DNA of 64,000 nucleotides from Lachnospiraceae bacterium (GTDB lineage: Bacteria; Bacillota; Clostridia; Lachnospirales; Lachnospiraceae). Positions 1 through 64,000 of the stretch are shown in pieces. Made by a program: the position numbers and the translations under genes. The first letter of the stretch is position 1. The number at the start of each line of letters is the position of its first letter. The stretch spans positions 1 to 64,000 of the forward strand of contig JAGAPO010000069.1 in NCBI GenBank assembly GCA_017623215.1, in the 5' to 3' direction. Below the pieces are notes generated by a model that was not told where the DNA came from, searched no databases, and was given only the letters and a program-made list of their open reading frames with translations.

Positions 1-111
1 AGCAAGAATCTCGGTAAACGAGGTATCATAAACCGCGATTTTGATACCGGAGAGATCATAGAATGCCTGTATCAGGGGTAAAAGCTGTTCTTTTTCAATA
101 TTTACAATCAT
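1..111 (-). CDS. N-terminus of a PocR-domain sensor/transcription regulator (partial)
   Basis: Only the first 37 codons are inside the window; the gene runs off the left edge. The visible protein begins MIVNIEKEQLLPLIQAFYDL and continues through 'SGIKIAVYD'. This resembles the PocR ligand-binding sensory domain that sits at the front of many clostridial AraC-type regulators and histidine kinases. The ATG at 111-109 follows a purine-rich GGAGAGG on the minus strand. A good promoter lies just upstream. The output domain cannot be seen, so regulator or kinase is open. Confidence 0.55.
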   Translation of the reverse strand, partial: MIVNIEKEQLLPLIQAFYDLSGIKIAVYDTSFTEILA

Positions 112-142
112 AGGCCCTCTCCTTTTTTTCTCTTTTATGTAC

Positions 143-171
143 AGTATATCACGTCGGGATGGCGTGGACAA
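143..171 (-). promoter_or_regulatory. Sigma-A-type promoter for the PocR-domain gene
   Basis: On the minus strand TTGTCC (171-166) is followed by a 17-base spacer and TATACT (148-143). The start codon is about 30 bases downstream at 111. Confidence 0.55.
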
Positions 172-352
172 TGGGGCGTCTGTTTTGTTTGGACAATTTT
201 ACAGTTAGTTGGGACAAAAATAAATGTATCATATTTTCTTTCAATATGGTATTGTAGAGGTATGCAATCAGGAGGAGCGGGGGGAGCGGAAGAATATGGA
301 ACGGGAGAGAAATAGAACTTGCAAAGAAAATCAGGAAAGGCAGGTAACAACC

Positions 353-898
353 ATGGAAAAATGGATGATAGCATCCGACATTCACGGCTCCGCCGCCAAC
401 TGCGCGAAGCTACTTGCAAAATATAAAGAAGAGAACGCCGAACGGCTGATACTCTTAGGAGACTTATTATATCATGGACCGCGCAATGATTTACCGGAAG
501 AATATGCTCCCAAAGAAGTAATCCGGATGCTGAACGAGGTAAAGAACGAACTAATCTGTGTCAGAGGCAACTGCGAGGCAGAGGTCGATCAGATGGTATT
601 GGAATTCCCGGTGCTTGCAGACTACGCGATCCTATGCGTGGACGGAATTCAGATCTTTGCGACGCATGGCCATCATTATAACAAGACAAGCCTGCCGCCG
701 ATGAAGCCGGGAGATATTCTGCTGCATGGTCACACACATGTAACGGCATTGGAAGATAATGGATCCTATTACTATCTGAATCCGGGATCCGTCTCGATTC
801 CAAAGGATGGAACGAAGAAAAGCTACCTAATCTATGAAAACCGCAGATTTACCTTAAAGACCTTGGACGGAGAAGTTCAGGAATCTTTAACGGTCTAA
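353..898 (+). CDS. yfcE: YfcE/MJ0936-family metallophosphoesterase
   Basis: A 181-residue calcineurin-like phosphoesterase of the YfcE type, which hydrolyses phosphodiester bonds in a two-metal site; the physiological substrate is unknown. The metal-binding motifs are all present in order: 'SDIHGS' near residue 8, 'GDLLYHGPRN', 'RGNCE', 'THGHHYN' and 'LHGHTHV', then 'NPGS'. Length matches the family. I chose ATG 353 because the conserved domain begins almost at once ('MEKWMIASDIHG'). An in-frame ATG at 296, behind GGAGGAGCGG, would add 19 residues and cannot be excluded. The gene seems monocistronic, with a perfect hairpin downstream. Confidence 0.9.
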   Translation: MEKWMIASDIHGSAANCAKLLAKYKEENAERLILLGDLLYHGPRNDLPEEYAPKEVIRMLNEVKNELICVRGNCEAEVDQMVLEFPVLADYAILCVDGIQIFATHGHHYNKTSLPPMKPGDILLHGHTHVTALEDNGSYYYLNPGSVSIPKDGTKKSYLIYENRRFTLKTLDGEVQESLTV

Positions 899-978
899 TG
901 GGAACGGTTCGAAGCGGGGAACGGCAATGATCCAATGATCAGACAGCCGCAGCTGCAAGCCGGCATAGCGATATACGA

Positions 979-1007
979 AAGAGTCCGGCCCGTAAAGCCG
1001 GACTCTT
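979..1007 (+). terminator. Perfect 11-bp hairpin, probable terminator
   Basis: AAGAGTCCGGC (979-989) pairs with GCCGGACTCTT (997-1007) around a 7-base loop. The following bases are only weakly T-rich. It lies between the ends of two convergent genes (353-898 plus, 1056-1514 minus) and could serve both. Confidence 0.6.
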
Positions 1008-1055
1008 ATAACGCCTGCGCAGAAGCATTGCAGAAAAGTGATTGCGCACCTGCCT

Positions 1056-1514
1056 TTAGATGGGATAGAGTAGGTTCTGCACCTCCTGCAGCACAATCAT
1101 TTTCACCAGATCATACAGCGGAGAGATAAGAAAAAGAGCTCTTCCCTCTGCATCGCGCGCACCGGTGTCCGGCCTCTTTTTGGCAGAGGGCGTGTTCTGG
1201 GCATTTCGCTCCTCAATCGGAAGGAACATTCCGGAAGAGGAGAAGGTGTTCGAGGGAGCAAGAATGCGATCATAAATGAGATCCACCAGATATAAGATTG
1301 CCTCCTTGTCCGGGTATTCATCGTACAGGATGCTTCCGGGATGATCGAGGCGGCTGCACTCTTTGCGCGCCTCTTCCTGGATTCGCCTGACGGACTCCGG
1401 AATAAGCATATCAAGGTAATTGGCGGGTGAGAAGGAAGCGGGATATTCGGGAGCCTGTGTGTCGGCTGCGCCTGCGGTTCGATAAGGATCGTAGATATAA
1501 CTCGGATTTGCCAT
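1056..1514 (-). CDS. Conserved hypothetical protein
   Basis: A 152-residue acidic, soluble protein that begins MANPSYIYDPYR and ends 'VQNLLYPI'. I do not recognise a domain and see no signal peptide, membrane segment or metal motif. The middle part ('SVRRIQEEARKECSRLD', 'EAILYLVDLIYDRIL') looks helical, as does the C-terminal 'LYDLVKMIVLQEV'. The reading frame is open for another 40 codons upstream, but that stretch is basic and cysteine-rich and I treat it as non-coding; the ATG at 1514 has a weak AGGCAG before it. Function unknown. Confidence 0.6.
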   Translation of the reverse strand: MANPSYIYDPYRTAGAADTQAPEYPASFSPANYLDMLIPESVRRIQEEARKECSRLDHPGSILYDEYPDKEAILYLVDLIYDRILAPSNTFSSSGMFLPIEERNAQNTPSAKKRPDTGARDAEGRALFLISPLYDLVKMIVLQEVQNLLYPI

Positions 1515-1633
1515 ATTGTCTGCCTGAAATAGGAATTTGCTATCAATATATGCGGCGAAGAGGAGAGTATGACAGGGGACTTTGATAAAATCCGAATCCC
1601 CGCAAAATTTCGCAATTCTTAATAAATATAGCA

Positions 1634-1662
1634 TTGTGGTTTTTGGAAAAAGCGGTTACAAT
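1634..1662 (+). promoter_or_regulatory. Promoter of the methyltransferase operon
   Basis: TTGTGG (1634-1639), a 17-base spacer and TACAAT (1657-1662). Transcription should begin near 1669, which argues against the ATG at 1671 and for the one at 1695. Confidence 0.5.
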
Positions 1663-1694
1663 AAAGAAAAATGGGAAAGAACACAGGTACCGAT

Positions 1695-2915
1695 ATGGAA
1701 CAGAAAATAAGAGAATTATTTGAATTATATACACGGCAGAATCTGGTACAGGCCACCATCAGTAACTCCACAAGACCGGAGGAGATTACCAAGGTGACGA
1801 TCCGGCCGATCGAGGGGAAGCAGGGAATCTTTTACCAGGCGGGACAGTACCGGGGAACGAAGGTATTTCACAGCAATTATGACCGGGAAGGGCTGCTTGA
1901 GGCGCTGTCGGACTGGTTTGAAGGCTTGTTCAGGCAGGCGGAGCTTACATGTGCGGGGGCAAGAGCGACCGTTCTGATTAGCAAAAAGGGGAAGGTGACG
2001 ATTAAGGAGAAGAAGCTTGCCGTGCCGAAGGCAGTGCGGCCGGCGCTGCATAATCGGGAGAAGGAATATCTGATCCGGGAGGGAATGCAGGTTCCGTTCT
2101 TAAAGGAGCTTGGAGTGATGACGGAGGACGGGACGGTGGTTCGTGCCAGGTATGATAAGTTCCGTCAGATCAATCGTTTCCTGGAATTCATTGACGATGT
2201 CCTTCCGGAGCTGCAGAAGCGTGCCGGAACAAGAGAGGATAACGAGCTTCGGATTATTGATTTCGGCTGCGGCAAATCGTATCTGACCTTTGCGATGTAT
2301 TATTATCTGCATGAGCGGAAGGGCCTGAATGTGAGGGTAACGGGACTGGATTTAAAGGAAGATGTGATTGCGGACTGCAGTGCGCTTGCCGCGCGGTGCG
2401 GATATGAGAAGCTTTCCTTTCTGCATGGGGATATTGCCTCCTATGAGGGAGAGGACGCGGTGGATATGATCGTGACGCTGCACGCCTGTGACACGGCGAC
2501 GGATTACGCGCTGCATAAGGCTGTTATCTGGAACGCGGCGGTTATTCTGTCCGTTCCGTGCTGCCAGCATGAGCTGAACAAGCAGATTGCGTGTGAACCG
2601 CTTGCCTCCGTTCTTGGATATGGTCTGATCAAAGAGAGAACGGCCGCGCTGTTCACCGACGCGCTCCGGGCAAGACTGTTGGAATGCGCCGGATACCGGA
2701 CGCAGATTCTGGAGTTCATTGATATGGAGCATACGCCGAAGAATATCCTGCTGCGCTGTGTAAAGCGCGGAAAGATGACGGCGGAGGAGAGGGAGAATAA
2801 GCTGCGTGACTATGAGGCATGCGCTGCGTTCCTGCATGCAGATTTAACGCTGGCCGAATTGTTAAGGCCGGTATTGGAGGCGGAAAAGAAGGATTGGGAA
2901 GGAGACGGAGCATGA
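1695..2915 (+). CDS. SAM-dependent methyltransferase (Methyltransf_32-like)
   Basis: A 406-residue class I methyltransferase. The SAM-binding motif I is 'IIDFGCGKSYL' near residue 188, followed by 'VTGLDLKEDVI' (motif II acidic residue) and 'VDMIVTLHACDTATD'. That last signature is typical of the Methyltransf_32 family, which includes the eukaryotic METTL25/RRNAD1-like proteins; the substrate is not known. The N-terminal about 160 residues form a separate domain. Start: an ATG at 1671 would be almost leaderless given the promoter, so I prefer 1695 with ACAGG 9 bases upstream. It is first in a three-gene operon and its stop overlaps the next start (ATGA). Confidence 0.8.
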   Translation: MEQKIRELFELYTRQNLVQATISNSTRPEEITKVTIRPIEGKQGIFYQAGQYRGTKVFHSNYDREGLLEALSDWFEGLFRQAELTCAGARATVLISKKGKVTIKEKKLAVPKAVRPALHNREKEYLIREGMQVPFLKELGVMTEDGTVVRARYDKFRQINRFLEFIDDVLPELQKRAGTREDNELRIIDFGCGKSYLTFAMYYYLHERKGLNVRVTGLDLKEDVIADCSALAARCGYEKLSFLHGDIASYEGEDAVDMIVTLHACDTATDYALHKAVIWNAAVILSVPCCQHELNKQIACEPLASVLGYGLIKERTAALFTDALRARLLECAGYRTQILEFIDMEHTPKNILLRCVKRGKMTAEERENKLRDYEACAAFLHADLTLAELLRPVLEAEKKDWEGDGA

Positions 2916-5431
2916 AGGCAGTATACCGAATCCTGCTGACCGTTGTGGTCTTTGCGGGAGCCCTGATATATTTCGGATATCATATGCCGGAGCACATTTC
3001 GAGCGCTGAGATCGGGACAACGCATATGAGCGAGGCTATGATGCCGTATCTGACCCTGTCTGTGAACGAACAGGAGATCAATCTGCTGCACGGATATTCA
3101 TCGAGCGTGGATGCGGAGCTTTTGTATGAGACGGTCACGCCGATTGATACGGAGCAGATTCTGGATGTTCTGATCACGGAGAACGAGAACACGATAAAAA
3201 AGTTCCAGTATGAGATTACAACCATAGACGGAGATGTCGTCGAGGAGGGGACTATTCACGCGCTGGAGCATACGGAGGACGGCAGGCGGAGCGCGAGAGT
3301 CCGAATCGGTGAGACCCTGGCGACGGATACCGAATATCGGCTCAATATGACGCTCGTGAATTCCCAGAGCCGAAAATATTACTATTATACGACTCTTAAG
3401 GTATATAAGAATTCGCATCTGAACGAGCATCTGAATTTTGCGGTGAGCTTTCACAAAGCCATGTTCTCAAAGGAAGAGGCGGAGGAATACCGAAAGTATA
3501 TGGAGTCCCGTTCCTCTTCGGACACGTCGACGCTCGCGAAGGTGGATATCTACTCAAGCTTTGACCTGCTGACGTGGGGGAATCTGGAGCCGAAGATCAT
3601 AAAGGAGCCGGTTGCGGCGATTACCGGGATTTATTCCGATACCGCTTCCGTTGTACTGGAGTATGAGGTGACAGTGCGGACCGATTCCGGGGAAGAGCGC
3701 TATGCGGTTAAGGAGTGTTTCCGAATCAAATATTCGTCGAGCAGAATGTATTTGCTGAACTACGAACGAACGATGGAGGCGGCCTTTGATCCGGAACTGT
3801 TCAGCGTGTCGCAGAGCGAATTCAAGCTTGGAATTACCTCACAGACAGAGGTCCCATACCTGGTAAATGAGGCCGGAACCGCGGCCGCATTTGTGAGAAA
3901 CCGCGAGCTGTGGAGCTATAATTTTGCGGAGAATACCTTAGTGAAGGTATTTGGCTTCCGCCAGAACAACAGTGATTTCGTAAGGGATTCGTATGATCAT
4001 CATGAGGTTCGGCTTTTGCGCCTGGATGAGGGCGGCGATATCGACTTTATGGTATACGGTTATATGAACCGGGGAGAGTATGAGGGAAGAATGGCTCTGG
4101 TGCTGTATCACTATTACAGGCAGGAGGGCCGGATTGAGGAGCAGGTCTATATTCCGCTGGAGGAGCCGTGGCAGACTCTGAAGGAGGAGGTCGGTGAGTT
4201 CGCGTATCGAAATTCGCTCGATCGGTTCTATTTCTCCCTGTATGATACGCTCTATGTCTATAACCTGACGGCAAAGAGTCTTTCGGTTATTGCACAGGGA
4301 GTTGCAGATGAGGAGCTGGTATTCTCAGTGGAAGCCGGATACGCGGCCTGGGCGAATCAGAACGAAGAAGGGATTGCAGAAGAGATTTGTGTGCTTAATC
4401 TGGAGAGCGGCCGGACGGAATCGCTGCCCGCGTCTGACGGCGATACGATTGTCCTGCTTGGCGAGATTGACGATAATATGATCTGCGGCTACGCGAGAAC
4501 CTCGGACATTACCTGGAAGGCTGACGGAACCAGAATTGAGCCAATGTACCGGATTACGATCGTAAGTTCGGAAGGAACCGTGCTGAAGGATTACAGCCCG
4601 CAGGGAGGAGCCTATGTAACCGGAGCCTGCGTGGAAGGAAATGTGATCACTCTGACGCTGATGACGAAGGAGGACGGAGGTCTTAAGGAAGCCGGTACGG
4701 ATTCGATTCTGAACCGGATTACCGAAGAGACAGAGCCTCTTACGGTGACAAGACGGGTAACGGAGCTTACGCTGACAGAATATTACCTGAAGCTTCCGGA
4801 AGCATTCTTAGGAAATGGGATGCCTCAGACTTCGCAGACCATCAATACCGTCATTACCGAGGATACGACCGTACGCGTCCTGCGTCCCGAGGAACAGGAG
4901 AACGCCTGGTACGCGGTCAGCTTCGGAGAGGCAATCGGAAAATACGATACTGCGGGAGAAGCCGTATCCGCAGCGGATGAGGCAGTCGGCGTGGTCATAA
5001 ACCGAAGCGGTCAAATCGTCTGGGAACGGGGAGTAAAAGGAACCCGGGCGGAGATTGCGCTTGGAACGATATCTGGGGATTCCGTACAGAGTGCGATGAA
5101 GCAGCTCTTTGCCGCGCGGAACGTAGAGGTGGATACCTCGGGCTTATCCTTTGCGGACGGAACGCTTGAGCGTGCGGTCAGCCAGTATCTGAAAGCGGAG
5201 CTTTTAGAGCTGAAAGGAGCAGACTTAGATCAGGTATTATATTATGTATATAAAAAATCACCGGTAATCGCATTTTTAGAAGACGATACGGCAGTTGTGA
5301 TAACAGCCTATGATTCGCAGAGCATCACGTATCAGAATCCAAAGACGGGAAAAAGCATAAAGCTGGATAAGACGGATGCGCAGAAGCTGTTTGAGAAGGC
5401 AGGAAATGTATTTTTCAGTTATATCATGTGA
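2912..5431 (+). CDS. Large membrane-anchored extracytoplasmic protein, C39-like C-terminus, function unknown
   Basis: An 839-residue protein starting MKAVYRILLTVVVFAGALIY: a short basic head and one hydrophobic segment (residues about 5-20) that should anchor it with the rest outside. The middle is rich in beta-strand-like tyrosine/aspartate segments suggestive of a beta-propeller or repeated beta-domain. The last about 120 residues ('SPVIAFLEDDTAVVITAYD...') resemble a papain-like C39_2 domain, but the usual His before the 'VVITGYD' motif is Ala and I see no catalytic Cys, so it would be inactive. Its ATG overlaps the methyltransferase stop. The glycosyltransferase follows 50 bases later. 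Cell-envelope work is an inference from this context. Confidence 0.75.
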   Translation: MKAVYRILLTVVVFAGALIYFGYHMPEHISSAEIGTTHMSEAMMPYLTLSVNEQEINLLHGYSSSVDAELLYETVTPIDTEQILDVLITENENTIKKFQYEITTIDGDVVEEGTIHALEHTEDGRRSARVRIGETLATDTEYRLNMTLVNSQSRKYYYYTTLKVYKNSHLNEHLNFAVSFHKAMFSKEEAEEYRKYMESRSSSDTSTLAKVDIYSSFDLLTWGNLEPKIIKEPVAAITGIYSDTASVVLEYEVTVRTDSGEERYAVKECFRIKYSSSRMYLLNYERTMEAAFDPELFSVSQSEFKLGITSQTEVPYLVNEAGTAAAFVRNRELWSYNFAENTLVKVFGFRQNNSDFVRDSYDHHEVRLLRLDEGGDIDFMVYGYMNRGEYEGRMALVLYHYYRQEGRIEEQVYIPLEEPWQTLKEEVGEFAYRNSLDRFYFSLYDTLYVYNLTAKSLSVIAQGVADEELVFSVEAGYAAWANQNEEGIAEEICVLNLESGRTESLPASDGDTIVLLGEIDDNMICGYARTSDITWKADGTRIEPMYRITIVSSEGTVLKDYSPQGGAYVTGACVEGNVITLTLMTKEDGGLKEAGTDSILNRITEETEPLTVTRRVTELTLTEYYLKLPEAFLGNGMPQTSQTINTVITEDTTVRVLRPEEQENAWYAVSFGEAIGKYDTAGEAVSAADEAVGVVINRSGQIVWERGVKGTRAEIALGTISGDSVQSAMKQLFAARNVEVDTSGLSFADGTLERAVSQYLKAELLELKGADLDQVLYYVYKKSPVIAFLEDDTAVVITAYDSQSITYQNPKTGKSIKLDKTDAQKLFEKAGNVFFSYIM

Positions 5432-5481
5432 AACCTGTGCTGATGGAGGTCAGATCCTGTCGGCGGAAATGGAGGGTATTT

Positions 5482-6498
5482 ATGAAGCTGTTGAGTGTAG
5501 CAATTCCCAGTTATAATTCTGCGGAATATATGCGCCGGGCGATTGAATCACTGCTGCCCGGAGGAGAAGACCTGGAGATTCTGATTGTGGACGATGGTTC
5601 GAAGGATGATACCGGAACGATTGCGGACGAGTATGAGAAGCAGTATCCTGACCGTGTTCGGGCGATTCATCAGGAGAATAAGGGGCATGGCGGCGCGGTC
5701 AACACCGGACTTGCGAATGCGCAGGGACTGTATTTTAAAGTGGTCGACAGCGATGACTGGGTGAAGGAAGATGCGCTGCAGGAAGTGATGCAGTTTTTGC
5801 GGGAGCTGACGAAAGATGGGAAAAGCGTGGATCTGCTGATTGCGAACTATGTCTATGAGAAAGTGGGCGAGAAGCGAAAGAAGGTTATCAATTACCGCAC
5901 AGCGCTTCCGAAGGACCGGATATTCGGCTGGAATGATGTGAAGCATTTCCACCAGGGACAGTATATCCTGATGCATTCCGCCATTTACCGCACAAAGCTG
6001 CTGCGGGATTGTGGATTACAGCTTCCGGAGCATACCTTTTATGTGGATAACATATTTGTATATCAGCCCCTGCCGTATGTGAAGACTATGTATTACCTGG
6101 ATGTGAACCTGTACCGGTATTTTATCGGAAGAGAGGATCAGTCCGTGAATGAAAATATTATGATGAAGCGGATTGACCAGCAGCTGAGGGTGAACCGGAT
6201 TCTGATTGATGTACACAATCTGTCGCGGCTGAAGAACAAGAAGCTGAGAGGCTACATGAGGAATTATCTTTCCATTATGATGACGGTATCGTCCGTGTAT
6301 CTGATTAAGATAGGGGATGAGGAGAGCTTAAAGAAGCGCGATGAGCTGTGGCAGCATCTGAAGGAAAAGGATGAGAGACTGTATCGGAGAATTCGCTCGA
6401 ATGTCCTTGGAATGGCAATGAACTGTAAGACAAAGGGCGCGGGTAAGATTGTAGGAACCGGATATAACATCGCAAGAAAGATATTCAAGTTTAACTGA
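5482..6498 (+). CDS. Family 2 glycosyltransferase
   Basis: A 338-residue GT-A fold glycosyltransferase that moves a sugar from a nucleotide donor to an envelope or polysaccharide acceptor. The family's features are clear: 'LLSVAIPSYNSAEYM' at the N-terminus, 'ILIVDDGSKDDT' near residue 33, 'NKGHGGAVNTGL', and the metal-binding 'VVDSDDWV' near residue 92. There are no membrane segments, so it is cytoplasmic or peripheral. ATG 5482 is chosen because GGAGGG sits 5 bases upstream and the domain begins there. It closes the three-gene operon. Confidence 0.92.
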   Translation: MKLLSVAIPSYNSAEYMRRAIESLLPGGEDLEILIVDDGSKDDTGTIADEYEKQYPDRVRAIHQENKGHGGAVNTGLANAQGLYFKVVDSDDWVKEDALQEVMQFLRELTKDGKSVDLLIANYVYEKVGEKRKKVINYRTALPKDRIFGWNDVKHFHQGQYILMHSAIYRTKLLRDCGLQLPEHTFYVDNIFVYQPLPYVKTMYYLDVNLYRYFIGREDQSVNENIMMKRIDQQLRVNRILIDVHNLSRLKNKKLRGYMRNYLSIMMTVSSVYLIKIGDEESLKKRDELWQHLKEKDERLYRRIRSNVLGMAMNCKTKGAGKIVGTGYNIARKIFKFN

Positions 6499-6558
6499 GA
6501 CTTACGCGAAAGGATCGGCTTTCGGACGACAGGCGCAAGCCGATCCGAACAGGAAAAA

Positions 6559-6596
6559 GCTGCCGCTTCCCGGAGGTGATTCCAGGAAGCGGCAGC
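6559..6596 (-). terminator. Bidirectional terminator hairpin
   Basis: GCTGCCGCTTCC (6559-6570) pairs with GGAAGCGGCAGC (6585-6596). Read on the minus strand the stem is followed at once by TTTTTCC, a proper intrinsic terminator for the PAP2 gene. It lies between two convergent genes. Confidence 0.75.
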
Positions 6597-6653
6597 AGCC
6601 TTAGGTGCATATGATATAGAAATGTTCACTGCGAGGAAAGAATTCCCCGATAA

Positions 6654-7343
6654 CTAAACCTGATTGACGCGGCGTTCCTTCTGCTTTTGTCTCGCCTGAA
6701 CACGCTGATAGACGAATCCGTATACCAGCGGATACAAAAGAACAATCAGGACAATCGAGCAGATTCCGTCGAATACGGAATGCTGCTTTAAGAATACCGT
6801 AGACAGGCAGATGAGCACTGCGAGTACAACGGATGCCGGGAATACAAAGCGGTGCCTGCGAAGCGATTCGCTGTGGTAGATTGCGACACACGCGGCAATC
6901 GAATTATACACATGTATGCTCGGACAGACATTCGTGGAAGTATCCGTTCCGTAAAGCATCCTGACGATATCGATCAGAAGATTGTCACGACCGAGCGAAT
7001 CCAGGTCAGGACGAAGGTTCTGTCCGTTCGGCCAGAGCGTATAGATAATCAGGCAGACGGTCATTCCGGAAAAGAGATACGCGCAGCAGCGGTAATAATC
7101 GGACCTGGATGTAAAGAAAAAATATCCAATCGTAACCGCGATAAACACGAACCACAGAAAATAAGGAATGACGAACCATTCATTAAAGGGAACCAGGTCA
7201 TCCAGCCAGATGTGGATGGATGTGTATTCGTGGGTGACATGCGACTCCAGCAGTACGAACCAGATTAGATAGAAAAGGCCGTAAGCAAGCAGGAGCCAGG
7301 CGTGTTTATATTTTTGAACTAATTGCTTCAAAGAAACCTCCAT
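6654..7343 (-). CDS. PAP2-superfamily membrane phosphatase
   Basis: A 229-residue polytopic membrane protein with about six hydrophobic segments. The PAP2 active-site motifs appear in order: 'NLRPDL' (KxxxxxxRP region, weak), 'CPSIHVYNS' (the PSxH motif) near residue 141, and 'STVFLKQHSVFD' (SRxxxxxHxxxD-like, with S-T-V in place of S-R). Members dephosphorylate lipid phosphates such as undecaprenyl pyrophosphate or phosphatidate, or transfer head groups. The missing Arg and the overall layout are also like the InPS/IPC-synthase-like branch, so the substrate is open. The gene is monocistronic with its own promoter and terminator. Confidence 0.8.
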   Translation of the reverse strand: MEVSLKQLVQKYKHAWLLLAYGLFYLIWFVLLESHVTHEYTSIHIWLDDLVPFNEWFVIPYFLWFVFIAVTIGYFFFTSRSDYYRCCAYLFSGMTVCLIIYTLWPNGQNLRPDLDSLGRDNLLIDIVRMLYGTDTSTNVCPSIHVYNSIAACVAIYHSESLRRHRFVFPASVVLAVLICLSTVFLKQHSVFDGICSIVLIVLLYPLVYGFVYQRVQARQKQKERRVNQV

Positions 7344-7405
7344 TCTTGCGGGCTTTCGCTTCCTGCGGAGCCTGCGGAAAATACGTTCAACATTATCTGT
7401 TGTGG

Positions 7406-7434
7406 ATTATAGCACAAAGGCAATGGGCGGGCAA
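7406..7434 (-). promoter_or_regulatory. Promoter of the PAP2 phosphatase gene
   Basis: On the minus strand TTGCCC (7434-7429), 17-base spacer, TATAAT (7411-7406); about 60 bases before the start codon at 7343. Confidence 0.6.
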
Positions 7435-7581
7435 GTGAAGTAATGGATTCTTTTGAAATATTAATGAAATCGTAAGAAAATATATGTCGAATTTTTAGAA
7501 ACGAATTAACAGGAAACGGCAGCAGTAGGTGAGTCAGCAGTCAGAGGGCCGAAGGTGGCATCCGGCAGAAATGGAGGGTAT

Positions 7582-8745
7582 ATGAAGAGAATCTTTTTAA
7601 TTGTATTGGACAGTGTTGGAATCGGTGCGGAACCGGACGCAGCTTGTTACGGGGACGAAGGGAGCAACACGGTAAAGGCGGCGGCAAAGAGCGAATTCTT
7701 TTCCATGCCGAATATGAAGAAGCTGGGACTGTTTGCGATTGACGGAATGCGCGGAATGTATCCGGAGGAACCGTTTGAGGGTGCGGTTGCCAGAATGCAG
7801 GAAGCGAGCAAGGGAAAGGATACAACGATCGGCCACTGGGAGATCGCGGGAATTATTTCGGAACGGCCGCTGCCGACGTTTCCGAATGGATTTCCAAAGG
7901 AGCTTTTGGCAGAATTCGAAAAGAGAACCGGAAGGAAAGTGATCTGCAATCTGCCCTATTCCGGAACTGAGGTGATTAAAGATTACGGAAGAGAGCATAT
8001 GGAGACCGGAGCGCTGATTGTCTATACCTCGGCGGACAGTGTATTGCAGATTGCAGCGCATGAAGCTATCGTACCGATTGAACAGCTGTATGAATACTGT
8101 GAGACTGCAAGAGAGCTGTGTATCGGTGAATGGGGAGTCGGCCGCGTGATTGCGAGACCCTTCGAAGGGGAATATCCGAACTATACGCGGACTCCGAGAC
8201 GGCACGATTATTCCCTGCTTCCGCCGAAGACGACGATGCTGAACCAGCTGAAAGACGCCGGAAAGAATGTGATTGCGGTTGGAAAGATTAACGATATCTT
8301 TGCGGGAAGCGGAATTACCGAGGCGGTGCGGACGGCGAATAACGAAGAGGGAATTGAGCGGACGTTAGAATATATGAAGAAAGAATTTGACGGACTGGTG
8401 TTTACGAATCTGGTTGATTTTGATATGATATACGGACACCGCAATGATGTGGATGGATATGCGAAGGCGTTAACCTATTTTGATTCCAGGCTTCCGGAAT
8501 TGCTTGCGGGACTTGGAGATGAGGATCTCCTGATGATCACGGCGGATCACGGCTGCGATCCGGCGACACCGTCCACGGATCATTCCAGAGAGTATGCGCC
8601 GCTTGTGATCGCAGGGCCGCGCGTGAAAGGCGGGGGGAATCTCGGAACCCGTCCGACCTTCGCGGATATCGGAGCGACGGTGCTTGCGTATTTTGGAATC
8701 GGACCGGAGATTGCGGGAGAATCGTTATTAAATAAAATCATATAA
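7582..8745 (+). CDS. deoB: Phosphopentomutase
   Basis: A 387-residue cytoplasmic, Mn-dependent enzyme that interconverts (deoxy)ribose 1-phosphate and 5-phosphate in nucleoside salvage. It is an alkaline-phosphatase-superfamily protein with the expected sites: '[12 protein letters not shown]' (metal Asp, residues about 9-19), '[11 protein letters not shown]' containing the phosphorylated Thr, '[15 protein letters not shown]', 'TADHGCDP' and 'DHSREYAPL'. Length is normal for DeoB. ATG 7582 has GGAGGG four bases upstream. No other nucleoside gene is adjacent; dtd follows after 88 bases. Confidence 0.96.
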
Positions 8746-8833
8746 GATAGGTGCGGATGCGTGCCGGACTGCTGCAGCGGATGCATGCCCGAAGGTTGGG
8801 AGCCGTTGTGTGGGAAAAGAATGGAGGCTTATC

Positions 8834-9295
8834 GTGAGAGTTGTAATACAAAGAGTGAAAAAGGCGGAGGTATCCGTCGAAGGAACAGTAATCGGAAAAG
8901 TGGGACTTGGGTATCTGGTGCTGCTCGGCGTTGGGGAAGGAGACGATGAGCAGACCGTAAGAACCTATGCGGATAAGATGCTCAAGCTTCGAATCTTTGC
9001 GGATGAGAACGGAAAGACGAACAAGTCACTTGCGGATGTGGGAGGCGGATTGTTGATTGTATCCCAGTTCACCCTGTATGCGGACTGCCGCAAGGGGAAC
9101 CGTCCGAGCTTTGTAAAAGCCGGAACCCCGGAACGGGCAAAGGAGCTGTACGAATATTTTACCGCGTACTGCACAGAACAGGGATATGAGGCGCAGACCG
9201 GAGAGTTCGGAGCGCATATGGAGATATCGCTGGTCAATGACGGACCGTTTACTATTGTGTTGGATGAATCGCTGGCGGCGGGGCATACGGCGTGA
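8834..9295 (+). CDS. dtd: D-aminoacyl-tRNA deacylase
   Basis: A 153-residue DTD1 enzyme that removes D-amino acids (and glycine from tRNA-Ala) from tRNA, a translation quality-control step. Visible motifs: 'MRVVIQRV' start, 'SQFTLYAD' carrying the catalytic-site Ser-Gln, 'GNRPSF', and '[11 protein letters not shown]' in place of the usual NDGPVT. The start is GTG at 8834 with GGAGG 6 bases before it; ATG 8810 would add eight residues and lacks a ribosome site. A branched hairpin with a T-run follows. Confidence 0.95.
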
Positions 9296-9302
9296 ATGAG
9301 AT

Positions 9303-9374
9303 GACAGGTGTTGCCGATTAGCAGAACGATTGGATAGCCGATCGTATTGCAGCAAGGCTTCGCCTGTCTTTTTA
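9303..9374 (+). terminator. Terminator of dtd
   Basis: GACAGG (9303-9308) pairs with CCTGTC (9363-9368), closing a long structured loop, followed directly by TTTTTATTTT. It separates dtd from the phosphate regulon. Confidence 0.7.
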
Positions 9375-9410
9375 TTTTGTCAATTTTCATGTAAAACCAC
9401 TCCTGTTGAA

Positions 9411-9465
9411 TTTACCCAGTTTTTACAACCACACGAAGGTACACTTTACACAACTGCCATATAAT
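9411..9465 (+). promoter_or_regulatory. Candidate PHO boxes and -10 of the pst operon
   Basis: TTTACC (9411), TTTACA (9422) and TTTACA (9445) lie 11 and 23 bases apart on one face of the helix, upstream of TATAAT (9460-9465). This resembles the TT(A/T)ACA direct repeats bound by PhoP/PhoB-type regulators in Firmicutes. No good -35 is present at 17 bases, as expected for an activator-dependent promoter. Confidence 0.5.
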
Positions 9466-9540
9466 GAATTCGTAATCAAAAGAAAGCAGAACTATAACAG
9501 GTCCGGGAAGGACCGGGAAGTAAAAGAGGAGAATACGATT

Positions 9541-10485
9541 ATGAAGAAGTTATTAGCAGTTGTATTAACATGTGCATTAACAGTTGCGTCTCTGGCTGGA
9601 TGCGGCAACAGCGGCAGCGAGGGAACAACAGCAGGAACGACAGCGGGAACAACCGCAGAGGGAACTACTGCAGGAACAACAGCGGCAGCATCCAATTTCA
9701 ACACAGAGAAGAGCATTTCGGTTATTTCCAGAGAGGACGGCTCCGGTACAAGAGGTGCGTTCATCGAGCTGATGGGCATTGAGGTAAAGGGCGAGGACGG
9801 AACCAAGACCGATATGACAACCGTAGAGGCTGATATCGCAAATAAGACGGATGTTATGATGACCAGCGTTGCAGGCGACAAGTACGCAATCGGTTATGTA
9901 TCTCTCGGAAGCATGAATGACACGGTAAAGGCAGTTAAGATTGAAGGCGTAGAGGCAACCAAGGAGAACATCGTGAACGGAAGCTATGCAGTTGCAAGAC
10001 CGTTCAACATTGCAGTAAAGGGTGAGGCAGAAGGCCTGACCAAGGATTTCATCGACTTCATCTTAAGCAAGGAAGGTCAGGAAGTAATTGCAAAGGATTA
10101 CATTGAGGTAGTTGCGGATGCAGAGCCTTATGCAGGAACGAAGCCCGAAGGAACCATTACGGTAGCTGGTTCTTCCTCCGTATCCCCCATCATGGAGAAG
10201 TTAATTGAGGCATATGCAGAAGTGAACCCGAATGCAACCATCGAGCTTCAGACAAGCGATTCCACCGCTGGTATGACCGGTGCGGCAGACGGCACCTGTG
10301 ATATCGGAATGGCAAGCCGTGAGTTAAAGGACAGCGAGGTTGAAAAGGGTCTGACCGGTATCCAGATTGCACTTGATGGTATCGCGGTTATCGTAAACCA
10401 GGAGAATCCGGCAGACGATTTAACCAAGGAGCAGGTAAGACAGATTTACACCGGCGAAGTAACCAAGTGGGCTGACGTTCAGTAA
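9541..10485 (+). CDS. pstS: Phosphate-binding lipoprotein PstS, circularly permuted
   Basis: A 314-residue lipoprotein that captures phosphate outside the membrane for PstCAB. The signal peptide ends in the lipobox SLAGC (Cys21), followed by a Gly/Thr-rich linker. The mature domain is in an unusual order: the half with 'ISREDGSGTRGAF' (residues about 62-74), normally in the second half of PstS, comes first, and the half with 'VAGSSSVSP' (about 206), 'IGMASRELK' and 'ALDGIAVIVN', normally first, comes last. Every segment is present once, so this is a circular permutation and not a loss. GAGGAG sits upstream of ATG 9541. Confidence 0.93.
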   Translation: MKKLLAVVLTCALTVASLAGCGNSGSEGTTAGTTAGTTAEGTTAGTTAAASNFNTEKSISVISREDGSGTRGAFIELMGIEVKGEDGTKTDMTTVEADIANKTDVMMTSVAGDKYAIGYVSLGSMNDTVKAVKIEGVEATKENIVNGSYAVARPFNIAVKGEAEGLTKDFIDFILSKEGQEVIAKDYIEVVADAEPYAGTKPEGTITVAGSSSVSPIMEKLIEAYAEVNPNATIELQTSDSTAGMTGAADGTCDIGMASRELKDSEVEKGLTGIQIALDGIAVIVNQENPADDLTKEQVRQIYTGEVTKWADVQ

Positions 10486-10553
10486 GAACCCGCGGCTGCG
10501 GCGCAGAGCCGGTGCTTAAAAGAAAAAAGTATCCGGCGTACAGATAACAGACA

Positions 10554-10587
10554 GGGCTGCGTACTAAGACAGATTAGTGCGCAGCCC
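10554..10587 (+). other. Intergenic hairpin between pstS and pstC
   Basis: GGGCTGCGTACTAA (10554-10567) pairs with TTAGTGCGCAGCCC (10574-10587) with one G-U pair and a six-base loop. There is no T-run, so it is more likely an mRNA-stabilising or partial-termination element that keeps pstS expression above pstCAB. Confidence 0.5.
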
Positions 10588-10616
10588 CATACCCGTATCC
10601 GGAAATGAGGAGATAT

Positions 10617-11513
10617 ATGAAAAAGCGAAAAGAAATTATAATGAAATATATATCTATAGCATCTGAATTTGTAATGAAATATGTATTTATGGTAGCTGCG
10701 GCGGCCTCCATTCTGGCTGTGTTCCTGATCTGCGTATTCCTGTTTGCCAATGGAATTCCGGCAATGAAGGAAGTGGGAGTATTTCAATTCCTGTTCGGGA
10801 CCAAATGGGCGCCCGGCAATATTCCGGCATCGTATTCGATCTTCCCGATGATTCTGGGCAGTATCTATATAACAGGCGGTGCGATTCTGTTCGGGGTTCC
10901 GATTGGACTTCTGACCGCAATCTTTATGGCGCGCTTCTGCCCAAAGAAGCTTTACAAAGTATTAAAGCCGGCAGTCGAGCTGTTAGCCGGCATCCCTTCG
11001 ATTATCTATGGTTTCTTCGGCCTGGTAGTTCTGGTACCGCTTATCAGAACCGTATTTGAGCGGTTTGATACGAACGGAAAGAGCATCCTGACCGCATCAA
11101 TTCTGCTCGGAATTATGATTCTTCCAACCATTATCAATGTCAGTGAATCTTCCATCCGTGCGGTCCCGAACAGCTATTACGAGGGTGCGCTGGCGCTTGG
11201 AGCAACGCACGAAAGAGCGGTATTTTTTACCGTTGTACCGGCCGCGAAGTCCGGTATTCTGGCTGCGCTGGTACTCGGAATCGGCCGTGCAATTGGCGAG
11301 ACGATGGCAGTAATCATGGTTGCCGGCAATCAGCCGAGAATGCCTGACGGAATCTTTAAGGGAATCCGAACCATGACGGCCAATATTGTACTGGAAATGG
11401 GATATGCGACGGATCTGCACAGGGAGGTCTTGATTGCGACGGGAGTTGTCCTCTTCGTATTTATTCTGTTGATTAACCTGTCATTTTCAGCGCTGAAAAA
11501 GAAGTTGAACTAA
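10617..11513 (+). CDS. pstC: Phosphate ABC transporter permease PstC
   Basis: A 298-residue inner permease with six predicted membrane segments. It pairs with PstA to form the phosphate channel. The EAA loop region reads 'YYEGALALGATHERAVFFTVVPAAKSGI' and the conserved 'LAGIPSIIYGFFGL' is present. ATG 10617 follows GAGGAG at short spacing (4 bases); ATG 10641 (MKYISIASEF) is a possible alternative with no clear ribosome site. pstA follows after 16 bases. Confidence 0.94.
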   Translation: MKKRKEIIMKYISIASEFVMKYVFMVAAAASILAVFLICVFLFANGIPAMKEVGVFQFLFGTKWAPGNIPASYSIFPMILGSIYITGGAILFGVPIGLLTAIFMARFCPKKLYKVLKPAVELLAGIPSIIYGFFGLVVLVPLIRTVFERFDTNGKSILTASILLGIMILPTIINVSESSIRAVPNSYYEGALALGATHERAVFFTVVPAAKSGILAALVLGIGRAIGETMAVIMVAGNQPRMPDGIFKGIRTMTANIVLEMGYATDLHREVLIATGVVLFVFILLINLSFSALKKKLN

Positions 11514-11529
11514 GAAGGAGGAGAGAACA

Positions 11530-12432
11530 ATGGCAGAATTAACCGCAGACATGAAGAATGAACCGGTATCGGCCACAAAAAGGGGAAGAGGAAAGAAGAA
11601 GATTCGTCCGCTTTCTCTTCTGCTGCGCATTCTGGTATGGGGAGCGGCGGCAATAACATTTTTTGTACTGATATTCCTGGTTTCCTATATTCTAATTAAG
11701 GGCGTTCCGCATTTAAAACTGTCCTTATTCGAGTGGAAATATACCTCGGAGAACGTGTCAATGCTTCCGTCCATGATTAACACGCTTTTGATCACAATTC
11801 TGGCGCTCGCCGTAGCGATTCCGTTTGGAGTCGGAACCGCGATCTACCTGGTGGAATATGCGAAGAAAGGGAATAAATTCGTTGGAATCGTTCGTATTAC
11901 TGCGGAGACGCTTTCCGGAATCCCGTCCATTGTGTATGGTCTGTTCGGAATGCTCTTCTTTGTAACCTATCTGAAATGGGATTATTCCCTGCTTTCAGGT
12001 GCCGCAACCCTATCCATTATGGTGCTTCCGCTGATTATGAGAACAACGGAGGAAGCGCTGCTTGCGGTTCCGGACAGCTTCAGAGAGGCAAGCTACGGAC
12101 TGGGAGCGGGCAAGCTTCGTACCGTGTTCAAGATTGTTCTCCCCTCCGCGATTCCCGGAATTCTCTCCGGTGTAATACTCGCAGTCGGGCGAATCGTCGG
12201 AGAGACGGCGGCGTTAATCTATACCGCGGGAACGGTTGCAAAAATACCGAAGAATATCTTTTCCTCTACCAGAACCTTAAGCGTACACATGTATGTGCTT
12301 TCGGGCGAGGGTTTAAATATCAATGAATCGTATGCGACGGCGGTAGTACTGCTTATCGTTGTTCTGGTCATTAACTGGCTCTCCGGCCTTGCCGCAAAGA
12401 AGCTTACCAGTTCAGGACTCAGAGAAGAATAA
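11530..12432 (+). CDS. pstA: Phosphate ABC transporter permease PstA
   Basis: A 300-residue permease, the partner of PstC. A basic cytoplasmic head (residues 1-28) precedes six membrane segments. The family signatures '[14 protein letters not shown]' and the EAA-type loop '[29 protein letters not shown]' are present, and '[16 protein letters not shown]' matches PstA rather than PstC. AAGGAGGAG precedes ATG 11530. It sits in the pst operon with 20 bases to pstB. Confidence 0.95.
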
Positions 12433-12452
12433 GAAATATAAGGGAGATTACT

Positions 12453-13205
12453 ATGGCAGAGAAAATCAAGGTATCCAATCTGGATTTATATTATGGGAAT
12501 TTTCAGGCTCTTAAGAATATTAATCTTACATTAGAGGAAAGGCAGATTTCCGCGTTTATCGGACCGTCCGGCTGCGGAAAATCCACGCTGTTAAAGTCGT
12601 TAAACCGAATGAATGATCTGGTTGAGGGATGTCGAATCGAGGGAGAGGTTCTGCTCGACGGCGTTAACATTTATGATAATATGGATGTGAACGATCTGCG
12701 CAAACGCGTCGGAATGGTATTCCAGAAGCCGAATCCCTTCCCGATGAGTATTTATGACAATATCGCGTATGGCCCCAGGACGCATGGTATCCGGGCGAAA
12801 TATAAGCTGGATGAGATCGTGGAGAGGTCGCTGAAAAGCGCGGCTATCTGGGATGAGGTAAAGGATCGCCTGAAGAAGAGTGCACTCGGTCTGTCCGGCG
12901 GACAGCAGCAAAGGCTTTGTATCGCGAGAGCGCTCGCGGTGAATCCGGAGGTATTGCTGATGGATGAGCCGACAAGTGCGCTTGACCCGATCTCCACCTC
13001 CAAGATAGAAGAGCTTGCCATTGAGCTGAAAAAGGATTATACTATTATCATAGTCACTCACAATATGCAGCAGGCGACGAGAATCTCGGATAAGACCGCA
13101 TTCTTCCTGCTCGGTGAGGTTGTCGAGTATGATGATACGGAGAAGCTGTTCTCCATGCCGAAGGATAAGAGAACCGAGGATTACATTACGGGAAGATTCG
13201 GCTGA
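12453..13205 (+). CDS. pstB: Phosphate ABC transporter ATP-binding protein PstB
   Basis: A 250-residue cytoplasmic ATPase that drives PstSCA. Walker A '[11 protein letters not shown]' (about residues 32-42), the Q-loop 'VFQKPNPFP' typical of PstB, the signature '[15 protein letters not shown]', Walker B '[12 protein letters not shown]' and the H-loop '[10 protein letters not shown]' are all intact. The length is normal. It is followed by phoU after about 146 bases that hold no clear terminator. Confidence 0.97.
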
Positions 13206-13351
13206 TGCGGTGCCTGGATCGGCAGACGGACTGGTCAGGAGACACTCGGAGCAGAGGGAGAACCGGTCAGGAAGCGGTACGGTTATGTATCGTTTCTGAA
13301 TAGAATGTCAATAGATTGAGCGGCCGGGAGGCTGCGGAAGGTGAGGATGGA

Positions 13352-13996
13352 ATGAGAAGTCGTTTTGATTCCCAGCTCGAGAATCTGAATAACGAGCTGG
13401 TTAATATGGGAGCTATGATTGAGACTGCAATAGGGAACGCGGTCAAGGCTCTGATGCATAAGGATGTGGATCTGGCAAAGAAAGCGGTCAGCTATGATGC
13501 CGAGATCAATCACAAGGAGAGAGAGATTGAGGGGGACTGCCTGAAGCTTCTGCTCCAACAGCAGCCGGTGGCAAGGGATTTGAGACTGATTTCTTCGGCA
13601 CTGAAGATGATTACAGACATGGAGCGTGTCGGCGATCACGCATCGGATATTTCCGAGATTGTGATTATGCTTGCTGATAAGCCGTATCAGGATAAGCTGA
13701 AGCAGCTCCCGAAGATGGCAGAAGTGACAATTCAGATGCTCAATGACTGTGTGGATGCGTTCATTCGAAAGGATCTGGAACTGGCGAACAGCGTAATCAA
13801 GCGGGATGACGAGGTGGATTCACTGTTCGATGAGGAGAAGAACAGCCTTCTGTCCGTTATACGGGAGAATGTTGATAACGGGGAGGTTGCGCTGGATCTG
13901 CTGATGATCGCCAAGTATTTTGAAAGAATCGGAGACCATGCAACGAATATTGCTGAATGGGTTGTATTTTCGATTACGGGAGAGCATAAACAGTAA
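13352..13996 (+). CDS. phoU: Phosphate regulon regulator PhoU
   Basis: A 214-residue all-helical protein made of two PhoU repeats. It links Pst transport to the PhoR kinase and dampens signalling when phosphate is plentiful. Typical motifs: 'FDSQLENLNNELVNMG' start, 'ERVGDHASDISEI' in the first repeat (about residues 91-103) and 'FERIGDHATNIAEWV' in the second. Start ATG 13352 has GAGG 5 bases upstream; a 12-residue longer frame is less likely. It sits between pstB and phoB, in the classic order. Confidence 0.95.
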   Translation: MRSRFDSQLENLNNELVNMGAMIETAIGNAVKALMHKDVDLAKKAVSYDAEINHKEREIEGDCLKLLLQQQPVARDLRLISSALKMITDMERVGDHASDISEIVIMLADKPYQDKLKQLPKMAEVTIQMLNDCVDAFIRKDLELANSVIKRDDEVDSLFDEEKNSLLSVIRENVDNGEVALDLLMIAKYFERIGDHATNIAEWVVFSITGEHKQ

Positions 13997-14046
13997 CAGT
14001 AGCACAGGGAATTCTGACAGGGAGCTGTGCGGAAATGAGGAATGGG

Positions 14047-14730
14047 ATGCAGAGGATATATTGTGTAGAAGACGATCAGAATATCAGGGATCTCATTGTA
14101 TATGCGCTTGGAACCGCAGGATTTGAGGCGAAGGGCTTTGAAAAAGCATCCGAGCTGTATGAGGAGATGAAACGGCAGATGCCGAGTCTGGTGCTGTTGG
14201 ACATTATGCTTCCGGAGGAGGACGGAATGTCGGTTCTGAAGCATATCCGGACGGATGCCGCGACGAAAAGACTTCCGGTTATTATGCTCACGGCCAAGTC
14301 GGCGGAGTTCGACAAGGTGATGGGACTCGATAACGGAGCGGATGATTATATTACCAAGCCGTTCGGTGTTATGGAGATGATTTCACGCGTGAAGGCGGTT
14401 CTGCGCAGAACGGGCGGAAGCACGGAGGATACCAAGCTGATGCTCGGAGGAATCGTGCTGGATGTGTAGAGCCACATTGTAATGGTGAACGGGGATAAGA
14501 TTACGCTCACTTTCAAGGAATTTGAGCTGCTGCAGTACCTGATGAAGAATGCGGGAATTGTACTCAGCCGCGATAAGTTAATGTCTGCGGTCTGGGGCTT
14601 TGATTTTGAAGGCGAGAGCCGGACGGTGGATATGCATATCAAGACGCTGCGCCAGAAGCTTGGAATCTGCGGAACGATGATTGAGACGGTGCGCGGGGTT
14701 GGGTATAAGATCTGTGATGTCAGCCTGTAG
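14047..14730 (+). pseudogene. phoB: PhoB-type response regulator interrupted by an in-frame amber codon
   Basis: An OmpR/PhoB-family regulator that would be 227 residues. The receiver domain is complete: 'VEDDQNIRDL', phosphoacceptor 'VLLDIMLP' (Asp near residue 49), 'MLTAKSAEFDKV' and 'DDYITKPFG'. The winged-helix output is also complete ('LTFKEFELLQYLM', 'SRTVDMHIKTLRQKL', 'VRGVGYKI'). Between them, in the linker, TAG at 14467-14469 breaks the frame; the same frame resumes without any shift. A new ATG at 14482 has no ribosome site. As written the cell would make a DNA-binding-less receiver, unless the amber is read through or is a sequencing error. GAGG precedes ATG 14047; phoR follows. Confidence 0.9.
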
Positions 14731-14840
14731 GGGTTCGATTCGGGACTGCTGCCTGTGAGACGGATCGAAAGAGGCTGCAGAAGGACAAGATGCGGTATAC
14801 ATGTGGATTTTGAGCAGAGAAAAGGGGAGGAATGCAGAGC

Positions 14841-16526
14841 ATGAGGAACAGAATTTACTGGAATATGGGAGTGCTCTCGGTAGTTACCATTTTGCTGACT
14901 TCCCTGATTACATTGAGCGTAAGCTATCGGATTTATTTTCAGCAGATACGCGATGGAATTAAGAATGAGGCGATCCAGATTGAGAATGGATACCGGCATG
15001 CCGAGGATCCGATTGCGTATCTGAACAGTATGGATACGGTAAGCGAGGAGATGCGGATTACTGTTATTGAGCCGAATGGTACTGTGGAATATGACAGCAT
15101 TACAGATGAGAGTACCATGGGGAATCACGCAGACAGGCCGGAGGTCGAGGAAGCCGTTCAAAAGGGCTATTCCGAGCAGAAACGATTCTCGGAGACATAC
15201 GGAAAAGAGACCTATTATTATGCTGTTCTGATGGAGGATGGAAAGGTCCTTCGAATTGCAAATACATCGGATTCGGTGCTTGGATTGTATGTGCGGATGC
15301 TTCCTGTCATGGTAGCATTATCTGTACTGGTCCTGCTGGTTGTGCTTCTCATTGCGGCCAGGATGACAAAGAAGCTGGTGGAGCCGCTGAACCGGCTGGA
15401 TCTGCAGAATCCGATAGCGAAGGCGGAATATGAGGAGATTACGCCGCTGCTTCGCAGACTGTCGGATCAGAATGAGCAGATCGAGAGACAGCTTAGCATG
15501 ATGCGGCGCAGACAAGAGGAATTCACGGCGATTACGGAGAATATGTCAGAGGGATTGGTGGTACTGGATCATCATCTGACCATCCTTTCGGTAAATAAAA
15601 GCGCAGTGCAGCTGCTGAACGCCCGGCCGGGAAATTATCAGAATCAGAATCTTCTGAGGCTCAGCCGTAATCTGAGAATTAAAGAAAGCGTGGAGAACGC
15701 TCTGCTCGGAAAGCATAAGGATGAGATCTGGGAGGAGGAAAGCCTTCAGGTTCTGACAAGCCCCGTTATGCATGATGGACGTGTAAAGGGCGCGGTGCTT
15801 CTGGTACTGGATGTATCGGAGCGGATGAAAGCAGAACGAAGCAGGAAGGAATTCTCCGCCAATGTATCGCATGAGCTGAAGACGCCGCTCACATCCATAT
15901 CCGGGTTCGCCGAGATGATGGAGCAGGGAATGGTACGTCCCGCGGATATGAAGACATTTGCGGGGAAGATTCACGCAGAAGCCCTGCATTTGATTAAGCT
16001 GGTTCAGGATATTATGGAGCTGTCGAAGTTAGATGAAGGCATTACGAATTATGCAAAGGAACACGTTGATTTGCGAAGAATAGCGGAATCGGTCGTGGAT
16101 CGTCTGACCCCCCAGGCGCAGAATCGGAAGGTAACGGTTACGCTGACAGGAGATTCTGCGGTTGTATACGGAATCAGGCAGATGATAGAGGAATTGGTGT
16201 ATAATCTGTTGGAGAATGCGATAAAATACAATAAAGACGGCGGAAGTGTGACCATACAGACCGTCCCGGAGACGGGGTGGGCGGTACTTGTAGTATCGGA
16301 TACCGGAATCGGAATTCCGGCGGACGATACGGAGCGGGTATTCGAACGGTTCTACCGGGTGGACAAGAGCCATTCGAAAAAAATATCGGGAACGGGCCTT
16401 GGACTGTCCATTGTGAAGCATGCGGCCGAATATCACAAGGCCGAGGTGAAGTTAGAAAGCCAGTTGGATGTCGGAACGACGATTACAGTGCGATTTCCGG
16501 CGGATGCGGCAGAGGATGAAAGATAA
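14841..16526 (+). CDS. phoR: Phosphate regulon sensor histidine kinase PhoR
   Basis: A 561-residue membrane kinase, partner of the phoB product. Order: membrane segment at about residues 9-30, an extracellular sensory domain, a second membrane segment at about 155-178, a PAS-like domain ('ITENMSEGLVVLDHHLTILSVN'), HisKA with the phosphorylated His in 'VSHELKTPLTS' (about residue 343), and an ATPase domain with 'NLLENAIKYN', 'DTGIGIP' and 'GTGLGLSIVK'. I chose ATG 14841, 10 bases after GGGGAGG; ATG 14832 is too close to it. All catalytic motifs are intact, in contrast with phoB. Confidence 0.93.
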   Translation: MRNRIYWNMGVLSVVTILLTSLITLSVSYRIYFQQIRDGIKNEAIQIENGYRHAEDPIAYLNSMDTVSEEMRITVIEPNGTVEYDSITDESTMGNHADRPEVEEAVQKGYSEQKRFSETYGKETYYYAVLMEDGKVLRIANTSDSVLGLYVRMLPVMVALSVLVLLVVLLIAARMTKKLVEPLNRLDLQNPIAKAEYEEITPLLRRLSDQNEQIERQLSMMRRRQEEFTAITENMSEGLVVLDHHLTILSVNKSAVQLLNARPGNYQNQNLLRLSRNLRIKESVENALLGKHKDEIWEEESLQVLTSPVMHDGRVKGAVLLVLDVSERMKAERSRKEFSANVSHELKTPLTSISGFAEMMEQGMVRPADMKTFAGKIHAEALHLIKLVQDIMELSKLDEGITNYAKEHVDLRRIAESVVDRLTPQAQNRKVTVTLTGDSAVVYGIRQMIEELVYNLLENAIKYNKDGGSVTIQTVPETGWAVLVVSDTGIGIPADDTERVFERFYRVDKSHSKKISGTGLGLSIVKHAAEYHKAEVKLESQLDVGTTITVRFPADAAEDER

Positions 16527-16653
16527 GCCGCGATTTTAGCCGGATGCGGAGAACGGGCAGGGAGGAGGAAGCGCATGCCTGGGCGGAATTCCTGAGGTAA
16601 GGTCTCTGACCGGACGCGGAGAACGGAAAAAGAACGAAGAAGGAAGGTGCCCT

Positions 16654-17151
16654 GTGGAAGAAAAGAAGAGAAACGAGACGAGGCCGGTAAGAGGCGTGGA
16701 ATATTCAAAGACCGAACAGATTCAGATTGTAATGCCGGAGTCCATCAACGGAAGCGGGCGGCTGTTCGGCGGAAAGCTGTTGGAATGGATTGATGTGGTT
16801 GCCGCGGTGGTGGCAAGGCGGCATTCCGGCAGCAATGTCACGACGGCCTGTATCGACCAGCTGATTTTCAAGCAGGGCGCATATGTCAACGATATGCTGG
16901 TGTTAATCGGCCGGGTAACCTGGGTGGGGCGAACTTCTATGGAGATTCGGGTGGATACCTATGTGGAGGACCCGGACGGTATGAGGCGGCCGATTAACCG
17001 GGCGTATCTGGTTATGGTTGCGGTTGATGAGAAAGGAAAGGCCGTTCCGGTTCCGGAGCTTGCGGTTCAGACTGAGGCAGAGCGCGCGGAATGGGGGAAC
17101 GGCGTTAAGAGGAATGAGCTGCGCAGGGAGCGGAGGCAGCAGGGGTATTGA
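16654..17151 (+). CDS. Acyl-CoA thioesterase, hotdog fold (YciA/BACH-like)
   Basis: A 165-residue single-hotdog thioesterase that hydrolyses acyl-CoA to free acid and CoA. The diagnostic stretch is 'GRLFGGKLLEWIDVVAAVVA' (about residues 35-54), followed by 'VTTACIDQLIFK' and 'VGRTSMEIRV'. The C-terminus is a basic tail. The start is GTG 16654 behind GGAAGG. A near-identical 17-base direct repeat (CCGGAYGCGGAGAACGG) occurs at about 16539 and 16609 just upstream; its meaning is unclear. Confidence 0.85.
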   Translation: MEEKKRNETRPVRGVEYSKTEQIQIVMPESINGSGRLFGGKLLEWIDVVAAVVARRHSGSNVTTACIDQLIFKQGAYVNDMLVLIGRVTWVGRTSMEIRVDTYVEDPDGMRRPINRAYLVMVAVDEKGKAVPVPELAVQTEAERAEWGNGVKRNELRRERRQQGY

Positions 17152-17303
17152 CGCTTGTTACAGCAAACGGTGCGGACATAAAGGATAAGACGCCTTCCGT
17201 GCTTCCGATCGGCTTGGCCCTAAAGATATCGTGGAACGGAAAGCAGTGCAGGCGCGCCTCAGGGTCGTAGCGGTAGCTTTGATCGCCTTTTTAACGGCTC
17301 CTG

Positions 17304-17804
17304 TTAGCAGCCCTTTTTGGGATGGAGCTGATCCATTACGGCGATGAATGTATGATAGCCGGAAGACTTGCGGGTCTTTTTAGGAGCAAGAATATTCAGA
17401 ATCTTACGGTTGCGCCTGTAGCGGCGGTAGCGCTTCTTCTGCAGGATGCGCGCAGCTTTGCCAGGCTTTAATTCGGATGGATTCAGACCGTTCTCTTCCA
17501 TAATGCGTCCGAGTTCCTGTCTGCGCATGTACAGACGGAGCAGCCGGACTGCTTTCAAAGCCATAAATCCAGCCGCGGTCCCGAACAAAATCAGCTTTAT
17601 TTTAGGCAGAAGAGCGATAATATTCTGAATCACAGCAGTCAGATCATCCGGCGAAATCTCATCAAAGCGTTTTCCAACTAAAGGGGCGAACACATTTTTA
17701 CGTTTGCGGGAATCGGAGCCCCTGGAATCAGCAGCCGTTCCCTGCTCGGCTGTTCCGGCCGCATCTCTGGCGCCGGCTGACGAGGAATATGTATAATTGC
17801 TCAT
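17304..17804 (-). CDS. Hypothetical protein with one membrane segment and a basic tail
   Basis: A 166-residue protein of unknown function. The first about 40 residues are polar and Ser/Gly/Ala-rich, then 'LTAVIQNIIALLPKIKLILFGTAAGFMALKAV' forms one likely membrane segment (about residues 68-87). The C-terminal third is strongly basic ('KKRYRRYRRNRK'). AAGGAGG lies 6 bases before ATG 17804, so translation is well supported. No family is recognised. About 150 bases between its stop and the thioesterase hold nothing I can assign. Confidence 0.7.
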   Translation of the reverse strand: MSNYTYSSSAGARDAAGTAEQGTAADSRGSDSRKRKNVFAPLVGKRFDEISPDDLTAVIQNIIALLPKIKLILFGTAAGFMALKAVRLLRLYMRRQELGRIMEENGLNPSELKPGKAARILQKKRYRRYRRNRKILNILAPKKTRKSSGYHTFIAVMDQLHPKKGC

Positions 17805-17962
17805 GAAAAACCTCCTTCACAGAATCATATCCGTTACAAAATGTTCTGTCTTTATCTTACTCTCAAATCAAATATTTTTCAAGATCCCGCTCCTCTAAAA
17901 CTCTGCTCTTCTGATGAATCCCGTTTTTAAGGTTACAAGCCCCGATATTCCGAAACTGCACA

Positions 17963-18042
17963 GCCGTGCCGCATTGCACTATGTCTAACACGCCCTTTTG
18001 TCAGAACCGGGCGTAGTTAGACATAGTGCAATGCGGCACGGC
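17963..18042. repeat. 80-base near-perfect palindrome (33-bp arms)
   Basis: The left arm 17963-17995 (starting GCCGTGCCGCATTGC) is the exact complement of 18009-18042 apart from one extra A in the right arm; the loop is 13 bases. It lies in the divergent space (17805-18186) between the basic-tail protein and the M3 peptidase gene. There is no T-run on either side, so it is not an ordinary terminator. It may be a small mobile palindrome or a structured RNA. Confidence 0.8.
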
Positions 18043-18186
18043 GTCTGTTTGGAAAAAAACTGATGTTCGATTTCACAAAGTGCTGGCAATCAGAATCGTT
18101 TTGGAGTATAATAAAAGAGACTTGGACTCTCGTGCTCAGCGAGACAAAGTGCGACAAAAAGAGGTAAGGAAAAAGGAGGAACGTGG

Positions 18187-20331
18187 ATGATGAAACGAAT
18201 GATCAGAAAGGCTCTGGCGGCAGTCCTGATTCTGGGATTGGCTTTCCAGGCGGCTCCGTCAATGACAGCGTAGGCAGCGAATAAGACGGACATATTTACC
18301 GAGCGTGACCATGCGGAACTCAGCTATGAGGAGATGGAAGACAGCTATGAGCATGTAGATCCGACAGAGTTCTATGCAAATCTGGATAAGATGGTTGCCC
18401 TGGCTGCCGACGCGTCGAATGCGGAGCTTGTGAAGGAGCTGTTCGGCGAGATTGAGGATGAGCTCAGCAGGACTCACCTGATGGGATATGTCGCGATGAA
18501 CGCGGTTCATATTGATGTCACGGATCAGAAGATGGCGGAGGAATATTCCTACACGAGCAGTATTATGGTCCAGATGTTGGATAGGATGTATACTGCGCTC
18601 AAACAGGTGATTGATCTCCCGGGAGGTTCTTTGGTAAAGGACAGCCTGAAAGAAGAGACGGTGGAAGGTCTGCGGGGGTATGAGGAGATGACTCCGGCAG
18701 AACTGGCGCTGTACGAGGAAGAGAATGAACTGCTTTTAGAGTATCGGGCAAAGCAGGTGGAAGCGGGAGCATTTACCGTTGATGTGAATGGTGTCCCGAT
18801 GGGATACGCGGATATGAATACGGCGCTGACGATGGGACAGATCGATGCCATGACTTATATTAACGGTTTTATTGAGCTGAGAGCTAAGAAGAACGCTTAT
18901 CTGGGTGAGGTTTATCTGGAGATGGTGGAGATTCGGAATGAGCAGGCAGAATTGGCCGGTTATGATAATTACGGCGATTATATGTATGCTTCCTACAACC
19001 GGGATTATACCCAGGAGAGCATTCAGGAGTTTACGGATGCAGTGAAGGAATATCTGGTTGTTCCGTATTATTATTTGTCTCTGGTAAGCGATTCTTCTGC
19101 AGAATGCCTGAATGTTCCGTATGATTCGAAGGAGACGCTTGCAGTGATACAGGAGTATATTCCGGAGATTTCCACGGAGATGGATGAGGCTCTGAATTAC
19201 ATGTTAAGGAACGAGCTCTATGATCTGGAGTATTCTCAGACGAAGTCTGCGGGTGCTTATACCTGCCCTCTGGATTATTATGGTGCGGCGTTCATTTATA
19301 TGCAGCCGCATTTCAGCGCGTATGATTTCAGCACGCTGATTCATGAATTCGGTCATTACAGTGAATTGTATTGGAACGATATGGGTTGGGAGAATTCTCT
19401 GAATCTGGATATCGCCGAGGTTCATTCTCAGGGACTTGCGGTTCTGTTCTATGAGTTCTATGATGAAATCTTCGGAGAAGATGCGCTGACGATGCAGGAG
19501 TATTCGATTACTAATCTGCTTGGAACTTATACACAGGGCTGTATGGTAAATGAGCTTGAGATGTTCGTGTATGCGCAGGAGGATGTTACGCTCGACCAGA
19601 TTAATGCGAAGATGGCAGAGTTAGCGGTTGAATATGGTCTGGTGTCCGCAGACAGTCCGGTGCTTGCGTATTATGCAATGCTCTGGTGCAATATTTCTCA
19701 TATATTTGAGCAGCCGTTCTATTATATCAGTTTTTCGACCTCGGTTGCAGGTGCGTTCGGTATCTGGGAGATGGCGAAGGAAGATTATGATGCTGCGGTA
19801 GAGGCGTATTTGAATTTTGCAGGTCTCGGATTTGACTATGAGTTCGTAGAGAGCCTGGAGATGTCCGGTATCGGCAATGTTCTGGAGCCCGAGAGCGTGA
19901 AGGCGGTCGGTGAGACTCTGATGGAGGAATTCGAACTGGAGGAGCGTATTGCGGCTTTATATGGCGGCGCGGAGGAGGAACCGGCGCCGGAGGAAGAGCC
20001 AGTTCCGGAAGAGCCGGAGACGGTTCTGAAGACCTGCCATGTGCGCACGGGTGATACGCTCTCGAAGATTGGCGCTCGGTTTGAGGTTGACTGGAAAGAG
20101 ATCGCTGAGCTGAATGGAATTGAGGCTCCTTATCGAATCTATGCCGGGGATGAGCTTTTGCTTCCGGAGGATGCTGTGATTAAGACGGAGTATGTTAAGG
20201 TTGAGGCTGGAGATACGCTCGGGAAGATTGCGGCAAGACTTGGGCTGGATTGGAGAATTCTTGCGGAGAATATTGGGCTTGAGGCACCGTATGTGATTTA
20301 TGCGGGGGAGACGATTGGGTTTACATATTAA
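18187..20331 (+). pseudogene. Secreted M3-family oligopeptidase with two LysM domains, amber codon after the signal peptide
   Basis: Intact it would be a 714-residue exported zinc peptidase. ATG 18187/18190 follows AAAGGAGGAACG; TATAAT is at 18107-18112. The signal peptide (MMKRMIRKALAAVLILGLAF) ends 'MTA', and at that point TAG (18271-18273) interrupts the frame, which then runs open ('AANKTDIFTERD...') to 20331. The catalytic site is intact: 'LIHEFGHYSELYW' (HExxH) and 'DIAEVHSQG'. After an acidic Pro/Glu linker come two LysM repeats (from about 20035 and 20190) that bind peptidoglycan. If translation restarts at ATG 18334 the product would lack the export signal. Read-through, error or true decay are all possible. 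Confidence 0.85.
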
Positions 20332-20414
20332 GGGGAGCGTCCTTTGGGGGCCCAAAGGACCAAAGGCCTTGGGGGGGGATTGCGATTTCCCCCCCAAACC
20401 CCCCTTAAAACGCT
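20328..20414. repeat. Branched inverted-repeat element after the peptidase
   Basis: TTAAGGGG (20328-20335) pairs with CCCCTTAA (20401-20408). Inside lie CCTTTGGG/CCCAAAGG (20341-20358) and a G-run of eight facing a C-run of seven (20371-20395). The outer stem includes the peptidase stop codon and is followed by CGCTTTTTG. It could end transcription, but its multi-stem, homopolymer-rich form looks like a dispersed intergenic repeat. Confidence 0.6.
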
Positions 20415-20515
20415 TTTTGTCGTTTGACGGGCGGGCGGATGGTGCGCTGCGGCCTTTGGATAGGGATGATGGGCGGAATGAGGGTGTTGTTTGGGAGAGA
20501 GAGGTTGGTTTGGTG

Positions 20516-21385
20516 ATGGTTGATGGTTTGAAGCCTTATTTGAAATGGGCTGGGGGAAAGAGGCAGTTGCTGCCGGAGATTCGGAGGTTTGTGCCGAGGG
20601 AGTTTGATTTGTATGTGGAGCCGTTCGTGGGGGCTGGGGCGGTTTTGTTTGATCTGCAGCCGGAGAGGGCTGTGATTAATGATGCGAATGGTCAGCTTGT
20701 CCTGACGTATGAGGTGATTCGGGATGAGGTTGAGGGGTTGATTGAGCTGCTGAAGGAGCATGCCCAGAGGAATTCGAGGGAGTATTATTATGAGGTGAGG
20801 GAACTGGATCGGGATCCGGTGGAGTTTGGGAGGTTGTCTAAGGCTGAGAAGGCTGCGAGGCTTATTTTTTTGAATAAGACTTGTTTTAATGGGCTGTATC
20901 GCGTGAATTCGCAGGGGTTGTTTAATGTGCCTTATGGAAGGTATAAGAATCCGGCGATTTGTGAGGAGGAGACGCTTCGCGGGATTCATCGGTATTTGAA
21001 TCAGGCTGAGGTTACGATTTTGAATGGGGATTTTGAAGAGGCGGCAAGGTTGGCTTTGTCTTCGGGGGCGAAGCAGCCGTTTGTGTATTTTGATCCGCCG
21101 TATCACAGCGCGGATAATTCGAATTTTACCGGGTATCAGGCGAGCGGATTCTCGGAACGGGATCAGGTGAGGCTTCGGGATGTGATGAAGGAGCTGTCTG
21201 AGAATGGGGTGAAGTGTCTGCTTAGTAATTCGGATACGGAGTTTATTCGGAAGATTTATAAGGATGAGGCGTTCCGGGTGGAGACGGTTACGGCGACCCG
21301 GGCGATTAATTCGGATTCCGCAGGGCGCGGAAAGGTGAATGAGGTGCTGGTGAGGAGCCGGAATGTGAGGAAGAGACGTGCGTGA
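20516..21385 (+). CDS. Dam-family adenine-N6 DNA methyltransferase
   Basis: A 289-residue alpha-class N6-adenine methylase (DpnM/Dam type; GATC is the usual target but cannot be read from sequence). 'LKWAGGKRQLL' (about residues 8-18) and 'YVEPFVGAGAVLF' are the SAM site, and 'YFDPPYHSA' is the catalytic DPPY. ATG 20516 is chosen where the family domain begins; the open frame upstream crosses the repeat element. Its stop overlaps the nuclease start by eight bases, so the two are co-translated. The surrounding codon use is G/T-heavy compared with the pst genes, hinting at transfer. Confidence 0.9.
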   Translation: MVDGLKPYLKWAGGKRQLLPEIRRFVPREFDLYVEPFVGAGAVLFDLQPERAVINDANGQLVLTYEVIRDEVEGLIELLKEHAQRNSREYYYEVRELDRDPVEFGRLSKAEKAARLIFLNKTCFNGLYRVNSQGLFNVPYGRYKNPAICEEETLRGIHRYLNQAEVTILNGDFEEAARLALSSGAKQPFVYFDPPYHSADNSNFTGYQASGFSERDQVRLRDVMKELSENGVKCLLSNSDTEFIRKIYKDEAFRVETVTATRAINSDSAGRGKVNEVLVRSRNVRKRRA

Positions 21386-22667
21386 TAATTCGATTGGAAT
21401 CGGACAGGCCTGGGAGATTTTGTTTGAGAGGCATCGGATTGCGCAGAAGGTCCGGGAGGACGGGCTTTTTCGGATTTCTGCGGCGGAGATTAATACGGTG
21501 AAGGAAGCAAGGCTGATGGCGAAGTTTGATCAGTCGCAGCGGCTTCCGGAGGTGTTTCGGCAGAATCAGCTGTCGATTTTGCCGGTTACCAGGGGAGAGT
21601 ATGTGATTGGCCCGTTTGAGACGCATGCGAGGGTGGAGTATACTGCGGTTCCGGTGAAGCAGGTGCGGGTTCCGGAACTTGAGACGCTGGATGCGGCGAA
21701 TTTGTACAGCGAGGCTTCCGCGCTTTCGTTTGCGTTCAACAGCGGGATATTTGAGGATGCGATGGAGGCCGGGAGGCTGTTTTATACGGTGAATGGCAGG
21801 ATGGCTTCGGGCGAGTTCTCGTTTCGGATTAAGGATGCGAAGCGTCCTGGGGGACGGCAGGAGCTGTTCGTGTCGAACGCGCAGGTAGAGATTGACGGGG
21901 GATATGAAGGGGAGAATGCTTTTATTATTTGTGAGGCGAAGAATATTGCGGCGGAGGAGCTGCTGATCAGGCAGCTGTATTATCCGTATCGTCTGTGGAA
22001 GGGGAAGGTTAAGAAGCCGGTTGTTCCTGTCTTTATGGTGTATTCGAATGATATCTTTCATATTTTTGTGTATGAGTTCACGGAGATGTGTGATTATAAT
22101 TCTCTTCATATGCTCGCACATAAGGCGTATACGTGTGCGGATGAGACGATTGCCAGGGCAGATCTGGAAGCAGTATTTCGCGATGTCGGAGCGCCGGGAA
22201 AGGAGCCGGAGGCGGTGTTCCCGCAGGCGGATTCGTTCGCGCGGGTGGTGGATCTGTTGAGTGTTCTGTATGAGCGGAGTCTGACCCGTGATGAGGTGAC
22301 GCTTCAGTATGAATTCGATGAAAGGCAGACGAATTATTATATCTCGGCCTGTGAGTATCTGGGTCTGATTGTCAGGGAATCGAATGAAGAGCGGGAGCGC
22401 GTCTATGCGTTGAGTGAGGATGCGAGAGCTCTGATGGGGCTGCGTTATAAGGAGAAATATCTGGGGCTTGTGAAGAGAATTCTTTCGTGTCCGGTGTTCT
22501 ACCATGCGTTCTTTTTGGCTTTGTTCTCCGGTGAGGTTCCGGAGAAGGCCGCAGTGGTTCGGATTATGAAGGAGGAGAAGCTGCCGCTTTCAGAGAGCAC
22601 AATGGTGCGGCGTGCGTCTACAGTGCGCGGGTGGCTGATGTGGATTTTTGAACTGGAGGCAAAGTAG
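21378..22667 (+). CDS. Putative type II restriction endonuclease, PD-(D/E)XK fold
   Basis: A 429-residue protein encoded directly after, and overlapping, the Dam-type methylase. The segment 'AQVEIDGGYEGENAFIICEAKN' (about residues 172-193) has the D-x(n)-E-x-K pattern of PD-(D/E)XK nucleases. The C-terminal third ('LSVLYERSLTRDEVTLQYEFDERQTNYYISACEYLGLI...') looks like a winged-helix DNA-binding region. Start is GTG 21378 with GAGGAAG upstream. The restriction role is inferred from the overlap and motif. It is longer than DpnII-like enzymes and I recognise no close named relative. Confidence 0.7.
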   Translation: MRDNSIGIGQAWEILFERHRIAQKVREDGLFRISAAEINTVKEARLMAKFDQSQRLPEVFRQNQLSILPVTRGEYVIGPFETHARVEYTAVPVKQVRVPELETLDAANLYSEASALSFAFNSGIFEDAMEAGRLFYTVNGRMASGEFSFRIKDAKRPGGRQELFVSNAQVEIDGGYEGENAFIICEAKNIAAEELLIRQLYYPYRLWKGKVKKPVVPVFMVYSNDIFHIFVYEFTEMCDYNSLHMLAHKAYTCADETIARADLEAVFRDVGAPGKEPEAVFPQADSFARVVDLLSVLYERSLTRDEVTLQYEFDERQTNYYISACEYLGLIVRESNEERERVYALSEDARALMGLRYKEKYLGLVKRILSCPVFYHAFFLALFSGEVPEKAAVVRIMKEEKLPLSESTMVRRASTVRGWLMWIFELEAK

Positions 22668-22792
22668 TGTGAGAAATTGCAATGATGTGCGCGATTCCTC
22701 GAACAAAAAACGTTCTCGGAATGGAGATTAGCATAAAAAGAAGTTCTAAGGCGTTAAAGGGTTGGACGAAAAAGAAAGGACTATAAGCTTAC

Positions 22793-23378
22793 GTGAATTA
22801 TTACGATATATTAAAGCAGTATTTTGGGTATGATTCCTTTAAGGATGGGCAGGAGACGCTGATTCAGGGGATTCTGTCGGGGCGTGATGTGTTGGGAATC
22901 ATGCCGACCGGAGCGGGAAAGTCGCTCTGTTTTCAGATTCCGGCGCTGATGCTGCCCGGATTTGCTTTTGAATGAGTATCTGACCGTTACGAATGACGAG
23001 TACAGTATTGTAAAGCTGACGGAGAACTCCGAAAAACTGCTTTGCGGGGGAACGGCAGTTATCATGAAGATGGCCAAAGAGGCCGAGAGAGTGCCGAAGT
23101 CTGTAAAAGAGAAGAAGCAAAAGAAGAGCAAAGCGGCGGCCGAGGTCACGCTTACCGAACAGGATGAGGTTCTGTTTGAGAAGCTTCGCGCGCTTCGGCT
23201 GATGATTGCGGGGGAAGAAAAGGTGCCGCCGTATCTGGTATTTTCCGATAAGACGCTGGCACATATGTGCGCGCTCAGGCCGAAGAATCGGGAAGAGATG
23301 CTTACGGTGTCAGGGGTCGGAGAGCATAAATATGAAAAGTATGGGGAACGGTTTCTGACGGTTATCCGGAACGGATAG
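22793..23378 (+). pseudogene. recQ: RecQ helicase gene with its centre deleted
   Basis: The first 56 codons match the RecQ N-terminus including Walker A 'MPTGAGKSLCFQIPAL'. At about 22961 the sequence jumps to the RecQ tail ('LNEYLTVTNDEYSIVKLTE...') in another frame, so translation from GTG 22793 ends at 22974 after a few wrong residues. The tail continues through an HRDC domain ('LFEKLRALRLMIAG' to 'LTVSGVGEHKYEKYG') to the normal stop. Motifs II-VI, the DEAH box and the zinc site are gone, so no helicase can be made. A second RecQ elsewhere would be needed for that function. Confidence 0.88.
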
Positions 23379-23445
23379 ATGAGCGTGACGTCGAACCCGG
23401 CAATCGTAAGGGGAGCAAAAAGAGCATAAAGAAAACGGTATATTT

Positions 23446-23479
23446 GGGAAGCAGGGATTTTCTCTGCTTCCCGTTTTTT
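23446..23479 (+). terminator. Strong intrinsic terminator after recQ remnant
   Basis: GGGAAGCAG (23446-23454) pairs with CTGCTTCCC (23464-23472), followed by GTTTTTT. The stretch from here to 23707 holds no gene; it is AT-rich and contains a run of nine G near 23655. Confidence 0.85.
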
Positions 23480-23707
23480 CGTTCTGCTGAAAAGAAACAT
23501 ATATTAGCGGCCCATTTCTGAATGGAGACCTGATGAGACTTGGGGTTGCGGTCCCCACTGTTCTTCTCATTAGGGAAGAAACGAATTTATGTACGGATCT
23601 TTCGTGGAATGGTAACAAAAGTAACGATTGACAAAATATACAAAATTTATACCCGGGGGGGGGTAAAAGAAATTGTAAAAATTGCACAAATATCACAAAT
23701 TTCACCT

Positions 23708-23736
23708 TTCAAACGCAGCCTGTACAATGATATAAT
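23708..23736 (+). promoter_or_regulatory. Promoter of the solute-binding lipoprotein gene
   Basis: TTCAAA (23708-23713), 17-base spacer, TATAAT (23731-23736). Confidence 0.6.
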
Positions 23737-23828
23737 CTGGTTACCAAAAAGGAAAAGGAGGATTATAGAGGATGCTTGAAAGAGAATCCTTTGTAATAGA
23801 TACAATACCTTATAAGGAGGAGATAGCT

Positions 23829-25472
23829 ATGAAGAGAAAACGTATGGCTGCACTGGCACTTGCAGCGGTAATGGCACTGAGCATGCTTGCCGGCTGCGGG
23901 CAGAAGGACAATCAGGATGACAAGACCCAGCCTACAACGGCAGGTACGGCCGCATCCACAACGAAGGCTGCGGGGGAGAGTACCACAGCGGCGACAACCG
24001 AGAAGGTGGAAGAGCTGGAACCTTATACCGTAACCTACTGGATATACGGCGAGGGCGGCGAGGATGTTGATAAGGTAGACGAGGCGATCAACGAGAAGCT
24101 TGCGGAGCTTCTGCCGAATACAACGATTGAATTCGTACGTGTTGCGGCAAGTGAGTATAAGGACAGATGGAACAAGGCGCTGGCAGCCGGTGAGAAGATC
24201 GATATCGGCTGGTCCGCAACCTGGGTAAATTCGGTCCACAATGATGTCAACATGGGCGTTGTTAACGATATTGAGGATCTGCTGTATACATACGGACAGG
24301 GAATTGTAGAGGCAATCGGCGGCGAGGATGTCGTGAACATGCATCGTTCCGCGGATGGCAATGTCTATTTTATTCCCTGCTGGCAGGGACTTGGCGCTAA
24401 CCGCGCTGCGCTCTATATCAAGCAGGAGGTAGCCGATCTGATGCCGGAGGGCTGGCTGGAAGAGGCGCAGGAGATTGCGTTTACTTATCATGATTTTACG
24501 GCGGCAGATAAGTTGGTACTGATTGAAAAGATAGAAGAGCTCTTAGAAACGGCTGAGGCGAACGATATGCTGGGCGGAGGTGCTTACGGTACTCCTTATC
24601 GCTGGTTCTTTGGTATAAACAATGAACTTAAGCTCAGCGATGGTATTGTCAGAGTGGCTGAGCATGAGCCCGGTGTATTCAGTGTCTATCAGTATTATGG
24701 CTGTGAGATTCATCATTTAACTTTTGAGACGCAGGCGAAGTGGATGGAGAAGGGCTGGTTAACCGAGACTGCCGGTGTATCGAAAGAGTGGAGCAGCGGT
24801 GAATATATTTTTATGGAGGAACAGGCCTTAGATAAGAACTGGCTTGCTATCAGAGAAAACACGGATGGTATGGATCTGGACGGTTTTCTGCTTCAGGAGA
24901 ACCTGGTGCTCGGACCCGGCTGGGTGACCGGAACGGTATTCCCGACCACCGGCGAGAATCCGGAGCGCGCGATGATGGTAGCGAATCTGTTCTACAGTAA
25001 TCCGGAATTATACCAGCTGTTAATCTACGGTATTGAAGGAACACATTATACGAAGAATGCGGACGGAACGATTACGCAGCAGGAGAACAAGACCTACACC
25101 GGTCCCTCTAACTGGACGGTTGGTTCCTGTGCGAACTCACTTGCAACCGATCCGGCGAAGGTGACACAGTATACAGACGCGTATGAGCTGGAGCAAAGCG
25201 CGCTTACCAATCCGCTGGCAGGTTTTGCCTTTGACAGTTCTTCCCTTCAGACGGAGAAAGCAAATATTCAGTCGGTTCAGACGGAGTATGGTTCGCTTGT
25301 GATGGATTCGGACGGCAGCTGGATTGAACGTTATAACGAAGGAATCGCAAAGTTAGAACAGGCCGGAATAAAGACCTATATCGAGGAATATGCAAAGCAG
25401 CTGACAGCGTATGTGGAGGCGAATAACCTTGGTAAGGTTGTGATAGTAGAGAATCCGGTTTGGACCGAGTAA
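23829..25472 (+). CDS. Extracellular solute-binding lipoprotein (family 1, DUF3502-like), sugar type
   Basis: A 547-residue lipoprotein; the signal peptide ends 'SMLAGC' (Cys21), followed by a Thr/Ala-rich linker. The mature part begins 'YTVTYWIYGEGGED' and has the mixed alpha/beta pattern of family 1 carbohydrate-binding proteins such as LplA. The C-terminus fits the DUF3502 extension. AAGGAGGAG precedes ATG 23829; an upstream ATG at 23772 would bury the signal peptide. No permease genes follow, and a terminator closes the transcript, so it must work with permeases encoded elsewhere. Substrate not readable from sequence. Confidence 0.85.
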   Translation: MKRKRMAALALAAVMALSMLAGCGQKDNQDDKTQPTTAGTAASTTKAAGESTTAATTEKVEELEPYTVTYWIYGEGGEDVDKVDEAINEKLAELLPNTTIEFVRVAASEYKDRWNKALAAGEKIDIGWSATWVNSVHNDVNMGVVNDIEDLLYTYGQGIVEAIGGEDVVNMHRSADGNVYFIPCWQGLGANRAALYIKQEVADLMPEGWLEEAQEIAFTYHDFTAADKLVLIEKIEELLETAEANDMLGGGAYGTPYRWFFGINNELKLSDGIVRVAEHEPGVFSVYQYYGCEIHHLTFETQAKWMEKGWLTETAGVSKEWSSGEYIFMEEQALDKNWLAIRENTDGMDLDGFLLQENLVLGPGWVTGTVFPTTGENPERAMMVANLFYSNPELYQLLIYGIEGTHYTKNADGTITQQENKTYTGPSNWTVGSCANSLATDPAKVTQYTDAYELEQSALTNPLAGFAFDSSSLQTEKANIQSVQTEYGSLVMDSDGSWIERYNEGIAKLEQAGIKTYIEEYAKQLTAYVEANNLGKVVIVENPVWTE

Positions 25473-25549
25473 GGTTAGTGCATCAGGAGACTTAATCCGG
25501 AACGGATGAAGAAAGCATATTATCTTTTATTTGAATAAACTGCATAACT

Positions 25550-25597
25550 AACAAAAACATATGCATGAACGGAGACGGGATTGCATATGTTTTTGTT
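25550..25597 (+). terminator. 16-bp stem terminator
   Basis: AACAAAAACATATGCA (25550-25565) is the exact complement of TGCATATGTTTTTGTT (25582-25597); the right arm itself supplies the T-run. It ends the binding-protein transcript. Confidence 0.8.
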
Positions 25598-25654
25598 TTA
25601 CAAGGAAATAGGGAAAAGGAAAAAAGGATTGCAGCCGAACGTATTACGGCATTC

Positions 25655-25683
25655 TTGCAGTTTTGGGTATTTGGTGTTACAAT
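25655..25683 (+). promoter_or_regulatory. Promoter of the GH43-like gene
   Basis: TTGCAG (25655-25660), 17-base spacer, TACAAT (25678-25683). Confidence 0.6.
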
Positions 25684-25738
25684 AAAGCGAAGGATATTCT
25701 GGAAAGTAGGAAAACCGTTGAACATAGGAGGAGACAAT

Positions 25739-26638
25739 ATGCTGTTTACCAATAAAAGCAACAAGTTCGCAAAAGATCCGGCAGTAGTGAATCTGCAGGG
25801 AACCTATTTCCTGTATTATACGATATTATATGAGCGGCTGTCCGGAGGAAATCTTAAGATTGGGGTCGGAATTGCCAAAAGCTCTGATATGGAGAATTGG
25901 GAAGAGATTGGTGAGGTTCCGCTCGAGCAGGAGTGCGAGCAGAAGGGAATCGGCGCTCCGGCGGCGATCGTGATTGACGGGAAGGTGAATCTGTTCTACC
26001 AGACCTATGGAAGCTGGGAGAAGGACGCTATCTGCCACGCGGTCTCGGAGGATGGAATTCATTTTGTGAAGAATCCGGATAATCCGATTCTGCGTCCGAG
26101 TGCTGACTGGTGCTGTGGAAGAGCGATTGACGCGGATGTGTGCATTTTCCGGAACAAGTTATATCTTTATTATGCGACCCGTGACCATGCATTCCGGATT
26201 CAGAAGGTGGGCGGAGCCTATGCGGAGGTGGATTCGGACTTTTCGAAGAAGGCATGGACCCAGATCGGAAGGCAGGCTCTGGTCGCACCTGAGATGAAGT
26301 GGGAGGGCGAGTGTATCGAAGCGCCTGCCACAATCGTGAACGACGGGAAGCTGTTCCTGTTCTATGGAGGGTCTTACAACTGTACCCCTCAGCAGATTGG
26401 AGTTGCGGTCTCGGAGGACGGAGCCTTCTTTGAGAAGCTGTCGGCTGAGCCGTTCCTTCGCTGCGGAAAGGAAGGAGACTGGAACAGCTGCGAGTCGGGA
26501 CATCCCTATGCATTCCGGGACGAGGACGGAAGAGCGTATCTGTTCTATCAGGGAACGAACGATATGGGGCAGACCTGGTATCTCTCCAAAGTGGAAATCG
26601 GCTTTGATGAGAACAATATGCCGTATATGATAGAATAG
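25739..26638 (+). CDS. GH43-like five-bladed beta-propeller glycosidase
   Basis: A 299-residue cytoplasmic protein (no signal peptide) with the repeated strand pattern of GH43/GH117-type propellers ('GTYFLYYT', 'GKVNLFYQ', 'NKLYLYYAT', 'GKLFLFYGG', 'GRAYLFYQG'). The likely catalytic acids are visible: Asp in 'FAKDPAVV' (about residue 12), Asp in 'RAIDADV' and Glu in 'ECIEAPATI'. Members cleave arabinose- or xylose-containing oligosaccharides. ATG 25739 follows AGGAGGAGAC. With the binding lipoprotein and an MFS carrier nearby it suggests intracellular breakdown of imported oligosaccharides; exact activity is inferred. Confidence 0.8.
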   Translation: MLFTNKSNKFAKDPAVVNLQGTYFLYYTILYERLSGGNLKIGVGIAKSSDMENWEEIGEVPLEQECEQKGIGAPAAIVIDGKVNLFYQTYGSWEKDAICHAVSEDGIHFVKNPDNPILRPSADWCCGRAIDADVCIFRNKLYLYYATRDHAFRIQKVGGAYAEVDSDFSKKAWTQIGRQALVAPEMKWEGECIEAPATIVNDGKLFLFYGGSYNCTPQQIGVAVSEDGAFFEKLSAEPFLRCGKEGDWNSCESGHPYAFRDEDGRAYLFYQGTNDMGQTWYLSKVEIGFDENNMPYMIE

Positions 26639-26700
26639 AACCGCCGCGGCGAGGATGCGCCAATTTGCGAGGGAAATGTATAAAATTTGTCTGAAAAGCC

Positions 26701-26729
26701 TTTACACCTGCCCGTTTATGCGGTACAAT
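26701..26729 (+). promoter_or_regulatory. Promoter of the CofE-like gene
   Basis: TTTACA (26701-26706), 17-base spacer, TACAAT (26724-26729), about 90 bases before the start codon. Confidence 0.65.
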
Positions 26730-26818
26730 AAAAGACGGTCATAAGGAAGAAAGGCTGCATTTTATGCAGTTATCGCGGCTGTATGCCGCACCATAAAATA
26801 TTTCAAAGGGGAAATCAT

Positions 26819-28012
26819 ATGGGAAGATTAGTTGGTACGATATCAAGAGGGCTTCGCGCGCCGATTATTCATCAGGGCGACGATATAGCCGAAGTAGTTG
26901 TAGATGCGGTGCTTGCCGCTGCGGAAAGCGAACCGATTACGCTTCGTGACAGAGACATTGTGGCGATGACGGAATCCATTGTTGCAAGAGCACAGGGGAA
27001 TTACGCGTCGATTGATGATATTGCGGAGGATGTACGCGAGAAGTTCGGAGATAATACCATTGGAGTTATTTTCCCGATCCTGAGCCGTAACCGTTTTGCA
27101 ATCTGCTTAAAAGGTATCGCAAGAGGTGCGAAGAAGATCGTGCTGATGTTAAGCTATCCGTCCGATGAAGTGGGCAATCACTTTATTACAGAGGACGAGC
27201 TGGATGAGAAGGGTGTGAATCCGTGGAGTGATGTGCTGACCGAGGCAGAGTTCGTCAAGATTTTCGGTAATCCGGTTCATGAGTTCACCGGAGTGAATTA
27301 TATTGAATATTATTCGGAGCTGATCCGCGAGGAGGGCGCAGAGGTTGAGGTTGTTATGGCCAATAATCCGACTGCGATTCTGAAATATACGGATTGTGTG
27401 CTCAACTGCGATATCCATTCCAGATTCCGCACCAGAAGACAGTTAAAGAGAGCCGGTGCGAGAATTGTATATGGTCTGGATGAGATTATGACAAAGCCCG
27501 GCAAGCTCGGCGGCTGCAACGAGACGTATGGTCTGCTCGGTTCCAACAAGGCGACCGAGGAGACGGTTAAGCTCTTCCCGAAGGACTGCAAAGCCTTAGT
27601 GTGCCGCGTTCAGGAGATGCTGTACGAGAAGACCGGCAAGAAGCTTGAGGTTATGGTATACGGTGACGGCGCGTTCAAGGATCCGGTCGGAAAGATCTGG
27701 GAGCTGGCGGATCCGGTGGTATCGCCCGGTTATACGGATGGTCTCGAGGGAACGCCCAATGAGATTAAGTTAAAGTTCCTTGCGGACAATCAGCTTGCTG
27801 ATTTAAGAGGTGAGGAGCTGCAGAAGGCGGTTGCAGAGGCAATTAAGAGTAAGGATGCTGACCTGAAGGGACAGATGATTACCCAGGGAACAACGCCGAG
27901 AAGACTGACCGACCTGATTGGATCGCTGTGTGACCTGACGAGCGGAAGCGGAGATAAGGGAACGCCGATTATCCTGATTCAGGGTTACTTCGATAACTAT
28001 GTAGATGAATAA
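26819..28012 (+). CDS. CofE-like (coenzyme F420-0:L-glutamate ligase-type) protein
   Basis: A 397-residue cytoplasmic protein whose N-terminus ('GLRAPIIHQGDDIAEVVVDAVLAAAE', 'LRDRDIVAMTESIVARAQG') matches the F420-gamma-glutamyl ligase fold. True CofE adds glutamate to F420, but this is longer, and no other F420 gene is in view; clostridial members of this family are of unproven function. AAAGGGG precedes ATG 26819. It is a single-gene transcript with its own promoter and terminator. Glutamylation of another cofactor is possible but is only inference. Confidence 0.75.
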   Translation: MGRLVGTISRGLRAPIIHQGDDIAEVVVDAVLAAAESEPITLRDRDIVAMTESIVARAQGNYASIDDIAEDVREKFGDNTIGVIFPILSRNRFAICLKGIARGAKKIVLMLSYPSDEVGNHFITEDELDEKGVNPWSDVLTEAEFVKIFGNPVHEFTGVNYIEYYSELIREEGAEVEVVMANNPTAILKYTDCVLNCDIHSRFRTRRQLKRAGARIVYGLDEIMTKPGKLGGCNETYGLLGSNKATEETVKLFPKDCKALVCRVQEMLYEKTGKKLEVMVYGDGAFKDPVGKIWELADPVVSPGYTDGLEGTPNEIKLKFLADNQLADLRGEELQKAVAEAIKSKDADLKGQMITQGTTPRRLTDLIGSLCDLTSGSGDKGTPIILIQGYFDNYVDE

Positions 28013-28043
28013 TACACGATAAGAAGGAATCGAATATAAGACA

Positions 28044-28091
28044 ACAGCCGGGAAACGGAGCGATATGGAACCGTCTTCCGGCTGTTTTTTT
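28044..28091 (+). terminator. Terminator of the CofE-like gene
   Basis: ACAGCCGG (28044-28051) pairs with CCGGCTGT (28078-28085), with further inner pairing ACGG/CCGT, then a run of seven or more T. The 28092-28230 stretch holds nothing else I can name. Confidence 0.85.
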
Positions 28092-28230
28092 AAACAGTGA
28101 GTAATTCTGCTGAAATGGCTGGGTAAAATCCGGAGAGTCAGATGCTGCAATGATTTCTGATGATGGCTCTTCGATGGGTCAGAATATTGTAAAATCAATG
28201 TATAAAACTGTAAAATAAGCGAAAAGAGAT

Positions 28231-28259
28231 TTGCTTATTTGCTTTTTTTGTATTAGAAT
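28231..28259 (+). promoter_or_regulatory. Promoter of the MFS gene overlapping an inverted repeat
   Basis: TTGCTT (28231-28236), 17-base spacer, TAGAAT (28254-28259). AAATAAGC (28213-28220) and GCTTATTT (28233-28240) form an inverted repeat that covers the -35 box, so it may be an operator; with the T-run in the spacer it could also act as a weak terminator. Confidence 0.5.
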
Positions 28260-28367
28260 AATAACAGGTCAACAAAAGCATCGGAGTGTTCGGAATACGA
28301 TGCACAGAGCTTCAGCCGGCTTCGAGCGCTGTGTTGATTCAGAGACAATTAAGGAGGAAACCCCGTT

Positions 28368-29675
28368 ATGAAACTCAATTACAAAAGGACCATATTGATT
28401 GGCCTTGCATTTCTGTCGATCTCAGCATTCTGGCAGATGTATGATAATATTGTACCGTTGATTCTGAAGAACAGCTTCGGACTCGGAGATTCTGTGACAG
28501 GCGTCATTATGGCAGCGGACAATGTGCTTGCGCTATTCCTGCTTCCGGTCTTTGGTGCAATCTCAGACAGAATGAATACCCGGCTCGGCAAACGTATGCC
28601 GTTCATTCTTGTCGGAACGGCGTTATCCTTCGTATTTTTAATGCTGCTTCCGGCTGCGGACCAGAAGCGGAATCTGGTATTATTCGTAGTATTGCTGTTC
28701 TTTGTTCTGATATCCATGGGAACCTACCGTTCCCCGGCGGTAGCTCTGATGCCGGATTTGACGCCGAAGCCCCTGCGCAGTAAGGGAAACGCGGTGATTA
28801 ACCTGATGGGAGCGATCGGCGGTGTGTATACGCTGGTTATGATTAAATTGCTGGTTGGTCCCGGGACGACGCCGAACTATTATCCGCTGTTTATCTCGGT
28901 TGGAATTCTGATGGTTGTCTGCATTGCGGTTCTGTTCTGCACGATCAGGGAGAATCAGCTTCGCAGTAAGATCGATGTGGAGGAAGGAACGCAGAGCGCA
29001 TCGGAAGGCTTAAAGAAAGAAGCGGCGGAGAAATCAGAGCAGGCGTCAAGTACGGCGAACCTTCCCAAGGAAGTAAAGAGGAGCCTTGTATTCATGTTGC
29101 TTTCAATTGCACTGTGGTTCATTGCATATAATGCGGTTACGACTGCATTTTCCAGATATGCGACGCATGTGTGGGGACTTGAGAACGGCGGTTACGCGGA
29201 CTGCCTGATGGTTGCGACGGTTGCGGCGATTATCAGCTATATCCCGATTGGAGTGATTGCAAGCCATATCGGAAGAAAGAGGACGATTCTGATCGGAGTT
29301 GCGCTGCTTGGCTTTTGCTTCTTCTGCGCAATGTTCTACAGCAATTATCATGCAAGCATGAATATTCTGTTCGCGATTATCGGCTTTGCGTGGGCTGCGA
29401 TTAATGTGAATTCCCTCCCTATGGTAGTTGAAATCAGCGCCGCAGGAGACGTTGGGAAATACACCGGTTACTATTATACATTTTCCATGGCGGCGCAGGT
29501 GGTGACTCCGATATTATCCGGATTTCTCTTAGAGCATGTCTCCTATCGGACTCTGTTCCCATATGCGGTTATATTCAGTGCGCTGGCATTCTGCACGATG
29601 CTCATGGTAAAGCACGGAGATTCGAAGCCGCAGACAAAGAAAAGCGTGTTGGAGAACTTTGACGTGGAGGATTAG
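28368..29675 (+). CDS. Major facilitator superfamily transporter, sugar type (SLC45-like)
   Basis: A 435-residue membrane carrier with about twelve hydrophobic segments. The cytoplasmic loop after helix 2 has 'GAISDRMNTRLGKRMPFI', the MFS motif A in the form seen in the SLC45/GPH-like disaccharide carriers, and the second half has 'GVIASHIGRKRTIL'. A long polar central loop (about residues 205-240) separates the halves. AAGGAGG precedes ATG 28368. It probably imports a sugar with a cation; the substrate is not readable. It sits near GH43 and GH3 genes. Confidence 0.88.
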   Translation: MKLNYKRTILIGLAFLSISAFWQMYDNIVPLILKNSFGLGDSVTGVIMAADNVLALFLLPVFGAISDRMNTRLGKRMPFILVGTALSFVFLMLLPAADQKRNLVLFVVLLFFVLISMGTYRSPAVALMPDLTPKPLRSKGNAVINLMGAIGGVYTLVMIKLLVGPGTTPNYYPLFISVGILMVVCIAVLFCTIRENQLRSKIDVEEGTQSASEGLKKEAAEKSEQASSTANLPKEVKRSLVFMLLSIALWFIAYNAVTTAFSRYATHVWGLENGGYADCLMVATVAAIISYIPIGVIASHIGRKRTILIGVALLGFCFFCAMFYSNYHASMNILFAIIGFAWAAINVNSLPMVVEISAAGDVGKYTGYYYTFSMAAQVVTPILSGFLLEHVSYRTLFPYAVIFSALAFCTMLMVKHGDSKPQTKKSVLENFDVED

Positions 29676-29790
29676 AGGAAAAAGGCCCTTCGCGGGAATC
29701 CAAAAAGAATTGTGATAAAATCACGGAAGCTGGATGGAATATCTGCTATACTCGTACCATAAAATAAAAGAATATAAGGAGGAACACTTT

Positions 29791-29946
29791 ATGAAATATG
29801 TATGTGATGTATGTGGATGGATATATGATGAAGAAGCAGGGGATCCGGATAACGGTATCGCACCTGGAACGAAGTTCGAAGATCTTCCGGACGATTTTGA
29901 ATGTCCTCTTTGCAGTGTAGGCAAGGATCAGTTCTCGGAAGCATAA
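29791..29946 (+). CDS. Rubredoxin
   Basis: A 51-residue one-iron electron carrier used in anaerobes for detoxifying oxygen and peroxide. Both Cys pairs of the Fe(Cys)4 site are present: 'YVCDVCGW' (Cys5, Cys8) and '[13 protein letters not shown]' (about Cys38, Cys41). The usual '[20 protein letters not shown]' loop is intact. AAGGAGG sits before ATG 29791. It is monocistronic with a hairpin terminator right behind it; no rubrerythrin or flavodiiron partner is adjacent. Confidence 0.97.
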
Positions 29947-30017
29947 GGAATATCCATAACACAAAAATGAGAATCTTCTGTTAAGAAGATAAGTTAATAG
30001 GCAACGGAATGATGCCA

Positions 30018-30061
30018 GGGCATGACTTCGAGCTGCAAGCGGAGTCATGCCCTAACTTTTT
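30018..30061 (+). terminator. Terminator of rubredoxin
   Basis: GGGCATGACT (30018-30027) pairs exactly with AGTCATGCCC (30043-30052), followed by TAACTTTTTC. Confidence 0.85.
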
Positions 30062-30257
30062 CGCCGGAAGGAACGCTGAAGATCTGCATGCCTATGTTCG
30101 GCGCGCACATGAATTGGGACTGAAGGTGATGATGGACCTGGTATATCTGCATTGCGGGCCTAAGGCGCCGATGCGGTATGAGAACCCGGATTTCTGCGAA
30201 TGGACGGAGGAAGGAAAGCCCGTAGTAGGAGACTGGCCGTTCCTGTCACAGATATAA
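30060..30257 (+). pseudogene. Fragment of a GH13 alpha-amylase-family gene
   Basis: An open stretch of 65 codons reads 'LHAYVRRAHELGLKVMMDLV' and 'NPDFCEWTEEGKPVVGDWPF', the conserved region I zone of GH13 enzymes (the 'D-x-V-x-x-H' strand, here D-L-V-Y-L-H). It has no start signal of its own, begins inside the rubredoxin terminator and stops abruptly at 30257. The N-terminal and catalytic regions are absent. It is a relic, probably of a maltodextrin- or sucrose-active enzyme. Confidence 0.8.
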
Positions 30258-30268
30258 CAGCCCGTCCC

Positions 30269-31852
30269 CTACCGGATCGGCAGCGTCCCGGTAAAAGCTT
30301 TCTTCCCATAAATCGCAGCAATCGCATCCGCCGCGCACTGATGATTGGCGTAGGTATGGATTGCCGTCTCTGCCATCGGGAAATACTCGCTCAGATAATG
30401 CGGAGTTCCAAGAACCATCACAATGGTTTTCTCATTATCAAAGCGCTGAGCGGAGTGAATATTCACCAGCTCCCTCGCATACAGCGGCAGAGCGGAATTC
30501 GCATACACACAATACACGATCAAATCATAATCCCGGTCAATCTCTCCCGCCTCAAAATCCGCAAGATACACGTCCCATTCCCTTCGAAGATCAACCTCGG
30601 CCCCATATTTGCGGAACTCATCGGCGATAAAATCACTGAAACGATCATTGCCGTCACGAGTGTTCAGCATACACTCGGTAGCGGTAATAATACGGACCTT
30701 TTTTACTTCCTCCTGCTTCACCGGAATGAGTCCAAGAGAGTTCACGGCGAGCGTAGAGCTCCTTTCAGCAAGCCGCTCCGAAACGCTTCTTGAGAAAGCG
30801 GAGCCAGTCTCATCCTCGATTGAGCCGAAGCCGAAATCCGCGATCGTATTCTTCAAAAATGCAATTCTCTCGATTGCATCATCCAGCCTTGACATCGGAA
30901 TCTCACCCTTTCGAAGCGCTTCTTCGATCAGGTCAGAGGTCTCCTCCCTGGGCCAGAGCATCATATCAATTCCGCATTTGAAAGCCTCTACCTCCGCATC
31001 CTTTCTGGAATAGATCCAGCGGACAAAGCCGCCCATATCCATCGCGTCAGTCAGGGCAACTCCCTTAAAGCCAAGCTCATTCTTCAGTAAATCAATCGCG
31101 TCCTTCGACAGAGTTGCCGGCGGATAGACCCCGTTCACCGCATCCTTCTGAAAGGCCGGAACGGAAATATGCCCCACCATAACCGAAGCCATGCCTGCGT
31201 CAAACGCTGCCTGGAACACCCTGCCGTAGCTGTTCATCCAATCCTCCTTCGAAAGATTGTTCACGCTGCAGACAATATGCTGATTCCTCGCATCACAGCC
31301 GTCTCCGGGAAAATGCTTGCCGGTGGTAAGAACGCCATGCTCCTGGAACCCTCTGATCTCCTGGGCGAGCATCTTAGCCGTAAGTTCAGGATCATTGGAA
31401 ATACTGCGGGTTCTTACAATCTCGTTATACCGGTTCATGATCATATCGCATACGGGCGCGCAGCTCCAGTTGACCCCGATCGCGCGGCACTCCTTGGCGA
31501 TTGCCTTGCCATAATCATAGGCGAGGGACTCGTCCTGTGCAGATCCCAATGCCATTGGAGGAGGCAGCTCGGTGAACTCCTTCGCGAGAAACTTCGCGCC
31601 GGATTCCGCATCAGCGGCGACGAGAAGAGGAATCTTCGCATATTTTTGATACTCGGCAATCAGCTCTCTGGTCCTTTGCAGATCGTAGGAATCATCGAAA
31701 AGAATCTCACGCGCGATAAATAGCCCGCCTACCGGGTACTGCTCCATAAAATTCCGGATACTGCCATATTTGCGGATATGCTTCTCTGGGTCTAACTTTA
31801 CGACCAGCATCTGGCAGATCTTGTCATGTAAGGATAGATTGTTCAGATCCAT
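30269..31852 (-). CDS. Glycoside hydrolase family 3, NagZ-like
   Basis: A 527-residue cytoplasmic GH3 enzyme, probably a beta-N-acetylhexosaminidase or beta-glucosidase. Domain 1 is a TIM barrel with 'GKHFPGDG' (NagZ KHFPGHG motif, His to Asp at the last position before Gly), 'VMVGHISVP' and the nucleophile Asp in 'ALTDAMDM' (about residue 265). A second alpha/beta domain follows ('VKKVRIITATECML...'). The family-diagnostic His/Asp dyad loop 'GDGCDARNQH' is present, which supports hexosaminidase. AGGAGGG precedes ATG 31852. It is convergent with the GH13 fragment. Confidence 0.88.
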   Translation of the reverse strand: MDLNNLSLHDKICQMLVVKLDPEKHIRKYGSIRNFMEQYPVGGLFIAREILFDDSYDLQRTRELIAEYQKYAKIPLLVAADAESGAKFLAKEFTELPPPMALGSAQDESLAYDYGKAIAKECRAIGVNWSCAPVCDMIMNRYNEIVRTRSISNDPELTAKMLAQEIRGFQEHGVLTTGKHFPGDGCDARNQHIVCSVNNLSKEDWMNSYGRVFQAAFDAGMASVMVGHISVPAFQKDAVNGVYPPATLSKDAIDLLKNELGFKGVALTDAMDMGGFVRWIYSRKDAEVEAFKCGIDMMLWPREETSDLIEEALRKGEIPMSRLDDAIERIAFLKNTIADFGFGSIEDETGSAFSRSVSERLAERSSTLAVNSLGLIPVKQEEVKKVRIITATECMLNTRDGNDRFSDFIADEFRKYGAEVDLRREWDVYLADFEAGEIDRDYDLIVYCVYANSALPLYARELVNIHSAQRFDNEKTIVMVLGTPHYLSEYFPMAETAIHTYANHQCAADAIAAIYGKKAFTGTLPIR

Positions 31853-31885
31853 GGTAACCCTCCTATGATGCGTAAATTTTTCTTC

Positions 31886-31914
31886 ATTATAACGTCATTC
31901 CGAGGGAACAGCAA
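31886..31914 (-). promoter_or_regulatory. Promoter of the GH3 gene
   Basis: On the minus strand TTGCTG (31914-31909), 17-base spacer, TATAAT (31891-31886), about 30 bases from the start codon. Confidence 0.7.
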
Positions 31915-31919
31915 TGTTA

Positions 31920-32197
31920 AATATTTTACCTTTTTCTAAATTTTTGAACTTATGAGGGAGAATATTATTAATCTATCCTGTATCCTCTGATTGCCATACG
32001 GGGCGAACCGCCGACTGCGCTGCGATGTAACTGGCTTGCCCCATCTCCCTATCTGGTATACCAAGGTTCAAAGATGAGGCGGAAGAGCTTATCCGTGCAG
32101 AGGAATGAAAGACCGCGAGGAACGGAAGGTGAAGCACCATGCCCGCAATCCAGGTCGCGGGAAAGCTGAATTGTTTGCAAGGTCCGGGGAGCCGCAG
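31920..32197. other. Unassigned intergenic stretch upstream of spoIIID
   Basis: About 280 bases with no supported gene. There are local pairings such as GGGGC (near 31999) with GCCCC (near 32037), and GGTGAAGCACC near 32130. It could be a decayed gene or an unrecognised structured RNA; I cannot decide. Confidence 0.3.
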
Positions 32198-32226
32198 TCA
32201 TACCCCGTCCTTCCTCCTCATATACT
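32198..32226 (+). promoter_or_regulatory. Possible sigma-E-type promoter of spoIIID
   Basis: TCATAC (32198-32203) and CATATACT (32219-32226) are spaced as in the mother-cell sigma-E consensus (-35 ATA, -10 CATAnnnT). spoIIID is a known sigma-E target in Bacillus; the match here is suggestive only. Confidence 0.35.
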
Positions 32227-32254
32227 GTAAAAAAGCATTCTGAGGAGATATCCT

Positions 32255-32515
32255 TTGAAAGATTATATTGAAGAAAGGGCCATTACGATCGCCAATTACA
32301 TCGTGGAGTGCAACGCGACGGTAAGGCAGACCGCGAAGAAATTCGGGATTAGTAAAAGTACTGTACATAAGGACGTCACCGAACGCCTTGCCCAGGTCAA
32401 TCCCTCCCTGGCCACAGAGGCCAGAAAGGTTCTTGATGTGAATAAATCCGAGCGTCACATCCGTGGGGGACTGGCTACCAAAGAGAAATATCTGCATTAT
32501 GGGATGAGAAGCTGA
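32255..32515 (+). CDS. spoIIID: Stage III sporulation regulator SpoIIID
   Basis: An 86-residue DNA-binding protein that controls mother-cell gene expression during endospore formation. It matches SpoIIID along its whole length: 'KDYIEERAITIANYIVE', the helix-turn-helix 'TVRQTAKKFGISKSTVHKDV' (about residues 22-41) and the C-terminal 'KVLDVNKSERHIRGGLATKEKY'. The start is TTG 32255 with GAGGAG 7 bases upstream. Its presence shows that the host lineage can sporulate, or recently could. Confidence 0.95.
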   Translation: MKDYIEERAITIANYIVECNATVRQTAKKFGISKSTVHKDVTERLAQVNPSLATEARKVLDVNKSERHIRGGLATKEKYLHYGMRS

Positions 32516-32661
32516 TAACAGGAGTTCGATTACAGACAGCTTAACAGGGAAGAAACAAGGAGGGATTGCTTTAGCGGATGTCCGATAACACAGGGTTCAA
32601 ACACAAGTGGGAAAGACAATCGATACAGGATATCACAAATATTAAAAATGAAGATACGGTA

Positions 32662-32946
32662 ATGAAAACATTGTAGAAAAAACTTGGTGGAACCTATCGG
32701 GAAGAAAATGGGCATCTCGTTCCCAAACTTGAACTGCCTGAACAAACCCATGATCAGATTGGTAAGTACGGACAGAGGCGCCTTGATTTTATCAAAAGTC
32801 ATCGTCGCGGAAGATACACCACTCCCCAAGAACTTACCGCGCATATGCGAAATGATTTGGTTGACAAAATAGTAGTCTACGCTCCCGATAAGAGCAGTGG
32901 ACACAGAAAACAAATTGTATTTTCCTTATCATTCGTTGGATCCTGA
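32662..32946 (+). pseudogene. Chimeric remnant: TnpV front joined to a large serine recombinase tail (DUF4368)
   Basis: Reading from ATG 32662: 'MKTL', then TAG (32674-32676), then 'KKLGGTYREENGHLVPKLEL' and 'GKYGQRRLDFIKSHRRGRY', which is the TnpV protein of Tn4451/Tn5397-like elements. Without a frame change it passes into 'ELTAHMRNDLVDKIVVYAPD' and 'SGHRKQIVFSLSFVG', the DUF4368 tail of large serine recombinases. An internal deletion has fused the ends of two neighbouring element genes. The region is more AT-rich than its neighbours. It marks the scar of an integrated mobile element. Confidence 0.75.
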
Positions 32947-33067
32947 ACAGGCAATTGAAAGAATAAAGGAATCAAAGGGAATTGTGCCAGAAGATGATAT
33001 AAAAAGAGGTGTTGAAATCCTTAGAAAGGTGCGGGAAAAAAAGGTACAACAAGACGGCAAGTCATAA
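32897..33067 (+). CDS. Small open frame in the mobile-element scar
   Basis: GTG 32897 opens a 56-residue frame (begins 'VDTENKLYFPYHSLDPEQ', ends 'KVQQDGKS') in a different frame from the recombinase tail it overlaps. It is Lys/Glu-rich and I recognise no family; there is no clear ribosome site. It may be noise or the end of a gene from the lost element. Confidence 0.2.
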   Translation: MDTENKLYFPYHSLDPEQAIERIKESKGIVPEDDIKRGVEILRKVREKKVQQDGKS

Positions 33068-33147
33068 TTTTGGTTATCACTTGACACCGGCTTGCACAGA
33101 TGGGAGAATGGGATCTTGAGGAATTTCGAAAAATAGGTATAAGGGAA

Positions 33148-33182
33148 ATGGGGCTGCAAATCTGAATGACTTGCAGCCCCAT
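33148..33182 (-). terminator. Bidirectional hairpin at the end of the pot operon
   Basis: ATGGGGCTGCAA (33148-33159) pairs exactly with TTGCAGCCCCAT (33171-33182). Downstream on the minus strand is TTTCCC, a short T-run. Confidence 0.6.
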
Positions 33183-33222
33183 CCGAATGTCATTGAAACA
33201 GGGAAGGATAACAGCCCAAAGC

Positions 33223-34263
33223 TTAGTCTAACGCCGCCTTGAACGCGGTATAAATCTCATTATGCACCGCTTCCGCCTCTGAGCTGATATTCTGGATGAA
33301 TTCGCCCTCCGGAATATCCTCCGTGGTAATCATGAGACTGTTATGAAATTCTTCCGGCAGATATTCATAAGAGACCTTGTTCGGGCAGAGGTAATAGGTC
33401 TGGGTTGCGATTCTCGCGCCAACCTCGCCGTCCAGAATATAATTCAGGAACGTATGCGCGTTATCCTTGTTCGGGGCGTTCTTCGGAACAAATAGTGCAT
33501 CAACACCGAATCCGAGACCTTCCTTCGGATATACCACCTTAAAATTCGGATTAGCCTGCAGTGCAAGCGCAACCTGGGAGGTGAACAGGAAGGCGACATT
33601 GATCTCGCCCTGAATCAGAGCGTTTTGGGTCTGATCCTGATGGAGCATGCGGATGTTCGGAGCCAGCTCAAGGAGCTTCTCACCTGCCTGGCGGATGAGG
33701 TCAAGGTCCTCGGTGTTGAACGATGCGCCGAGTGTCTTTAACGTAATACCGGTTACAACGCGTTCGGTGTCCATGAGACCGACCTGATCGACAAGGGAAG
33801 GATCCCAGAGATCCTCATAGCCGTCAATCTCAATGGAGACTTTGTCGGGATTATAGACGATTAACGGGATGCCGGGCGCGTAAGGCACGGTGTATTTGTC
33901 CTCCGGATCGTAGAAGAAGCCCTGGTAGATGGGATCGATATTCTCCCAGTTCGGAATCTTGGACGTATCAAGCTCCGATAAGAGGCCTTCGTCAGCTGCA
34001 ATCTTGATGATGTAGTCCGATGCGAGAATTAGGTCGTAGTCGCCCCCGTCCGCTGCGGAAAGCTTTGCGAGCATTTCTTCGTTCGTCTCAAAGTTCGTGT
34101 AGTTCACCCGGATTCCGGTGTCTTTTTCGAAGTCCGCGATAACATCCGCCGGAACATATTCGGCCCAGGTGTAAAGATTCAGTTCTTCGGTCTTCTTGCC
34201 GCAGCCCGTGAACGCGGAAATACTGAGCGCGAGGGCAAGAATGAGTACAAGGATTCTTTTCAT
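33223..34263 (-). CDS. potD: Spermidine/putrescine-binding lipoprotein PotD
   Basis: A 346-residue substrate-binding lipoprotein of the polyamine importer. The signal peptide ends 'SAFTGC' (Cys21). The mature domain starts with the classic 'LNLYTWAEYVPADVIADFEKDTGIRV' and keeps 'YDLILASDYIIKI' and 'NEEMLAKL'. It is the last gene of potABCD, 28 bases after potC, behind GGAGG. Chain length is normal. A bidirectional hairpin follows. Confidence 0.94.
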   Translation of the reverse strand: MKRILVLILALALSISAFTGCGKKTEELNLYTWAEYVPADVIADFEKDTGIRVNYTNFETNEEMLAKLSAADGGDYDLILASDYIIKIAADEGLLSELDTSKIPNWENIDPIYQGFFYDPEDKYTVPYAPGIPLIVYNPDKVSIEIDGYEDLWDPSLVDQVGLMDTERVVTGITLKTLGASFNTEDLDLIRQAGEKLLELAPNIRMLHQDQTQNALIQGEINVAFLFTSQVALALQANPNFKVVYPKEGLGFGVDALFVPKNAPNKDNAHTFLNYILDGEVGARIATQTYYLCPNKVSYEYLPEEFHNSLMITTEDIPEGEFIQNISSEAEAVHNEIYTAFKAALD

Positions 34264-34291
34264 GATATACCTCCATATTGGGCAAATCTTG

Positions 34292-35074
34292 TTATTTGGA
34301 TGTGCCTTTCTTTCCTATCTTATGCGAAAGGAACACCAGCAGGAACGTAACGATCAGCATCAGCGTACAAAGCGCATTAATCTTCGGAGAGACACCGGTC
34401 TTTAGCTGCGTGTAAATCTTAATCGGCAGCGTATTGGTTCTGGCGCCGGTTACAAAGATGCTGATTACCACATCGTCGAGCGACATCGCAAATGCGAGCA
34501 GCATACCGGATACAATCGCCGGAGAGATGAGCGGAAGCGTGATGTCAAAGAAGACACGGAATTCGCTGGCTCCAAGGTCCTTCGCGGCTTCGGCAAGGGA
34601 GCGATCCAGACCGACCAGGCGGCCCTTTACCATCGTGTACACATACGGAATACAAAACGCAGTATGCGCAAGGATAAGCGTTGTCATACCGAACGGCAGG
34701 CCAAGCAGGGAGAAGAATACGAGAAATACCATACCGAGGATAATTTCCGGAATCATAATCGGGAGCATGGAGACGTATTCCAACAGTCCCTTGGTCCTAA
34801 AATCCACTCTTGCCATCCCGACTGCGGCCAGGGTGCCGATAATGCCGGCGGCCGCGCTGCTGATGAGGCCGAGGATGAGGCTGTTTCTCAGCGCTTCGAG
34901 CAGGCTGCGATCCCGGAGCATTTCCCCGTACCAGGAGGTGGTGAAGCCGCCCCAGATAATTGTCTGCTTTGACGCGTTGAAGGAGTAAATAACTACCACT
35001 ACAATAGGAATATACATAATTATGAGCAGGACTGCAAGAAAAATATTTGAAATTTTAAAAGATTTCTTTTTCAC
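34292..35074 (-). CDS. potC: Polyamine ABC permease PotC
   Basis: A 260-residue inner-membrane permease with six predicted segments. The EAA-type loop reads 'LAEAAKDLGASEFRVFFDITLPLISPAI', and the family segment 'SLDDVVISIFVTG' is typical of PotC. It couples to PotA and pairs with PotB. Its start overlaps the potB stop by four bases (ATGA arrangement). Confidence 0.94.
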   Translation of the reverse strand: MKKKSFKISNIFLAVLLIIMYIPIVVVVIYSFNASKQTIIWGGFTTSWYGEMLRDRSLLEALRNSLILGLISSAAAGIIGTLAAVGMARVDFRTKGLLEYVSMLPIMIPEIILGMVFLVFFSLLGLPFGMTTLILAHTAFCIPYVYTMVKGRLVGLDRSLAEAAKDLGASEFRVFFDITLPLISPAIVSGMLLAFAMSLDDVVISIFVTGARTNTLPIKIYTQLKTGVSPKINALCTLMLIVTFLLVFLSHKIGKKGTSK

Positions 35075-35928
35075 AGGATTCCCTCCAGTTCTGTCGTGTG
35101 CGTGATCTTACGGTACAGTCGGATTAACAGCGAGGTTAATACGGTAAGCACCACGGAAAGGGCGGCCGCAAAGGGCCAGTCTCTGGTTGTCATAAGCTGG
35201 TCGCGGATCAGGTTGCCGACGAGCATGATTTTGCCGCCGCCAAGGATATCCGCGATGAAGAACAGGCCCATCGAAGGGATAAATACCAGAATCACTCCGG
35301 AGAGAATTCCGGGGAGCGTAAGCTTTAGGGTTACGGTCAGAAATGCCTGGACACGTGAAGCTCCGAGGTCTCTGGCGGCTTCGATATAGGACCAATCCAT
35401 CTTCTCGACGCTTGAGTAGACGGCGAGGATCATAAAGGGCAGCAGGGAATATACCATGCCGACCAGAACGGCCGGGTAGGAGTAGAGGAGCTTTAACGGA
35501 TCCTCGGTGATTCCAAGTCCCATCAAAAGCTTATCAAGGAGTCCGTTGCTCTGAAAGATGATGATCCAGCCGTACATGCGCATCAGCGCGCTGGTCCAGA
35601 ACGGGACTACGACGAGCAGCATCATGAGCTTTTTCCATTTGGCCGAAAGTCTTGCCATGAAATATCCGAACGGATATCCAACCGCAAGCGTCAGAAGAGT
35701 AGTCGCAAAGGCAAGCTTCAAGGACTCAAGAAAGGTCTGCGCGTAGACAGGTTTTAATATTTTAGCGTAGTTATCAAGAGTAAAGGTGTTCACAACGCCC
35801 CACACTTCGTCCCTGGTCAGAAAGCTTAAGACGAACATATAGATAAGCGGACCGGCCACAAAGATGATGGTAAAGAGATAAAGCGGAACGATAGTAAGCC
35901 AGATACGGTTCTGTCTGCGAGGTTTCAT
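35071..35928 (-). CDS. potB: Polyamine ABC permease PotB
   Basis: A 285-residue permease with six membrane segments and a basic head ([12 protein letters not shown]). The EAA loop is '[28 protein letters not shown]', followed by '[15 protein letters not shown]', which is typical of PotB. It overlaps potA by four bases upstream and potC by four bases downstream, so the operon is translationally coupled. Confidence 0.94.
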
Positions 35929-37094
35929 AGGCGTCTCCCTCCTTTATCCGGAGCAGATGCCGAAGACGAAAGATCGGCCTTGCTCTGTCCCGCCTCCGGT
36001 GCCAAAGAAGACTGGTCTGACTCGACCAGAACCGCATTGGAAGCGTCAAAGCATATGAAGACAGAATCTCCGGGAGTCAGTTCGGAGTCGATGCCGTGGC
36101 GGCTTGCGATAATCTCAGGAGCAGAAGCTGTGTCCGAAGTCGGAGCCGCCGCAATCCGAAGCATACCGCCGGCGAAGGATTTCTCTGTGATAACAGAGGG
36201 GATTCCGTAAGCGACAGGACTGGCCGCAAGCGTAATATACTCGCTTCGAACCGCGAAGGTCAGGGGAGTCCCCTCCGGATAGCTGCATCCTCTGGCGTCC
36301 GCCATAACCGTTCCTCCCTCGCAGGCGATTATGACATTTGCGCCCTCCATGCGAAGCGCAGTCCCGGACAGCACATTTGCGGAGCCGACAAAACGTGCGA
36401 CGTAGGCGGTTCTCGGAGTATCATAGACTTCGGCGGGGGTTCCAATCTGCTCTAAGCGGCCGTCCTTCATGACGGCGATTCGATCCGACATGGTGAGGGC
36501 TTCTTCTTGATCGTGCGTGATATAGATAAATGTCAGGCCGAGCTTTTTTTGCAGGCGCTTCAATTCGAGCTGCATCTGCCGCCGCAACTGAAGGTCGAGC
36601 GCCCCGAGCGGTTCGTCTAATAAAAGAACATCGGGCTCATTAACAACGGCGCGGGCGATTGCAACGCGCTGGCGCTGTCCGCCGGATAATTCGGACGGAT
36701 AGCGCTTCTCATAGCCGGAGAGCTGTACGAGCGCGAGTGCTTCTTTTACCGCTTCCTGGATCTTAGCCCGGGGGAGCTTTCGAAGCTTCAGACTGTAGCC
36801 GATATTATCCGCGACGTTCATATGGGGGAACAGGGCATAGTTTTGAAAGACTGTGTTGACATTGCGTTTGTTGGGCTCTGACTCGGTGACGTCGGAGCCA
36901 TTTAAAAAGACCTGGCCGGCATCGGGGAGTTCTAAGCCTGCAATAATGCGCAGGGTCGTCGTCTTGCCGCAGCCGGAGGGGCCGAGCAGGGTGATCAATT
37001 CTCCTTTGCGGACGGACAGGCTGATGTCGGTTAAGACATGAGTGCTTCCGAAGCTTTTGCTTATATGATTCAATTCCAGAATACTGTCATTCAC
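35925..37094 (-). CDS. potA: Polyamine ABC transporter ATPase PotA
   Basis: A 389-residue ATPase, first gene of the pot operon. Walker A '[14 protein letters not shown]' (about residues 36-49), Q-loop '[11 protein letters not shown]', signature '[15 protein letters not shown]', Walker B '[12 protein letters not shown]' and H-loop 'YITHDQEEA' are intact. The C-terminal third is a TOBE-type regulatory domain, ending in a Ser/Ala-rich tail. A long leader and a strong promoter lie upstream. Confidence 0.95.
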
Positions 37095-37280
37095 GTTTGA
37101 TTCCGTCCTTTCTTACATACCTGCCGGATATGGAGAGCGGCCATGCCGCCGCGTGGATATCCTACCGGAGGGCTATGGGCATACAGTGGTACTGATCGCA
37201 CGGTACTTATGACCATACAGTGCGAATCGTCACATGACGCTCCTGCTCACCGGGTATTTAATGATATAATATTAAAATTT
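37095..37280 (-). other. Long 5' leader of the pot operon
   Basis: From the predicted start near 37280 to ATG 37094 there are about 185 untranslated bases. On the minus strand the leader carries the motif CACTGTATGNNCATA twice, about 36 bases apart. No known riboswitch is recognised. It may hold a polyamine-responsive control element. Confidence 0.4.
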
Positions 37281-37286
37281 GGACTA

Positions 37287-37315
37287 AGTGTACCAGATAT
37301 GGAACTCTTTGTCAA
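37287..37315 (-). promoter_or_regulatory. Promoter of potABCD
   Basis: On the minus strand TTGACA (37315-37310) matches the consensus exactly, then a 17-base spacer and TACACT (37292-37287). Confidence 0.75.
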
Positions 37316-37443
37316 TGTACCTCCCCGTGAAAAGCGGGATCGTGTCCGGCTTTCTGTGAACAGGCAATAATAAAGTAAGAGTGGTTGGTTGATGCGGAGC
37401 TTACGGTTCGTAAAGGTATGAATATAGAAAGAAATAAATAAAA

Positions 37444-37483
37444 AGTAAAATATTTAATAATGCAGTAAAATATTTAATAATGC
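37444..37483. repeat. Exact 20-bp tandem repeat before the surface-protein cluster
   Basis: AGTAAAATATTTAATAATGC occurs twice head to tail (37444-37463, 37464-37483), about 20 bases before the -10 box of the downstream cluster. The unit length of two helical turns fits paired binding of a regulator. Confidence 0.75.
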
Positions 37484-37499
37484 GGTTAAAAAAGAGCGT

Positions 37500-37508
37500 T
37501 GTTATAAT
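37500..37508 (+). promoter_or_regulatory. Extended -10 of the beta-helix cluster
   Basis: TGTTATAAT is a consensus extended -10. No good -35 sits 17 bases upstream; instead the 20-bp tandem repeat is there, which suggests activator control. Confidence 0.55.
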
Positions 37509-37592
37509 GGAAGTAACGGGAAGGTATCGTTACATACGGAACGCGAAGGCATAGATACCCATCGAAATCATTCGATTCAAGGAGGAAATCCA

Positions 37593-38486
37593 ATGAGAAA
37601 AGCTACGAACTACAGAAGGTTCGCCTTTCTCCTGACGTGGCTGTTATTGTGCATAGGATGTGGCGGCCGGTCGGATACAGCAGCGGATGGACAGAATCAG
37701 GAAGGAACGCTCCGGGAAGGAAATGCGCAAGCCGCAGGGAATGCGGTTCAAGAAAAGGATGCCGCTTACGAAAAGGAGGCAGCTTACGCAGATGCCGCAG
37801 CTTATGCAGATGCCGCAGCTTATGCAGGAGTCGGCGCAGTACAGGGGGGTGTTTTGGAGGTATCAGAAGTATCGGAATTGGAATACGGCAAAGTGGTCTG
37901 GTCGTATACGTTTGACGAGGAGCAGGGGAATACTCCGTTCCAGACAGGAGAGCGGACGGAGGAGGGAGCCTGGCAGATCAAAGAAGAGCAGGAACGCTCG
38001 ATCTTCGGCGCGCAGGCAAGTAAGTTCTACGATTACCGGGTTCAGATTGATTTTGCCTATGGGGAGGTGGAGCCATCAGAGCCCAATACCATCGGCCTGT
38101 ATACCAGGGCACGGGAGAGTCTTCTGTACGGAGACTTCTTTTATGGATTGTATGTGGAGAACGGGAACAGCCTGCGTTTGACGAAGTGCGTATGCTCTGA
38201 GGAGACTGCCCTGCATACGGTGGAGCTTACGGACTCCGTGTGGGATGGGGAATGGCACACGCTCATGGTGGATGCGTTTGATGAGTACCTGATTGTGCGG
38301 CTGGACGGAGAAGTTGTGATGAACTATCTGGAACACAGCGGTGATTCGATTTTGTTCGGAAAATGTGGGTTCTCTTCGCAAAAGACCGATGTGACGATTG
38401 ATAATTATATTGTGACCAGAATTACAGATCCGCTCGGCGGAGATGAGGATAATAAGCTTGGCGGCAATTTTGACGTGGAATGGTAA
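37593..38486 (+). CDS. Lipoprotein with a LamG/concanavalin-like domain
   Basis: A 297-residue lipoprotein; lipobox 'LLCIGC' near Cys23. An Ala/Tyr/Asp/Glu-rich low-complexity linker with near-repeats ('AAYADAAAYADAAAYAG', about residues 57-78) leads to a beta-sandwich domain: 'VVWSYTFDEEQGNTPF', 'FYDYRVQIDFAYG', 'DSVWDGEWHTLMVDAFDEYL' and 'VRLDGEVVMNY'. That pattern is typical of laminin-G/concanavalin-like sugar-binding folds. A very similar domain ends the next protein. AAGGAGG precedes ATG 37593. It is the first of three adjoining surface genes; ligand unknown. Confidence 0.78.
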   Translation: MRKATNYRRFAFLLTWLLLCIGCGGRSDTAADGQNQEGTLREGNAQAAGNAVQEKDAAYEKEAAYADAAAYADAAAYAGVGAVQGGVLEVSEVSELEYGKVVWSYTFDEEQGNTPFQTGERTEEGAWQIKEEQERSIFGAQASKFYDYRVQIDFAYGEVEPSEPNTIGLYTRARESLLYGDFFYGLYVENGNSLRLTKCVCSEETALHTVELTDSVWDGEWHTLMVDAFDEYLIVRLDGEVVMNYLEHSGDSILFGKCGFSSQKTDVTIDNYIVTRITDPLGGDEDNKLGGNFDVEW

Positions 38487-38506
38487 GAAAGGGGGAGACA
38501 ATGGTG

Positions 38507-41500
38507 ATGCGGGAATATGAAAAAGGAAGGACGAGGGAACATCGCTTTCCAAAATCGGCAGGATATCTGCTTATAGCTGTGTTGTGGATCCTGGCAGGTC
38601 TGACCGGTCTTAACAGGGCTCCCTTTGCCGCTGCGGCAGAGAGCAAAGCGGAGACGCCGTACCTGTATTACACCGGGAATACCTGGAGCGAGCCGGGCGA
38701 GATCGCTCTGGTGCATGGATACCGGCTCGATCTTATTACCTCTGTGGAGATCCTTCGTTTGGACGATACCGGAGCGGAGACAGAGCCCGGTTACATCGTG
38801 CGTACCAGCTATGAGTCTCTTCCGACGGAGGAAGAGATCGCGAATGCGTCGGAGCCAGAATGGAATGCCGCGAAAGCACAGGAGCTTGCGATTCTGCAGC
38901 AGACGGAGAATTCGGTGAAGTTCCTGATTCCGGATACCCTGCAGGACGGGGTGTTCGCCGTCCGGTTAAATTACGCGCGGGGAGCCTTATTTTATTACCT
39001 GAACGCGCCGGATGTGCGCTGGGTACAGGGAGATGAGGGAAGCATTGCTACCCCCGGCGGCTGGCTTCGGGTACAGGGCAGCTGCCTGACCGTGGACGAG
39101 AAGAATTCGGATATTAGGGCTGCTCTGCTCCCGGTGAACGGAGGCGAGCTTATTCGCCTGACGCCGGATACCGTATATGATACGCATTCGGTGAAATTCC
39201 GGATACCGGAGTCGGTTCCGATGGGAGAGTATCAGGTTCTGTACTATAACGGCTGCGGAAGCCAGACTGCGTGGAGTACACCGCATTTCATCACGATTGG
39301 TGTCTCGCCAAGAGAGAGCTGGCCGACCGATGTCTTTAATATTCTGGACTACGGCGCGGTGAATGACGGAACGCAGCGCTGCAATGCGGCAATGGTGAAC
39401 GCATTGGCGGATATCGAAAAGAACGGAGGCGGAGTGCTGTATTTTCCCGCGGGGCGGTACCTATTCACGAGCGGGCAGTTTGATATCCCTGAGAATACGG
39501 TGGTAACCGGCGAATCCATGGAGGCGACGCTTCTGATGTGGAGCCCGCTTGATTGGGATATCGGGGAAATGCCGAAATATATCTTTGCGGGAAGGCGCAA
39601 CCTTGCGTTTGAGAATCTCACCTTTGCCGGAGCAAGAGTTGTTGAATTCATGCAGCTTGGCGAAGAGGATCCTTCGCTTGCGCTCGATGCGGCACTTGGA
39701 ATTACGGATTCGGAGCCGTTCGCAAATATCTATATCCGGAATTGTCGGATTAATTTTAATAATAAAAATGGAATCGATACCTCAAAAGAGGGGGTTACCG
39801 AGGCACTAAATAGTGAGATATCTTCCGGCGCGAATGATACGACAGTGGGAATCGTAGGGGAAAATGTGCAGATCGTGGATAGTGAGATCCTGTCCGGAAC
39901 CGGCCGTTATATGGTTGTTCAATTAACGAACTCCCTGGTTCAGAATATTCGTGTGACGAGCAGCTGGAATGGTTTTTATGGCGAGAACACCATCTTTGAG
40001 GATTGCGGGATGGGAAATACGACGCTTGGAACCGCAGGGAACAATCTGTATATTGCGCGGATTTCCATTATCGATCATCTTGGAAATAACCGGGAGACGA
40101 TGACGACGGATGGAGGAAATGGGCGGTACCGGGGGCAGATAGAGGTGGCGGATGATGGGGTTACCGTAACCCTAACTTCAGAAGCCGGATTTGGTTCCCA
40201 GGCGGGAAAAGGGCTTGGTGCGGTTCTGTATATTATCTCCGGAACCGGAGAGGGGCAATACAGAAGAATTATCGAATACCCGGAATCCAATGTCGTCATT
40301 TTAGAAGAGCCGTTCTACATAGAACCGGACGAGACGTCCCTGATTCAGCTGGGATTGGAGGAAAGAAATTCGGTCTATTTTATTGACTGGACGGTATATA
40401 ACAGCGGAGACGTGCAATTCTACGGGTTCCAGACGAATTCGGTAATCGAGGGCTTTGATGTGCAGAGAGCTGCCGGTATGTGGATGCGCGGAGGAAATCT
40501 GTACGATGCGGTTCAGGTTGACTGGTATAATTCCATTGAGAATAATTCGTTTACCGATTCGAACTATTTTAAGAATCATGGAATGGGAGATACGCAGAAT
40601 CGCTATACGTTGGTTCAGATACAGGCAAACGGGAATTATGGCACAATCAACCTTGGCAGCATGATTCGCAATAACACGCTCCTGGATGGTGCATATATGG
40701 CAATCAGCGCGACAAGCGGAAAAGAAAGTATACAGAACCTTGTGATTCAGGGCAATTCCTTTGAGGGCGCCGTCGGAGCGGCGCTTGGATTGGGCGCGGG
40801 AAGCAAAGCGGTAGACGGTGTTTTGCTGCGAAACAATTCTTTTGAGAATGTGGCTGCGGAATATTCCTATAACAGCCAGGCGCTTACAGAAAAGAATGAG
40901 CTCGGATTTCTCAGAATTCTCTTCTGCGATGAGGAGGGCAATTCGGTCATGCCGTCTGCCTCTTACTCCTCTCCGGGTGAGGCGGTATATGATGACTATC
41001 AGGAGCTTGCCGTGGGAGAGCTTCTGTATGAATGGGAGTTCGAGCATAGCACGAATCCGCTTGGCTTCGGGACTCTGACAGAGGAGGGTACGGTGCGGTA
41101 TCAGGGAGATACCTTCGTCCCGGTGCAGGCAGAAGAGGAGCTCCTTACGGATTCCTATGTCAGTATTGCGTTCCGCAGCGACGAGGAGAAGCTTTCCGGA
41201 CAGAAGAATCAGCTTTATTTGATCACCCGATATCTGGAGAATGGTATCTATGGAGATGCTGTGAATGTCACACTGACATCGAATGCCGGCTATTATGCGA
41301 CGATAGAAGACGGTAGAACCTTATGTTTGCAGCGTGTAACGCTCGGACATTCGAACGGGCTGAAAACGCTTTGCAGCGTTGCGCTTTCGGAGAGTGTGTG
41401 GGACAATGAGTGGCACACACTTGCGATTGGAGCAGTGGGCGAACAGCTGAATGTCTGGCTGGACGGAGAACTGCTGATAGAATATATCGACCATACTGGG

Positions 41501-41599
41501 GCCGCTTGTCGGATAGGAACGGCTGCGGTCGCGGTAACGCAGGGAGTGATAGAGGTGGATCATCTGCTTGTGGCAGAGCTGTCAGCGAAGGAGGAGTAA
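38507..41599 (+). CDS. Giant secreted right-handed beta-helix protein (Pectate_lyase_3-like) with C-terminal LamG-like domain
   Basis: About 1030 residues. A basic head and hydrophobic segment (about residues 18-43) form a signal peptide or anchor ending 'FAAAAES'. Then an N-terminal module ('YYTGNTWSEPGEIALVHGYRL'), an IPT-like region, and at about residue 275 the Pectate_lyase_3 start 'VFNILDYGAVNDGTQ' and 'NGGGVLYFPAGRYLF', followed by a long parallel beta-helix. The last about 200 residues repeat the LamG-like fold of the upstream lipoprotein ('ESVWDNEWHTL', 'VWLDGELLIEYIDH'). ATG 38507 is best spaced from GGGGGAG; ATG 38501 is possible. It probably binds or cleaves an acidic polysaccharide. 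Confidence 0.8.
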   Translation: MREYEKGRTREHRFPKSAGYLLIAVLWILAGLTGLNRAPFAAAAESKAETPYLYYTGNTWSEPGEIALVHGYRLDLITSVEILRLDDTGAETEPGYIVRTSYESLPTEEEIANASEPEWNAAKAQELAILQQTENSVKFLIPDTLQDGVFAVRLNYARGALFYYLNAPDVRWVQGDEGSIATPGGWLRVQGSCLTVDEKNSDIRAALLPVNGGELIRLTPDTVYDTHSVKFRIPESVPMGEYQVLYYNGCGSQTAWSTPHFITIGVSPRESWPTDVFNILDYGAVNDGTQRCNAAMVNALADIEKNGGGVLYFPAGRYLFTSGQFDIPENTVVTGESMEATLLMWSPLDWDIGEMPKYIFAGRRNLAFENLTFAGARVVEFMQLGEEDPSLALDAALGITDSEPFANIYIRNCRINFNNKNGIDTSKEGVTEALNSEISSGANDTTVGIVGENVQIVDSEILSGTGRYMVVQLTNSLVQNIRVTSSWNGFYGENTIFEDCGMGNTTLGTAGNNLYIARISIIDHLGNNRETMTTDGGNGRYRGQIEVADDGVTVTLTSEAGFGSQAGKGLGAVLYIISGTGEGQYRRIIEYPESNVVILEEPFYIEPDETSLIQLGLEERNSVYFIDWTVYNSGDVQFYGFQTNSVIEGFDVQRAAGMWMRGGNLYDAVQVDWYNSIENNSFTDSNYFKNHGMGDTQNRYTLVQIQANGNYGTINLGSMIRNNTLLDGAYMAISATSGKESIQNLVIQGNSFEGAVGAALGLGAGSKAVDGVLLRNNSFENVAAEYSYNSQALTEKNELGFLRILFCDEEGNSVMPSASYSSPGEAVYDDYQELAVGELLYEWEFEHSTNPLGFGTLTEEGTVRYQGDTFVPVQAEEELLTDSYVSIAFRSDEEKLSGQKNQLYLITRYLENGIYGDAVNVTLTSNAGYYATIEDGRTLCLQRVTLGHSNGLKTLCSVALSESVWDNEWHTLAIGAVGEQLNVWLDGELLIEYIDHTGAACRIGTAAVAVTQGVIEVDHLLVAELSAKEE

Positions 41600-41602
41600 C
41601 GC

Positions 41603-44362
41603 ATGAGGAAGGGATCGATTCAAAAAAGAAGGCTTAGAATGGGACGAATCCGGAAGGCCGGAATATCCGTATTGCTGTTTGCGGCATTGTTCTGCCTATC
41701 TGTGATTTCTGCCTTTCCGTGGAAGGATTCCCCGGTACAGGCAGCAGAGGCAGGTTCTGGGACGAAAGAATCGGTAGGAGTGTCTCAGACTTTGGAGGCG
41801 GACAGAGCGCCGATGGTCTATTACAGCGGACAGACCTGGCTGATGCCGGGAGATATCGTTCAGATACAGGGCGCAGGGCTTCGCAGCCTTACTTCGGTGA
41901 GATTACAGCTTCTTAAGACATCGCAGGAGTCTGCGGAAGAGAATGGGACGACTGCGCCGGATTCCGGTGAACTGCAGACTTTGCTGGACGAATCGGCTTC
42001 GATACAGAGCTCCGGCAAAAGCGCATGGAACCGCAGCGGTTCCTATTATGAACTGGAATTGCTCCAGAACACGGACAGCTCCGTAAAGGTTGCGGTTCCC
42101 TCACAGCTTCCTTCGGGACAGTATCTGGTGTGTCTGAAAAATAAAGCGGGCGAGACGTATCTCGTACTGAATGCGCCTTCTATTCAATGGATGCAGGGGG
42201 ATAACGGCGAGAGTGCGTCCCCGGGAGGCTGGATTCGGATCCAGGGGACGCACCTGAGTCTGGGAAAGGACGGGCAGCAGGCGAATCCGGAAGAGGCAGA
42301 GCAGCAGGAAACAGGACGGGAAGAGGCAGAGCAGCAGGCAGTGGGCAGCGCCTTTGCGATTGTAACCGATTCCGCAGGGAATACGGCCGCCTATCCGCTT
42401 GATGAAATCAACGAGAATTCGGTGTCACTTTCTGTGCCGGAGACGATGGCGGAGGGAATGTATACCGTGAGTGTCTGCAATGGCTTCGGTCCGGTATTCA
42501 GCAATACACAGACAATTCGGATTGAGGCTCCGGTTCGGGATTCCTGGGCGACCGAGGTATTTAACGTTATGGATTACGCAACGGATACCGCAGATGGCAG
42601 CACGTACCTTGACTATGCGTTTCACGCGGCAATCGATGCGGCGGAAGCGAACGGCGGCGGAATCGTGTATATCCCGCAGGGACGCTATCCGCTCCGGGAT
42701 TCCTATGAAATCCCGGACAAGGTCGTAATTCGCGGGGAAAGCGCAGAGAAAGCGCTGCTGTTCTGGATGCCCTACGAGTGGACGGCCGGCAATCTGCCGG
42801 AGTCTGTCTTACGGGCGCGAGGGGCAGTCATTCTGGAGAATCTGACGATCTCCGGCGGACGAATCGGGAATCTCCTTACGGCCTCCGGAGAGAGGACGAT
42901 CGTGCAAAACTGTCGGTTCCATTTTTATTCGATGTCAGGATATGCGACCGCAAATGATACCCCTGGGAATCTGAATGCACAGGCATTGATCAACCTGGAA
43001 ATGGGAGAGGATAATTCGGATATACTTCGAATCAGCGGGAAGAACGTCACGATCACAGATTGTCAGATCCTCTCCAGCGGGCGTCCGTTTGTGCTGGACG
43101 GAGCTTCTTACATATATATGAGTAACGTAGTATTTCCTGTGAGCAGCCATGAGGAGAGGAACGCCTCGGCCAGATGGGTGGAGAACGTGATCTTTGAAAA
43201 TCTGGAATTTCAGAGTACCGGTGTGGAGCTGTCCGGTTCAAAGCTCTATGTCGCGGATTCCTCCTGGGATAACAATCAGGGAGGAATGCGGGAGACGTTA
43301 GTGATTGGAGAAGAGACGGCAGATGTGCTGAGGGGAAGCTTTGATGCAAAGTCTCTGACTCTGACCCGCAACCGCGGGGAAGAGACGCAGGCGAATGATT
43401 TGGAAAAAGAGACGCATACGACCGGCTTGGAGGAATCGGAAAGCGGCAGCGAGAGCAGACGTTACGAGGGAATGGCAGTCTATGCCCTGACCGGTCCGGC
43501 GAAGGGGGAATCCAGACGGATTGTATCCTGGGACACTCCGGATACTTTGATTCTGGAATCCGCATTTACGGCTGTACCGGATGCGGATACTCTGTATGCG
43601 GTCGGATACGAACAGGATTCGATCTATCTGAATGGACTTGATGTGTACAGTTCCGGAACCATAGCCTTCCGGGGACTTAACAGCCGTACGATTCTGGCGA
43701 ACAGTACCTTCCGGCTGTTTTCCGGGGTCTTAAGCTATGATGGGGAGGTTACGGAGGAGGTGAGAACGGACGCAGGAAATACCGGCGCAGCTGCGGAAAT
43801 GACGGAATCTTTGGATGCCGGTACGACATCGCTCAACTGGTATCTGTCGATTGTGGACAATCATATTCTGGACAGTAACTGGATGCGAGCCTACGGCCTT
43901 GATAGCGAGAACCGCTGCACGATCCTCGACATCATCAGTGACGGAATGCCGTCCTCGATGCTGGGCATCCTTGTGCGGGAGAATGTGCTGGAGCATGGAG
44001 CATTCGTGTCCGTGGCATCAGCGAACGCAGACGGAATGGAGAACGTGCTTCTGCAGGGGAATACCCTCACGGGAAACGCAAAGATTGCGCTCACTGCTGC
44101 AGACGGAGCGGCAGATGCGATTCTGTGCGCGGCGAATACCTTTGAGAAGGAAGGGAATACCTACCGGTATTCGGAAGAGTTACTGACGGCTGTGAATGAA
44201 TATGGAGAGCCGCGGGCGGCATTCTTATCTGTGATTCCGGACGCGGAAGCAGCTTCCGGCAGGATGCCGGTTCTGATTGCAGCGGGGAGCACGGCAGCGC
44301 TGCTGGTGTTAGCGGGAGGAATTGCCGTGTTCTGCCGAAGAAAGAAAAAGAACACGCACTGA
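41603..44362 (+). CDS. Second giant beta-helix protein with C-terminal membrane anchor
   Basis: 919 residues, homologous to the upstream protein. After a signal peptide (about residues 19-48, 'SPVQAAEA') comes the same N-terminal module ('YYSGQTWLMPGDIVQIQGAGL'), then the Pectate_lyase_3-like start 'VFNVMDYATDTADGS' and 'NGGGIVYIPQGRYPL' with a long beta-helix. In place of the LamG tail it ends in a transmembrane helix and basic tail ('VLIAAGSTAALLVLAGGIAV', then 'CRRKKKNTH'), so it stays on the membrane with its helix outside. There is no LPxTG. Only 3 bases separate it from the upstream gene. Function unproven. Confidence 0.8.
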   Translation: MRKGSIQKRRLRMGRIRKAGISVLLFAALFCLSVISAFPWKDSPVQAAEAGSGTKESVGVSQTLEADRAPMVYYSGQTWLMPGDIVQIQGAGLRSLTSVRLQLLKTSQESAEENGTTAPDSGELQTLLDESASIQSSGKSAWNRSGSYYELELLQNTDSSVKVAVPSQLPSGQYLVCLKNKAGETYLVLNAPSIQWMQGDNGESASPGGWIRIQGTHLSLGKDGQQANPEEAEQQETGREEAEQQAVGSAFAIVTDSAGNTAAYPLDEINENSVSLSVPETMAEGMYTVSVCNGFGPVFSNTQTIRIEAPVRDSWATEVFNVMDYATDTADGSTYLDYAFHAAIDAAEANGGGIVYIPQGRYPLRDSYEIPDKVVIRGESAEKALLFWMPYEWTAGNLPESVLRARGAVILENLTISGGRIGNLLTASGERTIVQNCRFHFYSMSGYATANDTPGNLNAQALINLEMGEDNSDILRISGKNVTITDCQILSSGRPFVLDGASYIYMSNVVFPVSSHEERNASARWVENVIFENLEFQSTGVELSGSKLYVADSSWDNNQGGMRETLVIGEETADVLRGSFDAKSLTLTRNRGEETQANDLEKETHTTGLEESESGSESRRYEGMAVYALTGPAKGESRRIVSWDTPDTLILESAFTAVPDADTLYAVGYEQDSIYLNGLDVYSSGTIAFRGLNSRTILANSTFRLFSGVLSYDGEVTEEVRTDAGNTGAAAEMTESLDAGTTSLNWYLSIVDNHILDSNWMRAYGLDSENRCTILDIISDGMPSSMLGILVRENVLEHGAFVSVASANADGMENVLLQGNTLTGNAKIALTAADGAADAILCAANTFEKEGNTYRYSEELLTAVNEYGEPRAAFLSVIPDAEAASGRMPVLIAAGSTAALLVLAGGIAVFCRRKKKNTH

Positions 44363-44472
44363 TTACCCGGGAGAAAGGTCTGCATGCTCTCCCGCAGCGG
44401 GAAGGAGAAGGACCGGTTCATCGGCGGAGCATTCAGAAAAGGAACGATGTGCCCGGACAGATAACCTGATGA

Positions 44473-44523
44473 CAAGCAGGAGATTTTTAGCGATATTGCT
44501 GCTATCGATCTCCTGCTTGTTTT
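44473..44523 (+). terminator. Terminator of the beta-helix cluster
   Basis: CAAGCAGGAGAT (44473-44484) pairs exactly with ATCTCCTGCTTG (44508-44519), followed by TTTTG. The loop can form a small inner hairpin. Confidence 0.75.
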
Positions 44524-44601
44524 GCAGTTCAGGGGGGGCGGGAATCCGGCAGAATCTTACTGCATTACCATTGATAAAATAAAAACATATCAAATAATGG
44601 G

Positions 44602-44630
44602 TTTAAAAAGCTTGCTGTTTATGTTACAAT
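44602..44630 (+). promoter_or_regulatory. Promoter of the rnf operon
   Basis: TTTAAA (44602-44607), 17-base spacer, TACAAT (44625-44630), with TGT directly before the -10. Confidence 0.6.
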
Positions 44631-44723
44631 AGGCTCATATGTTCAGAATAAGATAAAATCAGGGGCTGTTGTGGGAAGATCATGACAGACCGAATGACTT
44701 TAAAAGGAAAAGAGGAGGTAATC

Positions 44724-46043
44724 ATGGCACTTACATTTAAGGGCGGACTTCATACCTATGATGGCAAGGATTTGTCAAAGGACAAGCCGATCACCGTTCT
44801 GCTTCCGAAGGGCGATCTGGTGTATCCGATGTCTCAGCACATCGGCGCTCCGGCGAAGCCTCTTGTAGCAAAGGGGGATCCGGTTCTGGTCAGACAGAAG
44901 ATTGCGGAGGCGGGAGGCTTCATCTCGGCCTGCATCATCAGTTCGGTATCCGGTACCGTTAAGGCGATTGAGCCGCGGATGACAGTTTCGGGCGCGATGT
45001 CTCCGTCGATTATCGTGGAGAATGATCACGAATACCGGACGGTGGAGGGATTTGGAGAGAAGCGCGATTATAAGTCGCTTACAAAAGAGCAGATTCGTGA
45101 GATTGTAAAAGAGGCTGGAATTGTCGGAATGGGCGGCGCCGGTTTCCCGACTCATGTTAAGATTACACCGAAGGATGATGCTGCGATTGATTATGTTATT
45201 GTGAACGCATCGGAGTGCGAGCCGTATCTTACTTCGGACTATCGGATTATGCTGGAATACCCGGAGAAGCTGGTGGAGGGCCTTCGAATCGAGAAGAGCC
45301 TGTTCCCGAACGCAAAGGGAATTATTGCGATTGAAGACAATAAGCCGGAGGCGATTGCAAAGGTATCCGCGCTTGTAAAGGACGATTCCGATATCGAGGT
45401 GAAAGTGCTTAAGACAAAATATCCGCAGGGCGCGGAGCGCCAGTTAATTTATGCAGCCACAGGGCGTCAGATTAACTCTTCCATGCTTCCGGCTGACGCG
45501 GGCTGTATCGTGGATAACGTGGATACGGTGGTTGCGATTTATCACGCAGTTGCGGAGACAACGCCGCTGCACCGCCGGATTATTACCGTAACGGGAGACG
45601 CGGTTGCGGATCCGAGGAACTTCTGGGTAAGGACGGGAACCAACTACGCAGAGCTTGTGGAAGCGGCAGGCGGATTTAAAGAGACCCCTGAGAAGATAAT
45701 TTCCGGCGGTCCGATGATGGGACTTGCGCTGTTCACACTGGATATTCCGGTGACGAAGACCAGTTCTGCTCTGCTTGCATTTACAAAGGATGAGGCGGCG
45801 GAGTATGAGGAAGGCCCGTGCATCCGGTGCGGACGCTGCGTATCTGTCTGTCCGGGACGGATTGTTCCGCAGAAGCTGATGGAAGCGGCACAGCGGTTTG
45901 ATGACGAGCTGTTCCAGAAGCTGAACGGAATGGAATGCTGCGAGTGCGGGTGCTGTACGTATGTCTGTCCGGCAAAGAGAAGACTGACGCAAAGCTTTAA
46001 GCAGACCAGAAGAAGCATTCTGGATTCGAGAAAGAAAAAATAG
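44724..46043 (+). CDS. rnfC: Rnf complex subunit RnfC
   Basis: A 439-residue peripheral subunit of the ion-translocating ferredoxin:NAD oxidoreductase; it carries the NADH/FMN site. 'GMGGAGFPTHVK' (about residue 138) is the nucleotide-binding region. Two 4Fe-4S motifs follow near the end: 'CIRCGRCVSVCP' and 'CCECGCCTYVCP'. GAGGAGG precedes ATG 44724. It is the first of six rnf genes in the usual clostridial order C-D-G-E-A-B. The Rnf complex pumps Na+ or H+ outward while moving electrons from ferredoxin to NAD. Confidence 0.96.
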   Translation: MALTFKGGLHTYDGKDLSKDKPITVLLPKGDLVYPMSQHIGAPAKPLVAKGDPVLVRQKIAEAGGFISACIISSVSGTVKAIEPRMTVSGAMSPSIIVENDHEYRTVEGFGEKRDYKSLTKEQIREIVKEAGIVGMGGAGFPTHVKITPKDDAAIDYVIVNASECEPYLTSDYRIMLEYPEKLVEGLRIEKSLFPNAKGIIAIEDNKPEAIAKVSALVKDDSDIEVKVLKTKYPQGAERQLIYAATGRQINSSMLPADAGCIVDNVDTVVAIYHAVAETTPLHRRIITVTGDAVADPRNFWVRTGTNYAELVEAAGGFKETPEKIISGGPMMGLALFTLDIPVTKTSSALLAFTKDEAAEYEEGPCIRCGRCVSVCPGRIVPQKLMEAAQRFDDELFQKLNGMECCECGCCTYVCPAKRRLTQSFKQTRRSILDSRKKK

Positions 46044-46066
46044 CGGTGAAAAGAGAGGAAAAAGGA

Positions 46067-47068
46067 ATGGGATTATTTCATGTGTCCGCCTCGCCTCATA
46101 CCAGGGATCATGTCACAACGAACCAGATTATGGCTGATGTTGCGATTGCCCTGATTCCGGCAAGTGCGTTCGGTGTATATTATTTCGGGTTGAATGCGCT
46201 GGTAATTCTTTGCGTGTCCATGCTGACCTGTGTGTTATCGGAATATATTTATAATAAGTTAATGAAGACTCCGCAGACCCCTTATGAGTGCAGCGCGCTC
46301 GTAACCGGCCTTTTGCTTGGAATGAATCTTCCGGCAAGTGTTCCGATCTGGATTCCGATTCTGGGAGGTGTGTTTGCGATTATCGTAGTGAAGCAGCTCT
46401 ACGGCGGCCTCGGACATAACTTTATGAATCCGGCGCTCGCGGCAAGATGCTTCCTGTTAATCTCCTTTGCGGGAAGAATGACGAATTTTACCGTGACAGG
46501 GGTGAAGGAGTCCGGTGTATCTTCGGAGACGGTATACAAGGTGCTGAACGGAGCGTCCAGTGTGGACGGCATCAGCGGCGCGACACCGCTTGCGGTAATG
46601 AAGGCCGGAGGAGAGGCGGATTTGTTCGATCTGTTCTTTGGATTTACGGGCGGTACGATTGGTGAGACCAGTGCGCTTATGATTCTGATCGGCGCGATTT
46701 ATCTAATTGCAAGAAAGGTAATCTCCCTGCGGATTCCGCTCACGTATATTTTGACTGTGGCTGTATTTGCGCTGTGCTTCGGCGGACGGGGATTGGATGC
46801 GAATTACCTGCTCGGCCAGGTATTTGGCGGAGGATTAATGCTCGGCGCGTTCTTTATGGCGACCGATTATGTGACGAGCCCGATTACTCCGATGGGACAG
46901 ATTGTATTTGGTGTGCTGCTCGGTATCTTTACAGGAATCTTCCGAATCTTCGGCGGCAGCGCGGAGGGCGTGTCCTACGCGATTATCTTCTGTAATCTGC
47001 TGGTTCCGCTGATTGAGAAGGTGACCATGCCGAGGGCGTTCGGATGTAAGAAAAGGAGGAAGGGATAA
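46067..47068 (+). CDS. rnfD: Rnf complex subunit RnfD
   Basis: A 333-residue membrane subunit with about eight to ten hydrophobic segments. The flavin attachment motif is 'DGISGATPLAVMK', where FMN is linked through phosphoester to the Thr of S-G-A-T. 'SPHTRDHVTTNQIMADV' is the conserved start. ATG 46067 has GAGAGG upstream; a GTG at 46046 is a less likely start. Its stop overlaps the rnfG start (TAATG). Confidence 0.95.
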   Translation: MGLFHVSASPHTRDHVTTNQIMADVAIALIPASAFGVYYFGLNALVILCVSMLTCVLSEYIYNKLMKTPQTPYECSALVTGLLLGMNLPASVPIWIPILGGVFAIIVVKQLYGGLGHNFMNPALAARCFLLISFAGRMTNFTVTGVKESGVSSETVYKVLNGASSVDGISGATPLAVMKAGGEADLFDLFFGFTGGTIGETSALMILIGAIYLIARKVISLRIPLTYILTVAVFALCFGGRGLDANYLLGQVFGGGLMLGAFFMATDYVTSPITPMGQIVFGVLLGIFTGIFRIFGGSAEGVSYAIIFCNLLVPLIEKVTMPRAFGCKKRRKG

Positions 47069-47727
47069 TGGCTGAGAATACAGTAGAGATGAGCCAGGGC
47101 AGCGGCCCGAAGAAAGGCTCTCTGATTAAGGATGCCTTTGCTCTGTTTGTAATTACCCTAATTGCCGCGATTGCGCTCGGATTCGTGTATGAGATTACGA
47201 AGGATATTATTGCGGAGAGGGAGAGAGAGGAAAAAGAGGCGGCTTACCGCTCGGTATTTCCGCAGGCGGCCAGACTGGAAGAGGATGAGGCGCTTACCAC
47301 CGCGATTGCGGAGGCGGACGCGCTGCTTGCTGAGGCAGGATTTTCCGGTTGTGCGGTCAATGAGGGAATGGCTGCGAAGGATGAAGCGGGCAATACGATC
47401 GGTTATGTGGTGAATGTAAGCTCGATGAACGGCTACGGCGGCGAGATTGCTCTGTCCATGGGATATACGAACGACGGCATACTGCTTGGAATCCAGTTCA
47501 CGACATTGGATGAGACTGCCGGCCTCGGTGCGAGAGCAGCCGAGGAGGGCGAGGGTTCCTTTAAGGAACAGTTCAGGGAAAAGCAGGTGGATTCCTTCAC
47601 AGTAAAGAAGGGAGACGCGTCTTCGGAGAATGAGATCAACGCGATCAGCGCGGCTACGGTTACTTCTACAGCGGTTACAGAAGCGGTCAACGCGGGAATC
47701 TATTTTGTGAAGCAGATGATGGAATAG
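47068..47727 (+). CDS. rnfG: Rnf complex subunit RnfG
   Basis: A 219-residue subunit with one N-terminal membrane helix (about residues 22-45) and an extracytoplasmic FMN domain. The covalent flavin motif is 'ISAATVTSTAVTEAV' near the C-terminus (SxATxxS/T pattern). 'MGYTNDGILLGIQFTTLDETAGLGARA' is the family core. The start codon overlaps the rnfD stop by one base. Confidence 0.94.
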   Translation: MAENTVEMSQGSGPKKGSLIKDAFALFVITLIAAIALGFVYEITKDIIAEREREEKEAAYRSVFPQAARLEEDEALTTAIAEADALLAEAGFSGCAVNEGMAAKDEAGNTIGYVVNVSSMNGYGGEIALSMGYTNDGILLGIQFTTLDETAGLGARAAEEGEGSFKEQFREKQVDSFTVKKGDASSENEINAISAATVTSTAVTEAVNAGIYFVKQMME

Positions 47728-47745
47728 AAGAAGGGAGGAGAATAT

Positions 47746-48477
47746 ATGAACAAATATGTAGAACGCGTCTATAACGGCGTGATAAAAGAGAATCCGACCT
47801 TCGTTCTGATGCTCGGAATGTGTCCGACGCTTGCGGTTACGACATCCGCGATGAATGGTGTCGGAATGGGGCTGACAACCGCTGTGGTTCTGATCATGTC
47901 CAATATGCTGATCTCCATGCTGCGTAAGGTGATCCCGGACAAGGTAAGAATGCCTGCGTTCATCGTAGTGGTTGCTTCCTTCGTTACGATCGTACAGTTC
48001 CTGTTAAAGGCTTATATCCCGGATCTGAATAAGTCACTCGGTATCTATATTCCGTTAATCGTAGTTAACTGTATTATTCTTGGACGCGCCGAGGCGTATG
48101 CGTCGAAGAATCCGGTGATGCTTTCGATTCTGGACGGCCTTGGGATGGGCCTCGGATTCACGCTCGGACTTACCTTAATCGGTGCTTTCCGCGAGATTCT
48201 GGGAAGCGGCACGATCTTCGGCCTTCAGGTGATGCCGGACTCGTATGAGCCGATTACAATCTTTATCCTCGCACCCGGAGCCTTCTTCGTACTGGCGATG
48301 CTGACTGCGATTCAGAATAAACTGAAATTAAAGTCCGCAACGAACGGCGATGCCCCAGGAGAAGGGACGGAGAAGCTTGCGTGCGGCGGCAACTGCGGAC
48401 AGTGCAGCGGCAGCACCTGCAGAGAGAATCATGCGAAGCTGGAAGAGAAGCTTTTGAAGGATAAGGAGGAGAAGTGA
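47746..48477 (+). CDS. rnfE: Rnf complex subunit RnfE with a cysteine-rich tail
   Basis: A 243-residue membrane subunit with six segments, a sister of RnfA. The membrane core ends near residue 195 and is followed by a charged tail containing 'CGGNCGQCSGSTC', four Cys in the pattern C-x3-C-x2-C-x4-C (about residues 213-225), then a Lys/Glu end. The family core does not need this tail; it could bind a metal or Fe-S cluster. AGGGAGGAG precedes ATG 47746. The stop overlaps rnfA by four bases. Confidence 0.94.
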   Translation: MNKYVERVYNGVIKENPTFVLMLGMCPTLAVTTSAMNGVGMGLTTAVVLIMSNMLISMLRKVIPDKVRMPAFIVVVASFVTIVQFLLKAYIPDLNKSLGIYIPLIVVNCIILGRAEAYASKNPVMLSILDGLGMGLGFTLGLTLIGAFREILGSGTIFGLQVMPDSYEPITIFILAPGAFFVLAMLTAIQNKLKLKSATNGDAPGEGTEKLACGGNCGQCSGSTCRENHAKLEEKLLKDKEEK

Positions 48478-49055
48478 TGAGAGAATTACTGCTTGTTCTG
48501 ATCGGGGCTGCCCTGGTCAATAATGTTGTATTAAGCCAATTCCTCGGAATCTGCCCGTTCCTCGGAGTATCAAAGAAGACGGAGACGGCGGCCGGAATGG
48601 GCGCGGCGGTTATCTTCGTTATTACCATTGCCTCCGCGTGTACCTATGGAATCTATCACCTGATTCTGGTACCGACGGGACTGGAATATATGCAGACCAT
48701 CGTCTTTATCATGGTAATCGCGGCGCTGGTTCAGCTGGTAGAGATGCTGTTAAAGAAGATGATCCCGTCCCTGTATCAGGCTCTTGGCGTGTATCTGCCG
48801 CTGATTACCACGAACTGTGCGGTGCTCGGTGTAGCAATCAATAATGTAACCAAGGAATATAATTTTGTTACCAGTGTTGTGAACGGCTTCGGTACGGCCT
48901 GCGGATTCCTGATTGCGATTGTCATCATGGCCGGTATTCGGGAGAGAATTGAACACAATCCGGTTCCGAAGGCATTTAAAGGGTCACCGATCGTGCTGAT
49001 TACCGCAGGTCTGATGGCGATTGCGTTCTTCGGTTTTGCCGGGGTCATCAAATAA
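48474..49055 (+). CDS. rnfA: Rnf complex subunit RnfA
   Basis: A 193-residue subunit with six membrane segments. The conserved 'VNNVVLSQFLGICPFLGVSKK' near the start and 'PLITTNCAVLGVAI' in the middle contain the Cys residues that, with RnfE, hold an intramembrane iron-sulfur cluster. Translation is coupled to rnfE (ATGA overlap). Confidence 0.95.
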   Translation: MMRELLLVLIGAALVNNVVLSQFLGICPFLGVSKKTETAAGMGAAVIFVITIASACTYGIYHLILVPTGLEYMQTIVFIMVIAALVQLVEMLLKKMIPSLYQALGVYLPLITTNCAVLGVAINNVTKEYNFVTSVVNGFGTACGFLIAIVIMAGIRERIEHNPVPKAFKGSPIVLITAGLMAIAFFGFAGVIK

Positions 49056-49076
49056 GAGAAAGGCAGGGGAATAGGA

Positions 49077-49931
49077 ATGATAACGATAGCGGAAATGCTT
49101 ATGGGAACAGGATCCTCTGTGCTTCTTGCGGTCAGCTTATCCGGAATCGGAGCGGCGGCCGCTGTGGTCGGAATTACCGGACTGATCATCGGAATTCTGC
49201 TTGGAATCGCAGGCAAGGCATTTGCGGTGCAGACAGATGAGCGGGAGACGGCGGTGAGAGATCTGTTGCCGGGCAATAACTGCGGCGGCTGCGGATATGC
49301 CGGCTGCGACGGCCTTGCGGCGGCAATCGCAAAGGGGGAGGCTCCGGTGAATGCCTGTCCGGTTGCCGGTGGCGCGATTCATGCGCAGATCGGTGAGATT
49401 ATGGGAAGCGCGGTGGAAGAAAAGGAACGTATGACCGCCTATGTAAAATGCGCGGGAACCTGTGATAAGACCCGCCTGAAATATGAATACTACGGAATCG
49501 CGGACTGCAAAAAGCTAACTTTGATTCCGGGACAGGGCGAGAAGCAGTGTGCCTACGGCTGTATGGGCTACGGCTCCTGTGTGAACGCCTGTGCGTTCGA
49601 CGCAATCCATGTGGAGAACGGCGTCGCCGTGGTGGATCGGGAAAAATGTGTTGCCTGCGGCAAATGTGTCGCAGAGTGTCCGAATCATCTGATCGAGCTG
49701 GTGCCGTATGGCGCGCCCTACCGCGTGCAGTGCGCAAGCGGCGACAAGGGCAAGGTAGTAAAGGCAGCCTGTGATGCCGGCTGTATCGGGTGCACGCTTT
49801 GTGTAAAGCAGTGTGATGCCGGCGCAATTACCATGGTGAATAACTCGGCTCATATTGACTATTCGAAATGTACGGGCTGCGGCAAATGTGCCGAGAAGTG
49901 CCCGAGTAAGATTATTAGAAAAATAGGATAA
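49077..49931 (+). CDS. rnfB: Rnf complex subunit RnfB
   Basis: A 284-residue polyferredoxin-like subunit thought to take electrons from ferredoxin. It begins with a membrane helix (about residues 12-42), then the 'NNCGGCGYAGCDGLA' cluster motif, and four further Cys-rich motifs ('CAYGCMGYGSCVNAC', 'CVACGKCVAEC', 'CIGCTLCVKQC', 'CTGCGKCAEKC'). AGGCAGGGG precedes ATG 49077. It is the last rnf gene; 80 bases later a zinc-ribbon gene starts. Confidence 0.95.
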   Translation: MITIAEMLMGTGSSVLLAVSLSGIGAAAAVVGITGLIIGILLGIAGKAFAVQTDERETAVRDLLPGNNCGGCGYAGCDGLAAAIAKGEAPVNACPVAGGAIHAQIGEIMGSAVEEKERMTAYVKCAGTCDKTRLKYEYYGIADCKKLTLIPGQGEKQCAYGCMGYGSCVNACAFDAIHVENGVAVVDREKCVACGKCVAECPNHLIELVPYGAPYRVQCASGDKGKVVKAACDAGCIGCTLCVKQCDAGAITMVNNSAHIDYSKCTGCGKCAEKCPSKIIRKIG

Positions 49932-50011
49932 TTTTTACAGACCCTGTGCCGGGCAGCCAGGATTGGCGGGCTGTCTGAGACATGCGGGCGGAGGAACAGG
50001 AGGAGATACAG

Positions 50012-50488
50012 ATGATATGTAAAGTGTGCGGGCGAGAGGTGCGCAGTGAGAATGCGAATTTCTGCGAATACTGCGGCGCTTCTCTGAGAGAGGACAGAGC
50101 AGGAGCGGAACAGCCCGGTAATCAGAACGGGTATGGAGAAGGATACGGAGCCGCATCGAACCAGGAATACGGCAGACGGCAGACGAGGGAGGGAAGCAAA
50201 CCGGCGGTGGAAAAAGAGGAGCCGGTCAGCTTTAAGAACTGGATACTGACCTTCCTGATTCAGCTGATTCCGTTTGTAGGCTCTCTGGTCTATATGGTCA
50301 TGCTGTTCGTATGGAGCTTTGGCAGCAATACGAACCGCTCCAAGCGCAACTGGGCGAGAGCGACGCTGATCATGATGCTGCTCAGCCTGGTACTCCTAAT
50401 TCTCATGTTTGGAAGCGTGTTCTCCGAGATCTTTGATGCCGTAATGACACAGAGCCTGAATGCACTGGCGGTCTGGATAAAGCTTTGA
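50012..50488 (+). CDS. Zinc-ribbon membrane protein of unknown function
   Basis: A 158-residue protein. The N-terminus is a zinc ribbon ('MICKVCGREVRSENANFCEYCGASL', Cys3/6 and Cys18/21), then a Gly/Glu-rich linker, then two membrane segments ('NWILTFLIQLIPFVGSLVYMVM' and 'LIMMLLSLVLLILMFG'). This pattern is common in clostridial double-membrane-segment proteins of unknown role. CAGGAGGAG precedes ATG 50012. It may be co-transcribed with rnf; no terminator is seen between. Confidence 0.75.
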   Translation: MICKVCGREVRSENANFCEYCGASLREDRAGAEQPGNQNGYGEGYGAASNQEYGRRQTREGSKPAVEKEEPVSFKNWILTFLIQLIPFVGSLVYMVMLFVWSFGSNTNRSKRNWARATLIMMLLSLVLLILMFGSVFSEIFDAVMTQSLNALAVWIKL

Positions 50489-50594
50489 TAACAAGGGCGA
50501 AAGAATGCGTAGAATGACCTCGTAGAATGACTTCGGATGGAAATGATTTGGTTATTCTGGATTTTGTCCCCTGACTGCGATTTTTGTAATGATA

Positions 50595-50623
50595 TTGACA
50601 AAAAAGAAAAACTGTGCTATATT
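50595..50623 (+). promoter_or_regulatory. Strong promoter of the atp operon
   Basis: TTGACA (50595-50600), exactly 17 bases, TATATT (50618-50623). Start expected near 50630, only about five bases before the leader hairpin. Confidence 0.8.
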
Positions 50624-50634
50624 ATGCACGGCTT

Positions 50635-50679
50635 AGGACGAAGGCGCCCCTAACCAGGCGCGTTCGTCCTTTTAATTTT
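50635..50679 (+). terminator. Leader hairpin/attenuator in the atp 5' UTR
   Basis: AGGACGAAGGCGCC (50635-50648) pairs with GGCGCGTTCGTCCT (50657-50670) with one mismatch and an 8-base loop, then TTTTAATTTT. It has the form of an intrinsic terminator but lies between the promoter and atpB. Transcripts would be cut at about 45 bases unless read-through occurs. Confidence 0.7.
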
Positions 50680-50699
50680 ATAAAGTAAGAAGGGAAACT

Positions 50700-51545
50700 A
50701 TGAGTAAGAAAAGAAAGATTATTTCTTTGGCTGTGTGGTTGAGTGTTGTCTTATTGGCACTCGTCGGAGTCATCATGACGAACGGCTCGGAAAAGACCGA
50801 AAGCATACGCGAGATCATGAGGGACGCGGTTCTTCATGACAGGAACAAAATCAGTCTGTTTGGATATATGGAGGTGAATCCTGCCCTGATTTCTGCATTT
50901 ACGGTAACAGGAATTCTGCTTGCAGCAGCGCTTCTCATCAGACTGTTTGTGATACCGAAATTCAAGTATGTTCCGGGAAAATTCCAGCTTTTACTTGAAC
51001 AGCTTGTCGGTTTTTTCGACGGACTCGGAAGATCGAACAGCCCGCACCGAAACTGCTTTTTGAATGTATATATTTTCGGGGCAGGTGTTTACATCTTCTT
51101 CGGTACCCTGTTCGAGTTGTTCGGCATTCAGGCGGTCACAACGCACGGAATCTCCATAGCGCTGCCGGCACCGCTCTCTGACATCAATGCGGCGATCGCC
51201 CTCGGATGTCTTTCATACCTCGTCATCATGTCGGGCGGTATCGTTTCAAACGGGATCAAGGGAATTGGAAAAACACTAAAGGATTTTTCGCTTCCCATAT
51301 CCATGAGCTTCCGACTGTTCGGAGCTCTGCTCAGCGGCTTACTTGTGACTGAGCTGGTTTATTACTATTCGGGACTCAGCTTTGTGCTGCCCGTTGTAGT
51401 TGCTGTACTGTTTACGCTTTTGCATGCCCTGATTCAGACCTACGTGTTAACCATGCTTACCTCGCTTTTCTACGGTGAGGTATCGGAGGTTCATAAGGGC
51501 GAGAAAAAAGCAAAAGCCAATTCTGCGATTAAAGGAGAACACTAA
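50700..51545 (+). CDS. atpB: ATP synthase Fo subunit a
   Basis: A 281-residue membrane subunit that forms the ion half-channels against the c-ring. The essential Arg is in 'SMSFRLFGALLSGLLV' (about residue 205); the usual Asn after FRLFG is Ala here. The second signature 'LIQTYVLTMLTSLFYGE' is intact. A first membrane segment with 'LAVWLSVVLLALVGVIM' and an extracytoplasmic loop make the N-terminus long. AAGAAGGG precedes ATG 50700. Confidence 0.93.
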   Translation: MSKKRKIISLAVWLSVVLLALVGVIMTNGSEKTESIREIMRDAVLHDRNKISLFGYMEVNPALISAFTVTGILLAAALLIRLFVIPKFKYVPGKFQLLLEQLVGFFDGLGRSNSPHRNCFLNVYIFGAGVYIFFGTLFELFGIQAVTTHGISIALPAPLSDINAAIALGCLSYLVIMSGGIVSNGIKGIGKTLKDFSLPISMSFRLFGALLSGLLVTELVYYYSGLSFVLPVVVAVLFTLLHALIQTYVLTMLTSLFYGEVSEVHKGEKKAKANSAIKGEH

Positions 51546-51546
51546 A

Positions 51547-51927
51547 ATGAAAGCACAAAAAAAATTAATCAAATGTCTTGTAGCTGTATTTACGCTTATT
51601 ATGCTTGTTGGATTCCTTCCGACCAGGGCATATGCCATAGAGGCGGGGGACACAGTGGATGCCGTTGAAACCACGGGAGAAGCAGCGGAGGATGACGATA
51701 ATTCGACTGGAATGAAGGCAATGGCCGCAGCACTTGCAGTAGGTCTTGCCGCAGCGGCAGGCGCGATCGGAATGGGAATTGCGATTGCGAAGTCGGTGGA
51801 GGGAATCTCCCGTCAGCCAGAGGCTGAGGGAAAGATCAGAACCTCACTGATGCTTGGACTTGTATTCGTGGAGACCGCGATTATTTACGCATTGATCATC
51901 GCCGTTCTCATTATATTCGTACTCTGA
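51547..51927 (+). CDS. atpE: ATP synthase Fo subunit c with a signal-peptide-like extension
   Basis: A 126-residue subunit, where about 80 is usual. The extra front is a typical signal peptide ('MKAQKKLIKCLVAVFTLIML...', ending 'TRAYA') followed by an acidic linker ('GEAAEDDDNSTG'). The hairpin core has 'ISRQPE' in the loop and 'LVFVETAIIYALI' in helix 2, with the ion-binding Glu and following Thr and Tyr as in Na+-type rings. In helix 1 the Gln that Na+ rings use appears to be Met ('AIGMGIAIAKSVEG'). So Na+ or H+ is undecided. Confidence 0.92.
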   Translation: MKAQKKLIKCLVAVFTLIMLVGFLPTRAYAIEAGDTVDAVETTGEAAEDDDNSTGMKAMAAALAVGLAAAAGAIGMGIAIAKSVEGISRQPEAEGKIRTSLMLGLVFVETAIIYALIIAVLIIFVL

Positions 51928-51945
51928 TAAAGGAAGGTGTCACAG

Positions 51946-52440
51946 ATGAATATTCCGCTTAATATAGATTGGCAGCAGATTCTTCTGCACGTGTTCAATT
52001 TTGCGATTCTTACGGGCGGCCTATATTTTATTCTTTATAGTCCGATCAAGAAATTTATTGATAAAAGGGACGCGTATTATCGAAATATGGACAGTGAGGC
52101 GAACGAAAAGCTTGCGTCTGCACGGGCACAGGAGGAACAGGCGAGGGGATGCCTTGAGGGGATTGATCAGCAGCTGAAAGAGACCCGCATGAAGGCAGAG
52201 GCGGAACTGAGTGAGTATACGGCCCGACAGATGCAGGAAGCCAAGGCAAAGGCGGACAGAATCATTGAAGAGGCGCGTAAATCCGCCGAAGAGGAAAAAC
52301 GGGCGATTCTGGCCAGTGCCGATAAAGAGATTCTCAGCATGACCAAAGAGGCAACAGAGAAGATTATACATTCGAGTACGGACGAAGCATATAGAAAGTT
52401 CCTTGAGATAGCAGAAAGGGATGTTCAAAATGGCAAATAA
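51946..52440 (+). CDS. atpF: ATP synthase Fo subunit b
   Basis: A 164-residue peripheral-stalk subunit: one N-terminal membrane helix ('QQILLHVFNFAILTGGLYFIL', about residues 8-28) and a long charged coiled coil ('EEARKSAEEEKRAILASADKEI...'). It should dimerise and reach up to F1. AGGAAGG is 8 bases before ATG 51946. The next gene starts inside its last codons, leaving no room for a separate atpH. Confidence 0.92.
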   Translation: MNIPLNIDWQQILLHVFNFAILTGGLYFILYSPIKKFIDKRDAYYRNMDSEANEKLASARAQEEQARGCLEGIDQQLKETRMKAEAELSEYTARQMQEAKAKADRIIEEARKSAEEEKRAILASADKEILSMTKEATEKIIHSSTDEAYRKFLEIAERDVQNGK

Positions 52441-54175
52441 TTCGAATAAACTCACTGCAAGGCTTTTTAGCGACTCGGCTCCGAGTAAGGAGTATTTTGA
52501 CAGATTTGCTGCCTTCATCAGGCAAAAATATGGAGAGGATATTACCCTTGAGTGGATCGAGGATCGGACTCTCACCAACGGTTTTCGTCTCGAGGTTGGA
52601 TCGCACAGTTATGATTGGAGTGCGAAAGGCCTGCTCTCCCAATTGGAGACACATATGAGCAAAATCCGCCATACGGATGAGATGTCGATCGTGCCGCTTC
52701 TTCGTGATTCTCTGAAAAGTTGGACGCCGCAGGCGTTTGCCGAAGAGAGCGGTGAGGTAATTTCGGTCAGTGACGGAATCGCCGTTGTGTCGGGGCTTGA
52801 GAATGCCGCGTACGGAGAGATTCTCCTTTTTGACGGGGGAATCCGGGGAATGGTGCAGGAGATTGACCGCAGCCGGATCGGATGCATCCTGTTTGGAGAC
52901 AGCGATCTGATTGTGCAGGGAACCTCTGTAAAGCGAACAGGAAGGACAGCGGGAATGCCCGTGGGAGATGCTTTTATCGGGCGTGTGATAGATGCGCTTG
53001 GCTCTCCCGTGGACGGCAAGGGCGAAATTGATGCCACGGAATACCGCCCTATAGAGAATCCCGCACCGAGTATCATAGATCGTCAGAGTGTCAACGAGCC
53101 TCTGGAGACGGGACTCCTTACCATAGATTCCATGTTCCCTATCGGCAAGGGGCAGCGTGAGCTGATTATAGGAGACAGACAAACCGGAAAAACCTCGATC
53201 GCCGTGGATACCATCCTGAATCAGAAAGGGAAGAACGTGATATGTATTTATGTGGCGATCGGTCAGAAAGCGAGCTCGGTCTCTCAGCTTGTGGAGAATC
53301 TTGCAGAGAGAGGTGCGATGGACTATACCACCGTTGTAATCTCAAGCGCCAGTGATCCGGCGTCGCTTCAGTATATCGCGCCCTATGCGGGATGCGCTCT
53401 GGGTGAATATTTCATGGAAAAGGGCCGGGATGTACTCATCGTGTATGATGACCTTTCCAAGCATGCTGTGGCATACCGGGCACTCAGTCTTTTACTGGAA
53501 CGTTCACCGGGACGTGAGGCGTATCCGGGAGATGTATTCTATCTCCATTCCAGACTTCTTGAGCGCGCCGCCCATCTGTCTGACGAGCGGGGCGGAGGAA
53601 GTATGACCGCTCTGCCGATTGTAGAGACACAGGCAGGCGACGTATCGGCGTATATACCGACCAACATTATTTCGATCACGGACGGACAGATCTTTCTCGA
53701 AAGCAGTCTTTTCTTTTCGGGACAGCGTCCTGCTGTCAACGTGGGACTTTCCGTATCCCGTGTTGGCTCGGCAGCACAGACCAAAGCGCTGCGATCTGCT
53801 GTGGGAACCCTTCGACTCGACCTTTCACAGTATAGAGAGATGGAAGTGTTTACCCAGTTTTCCAGTGATCTGGACGAAAATACAAGAATCAGGCTCACAT
53901 ACGGCAAAGGCCTGATGTATCTGCTGCGTCAGCCGAGATACGAACCGCTCTCTCAGTTTAAACAGACGGTTCTTCTAACTGCGGCGCTCGGTCATGCGAT
54001 GCAGAATATCCCGTTTGAAAAGATAGGCGCTTTTAAGAAGGGCTTCCTCGCTTACATCCAGAGAGAGGCTCCGGAGCTTCGCCTGCTTGTAAAGGACGAT
54101 ACGGCGCTGGATGTACCGATCAGGGAGAAAATCATAGCCCTTGCCGAGACGTTCAGGGATACGGCAGAATTTTGA
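52430..54175 (+). CDS. atpA: ATP synthase F1 delta(C-terminal)-alpha fusion
   Basis: A 581-residue protein, about 80 longer than normal alpha. Residues about 15-72 ('YFDRFAAFIRQKYGEDITLE', 'EDRTLTNGFRLEVGSHSYD', 'AKGLLSQLETHM') match the C-terminal domain of the delta subunit (OSCP). A normal alpha follows: 'SGEVISVSDGIAVVSGL', P-loop 'GDRQTGKTSIAVDTI', 'YPGDVFYLHSRLLERAA', and the C-terminal 'TYGKGLMYLLRQPRYEPL'. The delta N-terminal helical bundle is missing and there is no atpH. Start ATG 52430 is 9 bases after AAAGGG. It overlaps atpF. Confidence 0.92.
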   Translation: MANNSNKLTARLFSDSAPSKEYFDRFAAFIRQKYGEDITLEWIEDRTLTNGFRLEVGSHSYDWSAKGLLSQLETHMSKIRHTDEMSIVPLLRDSLKSWTPQAFAEESGEVISVSDGIAVVSGLENAAYGEILLFDGGIRGMVQEIDRSRIGCILFGDSDLIVQGTSVKRTGRTAGMPVGDAFIGRVIDALGSPVDGKGEIDATEYRPIENPAPSIIDRQSVNEPLETGLLTIDSMFPIGKGQRELIIGDRQTGKTSIAVDTILNQKGKNVICIYVAIGQKASSVSQLVENLAERGAMDYTTVVISSASDPASLQYIAPYAGCALGEYFMEKGRDVLIVYDDLSKHAVAYRALSLLLERSPGREAYPGDVFYLHSRLLERAAHLSDERGGGSMTALPIVETQAGDVSAYIPTNIISITDGQIFLESSLFFSGQRPAVNVGLSVSRVGSAAQTKALRSAVGTLRLDLSQYREMEVFTQFSSDLDENTRIRLTYGKGLMYLLRQPRYEPLSQFKQTVLLTAALGHAMQNIPFEKIGAFKKGFLAYIQREAPELRLLVKDDTALDVPIREKIIALAETFRDTAEF

Positions 54176-54183
54176 GGTGAAGT

Positions 54184-55080
54184 ATGGCAAACGCAAGGGA
54201 AATCAGAGACCATATAGACGGAATCAAGGAAACGCAGAAAATCACAAAGGCGATGTACTTGATATCATCCGCAAAGCTGAGTAAAGCCAAGGCAGAGCTG
54301 GATAAGACGCGGCCTTATTTCAGCGCTTTACAGGCGGAGATCAAAAGAATATTCCGTACCGCGGGAAATGTGGAAAGCAAATATTTTTACCCGGATGATT
54401 CTCTCGAGCACCCCGACGGAACCTTTGCCTGCCTGGTGATTACGGCGGATAAAGGACTTGCGGGAGAATACAATCAGAATGTAATTAAAGAGACAAATAA
54501 AGTGCTCGAGAAGAATCCCGACACCAAGCTTTTTGTGGTCGGCGAGTACGGAAGACATTACTTTTCACAAAAGAGAATCCCGATCGAGCGCAGCTTTCTT
54601 TACACCGCTCAGAATCCGACCATGTATCGGGCAAGGGAGATCTGCGATGTGCTTTTGGAAGAATTCGATTCGGGTGCGGTATCCAAAATACTTGTGATCT
54701 ATACGGATTTAAAAAACGGATTGGAGACGGAGTGCAGGAATGTACGTCTGATCCCGTTTCATAAGGATCAGTTCCGGACCCATGAGAATGAAAAGGCGGT
54801 ATCGGTGCCGTTTGACTTCGCGCCCTCTGTATCGGCTGTGCTGAATAGTATCATGAGAAGTTATATATCGGGATATATCTACAGCGCTCTTGTTGACAGC
54901 TTTTGCAGTGAACAGCAGGCACGTATGACGGCAATGGACGGTGCGAACAGAAATGCGGAGAAGCTGCTCAAGGAGCTGTCACTGCAGTATAACCGCGTAA
55001 GGCAGGGGGCGATCACCATGTCGATCACCGAGGTGTCAGCCGGTGCCAAGGCACAGAGGAAACATCACAAGGAGGGATAG
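54184..55080 (+). CDS. atpG: ATP synthase F1 subunit gamma
   Basis: A 298-residue central-stalk subunit. The N-terminal helix 'IRDHIDGIKETQKITKAMYLISSAKLSKA' and the C-terminal 'QQARMTAMDGANRNAEKLLKELSLQYNRVRQGAITMSITEVSAGA' make the coiled-coil rotor; 'VITADKGLAGEYNQNV' is the conserved globular motif. GAGGTG precedes ATG 54184, and the gene lies 8 bases after atpA. Confidence 0.95.
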   Translation: MANAREIRDHIDGIKETQKITKAMYLISSAKLSKAKAELDKTRPYFSALQAEIKRIFRTAGNVESKYFYPDDSLEHPDGTFACLVITADKGLAGEYNQNVIKETNKVLEKNPDTKLFVVGEYGRHYFSQKRIPIERSFLYTAQNPTMYRAREICDVLLEEFDSGAVSKILVIYTDLKNGLETECRNVRLIPFHKDQFRTHENEKAVSVPFDFAPSVSAVLNSIMRSYISGYIYSALVDSFCSEQQARMTAMDGANRNAEKLLKELSLQYNRVRQGAITMSITEVSAGAKAQRKHHKEG

Positions 55081-56882
<1,802 letters not shown>

Positions 56883-56891
56883 GATAAGACA

Positions 56892-56949
56892 TCCGGGCGG
56901 GATACGCTTAAGAAGCGGCAGAGATATGCCGCGAAAGCGCCCGCCCGGA
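56892..56949 (+). other. Nested hairpins after atpC
   Basis: TCCGGGCGGG (56892-56901) pairs with CCCGCCCGGA (56940-56949), enclosing GCGGCA/TGCCGC (56915-56932). It lacks a T-run but probably ends or protects the atp mRNA. Confidence 0.55.
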
Positions 56950-57029
56950 ACGCTGAGGAACATAAGCAAATCCCTTCTTATCGGGCGATCATTATCGGAA
57001 TTCGTCGGAAAGATTATACCGATTCATAC

Positions 57030-57057
57030 TTGAATTTTTCGGAAAATAGGATAAAAT
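57030..57057 (+). promoter_or_regulatory. Promoter of the sirtuin-like gene
   Basis: TTGAAT (57030-57035), 16-base spacer, TAAAAT (57052-57057). Confidence 0.5.
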
Positions 57058-57092
57058 AGGAAGTAGGAAAAGGTATGATGTAAGGAGGGCTT

Positions 57093-57827
57093 ATGGACAA
57101 ACATTTGTTGGAACAGCTTAAAAAGATGATTGCGGAAAGCAATAACATCGTGGTTCTCGGGGGCGTCCGGATGGAGGAGGAATGCGGCATCAACAGTGTC
57201 CGGATGGAGAACGTTGCCTATGAGGTAGAGCAGAGGTACGGGTATTCGCCGGAGGAGATTCTGACACCAAGCTTTCTGCAGAACAGAGTGGAACTGTTCT
57301 ATGACTATTTTAAGAGGTATGTTATTCAGCTTGACAAGATGCTGCCCGGTGAGGCTCACGTTGCAGTAATGAGACTGGAGCAGAGCGGCAGACTTCAGGC
57401 CATTATTACGAGATCGCCGTTCGGTCTGTATCAGATGCTGGGATCAAGGAAAGTAATTGAGCTGCACGGTTCGATACATAAGTATGTCTGTCCGAAGTGT
57501 AAGAAGGAGTATTCGGATGTGTACGTCGCGTCGTCGAACGGCATTCCGTACTGCCAGAACTGCAAGGTTGCACTCCGGCCGGATTTGGCTCTGTATGGGG
57601 AAGAGCTGAATAATACCAGAATATCGAAGGCGGCTGAGTTCGTGGAGAAGGCGGATGTGCTTCTGGTGCTGGGGGCTTCGCTGAACTCGTATCTGACGAA
57701 GCATCTGCTGAAGTATTATTCCGGTAATAAGCTGATTATGATTAACGACAAGCCGTGTATCAATGATGATAAGGCGGATTACGTGGTATACGGAAGATGC
57801 AGTGAGATTCTTCCGCAGATTATGTAA
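57093..57827 (+). CDS. Divergent Sir2-family protein
   Basis: A 244-residue protein of the sirtuin fold, which in active members uses NAD to remove acyl groups from lysine. The Zn site is present ('KYVCPKCKKEY' and 'PYCQNCKV') and so is the catalytic His ('IELHGSIHKY'). But the NAD motif GAGxS near the start is replaced by 'VVLGGVRMEEECGIN', and the 'QNID' motif by 'ITRSPFGLYQMLGS'. It may be inactive or have changed activity. AAGGAGGG precedes ATG 57093; it is monocistronic. Confidence 0.75.
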   Translation: MDKHLLEQLKKMIAESNNIVVLGGVRMEEECGINSVRMENVAYEVEQRYGYSPEEILTPSFLQNRVELFYDYFKRYVIQLDKMLPGEAHVAVMRLEQSGRLQAIITRSPFGLYQMLGSRKVIELHGSIHKYVCPKCKKEYSDVYVASSNGIPYCQNCKVALRPDLALYGEELNNTRISKAAEFVEKADVLLVLGASLNSYLTKHLLKYYSGNKLIMINDKPCINDDKADYVVYGRCSEILPQIM

Positions 57828-57836
57828 GGTATATTC

Positions 57837-57865
57837 TTGACAGAAACTGTGCTTTCGATTATAGT
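57837..57865 (+). promoter_or_regulatory. Promoter of gltX
   Basis: TTGACA (57837-57842), 17-base spacer, TATAGT (57860-57865). Confidence 0.7.
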
Positions 57866-57879
57866 AATACATATCTGGG

Positions 57880-57897
57880 GCCGGCCGGATGGCCGGC
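57880..57897 (+). other. Short GC-rich hairpin in the gltX leader
   Basis: GCCGGCC (57880-57886) pairs with GGCCGGC (57891-57897) around GGAT, just after the expected transcription start. There is no T-run. It is not a T-box. Confidence 0.55.
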
Positions 57898-57980
57898 TCT
57901 CATTATTATAAGAAAGAACCAGTACAGAAAAGCGGAAAAGACGAAGTTTGGTCTTTTGGAACGCAGAAAAGAGGATGACG

Positions 57981-59447
57981 ATGAGCAAAGTAAGAACAAG
58001 ATTTGCACCGAGCCCGACCGGCCGAATGCACGTGGGCAACTTAAGAACGGCATTATATGAGTATTTAATCGCCAAGCATGAAGGCGGCGATTTCATTTTA
58101 AGAATAGAAGATACCGATCAGGAACGTTTTGTGGAAGGCGCGCTTGAGATTATTTATAACACCTTAAAGAGCACCGGCCTTACCCATGATGAGGGGCCGG
58201 ATAAGGACGCGGGATTTGGTCCTTATGTCCAGAGTGAGAGACAGCGCTCCGGTATCTATCTGGAGTACGCAAAGCAGCTGATTGAGAAAGGCGCCGCGTA
58301 TTACTGCTTCTGTACCAAGGAGCGTCTGGCGGAGCTTAAGAGCGTGGTATCCGAGGAAGAGGGCAAGGAGATTACCAAGTACGACAAGCACTGCCTGCAT
58401 TTGAGCAAGGAAGAGATTGAGGAGAAGTTAGCGGCCGGCGTTCCGTATGTTATCAGACAGAATGTTCCGACCGAAGGAACCACAACCTTCCATGATGCGA
58501 TATACGGAGATATTACAGTGGAGAATGCGGAGCTTGACGACATGGTTCTGATCAAGTCCGACGGATTCCCGACCTATAATTTTGCAAATGTAATTGATGA
58601 CCATCTGATGCAGATTACGCACGTGGTACGCGGCAACGAGTACCTGTCCTCCACCCCGAAGTACACCCTTTTGTACCAGGCGTTTGGCTGGGAGGAACCG
58701 GTATATATTCACTGCCCGCTGATTACGAATGAGGAGCACAAGAAGCTTTCGAAGCGAAGCGGACATTCTTCGTTCGAGGATCTGCTGGAGCAGGGATTTG
58801 TAAAGGAAGCGATTGTGAACTTCACGGCGCTGCTTGGCTGGAGCCCGGAGGGCAACGAGGAGATCTTTACGCTGGAGGAGCTGGTGAAGGAATTCGATTA
58901 TCACCGCATCAGTAAGTCCCCGGCGGTATTTGATATGACGAAGCTTCGCTGGATGAACGGCGAGTATATTAAGAAGATGGATAACGAGCAGTATTATGAG
59001 CTTGTTATGCCTTACCTGAACGAGTATGTGACAAGGGACTGCGATAAGAAGCTGATAGCGGATCTGGTGAAGACGAGAATTGAGGTATTCCCGGATATTA
59101 AGGATCTGGTAGACTTCTTCAACGAGCTTCCGGAATACGACGCAGCGATGTACACGCATAAGAAGATGAAGACGAATTCGGAGAATTCGCTTGCGGTTCT
59201 TAACGACCTTCTTCCGAGATTCGAGGTGCTTGAGGATTTCTCGATCCCGGCGCTTGAGAGCCTGATTATGGGCTATATCCAGGAGAAGGGAATCAAGAAC
59301 GGACAGGGATTGTGGCCGGTGCGCACCGCGGTATCCGGTAAGCAGATGACGCCCGGCGGTGCATACGAGATTATGGCGATTCTCGGCAAGGAGGAGAGCC
59401 TTGCGCGTATCCGTAAGGGGATTGAGAAGCTGAACGCGGTCTGCTAA
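57981..59447 (+). CDS. gltX: Glutamyl-tRNA synthetase
   Basis: A 488-residue class I enzyme that charges tRNA-Glu (and often tRNA-Gln in Firmicutes). HIGH-type motif '[17 protein letters not shown]' (about residues 9-25), '[13 protein letters not shown]', and the KMSKS-type 'KKLSKRSG'. A C-terminal anticodon-binding region follows ('[28 protein letters not shown]'). AGAGGATG precedes ATG 57981. Length is normal. A terminator lies behind it. Confidence 0.96.
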
Positions 59448-59498
59448 GGCGCGGACAATCCGCGGGATGTCCTGTGGGGAAGGATTGCAAGAAGACAG

Positions 59499-59529
59499 AG
59501 CGGCGGTTCGGTTAAGGACCGCCGCTTTT
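59499..59529 (+). terminator. Terminator of gltX
   Basis: AGCGGCGGT (59499-59507) pairs exactly with ACCGCCGCT (59518-59526), then TTTC. Confidence 0.75.
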
Positions 59530-59649
59530 CTGATCGCGCATAAGAGCAAGAGCCGTCCGGCTGGCCCGGATTCCCGGGATGTCTGCAAGAATGGGAGAAA
59601 AAGGACACCTGCGAGAGAGCCGCGGGCTGCGGATAAGAATGGAGGAAAT

Positions 59650-61656
59650 ATGGCGGAAAGGCAGATGAGCCCTGCACAGAAGCAGGCGGTGGAACATAAG
59701 GACGGCCCGATGATGGTGCTTGCGGGTCCGGGTTCCGGAAAGACGCTGGTAATAACCAGAAGAACGGAATATCTGGTGGAACAGTGCGGGATTAATCCTG
59801 CCAGAATCCTTGTAATTACCTTCACAAGAGCCGCCGCGGAGGAGATGAAGGAGCGGTTTCTTGCAGCGCTTCACGAGGATCATACGGCGGTCAGCTTCGG
59901 AACCTTCCACGCGGTCTTTTTCAAAATACTGAAATATGCGTACAATTACACCTCTGCCAATATTATCAGCGAAGAGGACAGGCAGATTATGTTCCGGGAG
60001 ATTATCGCGTCAATGAATCTGGAGTTAGAGGATGAGAAGGAATTCATCGAGGGCGTATCCTCAGAGATCAGTCTGGTCAAGGGAGAACGGCTGGAGCCGG
60101 AGCATTATTACTCGCTGAACTGCGCGGACAGCACCTTCCAGAGTATCTATAAGGAATATAACGCAAGGCTTGAGAGAGCCGGAAAGATTGATTTTGACGA
60201 TATGCTGCTGCTCTGTTACGAGCTGCTTTGCGAGAGGCCGGATATCTTGAAGCTCTGGCAGCAGAAGTATACCTACATATTAATTGACGAGTTCCAGGAC
60301 ATCAATCGGGTGCAGTATGACATTATCCGAATGCTTGCGCTGCCGGAGAATAATCTGTTCATCGTAGGAGATGATGATCAGTCGATTTACCGGTTTCGGG
60401 GAGCGAAGCCGGAGATTATGCTGAACTTTGAGAAGGATTATCCAAAGGCAAAGCGGGTACTGTTGGACCGGAATTATCGTTCCACCGGGCAGATTGTAAA
60501 GATGGCAGGGCGGGTCGTTGCGAATAATAAGAGACGATTTGATAAGAATATCCGGGCGGTCAGACAGGAAGGCGATCCGGTGATTCTGAAGGAATTCACC
60601 GCGCTTTCGGATCAGAATCTGGAGGTGGTAAAGGAGATCAGGCGATATCACGATCAGGGAATTCCCTATCGGGACATGGCAGTATTATTCCGAACGAATC
60701 TTCAGCCGAGAGCGCTGCTTGAGAAGCTGATGGAATTCAACATTCCGTTCCGAATGAAGGACGCGGTTCCCAATCTGTATGATCACTGGATTGCGGGGAA
60801 TCTGAAAGCTTACATGAAGATCGCGATGGGAGATCGGGACCGGAATCTGTTCCTGCAGATTGCCAATCGTCCCAAGCGATATCTGGCAAGGGACAGCTTT
60901 GCCGACCCGATTGTGAGTCTGGATAAGCTGCGTGCCTGGTATGCGGACAAAGACTGGATGCAGGAGAGAATCGACAAGCTTCAGTATGACCTGGAACTGC
61001 TTAAGACCACCAATCCTTACGCGGCGGTCAATTACATCCGCAGGGGAATCGGATACGATGAGTACCTGCAGGAATATGCGGAATATCGGAGAATGAAGCC
61101 GGATGAGCTGTTTGACACGATTAACGAACTTGCAGAGAGCACGAGGGAATGCAGAACCTATGAGGAATGGTTTCAGCAGATGGAGAATTACAGACAGGAA
61201 CTGGCCGAACAGGCAAGAAAGCGTAATTTTAAGGATTACGACGGGGTATCGCTTGCAACCATGCATTCCTCGAAGGGGCTGGAATTCAGAATCGTATTCA
61301 TAGTCGATGCCAATGAGGGAATCACACCGCATCATAAAGCCGCGATGGAAGAGGAACTGGAAGAAGAGCGCCGGATGTTCTACGTTGCGATGACGAGAGC
61401 AAAGGACCGGCTTCATATCTATTGGTCAAAGGAACGTTACAACAAGGTTCTGACCGCCTCGAGATTCGTAGGTGAGCTGCTGCTTGACAAAGCCGCCATC
61501 GTGCCGGGCGCCGCCGTTCGTCATGTCAAATACGGTCCGGGCCGCGTTCTGCAGGTTCGCGGCGGCAAAGTTTCCATCCAGTTCGACGGCCAGCCGATTC
61601 CTCGGACACTGGATCTGGAATTCTGTATGACAGAGCGGCTTTTGACAGCAGAATGA
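59650..61656 (+). CDS. UvrD/Rep-family superfamily 1 DNA helicase
   Basis: A 668-residue ATP-dependent 3'-5' helicase of DNA repair or replication restart. All main motifs are present: Q-motif and motif I 'LAGPGSGKTLVITRR' (about residues 24-38), Ia 'VITFTRAAAEEM', II 'LIDEFQDINRVQ', III 'GDDDQSIYRFRGA', IV 'LDRNYRSTGQI', V 'ATMHSSKGLEFRIVFI' and VI 'VAMTRAKDRLHI'. The C-terminus has a small 'VRHVKYGPGRVLQVRGGKVSIQF' Tudor-like domain as in PcrA. ATG 59650 follows GGAGG. A longer upstream frame crosses the gltX terminator. Confidence 0.93.
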   Translation: MAERQMSPAQKQAVEHKDGPMMVLAGPGSGKTLVITRRTEYLVEQCGINPARILVITFTRAAAEEMKERFLAALHEDHTAVSFGTFHAVFFKILKYAYNYTSANIISEEDRQIMFREIIASMNLELEDEKEFIEGVSSEISLVKGERLEPEHYYSLNCADSTFQSIYKEYNARLERAGKIDFDDMLLLCYELLCERPDILKLWQQKYTYILIDEFQDINRVQYDIIRMLALPENNLFIVGDDDQSIYRFRGAKPEIMLNFEKDYPKAKRVLLDRNYRSTGQIVKMAGRVVANNKRRFDKNIRAVRQEGDPVILKEFTALSDQNLEVVKEIRRYHDQGIPYRDMAVLFRTNLQPRALLEKLMEFNIPFRMKDAVPNLYDHWIAGNLKAYMKIAMGDRDRNLFLQIANRPKRYLARDSFADPIVSLDKLRAWYADKDWMQERIDKLQYDLELLKTTNPYAAVNYIRRGIGYDEYLQEYAEYRRMKPDELFDTINELAESTRECRTYEEWFQQMENYRQELAEQARKRNFKDYDGVSLATMHSSKGLEFRIVFIVDANEGITPHHKAAMEEELEEERRMFYVAMTRAKDRLHIYWSKERYNKVLTASRFVGELLLDKAAIVPGAAVRHVKYGPGRVLQVRGGKVSIQFDGQPIPRTLDLEFCMTERLLTAE

Positions 61657-61737
61657 CAGAAGAAGGACAGCAGAAAGGGAAAGAAGCGATCAATATGCGG
61701 ACCAGGAGCTCCGGCGGATGCGCGCTTTCCAAGGGCC

Positions 61738-62994
61738 TCAATGAACAGGTCCATGAGAGTAATTCAAAAAATCCTCCCGATATTCCTTCGGGGTCTTTCC
61801 GATATACTTTTTGAACAGCTTTGTAAAATAATTCACATCCGGAATGCCGCAGTACTGTGCGATGGTCTGAATCTGAATTGTTGTGGAATTCAAAAGCAGG
61901 ATTGCGTGCTCCACGCGCTTGCGGTTCACATATTCGGTCAGCGTGCTGCCGGTCTCCTTCTTAAAAAGGGCCGAGAGATAGCTGGGATTGACGTTCAGCC
62001 ATTCGGACTGGGCCTTCAGGCTCAGGTCTGCGGTAAGATCGGAATCAATATGCGTAATAACCTTCTGCACAAGAAGCGAAAATCCCTTCATAGAATGATT
62101 CTTTACAAGCAGGCAGTATTTGTGAATCATATCGCGCTGCAGGCGGGAAACAGCTTCCGGGGAATTAATCAGTTCGATCTTTCGTGCGAACTCGGAAGAG
62201 AGCCGATCAATATAAAACGGATGTACGGCTCCGGATTCTGCGGCTTTGCGGAAAAGAGTATTCATAATAATTGCGTAATTCTTCTGATTGCGGATCGGGT
62301 CAGAGACGCGTTGTTCGAGATTCAGAGGTGACATGGTGCTGAGCAGGGTCTCCACCTTGTGCGACAGACCGTGAGAGACCGCATTGATGAGCTCGTTCTC
62401 CACCGCGTAACGGGTTTCGAGCGACTGCATTCGAAATGCATTATCCGATTCCTGCCCCCGGTAAGAGGCAGGAACAGAGAGGGAGAACAGATTGGAGAAA
62501 ATGGGGTCCTCTGGATTCATAGTAGCCGTTGTAAATCTCTCCATACCATTCCAGATACGCTCTCCAAATGAAGTCAAAATAACAAACAGCATATTCTCAT
62601 CAGCAATCGTCGGAAGATTGCTGTAATATTTTTCAAGGGAAGAATAGAGCTGGGGAGGGACAGAAAGCTTCTCCATCAATTCTACCAGAATCTGACGATT
62701 CATCGAAATATCCAGATAAGGGCCAATCAGGAGCAGCGTTGTCTCCTGGGTATCCGGCAAAAGAAAAGAGATATATTTACAAAGGAACGAGTCGGTCGTT
62801 CGATAGATAGTATTAGGGTGAATATGCTCCCTGGCAACCACGCTGAAGATATCCAGGTCCGGTATTCCATAGAGCATCTCGCGCAGACCGAAATCAATCT
62901 TAATAAGAGGATAGTTCGATGTTATCAAACGGGTAGGAAGATTAAAGTTCTTCAGAATGGACTGAAAAAATGTAAGTTCTGCGTCATAAAACAT
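61738..62994 (-). CDS. AraC-family transcription regulator
   Basis: A 418-residue regulator with an N-terminal sensor of about 300 residues and a C-terminal double helix-turn-helix: 'LNVNPSYLSALFKKETGSTLTEYVNRKR' and 'IAQYCGIPDVNYFTKLFKKYIGKTPKEYR'. These fit AraC/XylS proteins controlling sugar use. AGGAGGG precedes ATG 62994. It is divergent from the GPH symporter gene, which is its likely target. The effector is unknown. Confidence 0.92.
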   Translation of the reverse strand: MFYDAELTFFQSILKNFNLPTRLITSNYPLIKIDFGLREMLYGIPDLDIFSVVAREHIHPNTIYRTTDSFLCKYISFLLPDTQETTLLLIGPYLDISMNRQILVELMEKLSVPPQLYSSLEKYYSNLPTIADENMLFVILTSFGERIWNGMERFTTATMNPEDPIFSNLFSLSVPASYRGQESDNAFRMQSLETRYAVENELINAVSHGLSHKVETLLSTMSPLNLEQRVSDPIRNQKNYAIIMNTLFRKAAESGAVHPFYIDRLSSEFARKIELINSPEAVSRLQRDMIHKYCLLVKNHSMKGFSLLVQKVITHIDSDLTADLSLKAQSEWLNVNPSYLSALFKKETGSTLTEYVNRKRVEHAILLLNSTTIQIQTIAQYCGIPDVNYFTKLFKKYIGKTPKEYREDFLNYSHGPVH

Positions 62995-63143
62995 CGAATT
63001 CCCTCCTATTGCTTGAAGATCGTAAAAGTATCCAAGTGTAATTTTATATTATTATGACATAATTTTTGGGTAAATGCAATGCATAACAAAAATTATACCA
63101 TAACAGACAAAAATTATCCTCACTTATATCCCCAGAAAATTGG

Positions 63144-63172
63144 TAAAATAAAAGTATCGGATGTGTCCGATA
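63144..63172 (+). promoter_or_regulatory. -10 and operator palindrome before the GPH symporter
   Basis: TAAAAT (63144-63149) with TGG before it is a likely -10. TATCGGA (63155-63161) and TCCGATA (63166-63172) form a perfect palindrome around TGTG where transcription should start, placed like a repressor site. Confidence 0.5.
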
Positions 63173-63225
63173 GGGCAAGTTATGCCCAAGGTATCAATTA
63201 ATATTCACAAGGAGAGGTTTTTTTT

Positions 63226-64000
63226 ATGGGTAGCAAAAAAGAAGTAAGACCGTTTGGTCTGCGGGACAAGTTGGGCTACATGTTCGGTGATTTCGGTAAC
63301 GATTTCACATTCATTCTGTCTTCCAGTTTCCTGCTCAAGTTCTACACCGACATTATGGGAGTGTCGGCTGCGGTCGTTGGTATCGTTATGATGGTGGCTC
63401 GTTTTGTAGACGCGTTTACTGATGTTGCGATGGGGCGTATCTGTGACAGGAGCAAGGTAACACCGGCAGGTAAGTTCAAGCCCTGGCTTCGCCGCATGTG
63501 CGGTCCGGTAGCGATTGCATCGTTCCTGATATACCAGAGCGGTCTTGCAAATATGCCGATGGCATTTAAGATTGTGTACTTATTTGTAACATACATTTTA
63601 TGGGGTTCTATTTTCTATACTTCGATCAATATCCCTTACGGTTCCATGGCTTCTGCGATTTCACCGGAGGCGAGCGACAGACAGTCTCTGTCCACGTTCC
63701 GTTCAATGGGTGCAACTCTCGCGGGTCTGCTGATTGGTGCGGGTGTTCCGATGTTCGCTTATGACAAAGTCGACGGCAATTCCGTATTGAACGGCGGACG
63801 GTTCACACTGATTGCGGGTATCTTCTCTATCTGCGCGGTTGTATGCTATCTGCTCTGCTACTATATGACGACCGAGCGCGTGAAGCCGGAAGTGAATGCA
63901 GAGGCGCAGAAGAATAACAGCATTGCGGTTATGTTCAGGAATGCGCTGAAGAACAGGGCGCTGCTTTCGATTATTGTAGCGTCGATCGTTATGCTGCTTG
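63226..64000 (+). CDS. GPH-family (MelB-like) sugar:cation symporter, N-terminal part
   Basis: The first 258 codons of a glycoside-pentoside-hexuronide carrier; the rest is beyond the window. Visible: 'LRDKLGYMFGDFGNDFTF' start, the cation-site region 'VARFVDAFTDVAMGRICDRSKVTPAGKFKPWL' (D..D..R pattern of MelB), and 'YTSINIPYGSMASAIS'. About seven membrane segments are visible. GGAGAGG precedes ATG 63226. It is divergent from the AraC regulator. Confidence 0.9.
   Translation, partial: MGSKKEVRPFGLRDKLGYMFGDFGNDFTFILSSSFLLKFYTDIMGVSAAVVGIVMMVARFVDAFTDVAMGRICDRSKVTPAGKFKPWLRRMCGPVAIASFLIYQSGLANMPMAFKIVYLFVTYILWGSIFYTSINIPYGSMASAISPEASDRQSLSTFRSMGATLAGLLIGAGVPMFAYDKVDGNSVLNGGRFTLIAGIFSICAVVCYLLCYYMTTERVKPEVNAEAQKNNSIAVMFRNALKNRALLSIIVASIVMLL

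Follow-up and report, generated by a model that had tools for sequence, protein, structure and literature searches.

A three-gene beta-helix and ConA-like cluster of a Lachnospiraceae bacterium as a probable secreted glycan-degrading unit

The catalytic motif of AlgE epimerases is DPHE, which is also visible in the AlgE sequences matched here, and GH28 polygalacturonases are marked by NTD, G/QDD, GHG and RIK motifs. The pneumococcal protein PfbA has a beta-helix fold and no detected enzyme activity (PMC3718772), and in a Bacillus subtilis exo-acting enzyme the CBM66 module is a binder of terminal fructosides whose removal cuts levan activity about 100-fold (PMC7833758). We compared with these systems a cluster of three genes, P1, P2 and P3, in a stretch of 64,000 nucleotides (the window) from a chicken-gut Lachnospiraceae bacterium, which the original prediction had read as one extracellular system that holds or cleaves a glycan or acts as an adhesin. 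Nothing relevant to the P1-P2-P3 architecture was found in the literature, nor any measured activity of a member of the helix family. Our analysis supports a single extracellular system, and we consider it reasonably probable that this is a secreted glycan-degrading unit, in which beta-helix protein(s) would be the enzyme and a ConA-like protein the targeting partner.

Layout and setting of the cluster

All three adjoining genes were confirmed as open reading frames on the forward strand (+), on which every cluster feature given below also lies: P1 (37593..38486, 297 aa), P2 (38480..41599, 1039 aa) and P3 (41603..44362, 919 aa). P2 starts 7 nt within P1 and is therefore probably translationally coupled to it, P3 starts 4 nt past the end of P2, and GGAGG-type ribosome sites are clear for P1 and P3. 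P1 has a signal peptide, a repetitive linker of AYADAA type encoded by 18-bp repeats (37752..37827), and a ConA-like (CBM66-like) beta-sandwich domain with a DPLGGxxDN tail (37938..38477), recognised by a partner HMM (103.9 bits), by alignment and by fold. Its signal sequence ends LLLCIGC-GG, with Cys23 as the candidate cysteine; the signal sequence of the proposed lipoprotein is thus present, and because the lipobox is imperfect, with a Cys at -3, lipoprotein status is likely but not certain. P2 is predicted to be secreted and consists of an N-terminal beta-rich module that opens YYTGNTW and resembles Ig/IPT-like domains (DUF4469/TIG-like; 38645..39319), a right-handed beta-helix from the PF12708 region onward (39323..40879), and a C-terminal ConA-like domain homologous to P1 by partner HMM and BLASTP (41003..41584). 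P3 shares the Ig-like module and helix and ends, as had been proposed, in a membrane anchor (44264..44359), a hydrophobic stretch followed by RRKKK; it has no LPxTG, and its Gram_pos_anchor score of 12.4 bits lies below the cut-off of 20.

AF2 models were obtained for P2 and P1. P1 is modelled as a beta-sandwich, with CBM66 structures (4b1m/4azz, E 5.7e-9, TMt 0.74-0.78) as its best Foldseek matches in the PDB and many other ConA-like folds ranking close behind. P1 thus has the CBM66-type ConA sandwich by fold and lies outside the CBM66 sequence family: the partner profile found no sequence-level match to CBM66 chains, so that fructoside specificity is not implied. LamG-type Pfam profiles match in the cluster below cut-off only. 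The LamG-like fold said to be common to P1 and the end of P2 was borne out by homology, P1 matching the last 200 residues of P2 with BLASTP E 1.4e-19 (29% over 197 aa). The P2 model is mostly confident over residues 56-800 and poor beyond 800; since pLDDT of the ConA end is <50, the fold of that end rests on homology to P1.

The cluster has the GC content of its surroundings. Upstream of it, on the opposite strand, is a spermidine-type ABC transporter, and downstream comes the Rnf operon. As the original prediction had it, no transporter belongs to the cluster, and no GH or regulator gene was found within the three-gene cluster either. The clustered sugar transporter, regulator and glycosidases that characterise Gram-positive polysaccharide utilisation loci are not seen in the window, although some of these components accompany several paralogues and relatives. 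No Rfam element was detected in the cluster region, and Megablast gave no plasmid match for the cluster. The AT-rich promoter region upstream of P1 contains a direct repeat of two perfect head-to-tail 20-bp copies (AGTAAAATATTTAATAATGC; 37444..37483). The presence of this tandem repeat was confirmed, and its suggested role in dedicated control, as a shared regulatory element, was dropped because the genome holds no second site at <=2 mismatches, the only other sites having 3 mismatches. Elsewhere in the window, which comes from a Lachnospiraceae-type genome, positions 26783-28012 encode a protein of the F420-0:gamma-glutamyl ligase family (PF01996).

The ConA-like partner and the spread of the family

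Paralogues in the same genome carry the ConA-like region fused to the helix, as a two-domain ConA-like region followed by a YxGNTW module and then the helix. In the sister species (G001), which is of the same genus, a helix gene is directly preceded by a separate gene of 453 aa that encodes this region; a 462-499 aa ConA-like gene stands in the same position in Bacteroides cellulosilyticus, B. stercorirosoris, Runella and a Bacteroidales MAG, and a 522-532 aa version occurs in two rumen Clostridia. The B. cellulosilyticus partner has sub-threshold matches to DUF1349 and to a 3-keto-disaccharide hydrolase-type profile. Across the loci collected, L023, L024, L025, L026, L043, L035, L040 and the window have the partner gene immediately ahead of the helix gene, with gaps of -10 to +14 nt, and a fusion of the two occurs in L009, L011, L012 and L022. 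The partner is thus adjacent or fused in 13/47 helix genes and in 0/55 lower-scoring pectate-lyase-like genes of the same loci set (Fisher p 1.5e-5, with loci that are not independent); P3, which is preceded by P2, is counted among the 13. The partner HMM seeds were drawn from family loci, so that this count is somewhat favoured; L022, L035, L040 and P1 were detected by the HMM though they were not seeds.

The alignment of P1 covers the latter half of the partner, including the tail DPLGG-x-x-DN-LGG, so that P1 is a reduced (truncated) partner. P1 thereby corresponds to the C-terminal half of a two-domain ConA-like protein that is widespread, and P2 carries a second copy at its own C-terminal end. 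The 'short' paralogues of the same genome and members from the PVC group are without this partner. PVC-group and Armatimonadota members have C-terminal LamG_3/ConA-type domains instead, which indicates that the pairing of a helix with a ConA-type sandwich is a repeated theme.

At least nine helix proteins are encoded in the genome: three fused ones (1242-1255 aa), three clustered on contig C64, one on contig C107, and the pair in the window. No homologue was found at E<=1e-30 in G002 or in 58 other family/order genomes, nor at E<=1e-40 in 397 other phylum genomes (1/398 positive), and the sequence comparisons point to a patchy spread with local expansion. The domain sharing and the pairwise synteny of partner and helix hold in relatives. 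Conservation of the three-gene layout was not supported, the layout being found in none of the 58 family/order genomes and missing at the syntenic site of G001, where the potA/potB and rnfC flanks are 67-87% identical. The same flanks around different genes mean that the unit either is a variable insertion or has been lost from G001. At that rnfC-potA site (L182:4590-6877) a MinD/NifH-like ATPase gene region takes the place of the unit. A BspA-type leucine-rich-repeat lipoprotein-like gene (L010:11937-13646) lies within an array of three short helix paralogues.

The beta-helix family and its probable activity

The helices of P2 (35.1 bits) and P3 (30 bits) exceed the curated cut-off of 27 for PF12708 (pectate-lyase-like beta-helix), a profile matched by 44/44 family members at E<=0.001; among these 44, Pfam gave no curated GH, PL or epimerase family match over the helix. 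On profile scores, and for P2 also on its model, both proteins are placed in the PF12708 pectate lyase-like right-handed beta-helix superfamily. The top solved-structure matches of the P2 model are GH110, GH28, AlgE epimerase and GH87, with TM-scores of about 0.2-0.5, which fix the fold class and leave the mechanism unassigned; the structural comparison suggested by the original prediction thus gave a fold class. The GH110 fold match (E 1e-11 to 1e-8) has a TM-score of only 0.2-0.35, and its sequence match is confined to an NGGG segment. GH28 polygalacturonase membership was rejected, since the NTD, DD, GHG and RIK motifs are absent from the P2 helix and there is no GH28 Pfam match.

An alignment of the 44 sequences, from several phyla, identified nearly invariant candidate active-site residues, numbered as in P2. 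Glu507 (codon 39998..40000; 93% conserved) and Glu539 and Asp544 of an NNRExxTxDGG motif (40094..40111; E/D in 98% and D in 95%) are candidate catalytic acids, and Gln593 and Arg595 belong to a GxGxGQxRRI motif (40256..40264; 98% and 100%). The candidate acids are conserved from Bacillota to Bacteroidota, Planctomycetota, Verrucomicrobiota, Lentisphaerota and Armatimonadota, and the secondary structure of the model would set Glu507 and Glu539-Asp544 within about two consecutive helix turns. The predicted sharing of module and helix by P2 and P3 was confirmed (E 1.4e-96 across the Ig-like and helix region, 28-31% identity, PF12708 in both), and the tree (support 100/99) indicates tandem duplicates. 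P3 diverges fast (branch 1.63 vs 0.73) and keeps equivalents of Glu507, Glu539, Asp544 and Arg595, with Glu in place of Gln593. Conserved columns are kept at 67/72 in P2 and 61/72 in P3, and the reading frames are open. These retained acids and columns leave P3 as a dead copy unsupported, and its Gln593-to-Glu change and long branch suggest that it may differ in specificity.

The surroundings of relatives point to glycan degradation. Dockerin type I domains are present on three rumen homologues (L030, L031 and L040), and the operon of L040 also has a gene for a cohesin. Neighbouring genes encode GH29 (L025, L034, L035 and L040), GH78 (L030), GH106-like (L041), GH38 (L026) and GH2 (L013) proteins; GH3, GH127 and esterases (L043); a sialate-type esterase (L023); and GDSL/SASA esterases. 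Genes for ABC sugar-type transporters, identified from resemblance in sequence and from their order, lie near L029, L035, L040 and L045 and near the own-genome paralogues L009, L012 and L014. The dockerins and GH neighbours favour an enzyme over a binder or adhesin, and so narrow the choice that had been left between the three. Counted for glycan degradation were the recurrent partner pairing, the dockerins and cohesin, the GH and transporter neighbours, the GH-type folds and the conserved acids; counted against it were the low TM-scores to solved enzymes, the window cluster's lack of GH, transporter and regulator genes, the same fold in PfbA with no detected activity, and the partnerless members.

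Three arrangements were observed alongside. One rumen Clostridia operon (L040:3479-12820) has adjacent genes for a cohesin-domain protein, the ConA-like partner and a helix protein with a dockerin. GH29, GH20 and a transporter of ABC sugar type are encoded next to them, in what is possibly a minimal scaffolded unit. L009, L012 and L014 each combine ABC sugar-type permeases with YIP1-like membrane proteins and with DUF5696 proteins, NHL-repeat proteins or both, a recurring cassette that in two cases comes with fused helix paralogues; we know of no function for DUF5696. Genes for a FAD-dependent oxidoreductase (PF12831) turn up repeatedly close to helix genes of unrelated phyla (L023:1-900, L026:12391-14679, L038:129-1538, L041:7477-8784 and L043:12377-14665), the domain having been tested in 4/5 loci and the L026 gene called by resemblance to L043.

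In the favoured reading, P2 and probably P3 would belong to an uncharacterised family of carbohydrate-active enzymes built on a right-handed beta-helix; most likely they would be glycoside hydrolases, with Glu507, Glu539 and Asp544 as the acids used. P1 would be a surface-held ConA-like (CBM66-like) module binding glycan and/or enzyme, and it may contact P2 physically. With P3 holding one copy at the membrane, P1 probably lipid-held and P2 secreted, products would be freed near the cell and could be imported by sugar transporters encoded elsewhere. The mix of fucosidase, rhamnosidase, arabinofuranosidase and esterase neighbours suggests a branched heteropolysaccharide, no single substrate recurring; the substrate would be a complex heteropolysaccharide, probably one bearing deoxyhexose or arabinose. 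It is conceivable, though on balance doubtful, that partner and helix form one obligate two-subunit enzyme of a new CAZyme family, P1 then being a reduced surface-held subunit for duplicated helices.

Of the solved structures, PfbA is one of those nearest to the helix in sequence (3zpp/4mr0, E about 2e-16 to 3e-16) and also in fold, and, as a surface adhesin of no detected activity, it invites the reading, which we consider unlikely, of a non-catalytic helix with a PfbA-like glycan-binding surface, tethered to the cell by P1 and P3. The membrane anchor and fast divergence of P3 agree with such an adhesin, whereas the dockerin-bearing relatives, the glycosidase and esterase neighbours and the strict conservation of acids and Gln/Arg across phyla suit an enzyme better. 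The best profile matches of the helix are AlgE6 and AlgE4 mannuronan epimerases (E 8e-23 and 1e-20), and PF12708 includes epimerase-like proteins, both of which speak for a lyase or C5-epimerase acting on alginate- or pectin-like uronates. AlgE-type membership was nevertheless rejected, as DPHE is absent from P1-P3 and the columns aligned to it hold no conserved Asp, His or Glu; unsaturated-uronyl hydrolases (GH88/GH105) were likewise unseen among the Pfam-scanned neighbours, and a uronate-active enzyme appears quite improbable. That the proteins derive from phage tailspikes, or that the insertion is decaying and now serves no role, is very improbable: many viral beta-helix models fit the fold, the family is rare and the unit is missing at the same site in the sister species, but viral-contig matches mostly cover the short NGGG segment and not the whole module, frames are open, most conserved columns are retained, and cellular loci conserve the partner gene.

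Relation to known systems

A ConA-like binder and an Ig/beta-helix protein thus make a recognisable two-protein unit across phyla, sometimes on cellulosome-type scaffolds, that carries no curated enzyme family name; if it proves to be a new glycosidase family, an annotation gap in gut and rumen glycan breakdown would be filled. The type strains of Bacteroides cellulosilyticus and B. stercorirosoris carry the pair, which makes activity and substrate directly testable; in B. cellulosilyticus DSM 14838 its two genes occupy 8583-9971 and 9971-12301 of L043.

PfbA resembles the window proteins in fold and surface location, but is sortase-anchored by LPXTG, whereas they lack that motif and have a ConA-like partner. 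The A-modules of AlgE4 and AlgE6 share the right-handed beta-helix and give the best profile match; they have DPHE, which the window proteins are without, and the latter add Ig-like and ConA-like domains in another genomic setting. The GH110, GH28 and GH87 glycosidases are matched in fold, and the window helix also has conserved acids, but identity is 8-13%, TM-scores are low, and Pfam finds neither GH28 nor GH110. CBM66 is like the P1 domain in fold, at about 14-16% identity, and is attached to GH32, whereas P1 is partnered with a beta-helix. Cellulosomal enzymes of rumen Clostridia bear dockerins, as L030, L031 and L040 do, unlike the window proteins, which would be held by a membrane anchor and probably by lipid. 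The unit is therefore of a known kind, a beta-helix carbohydrate-active protein with a CBM-like partner, and what is new is the conserved pair, its split and fused forms, and its glycan context.
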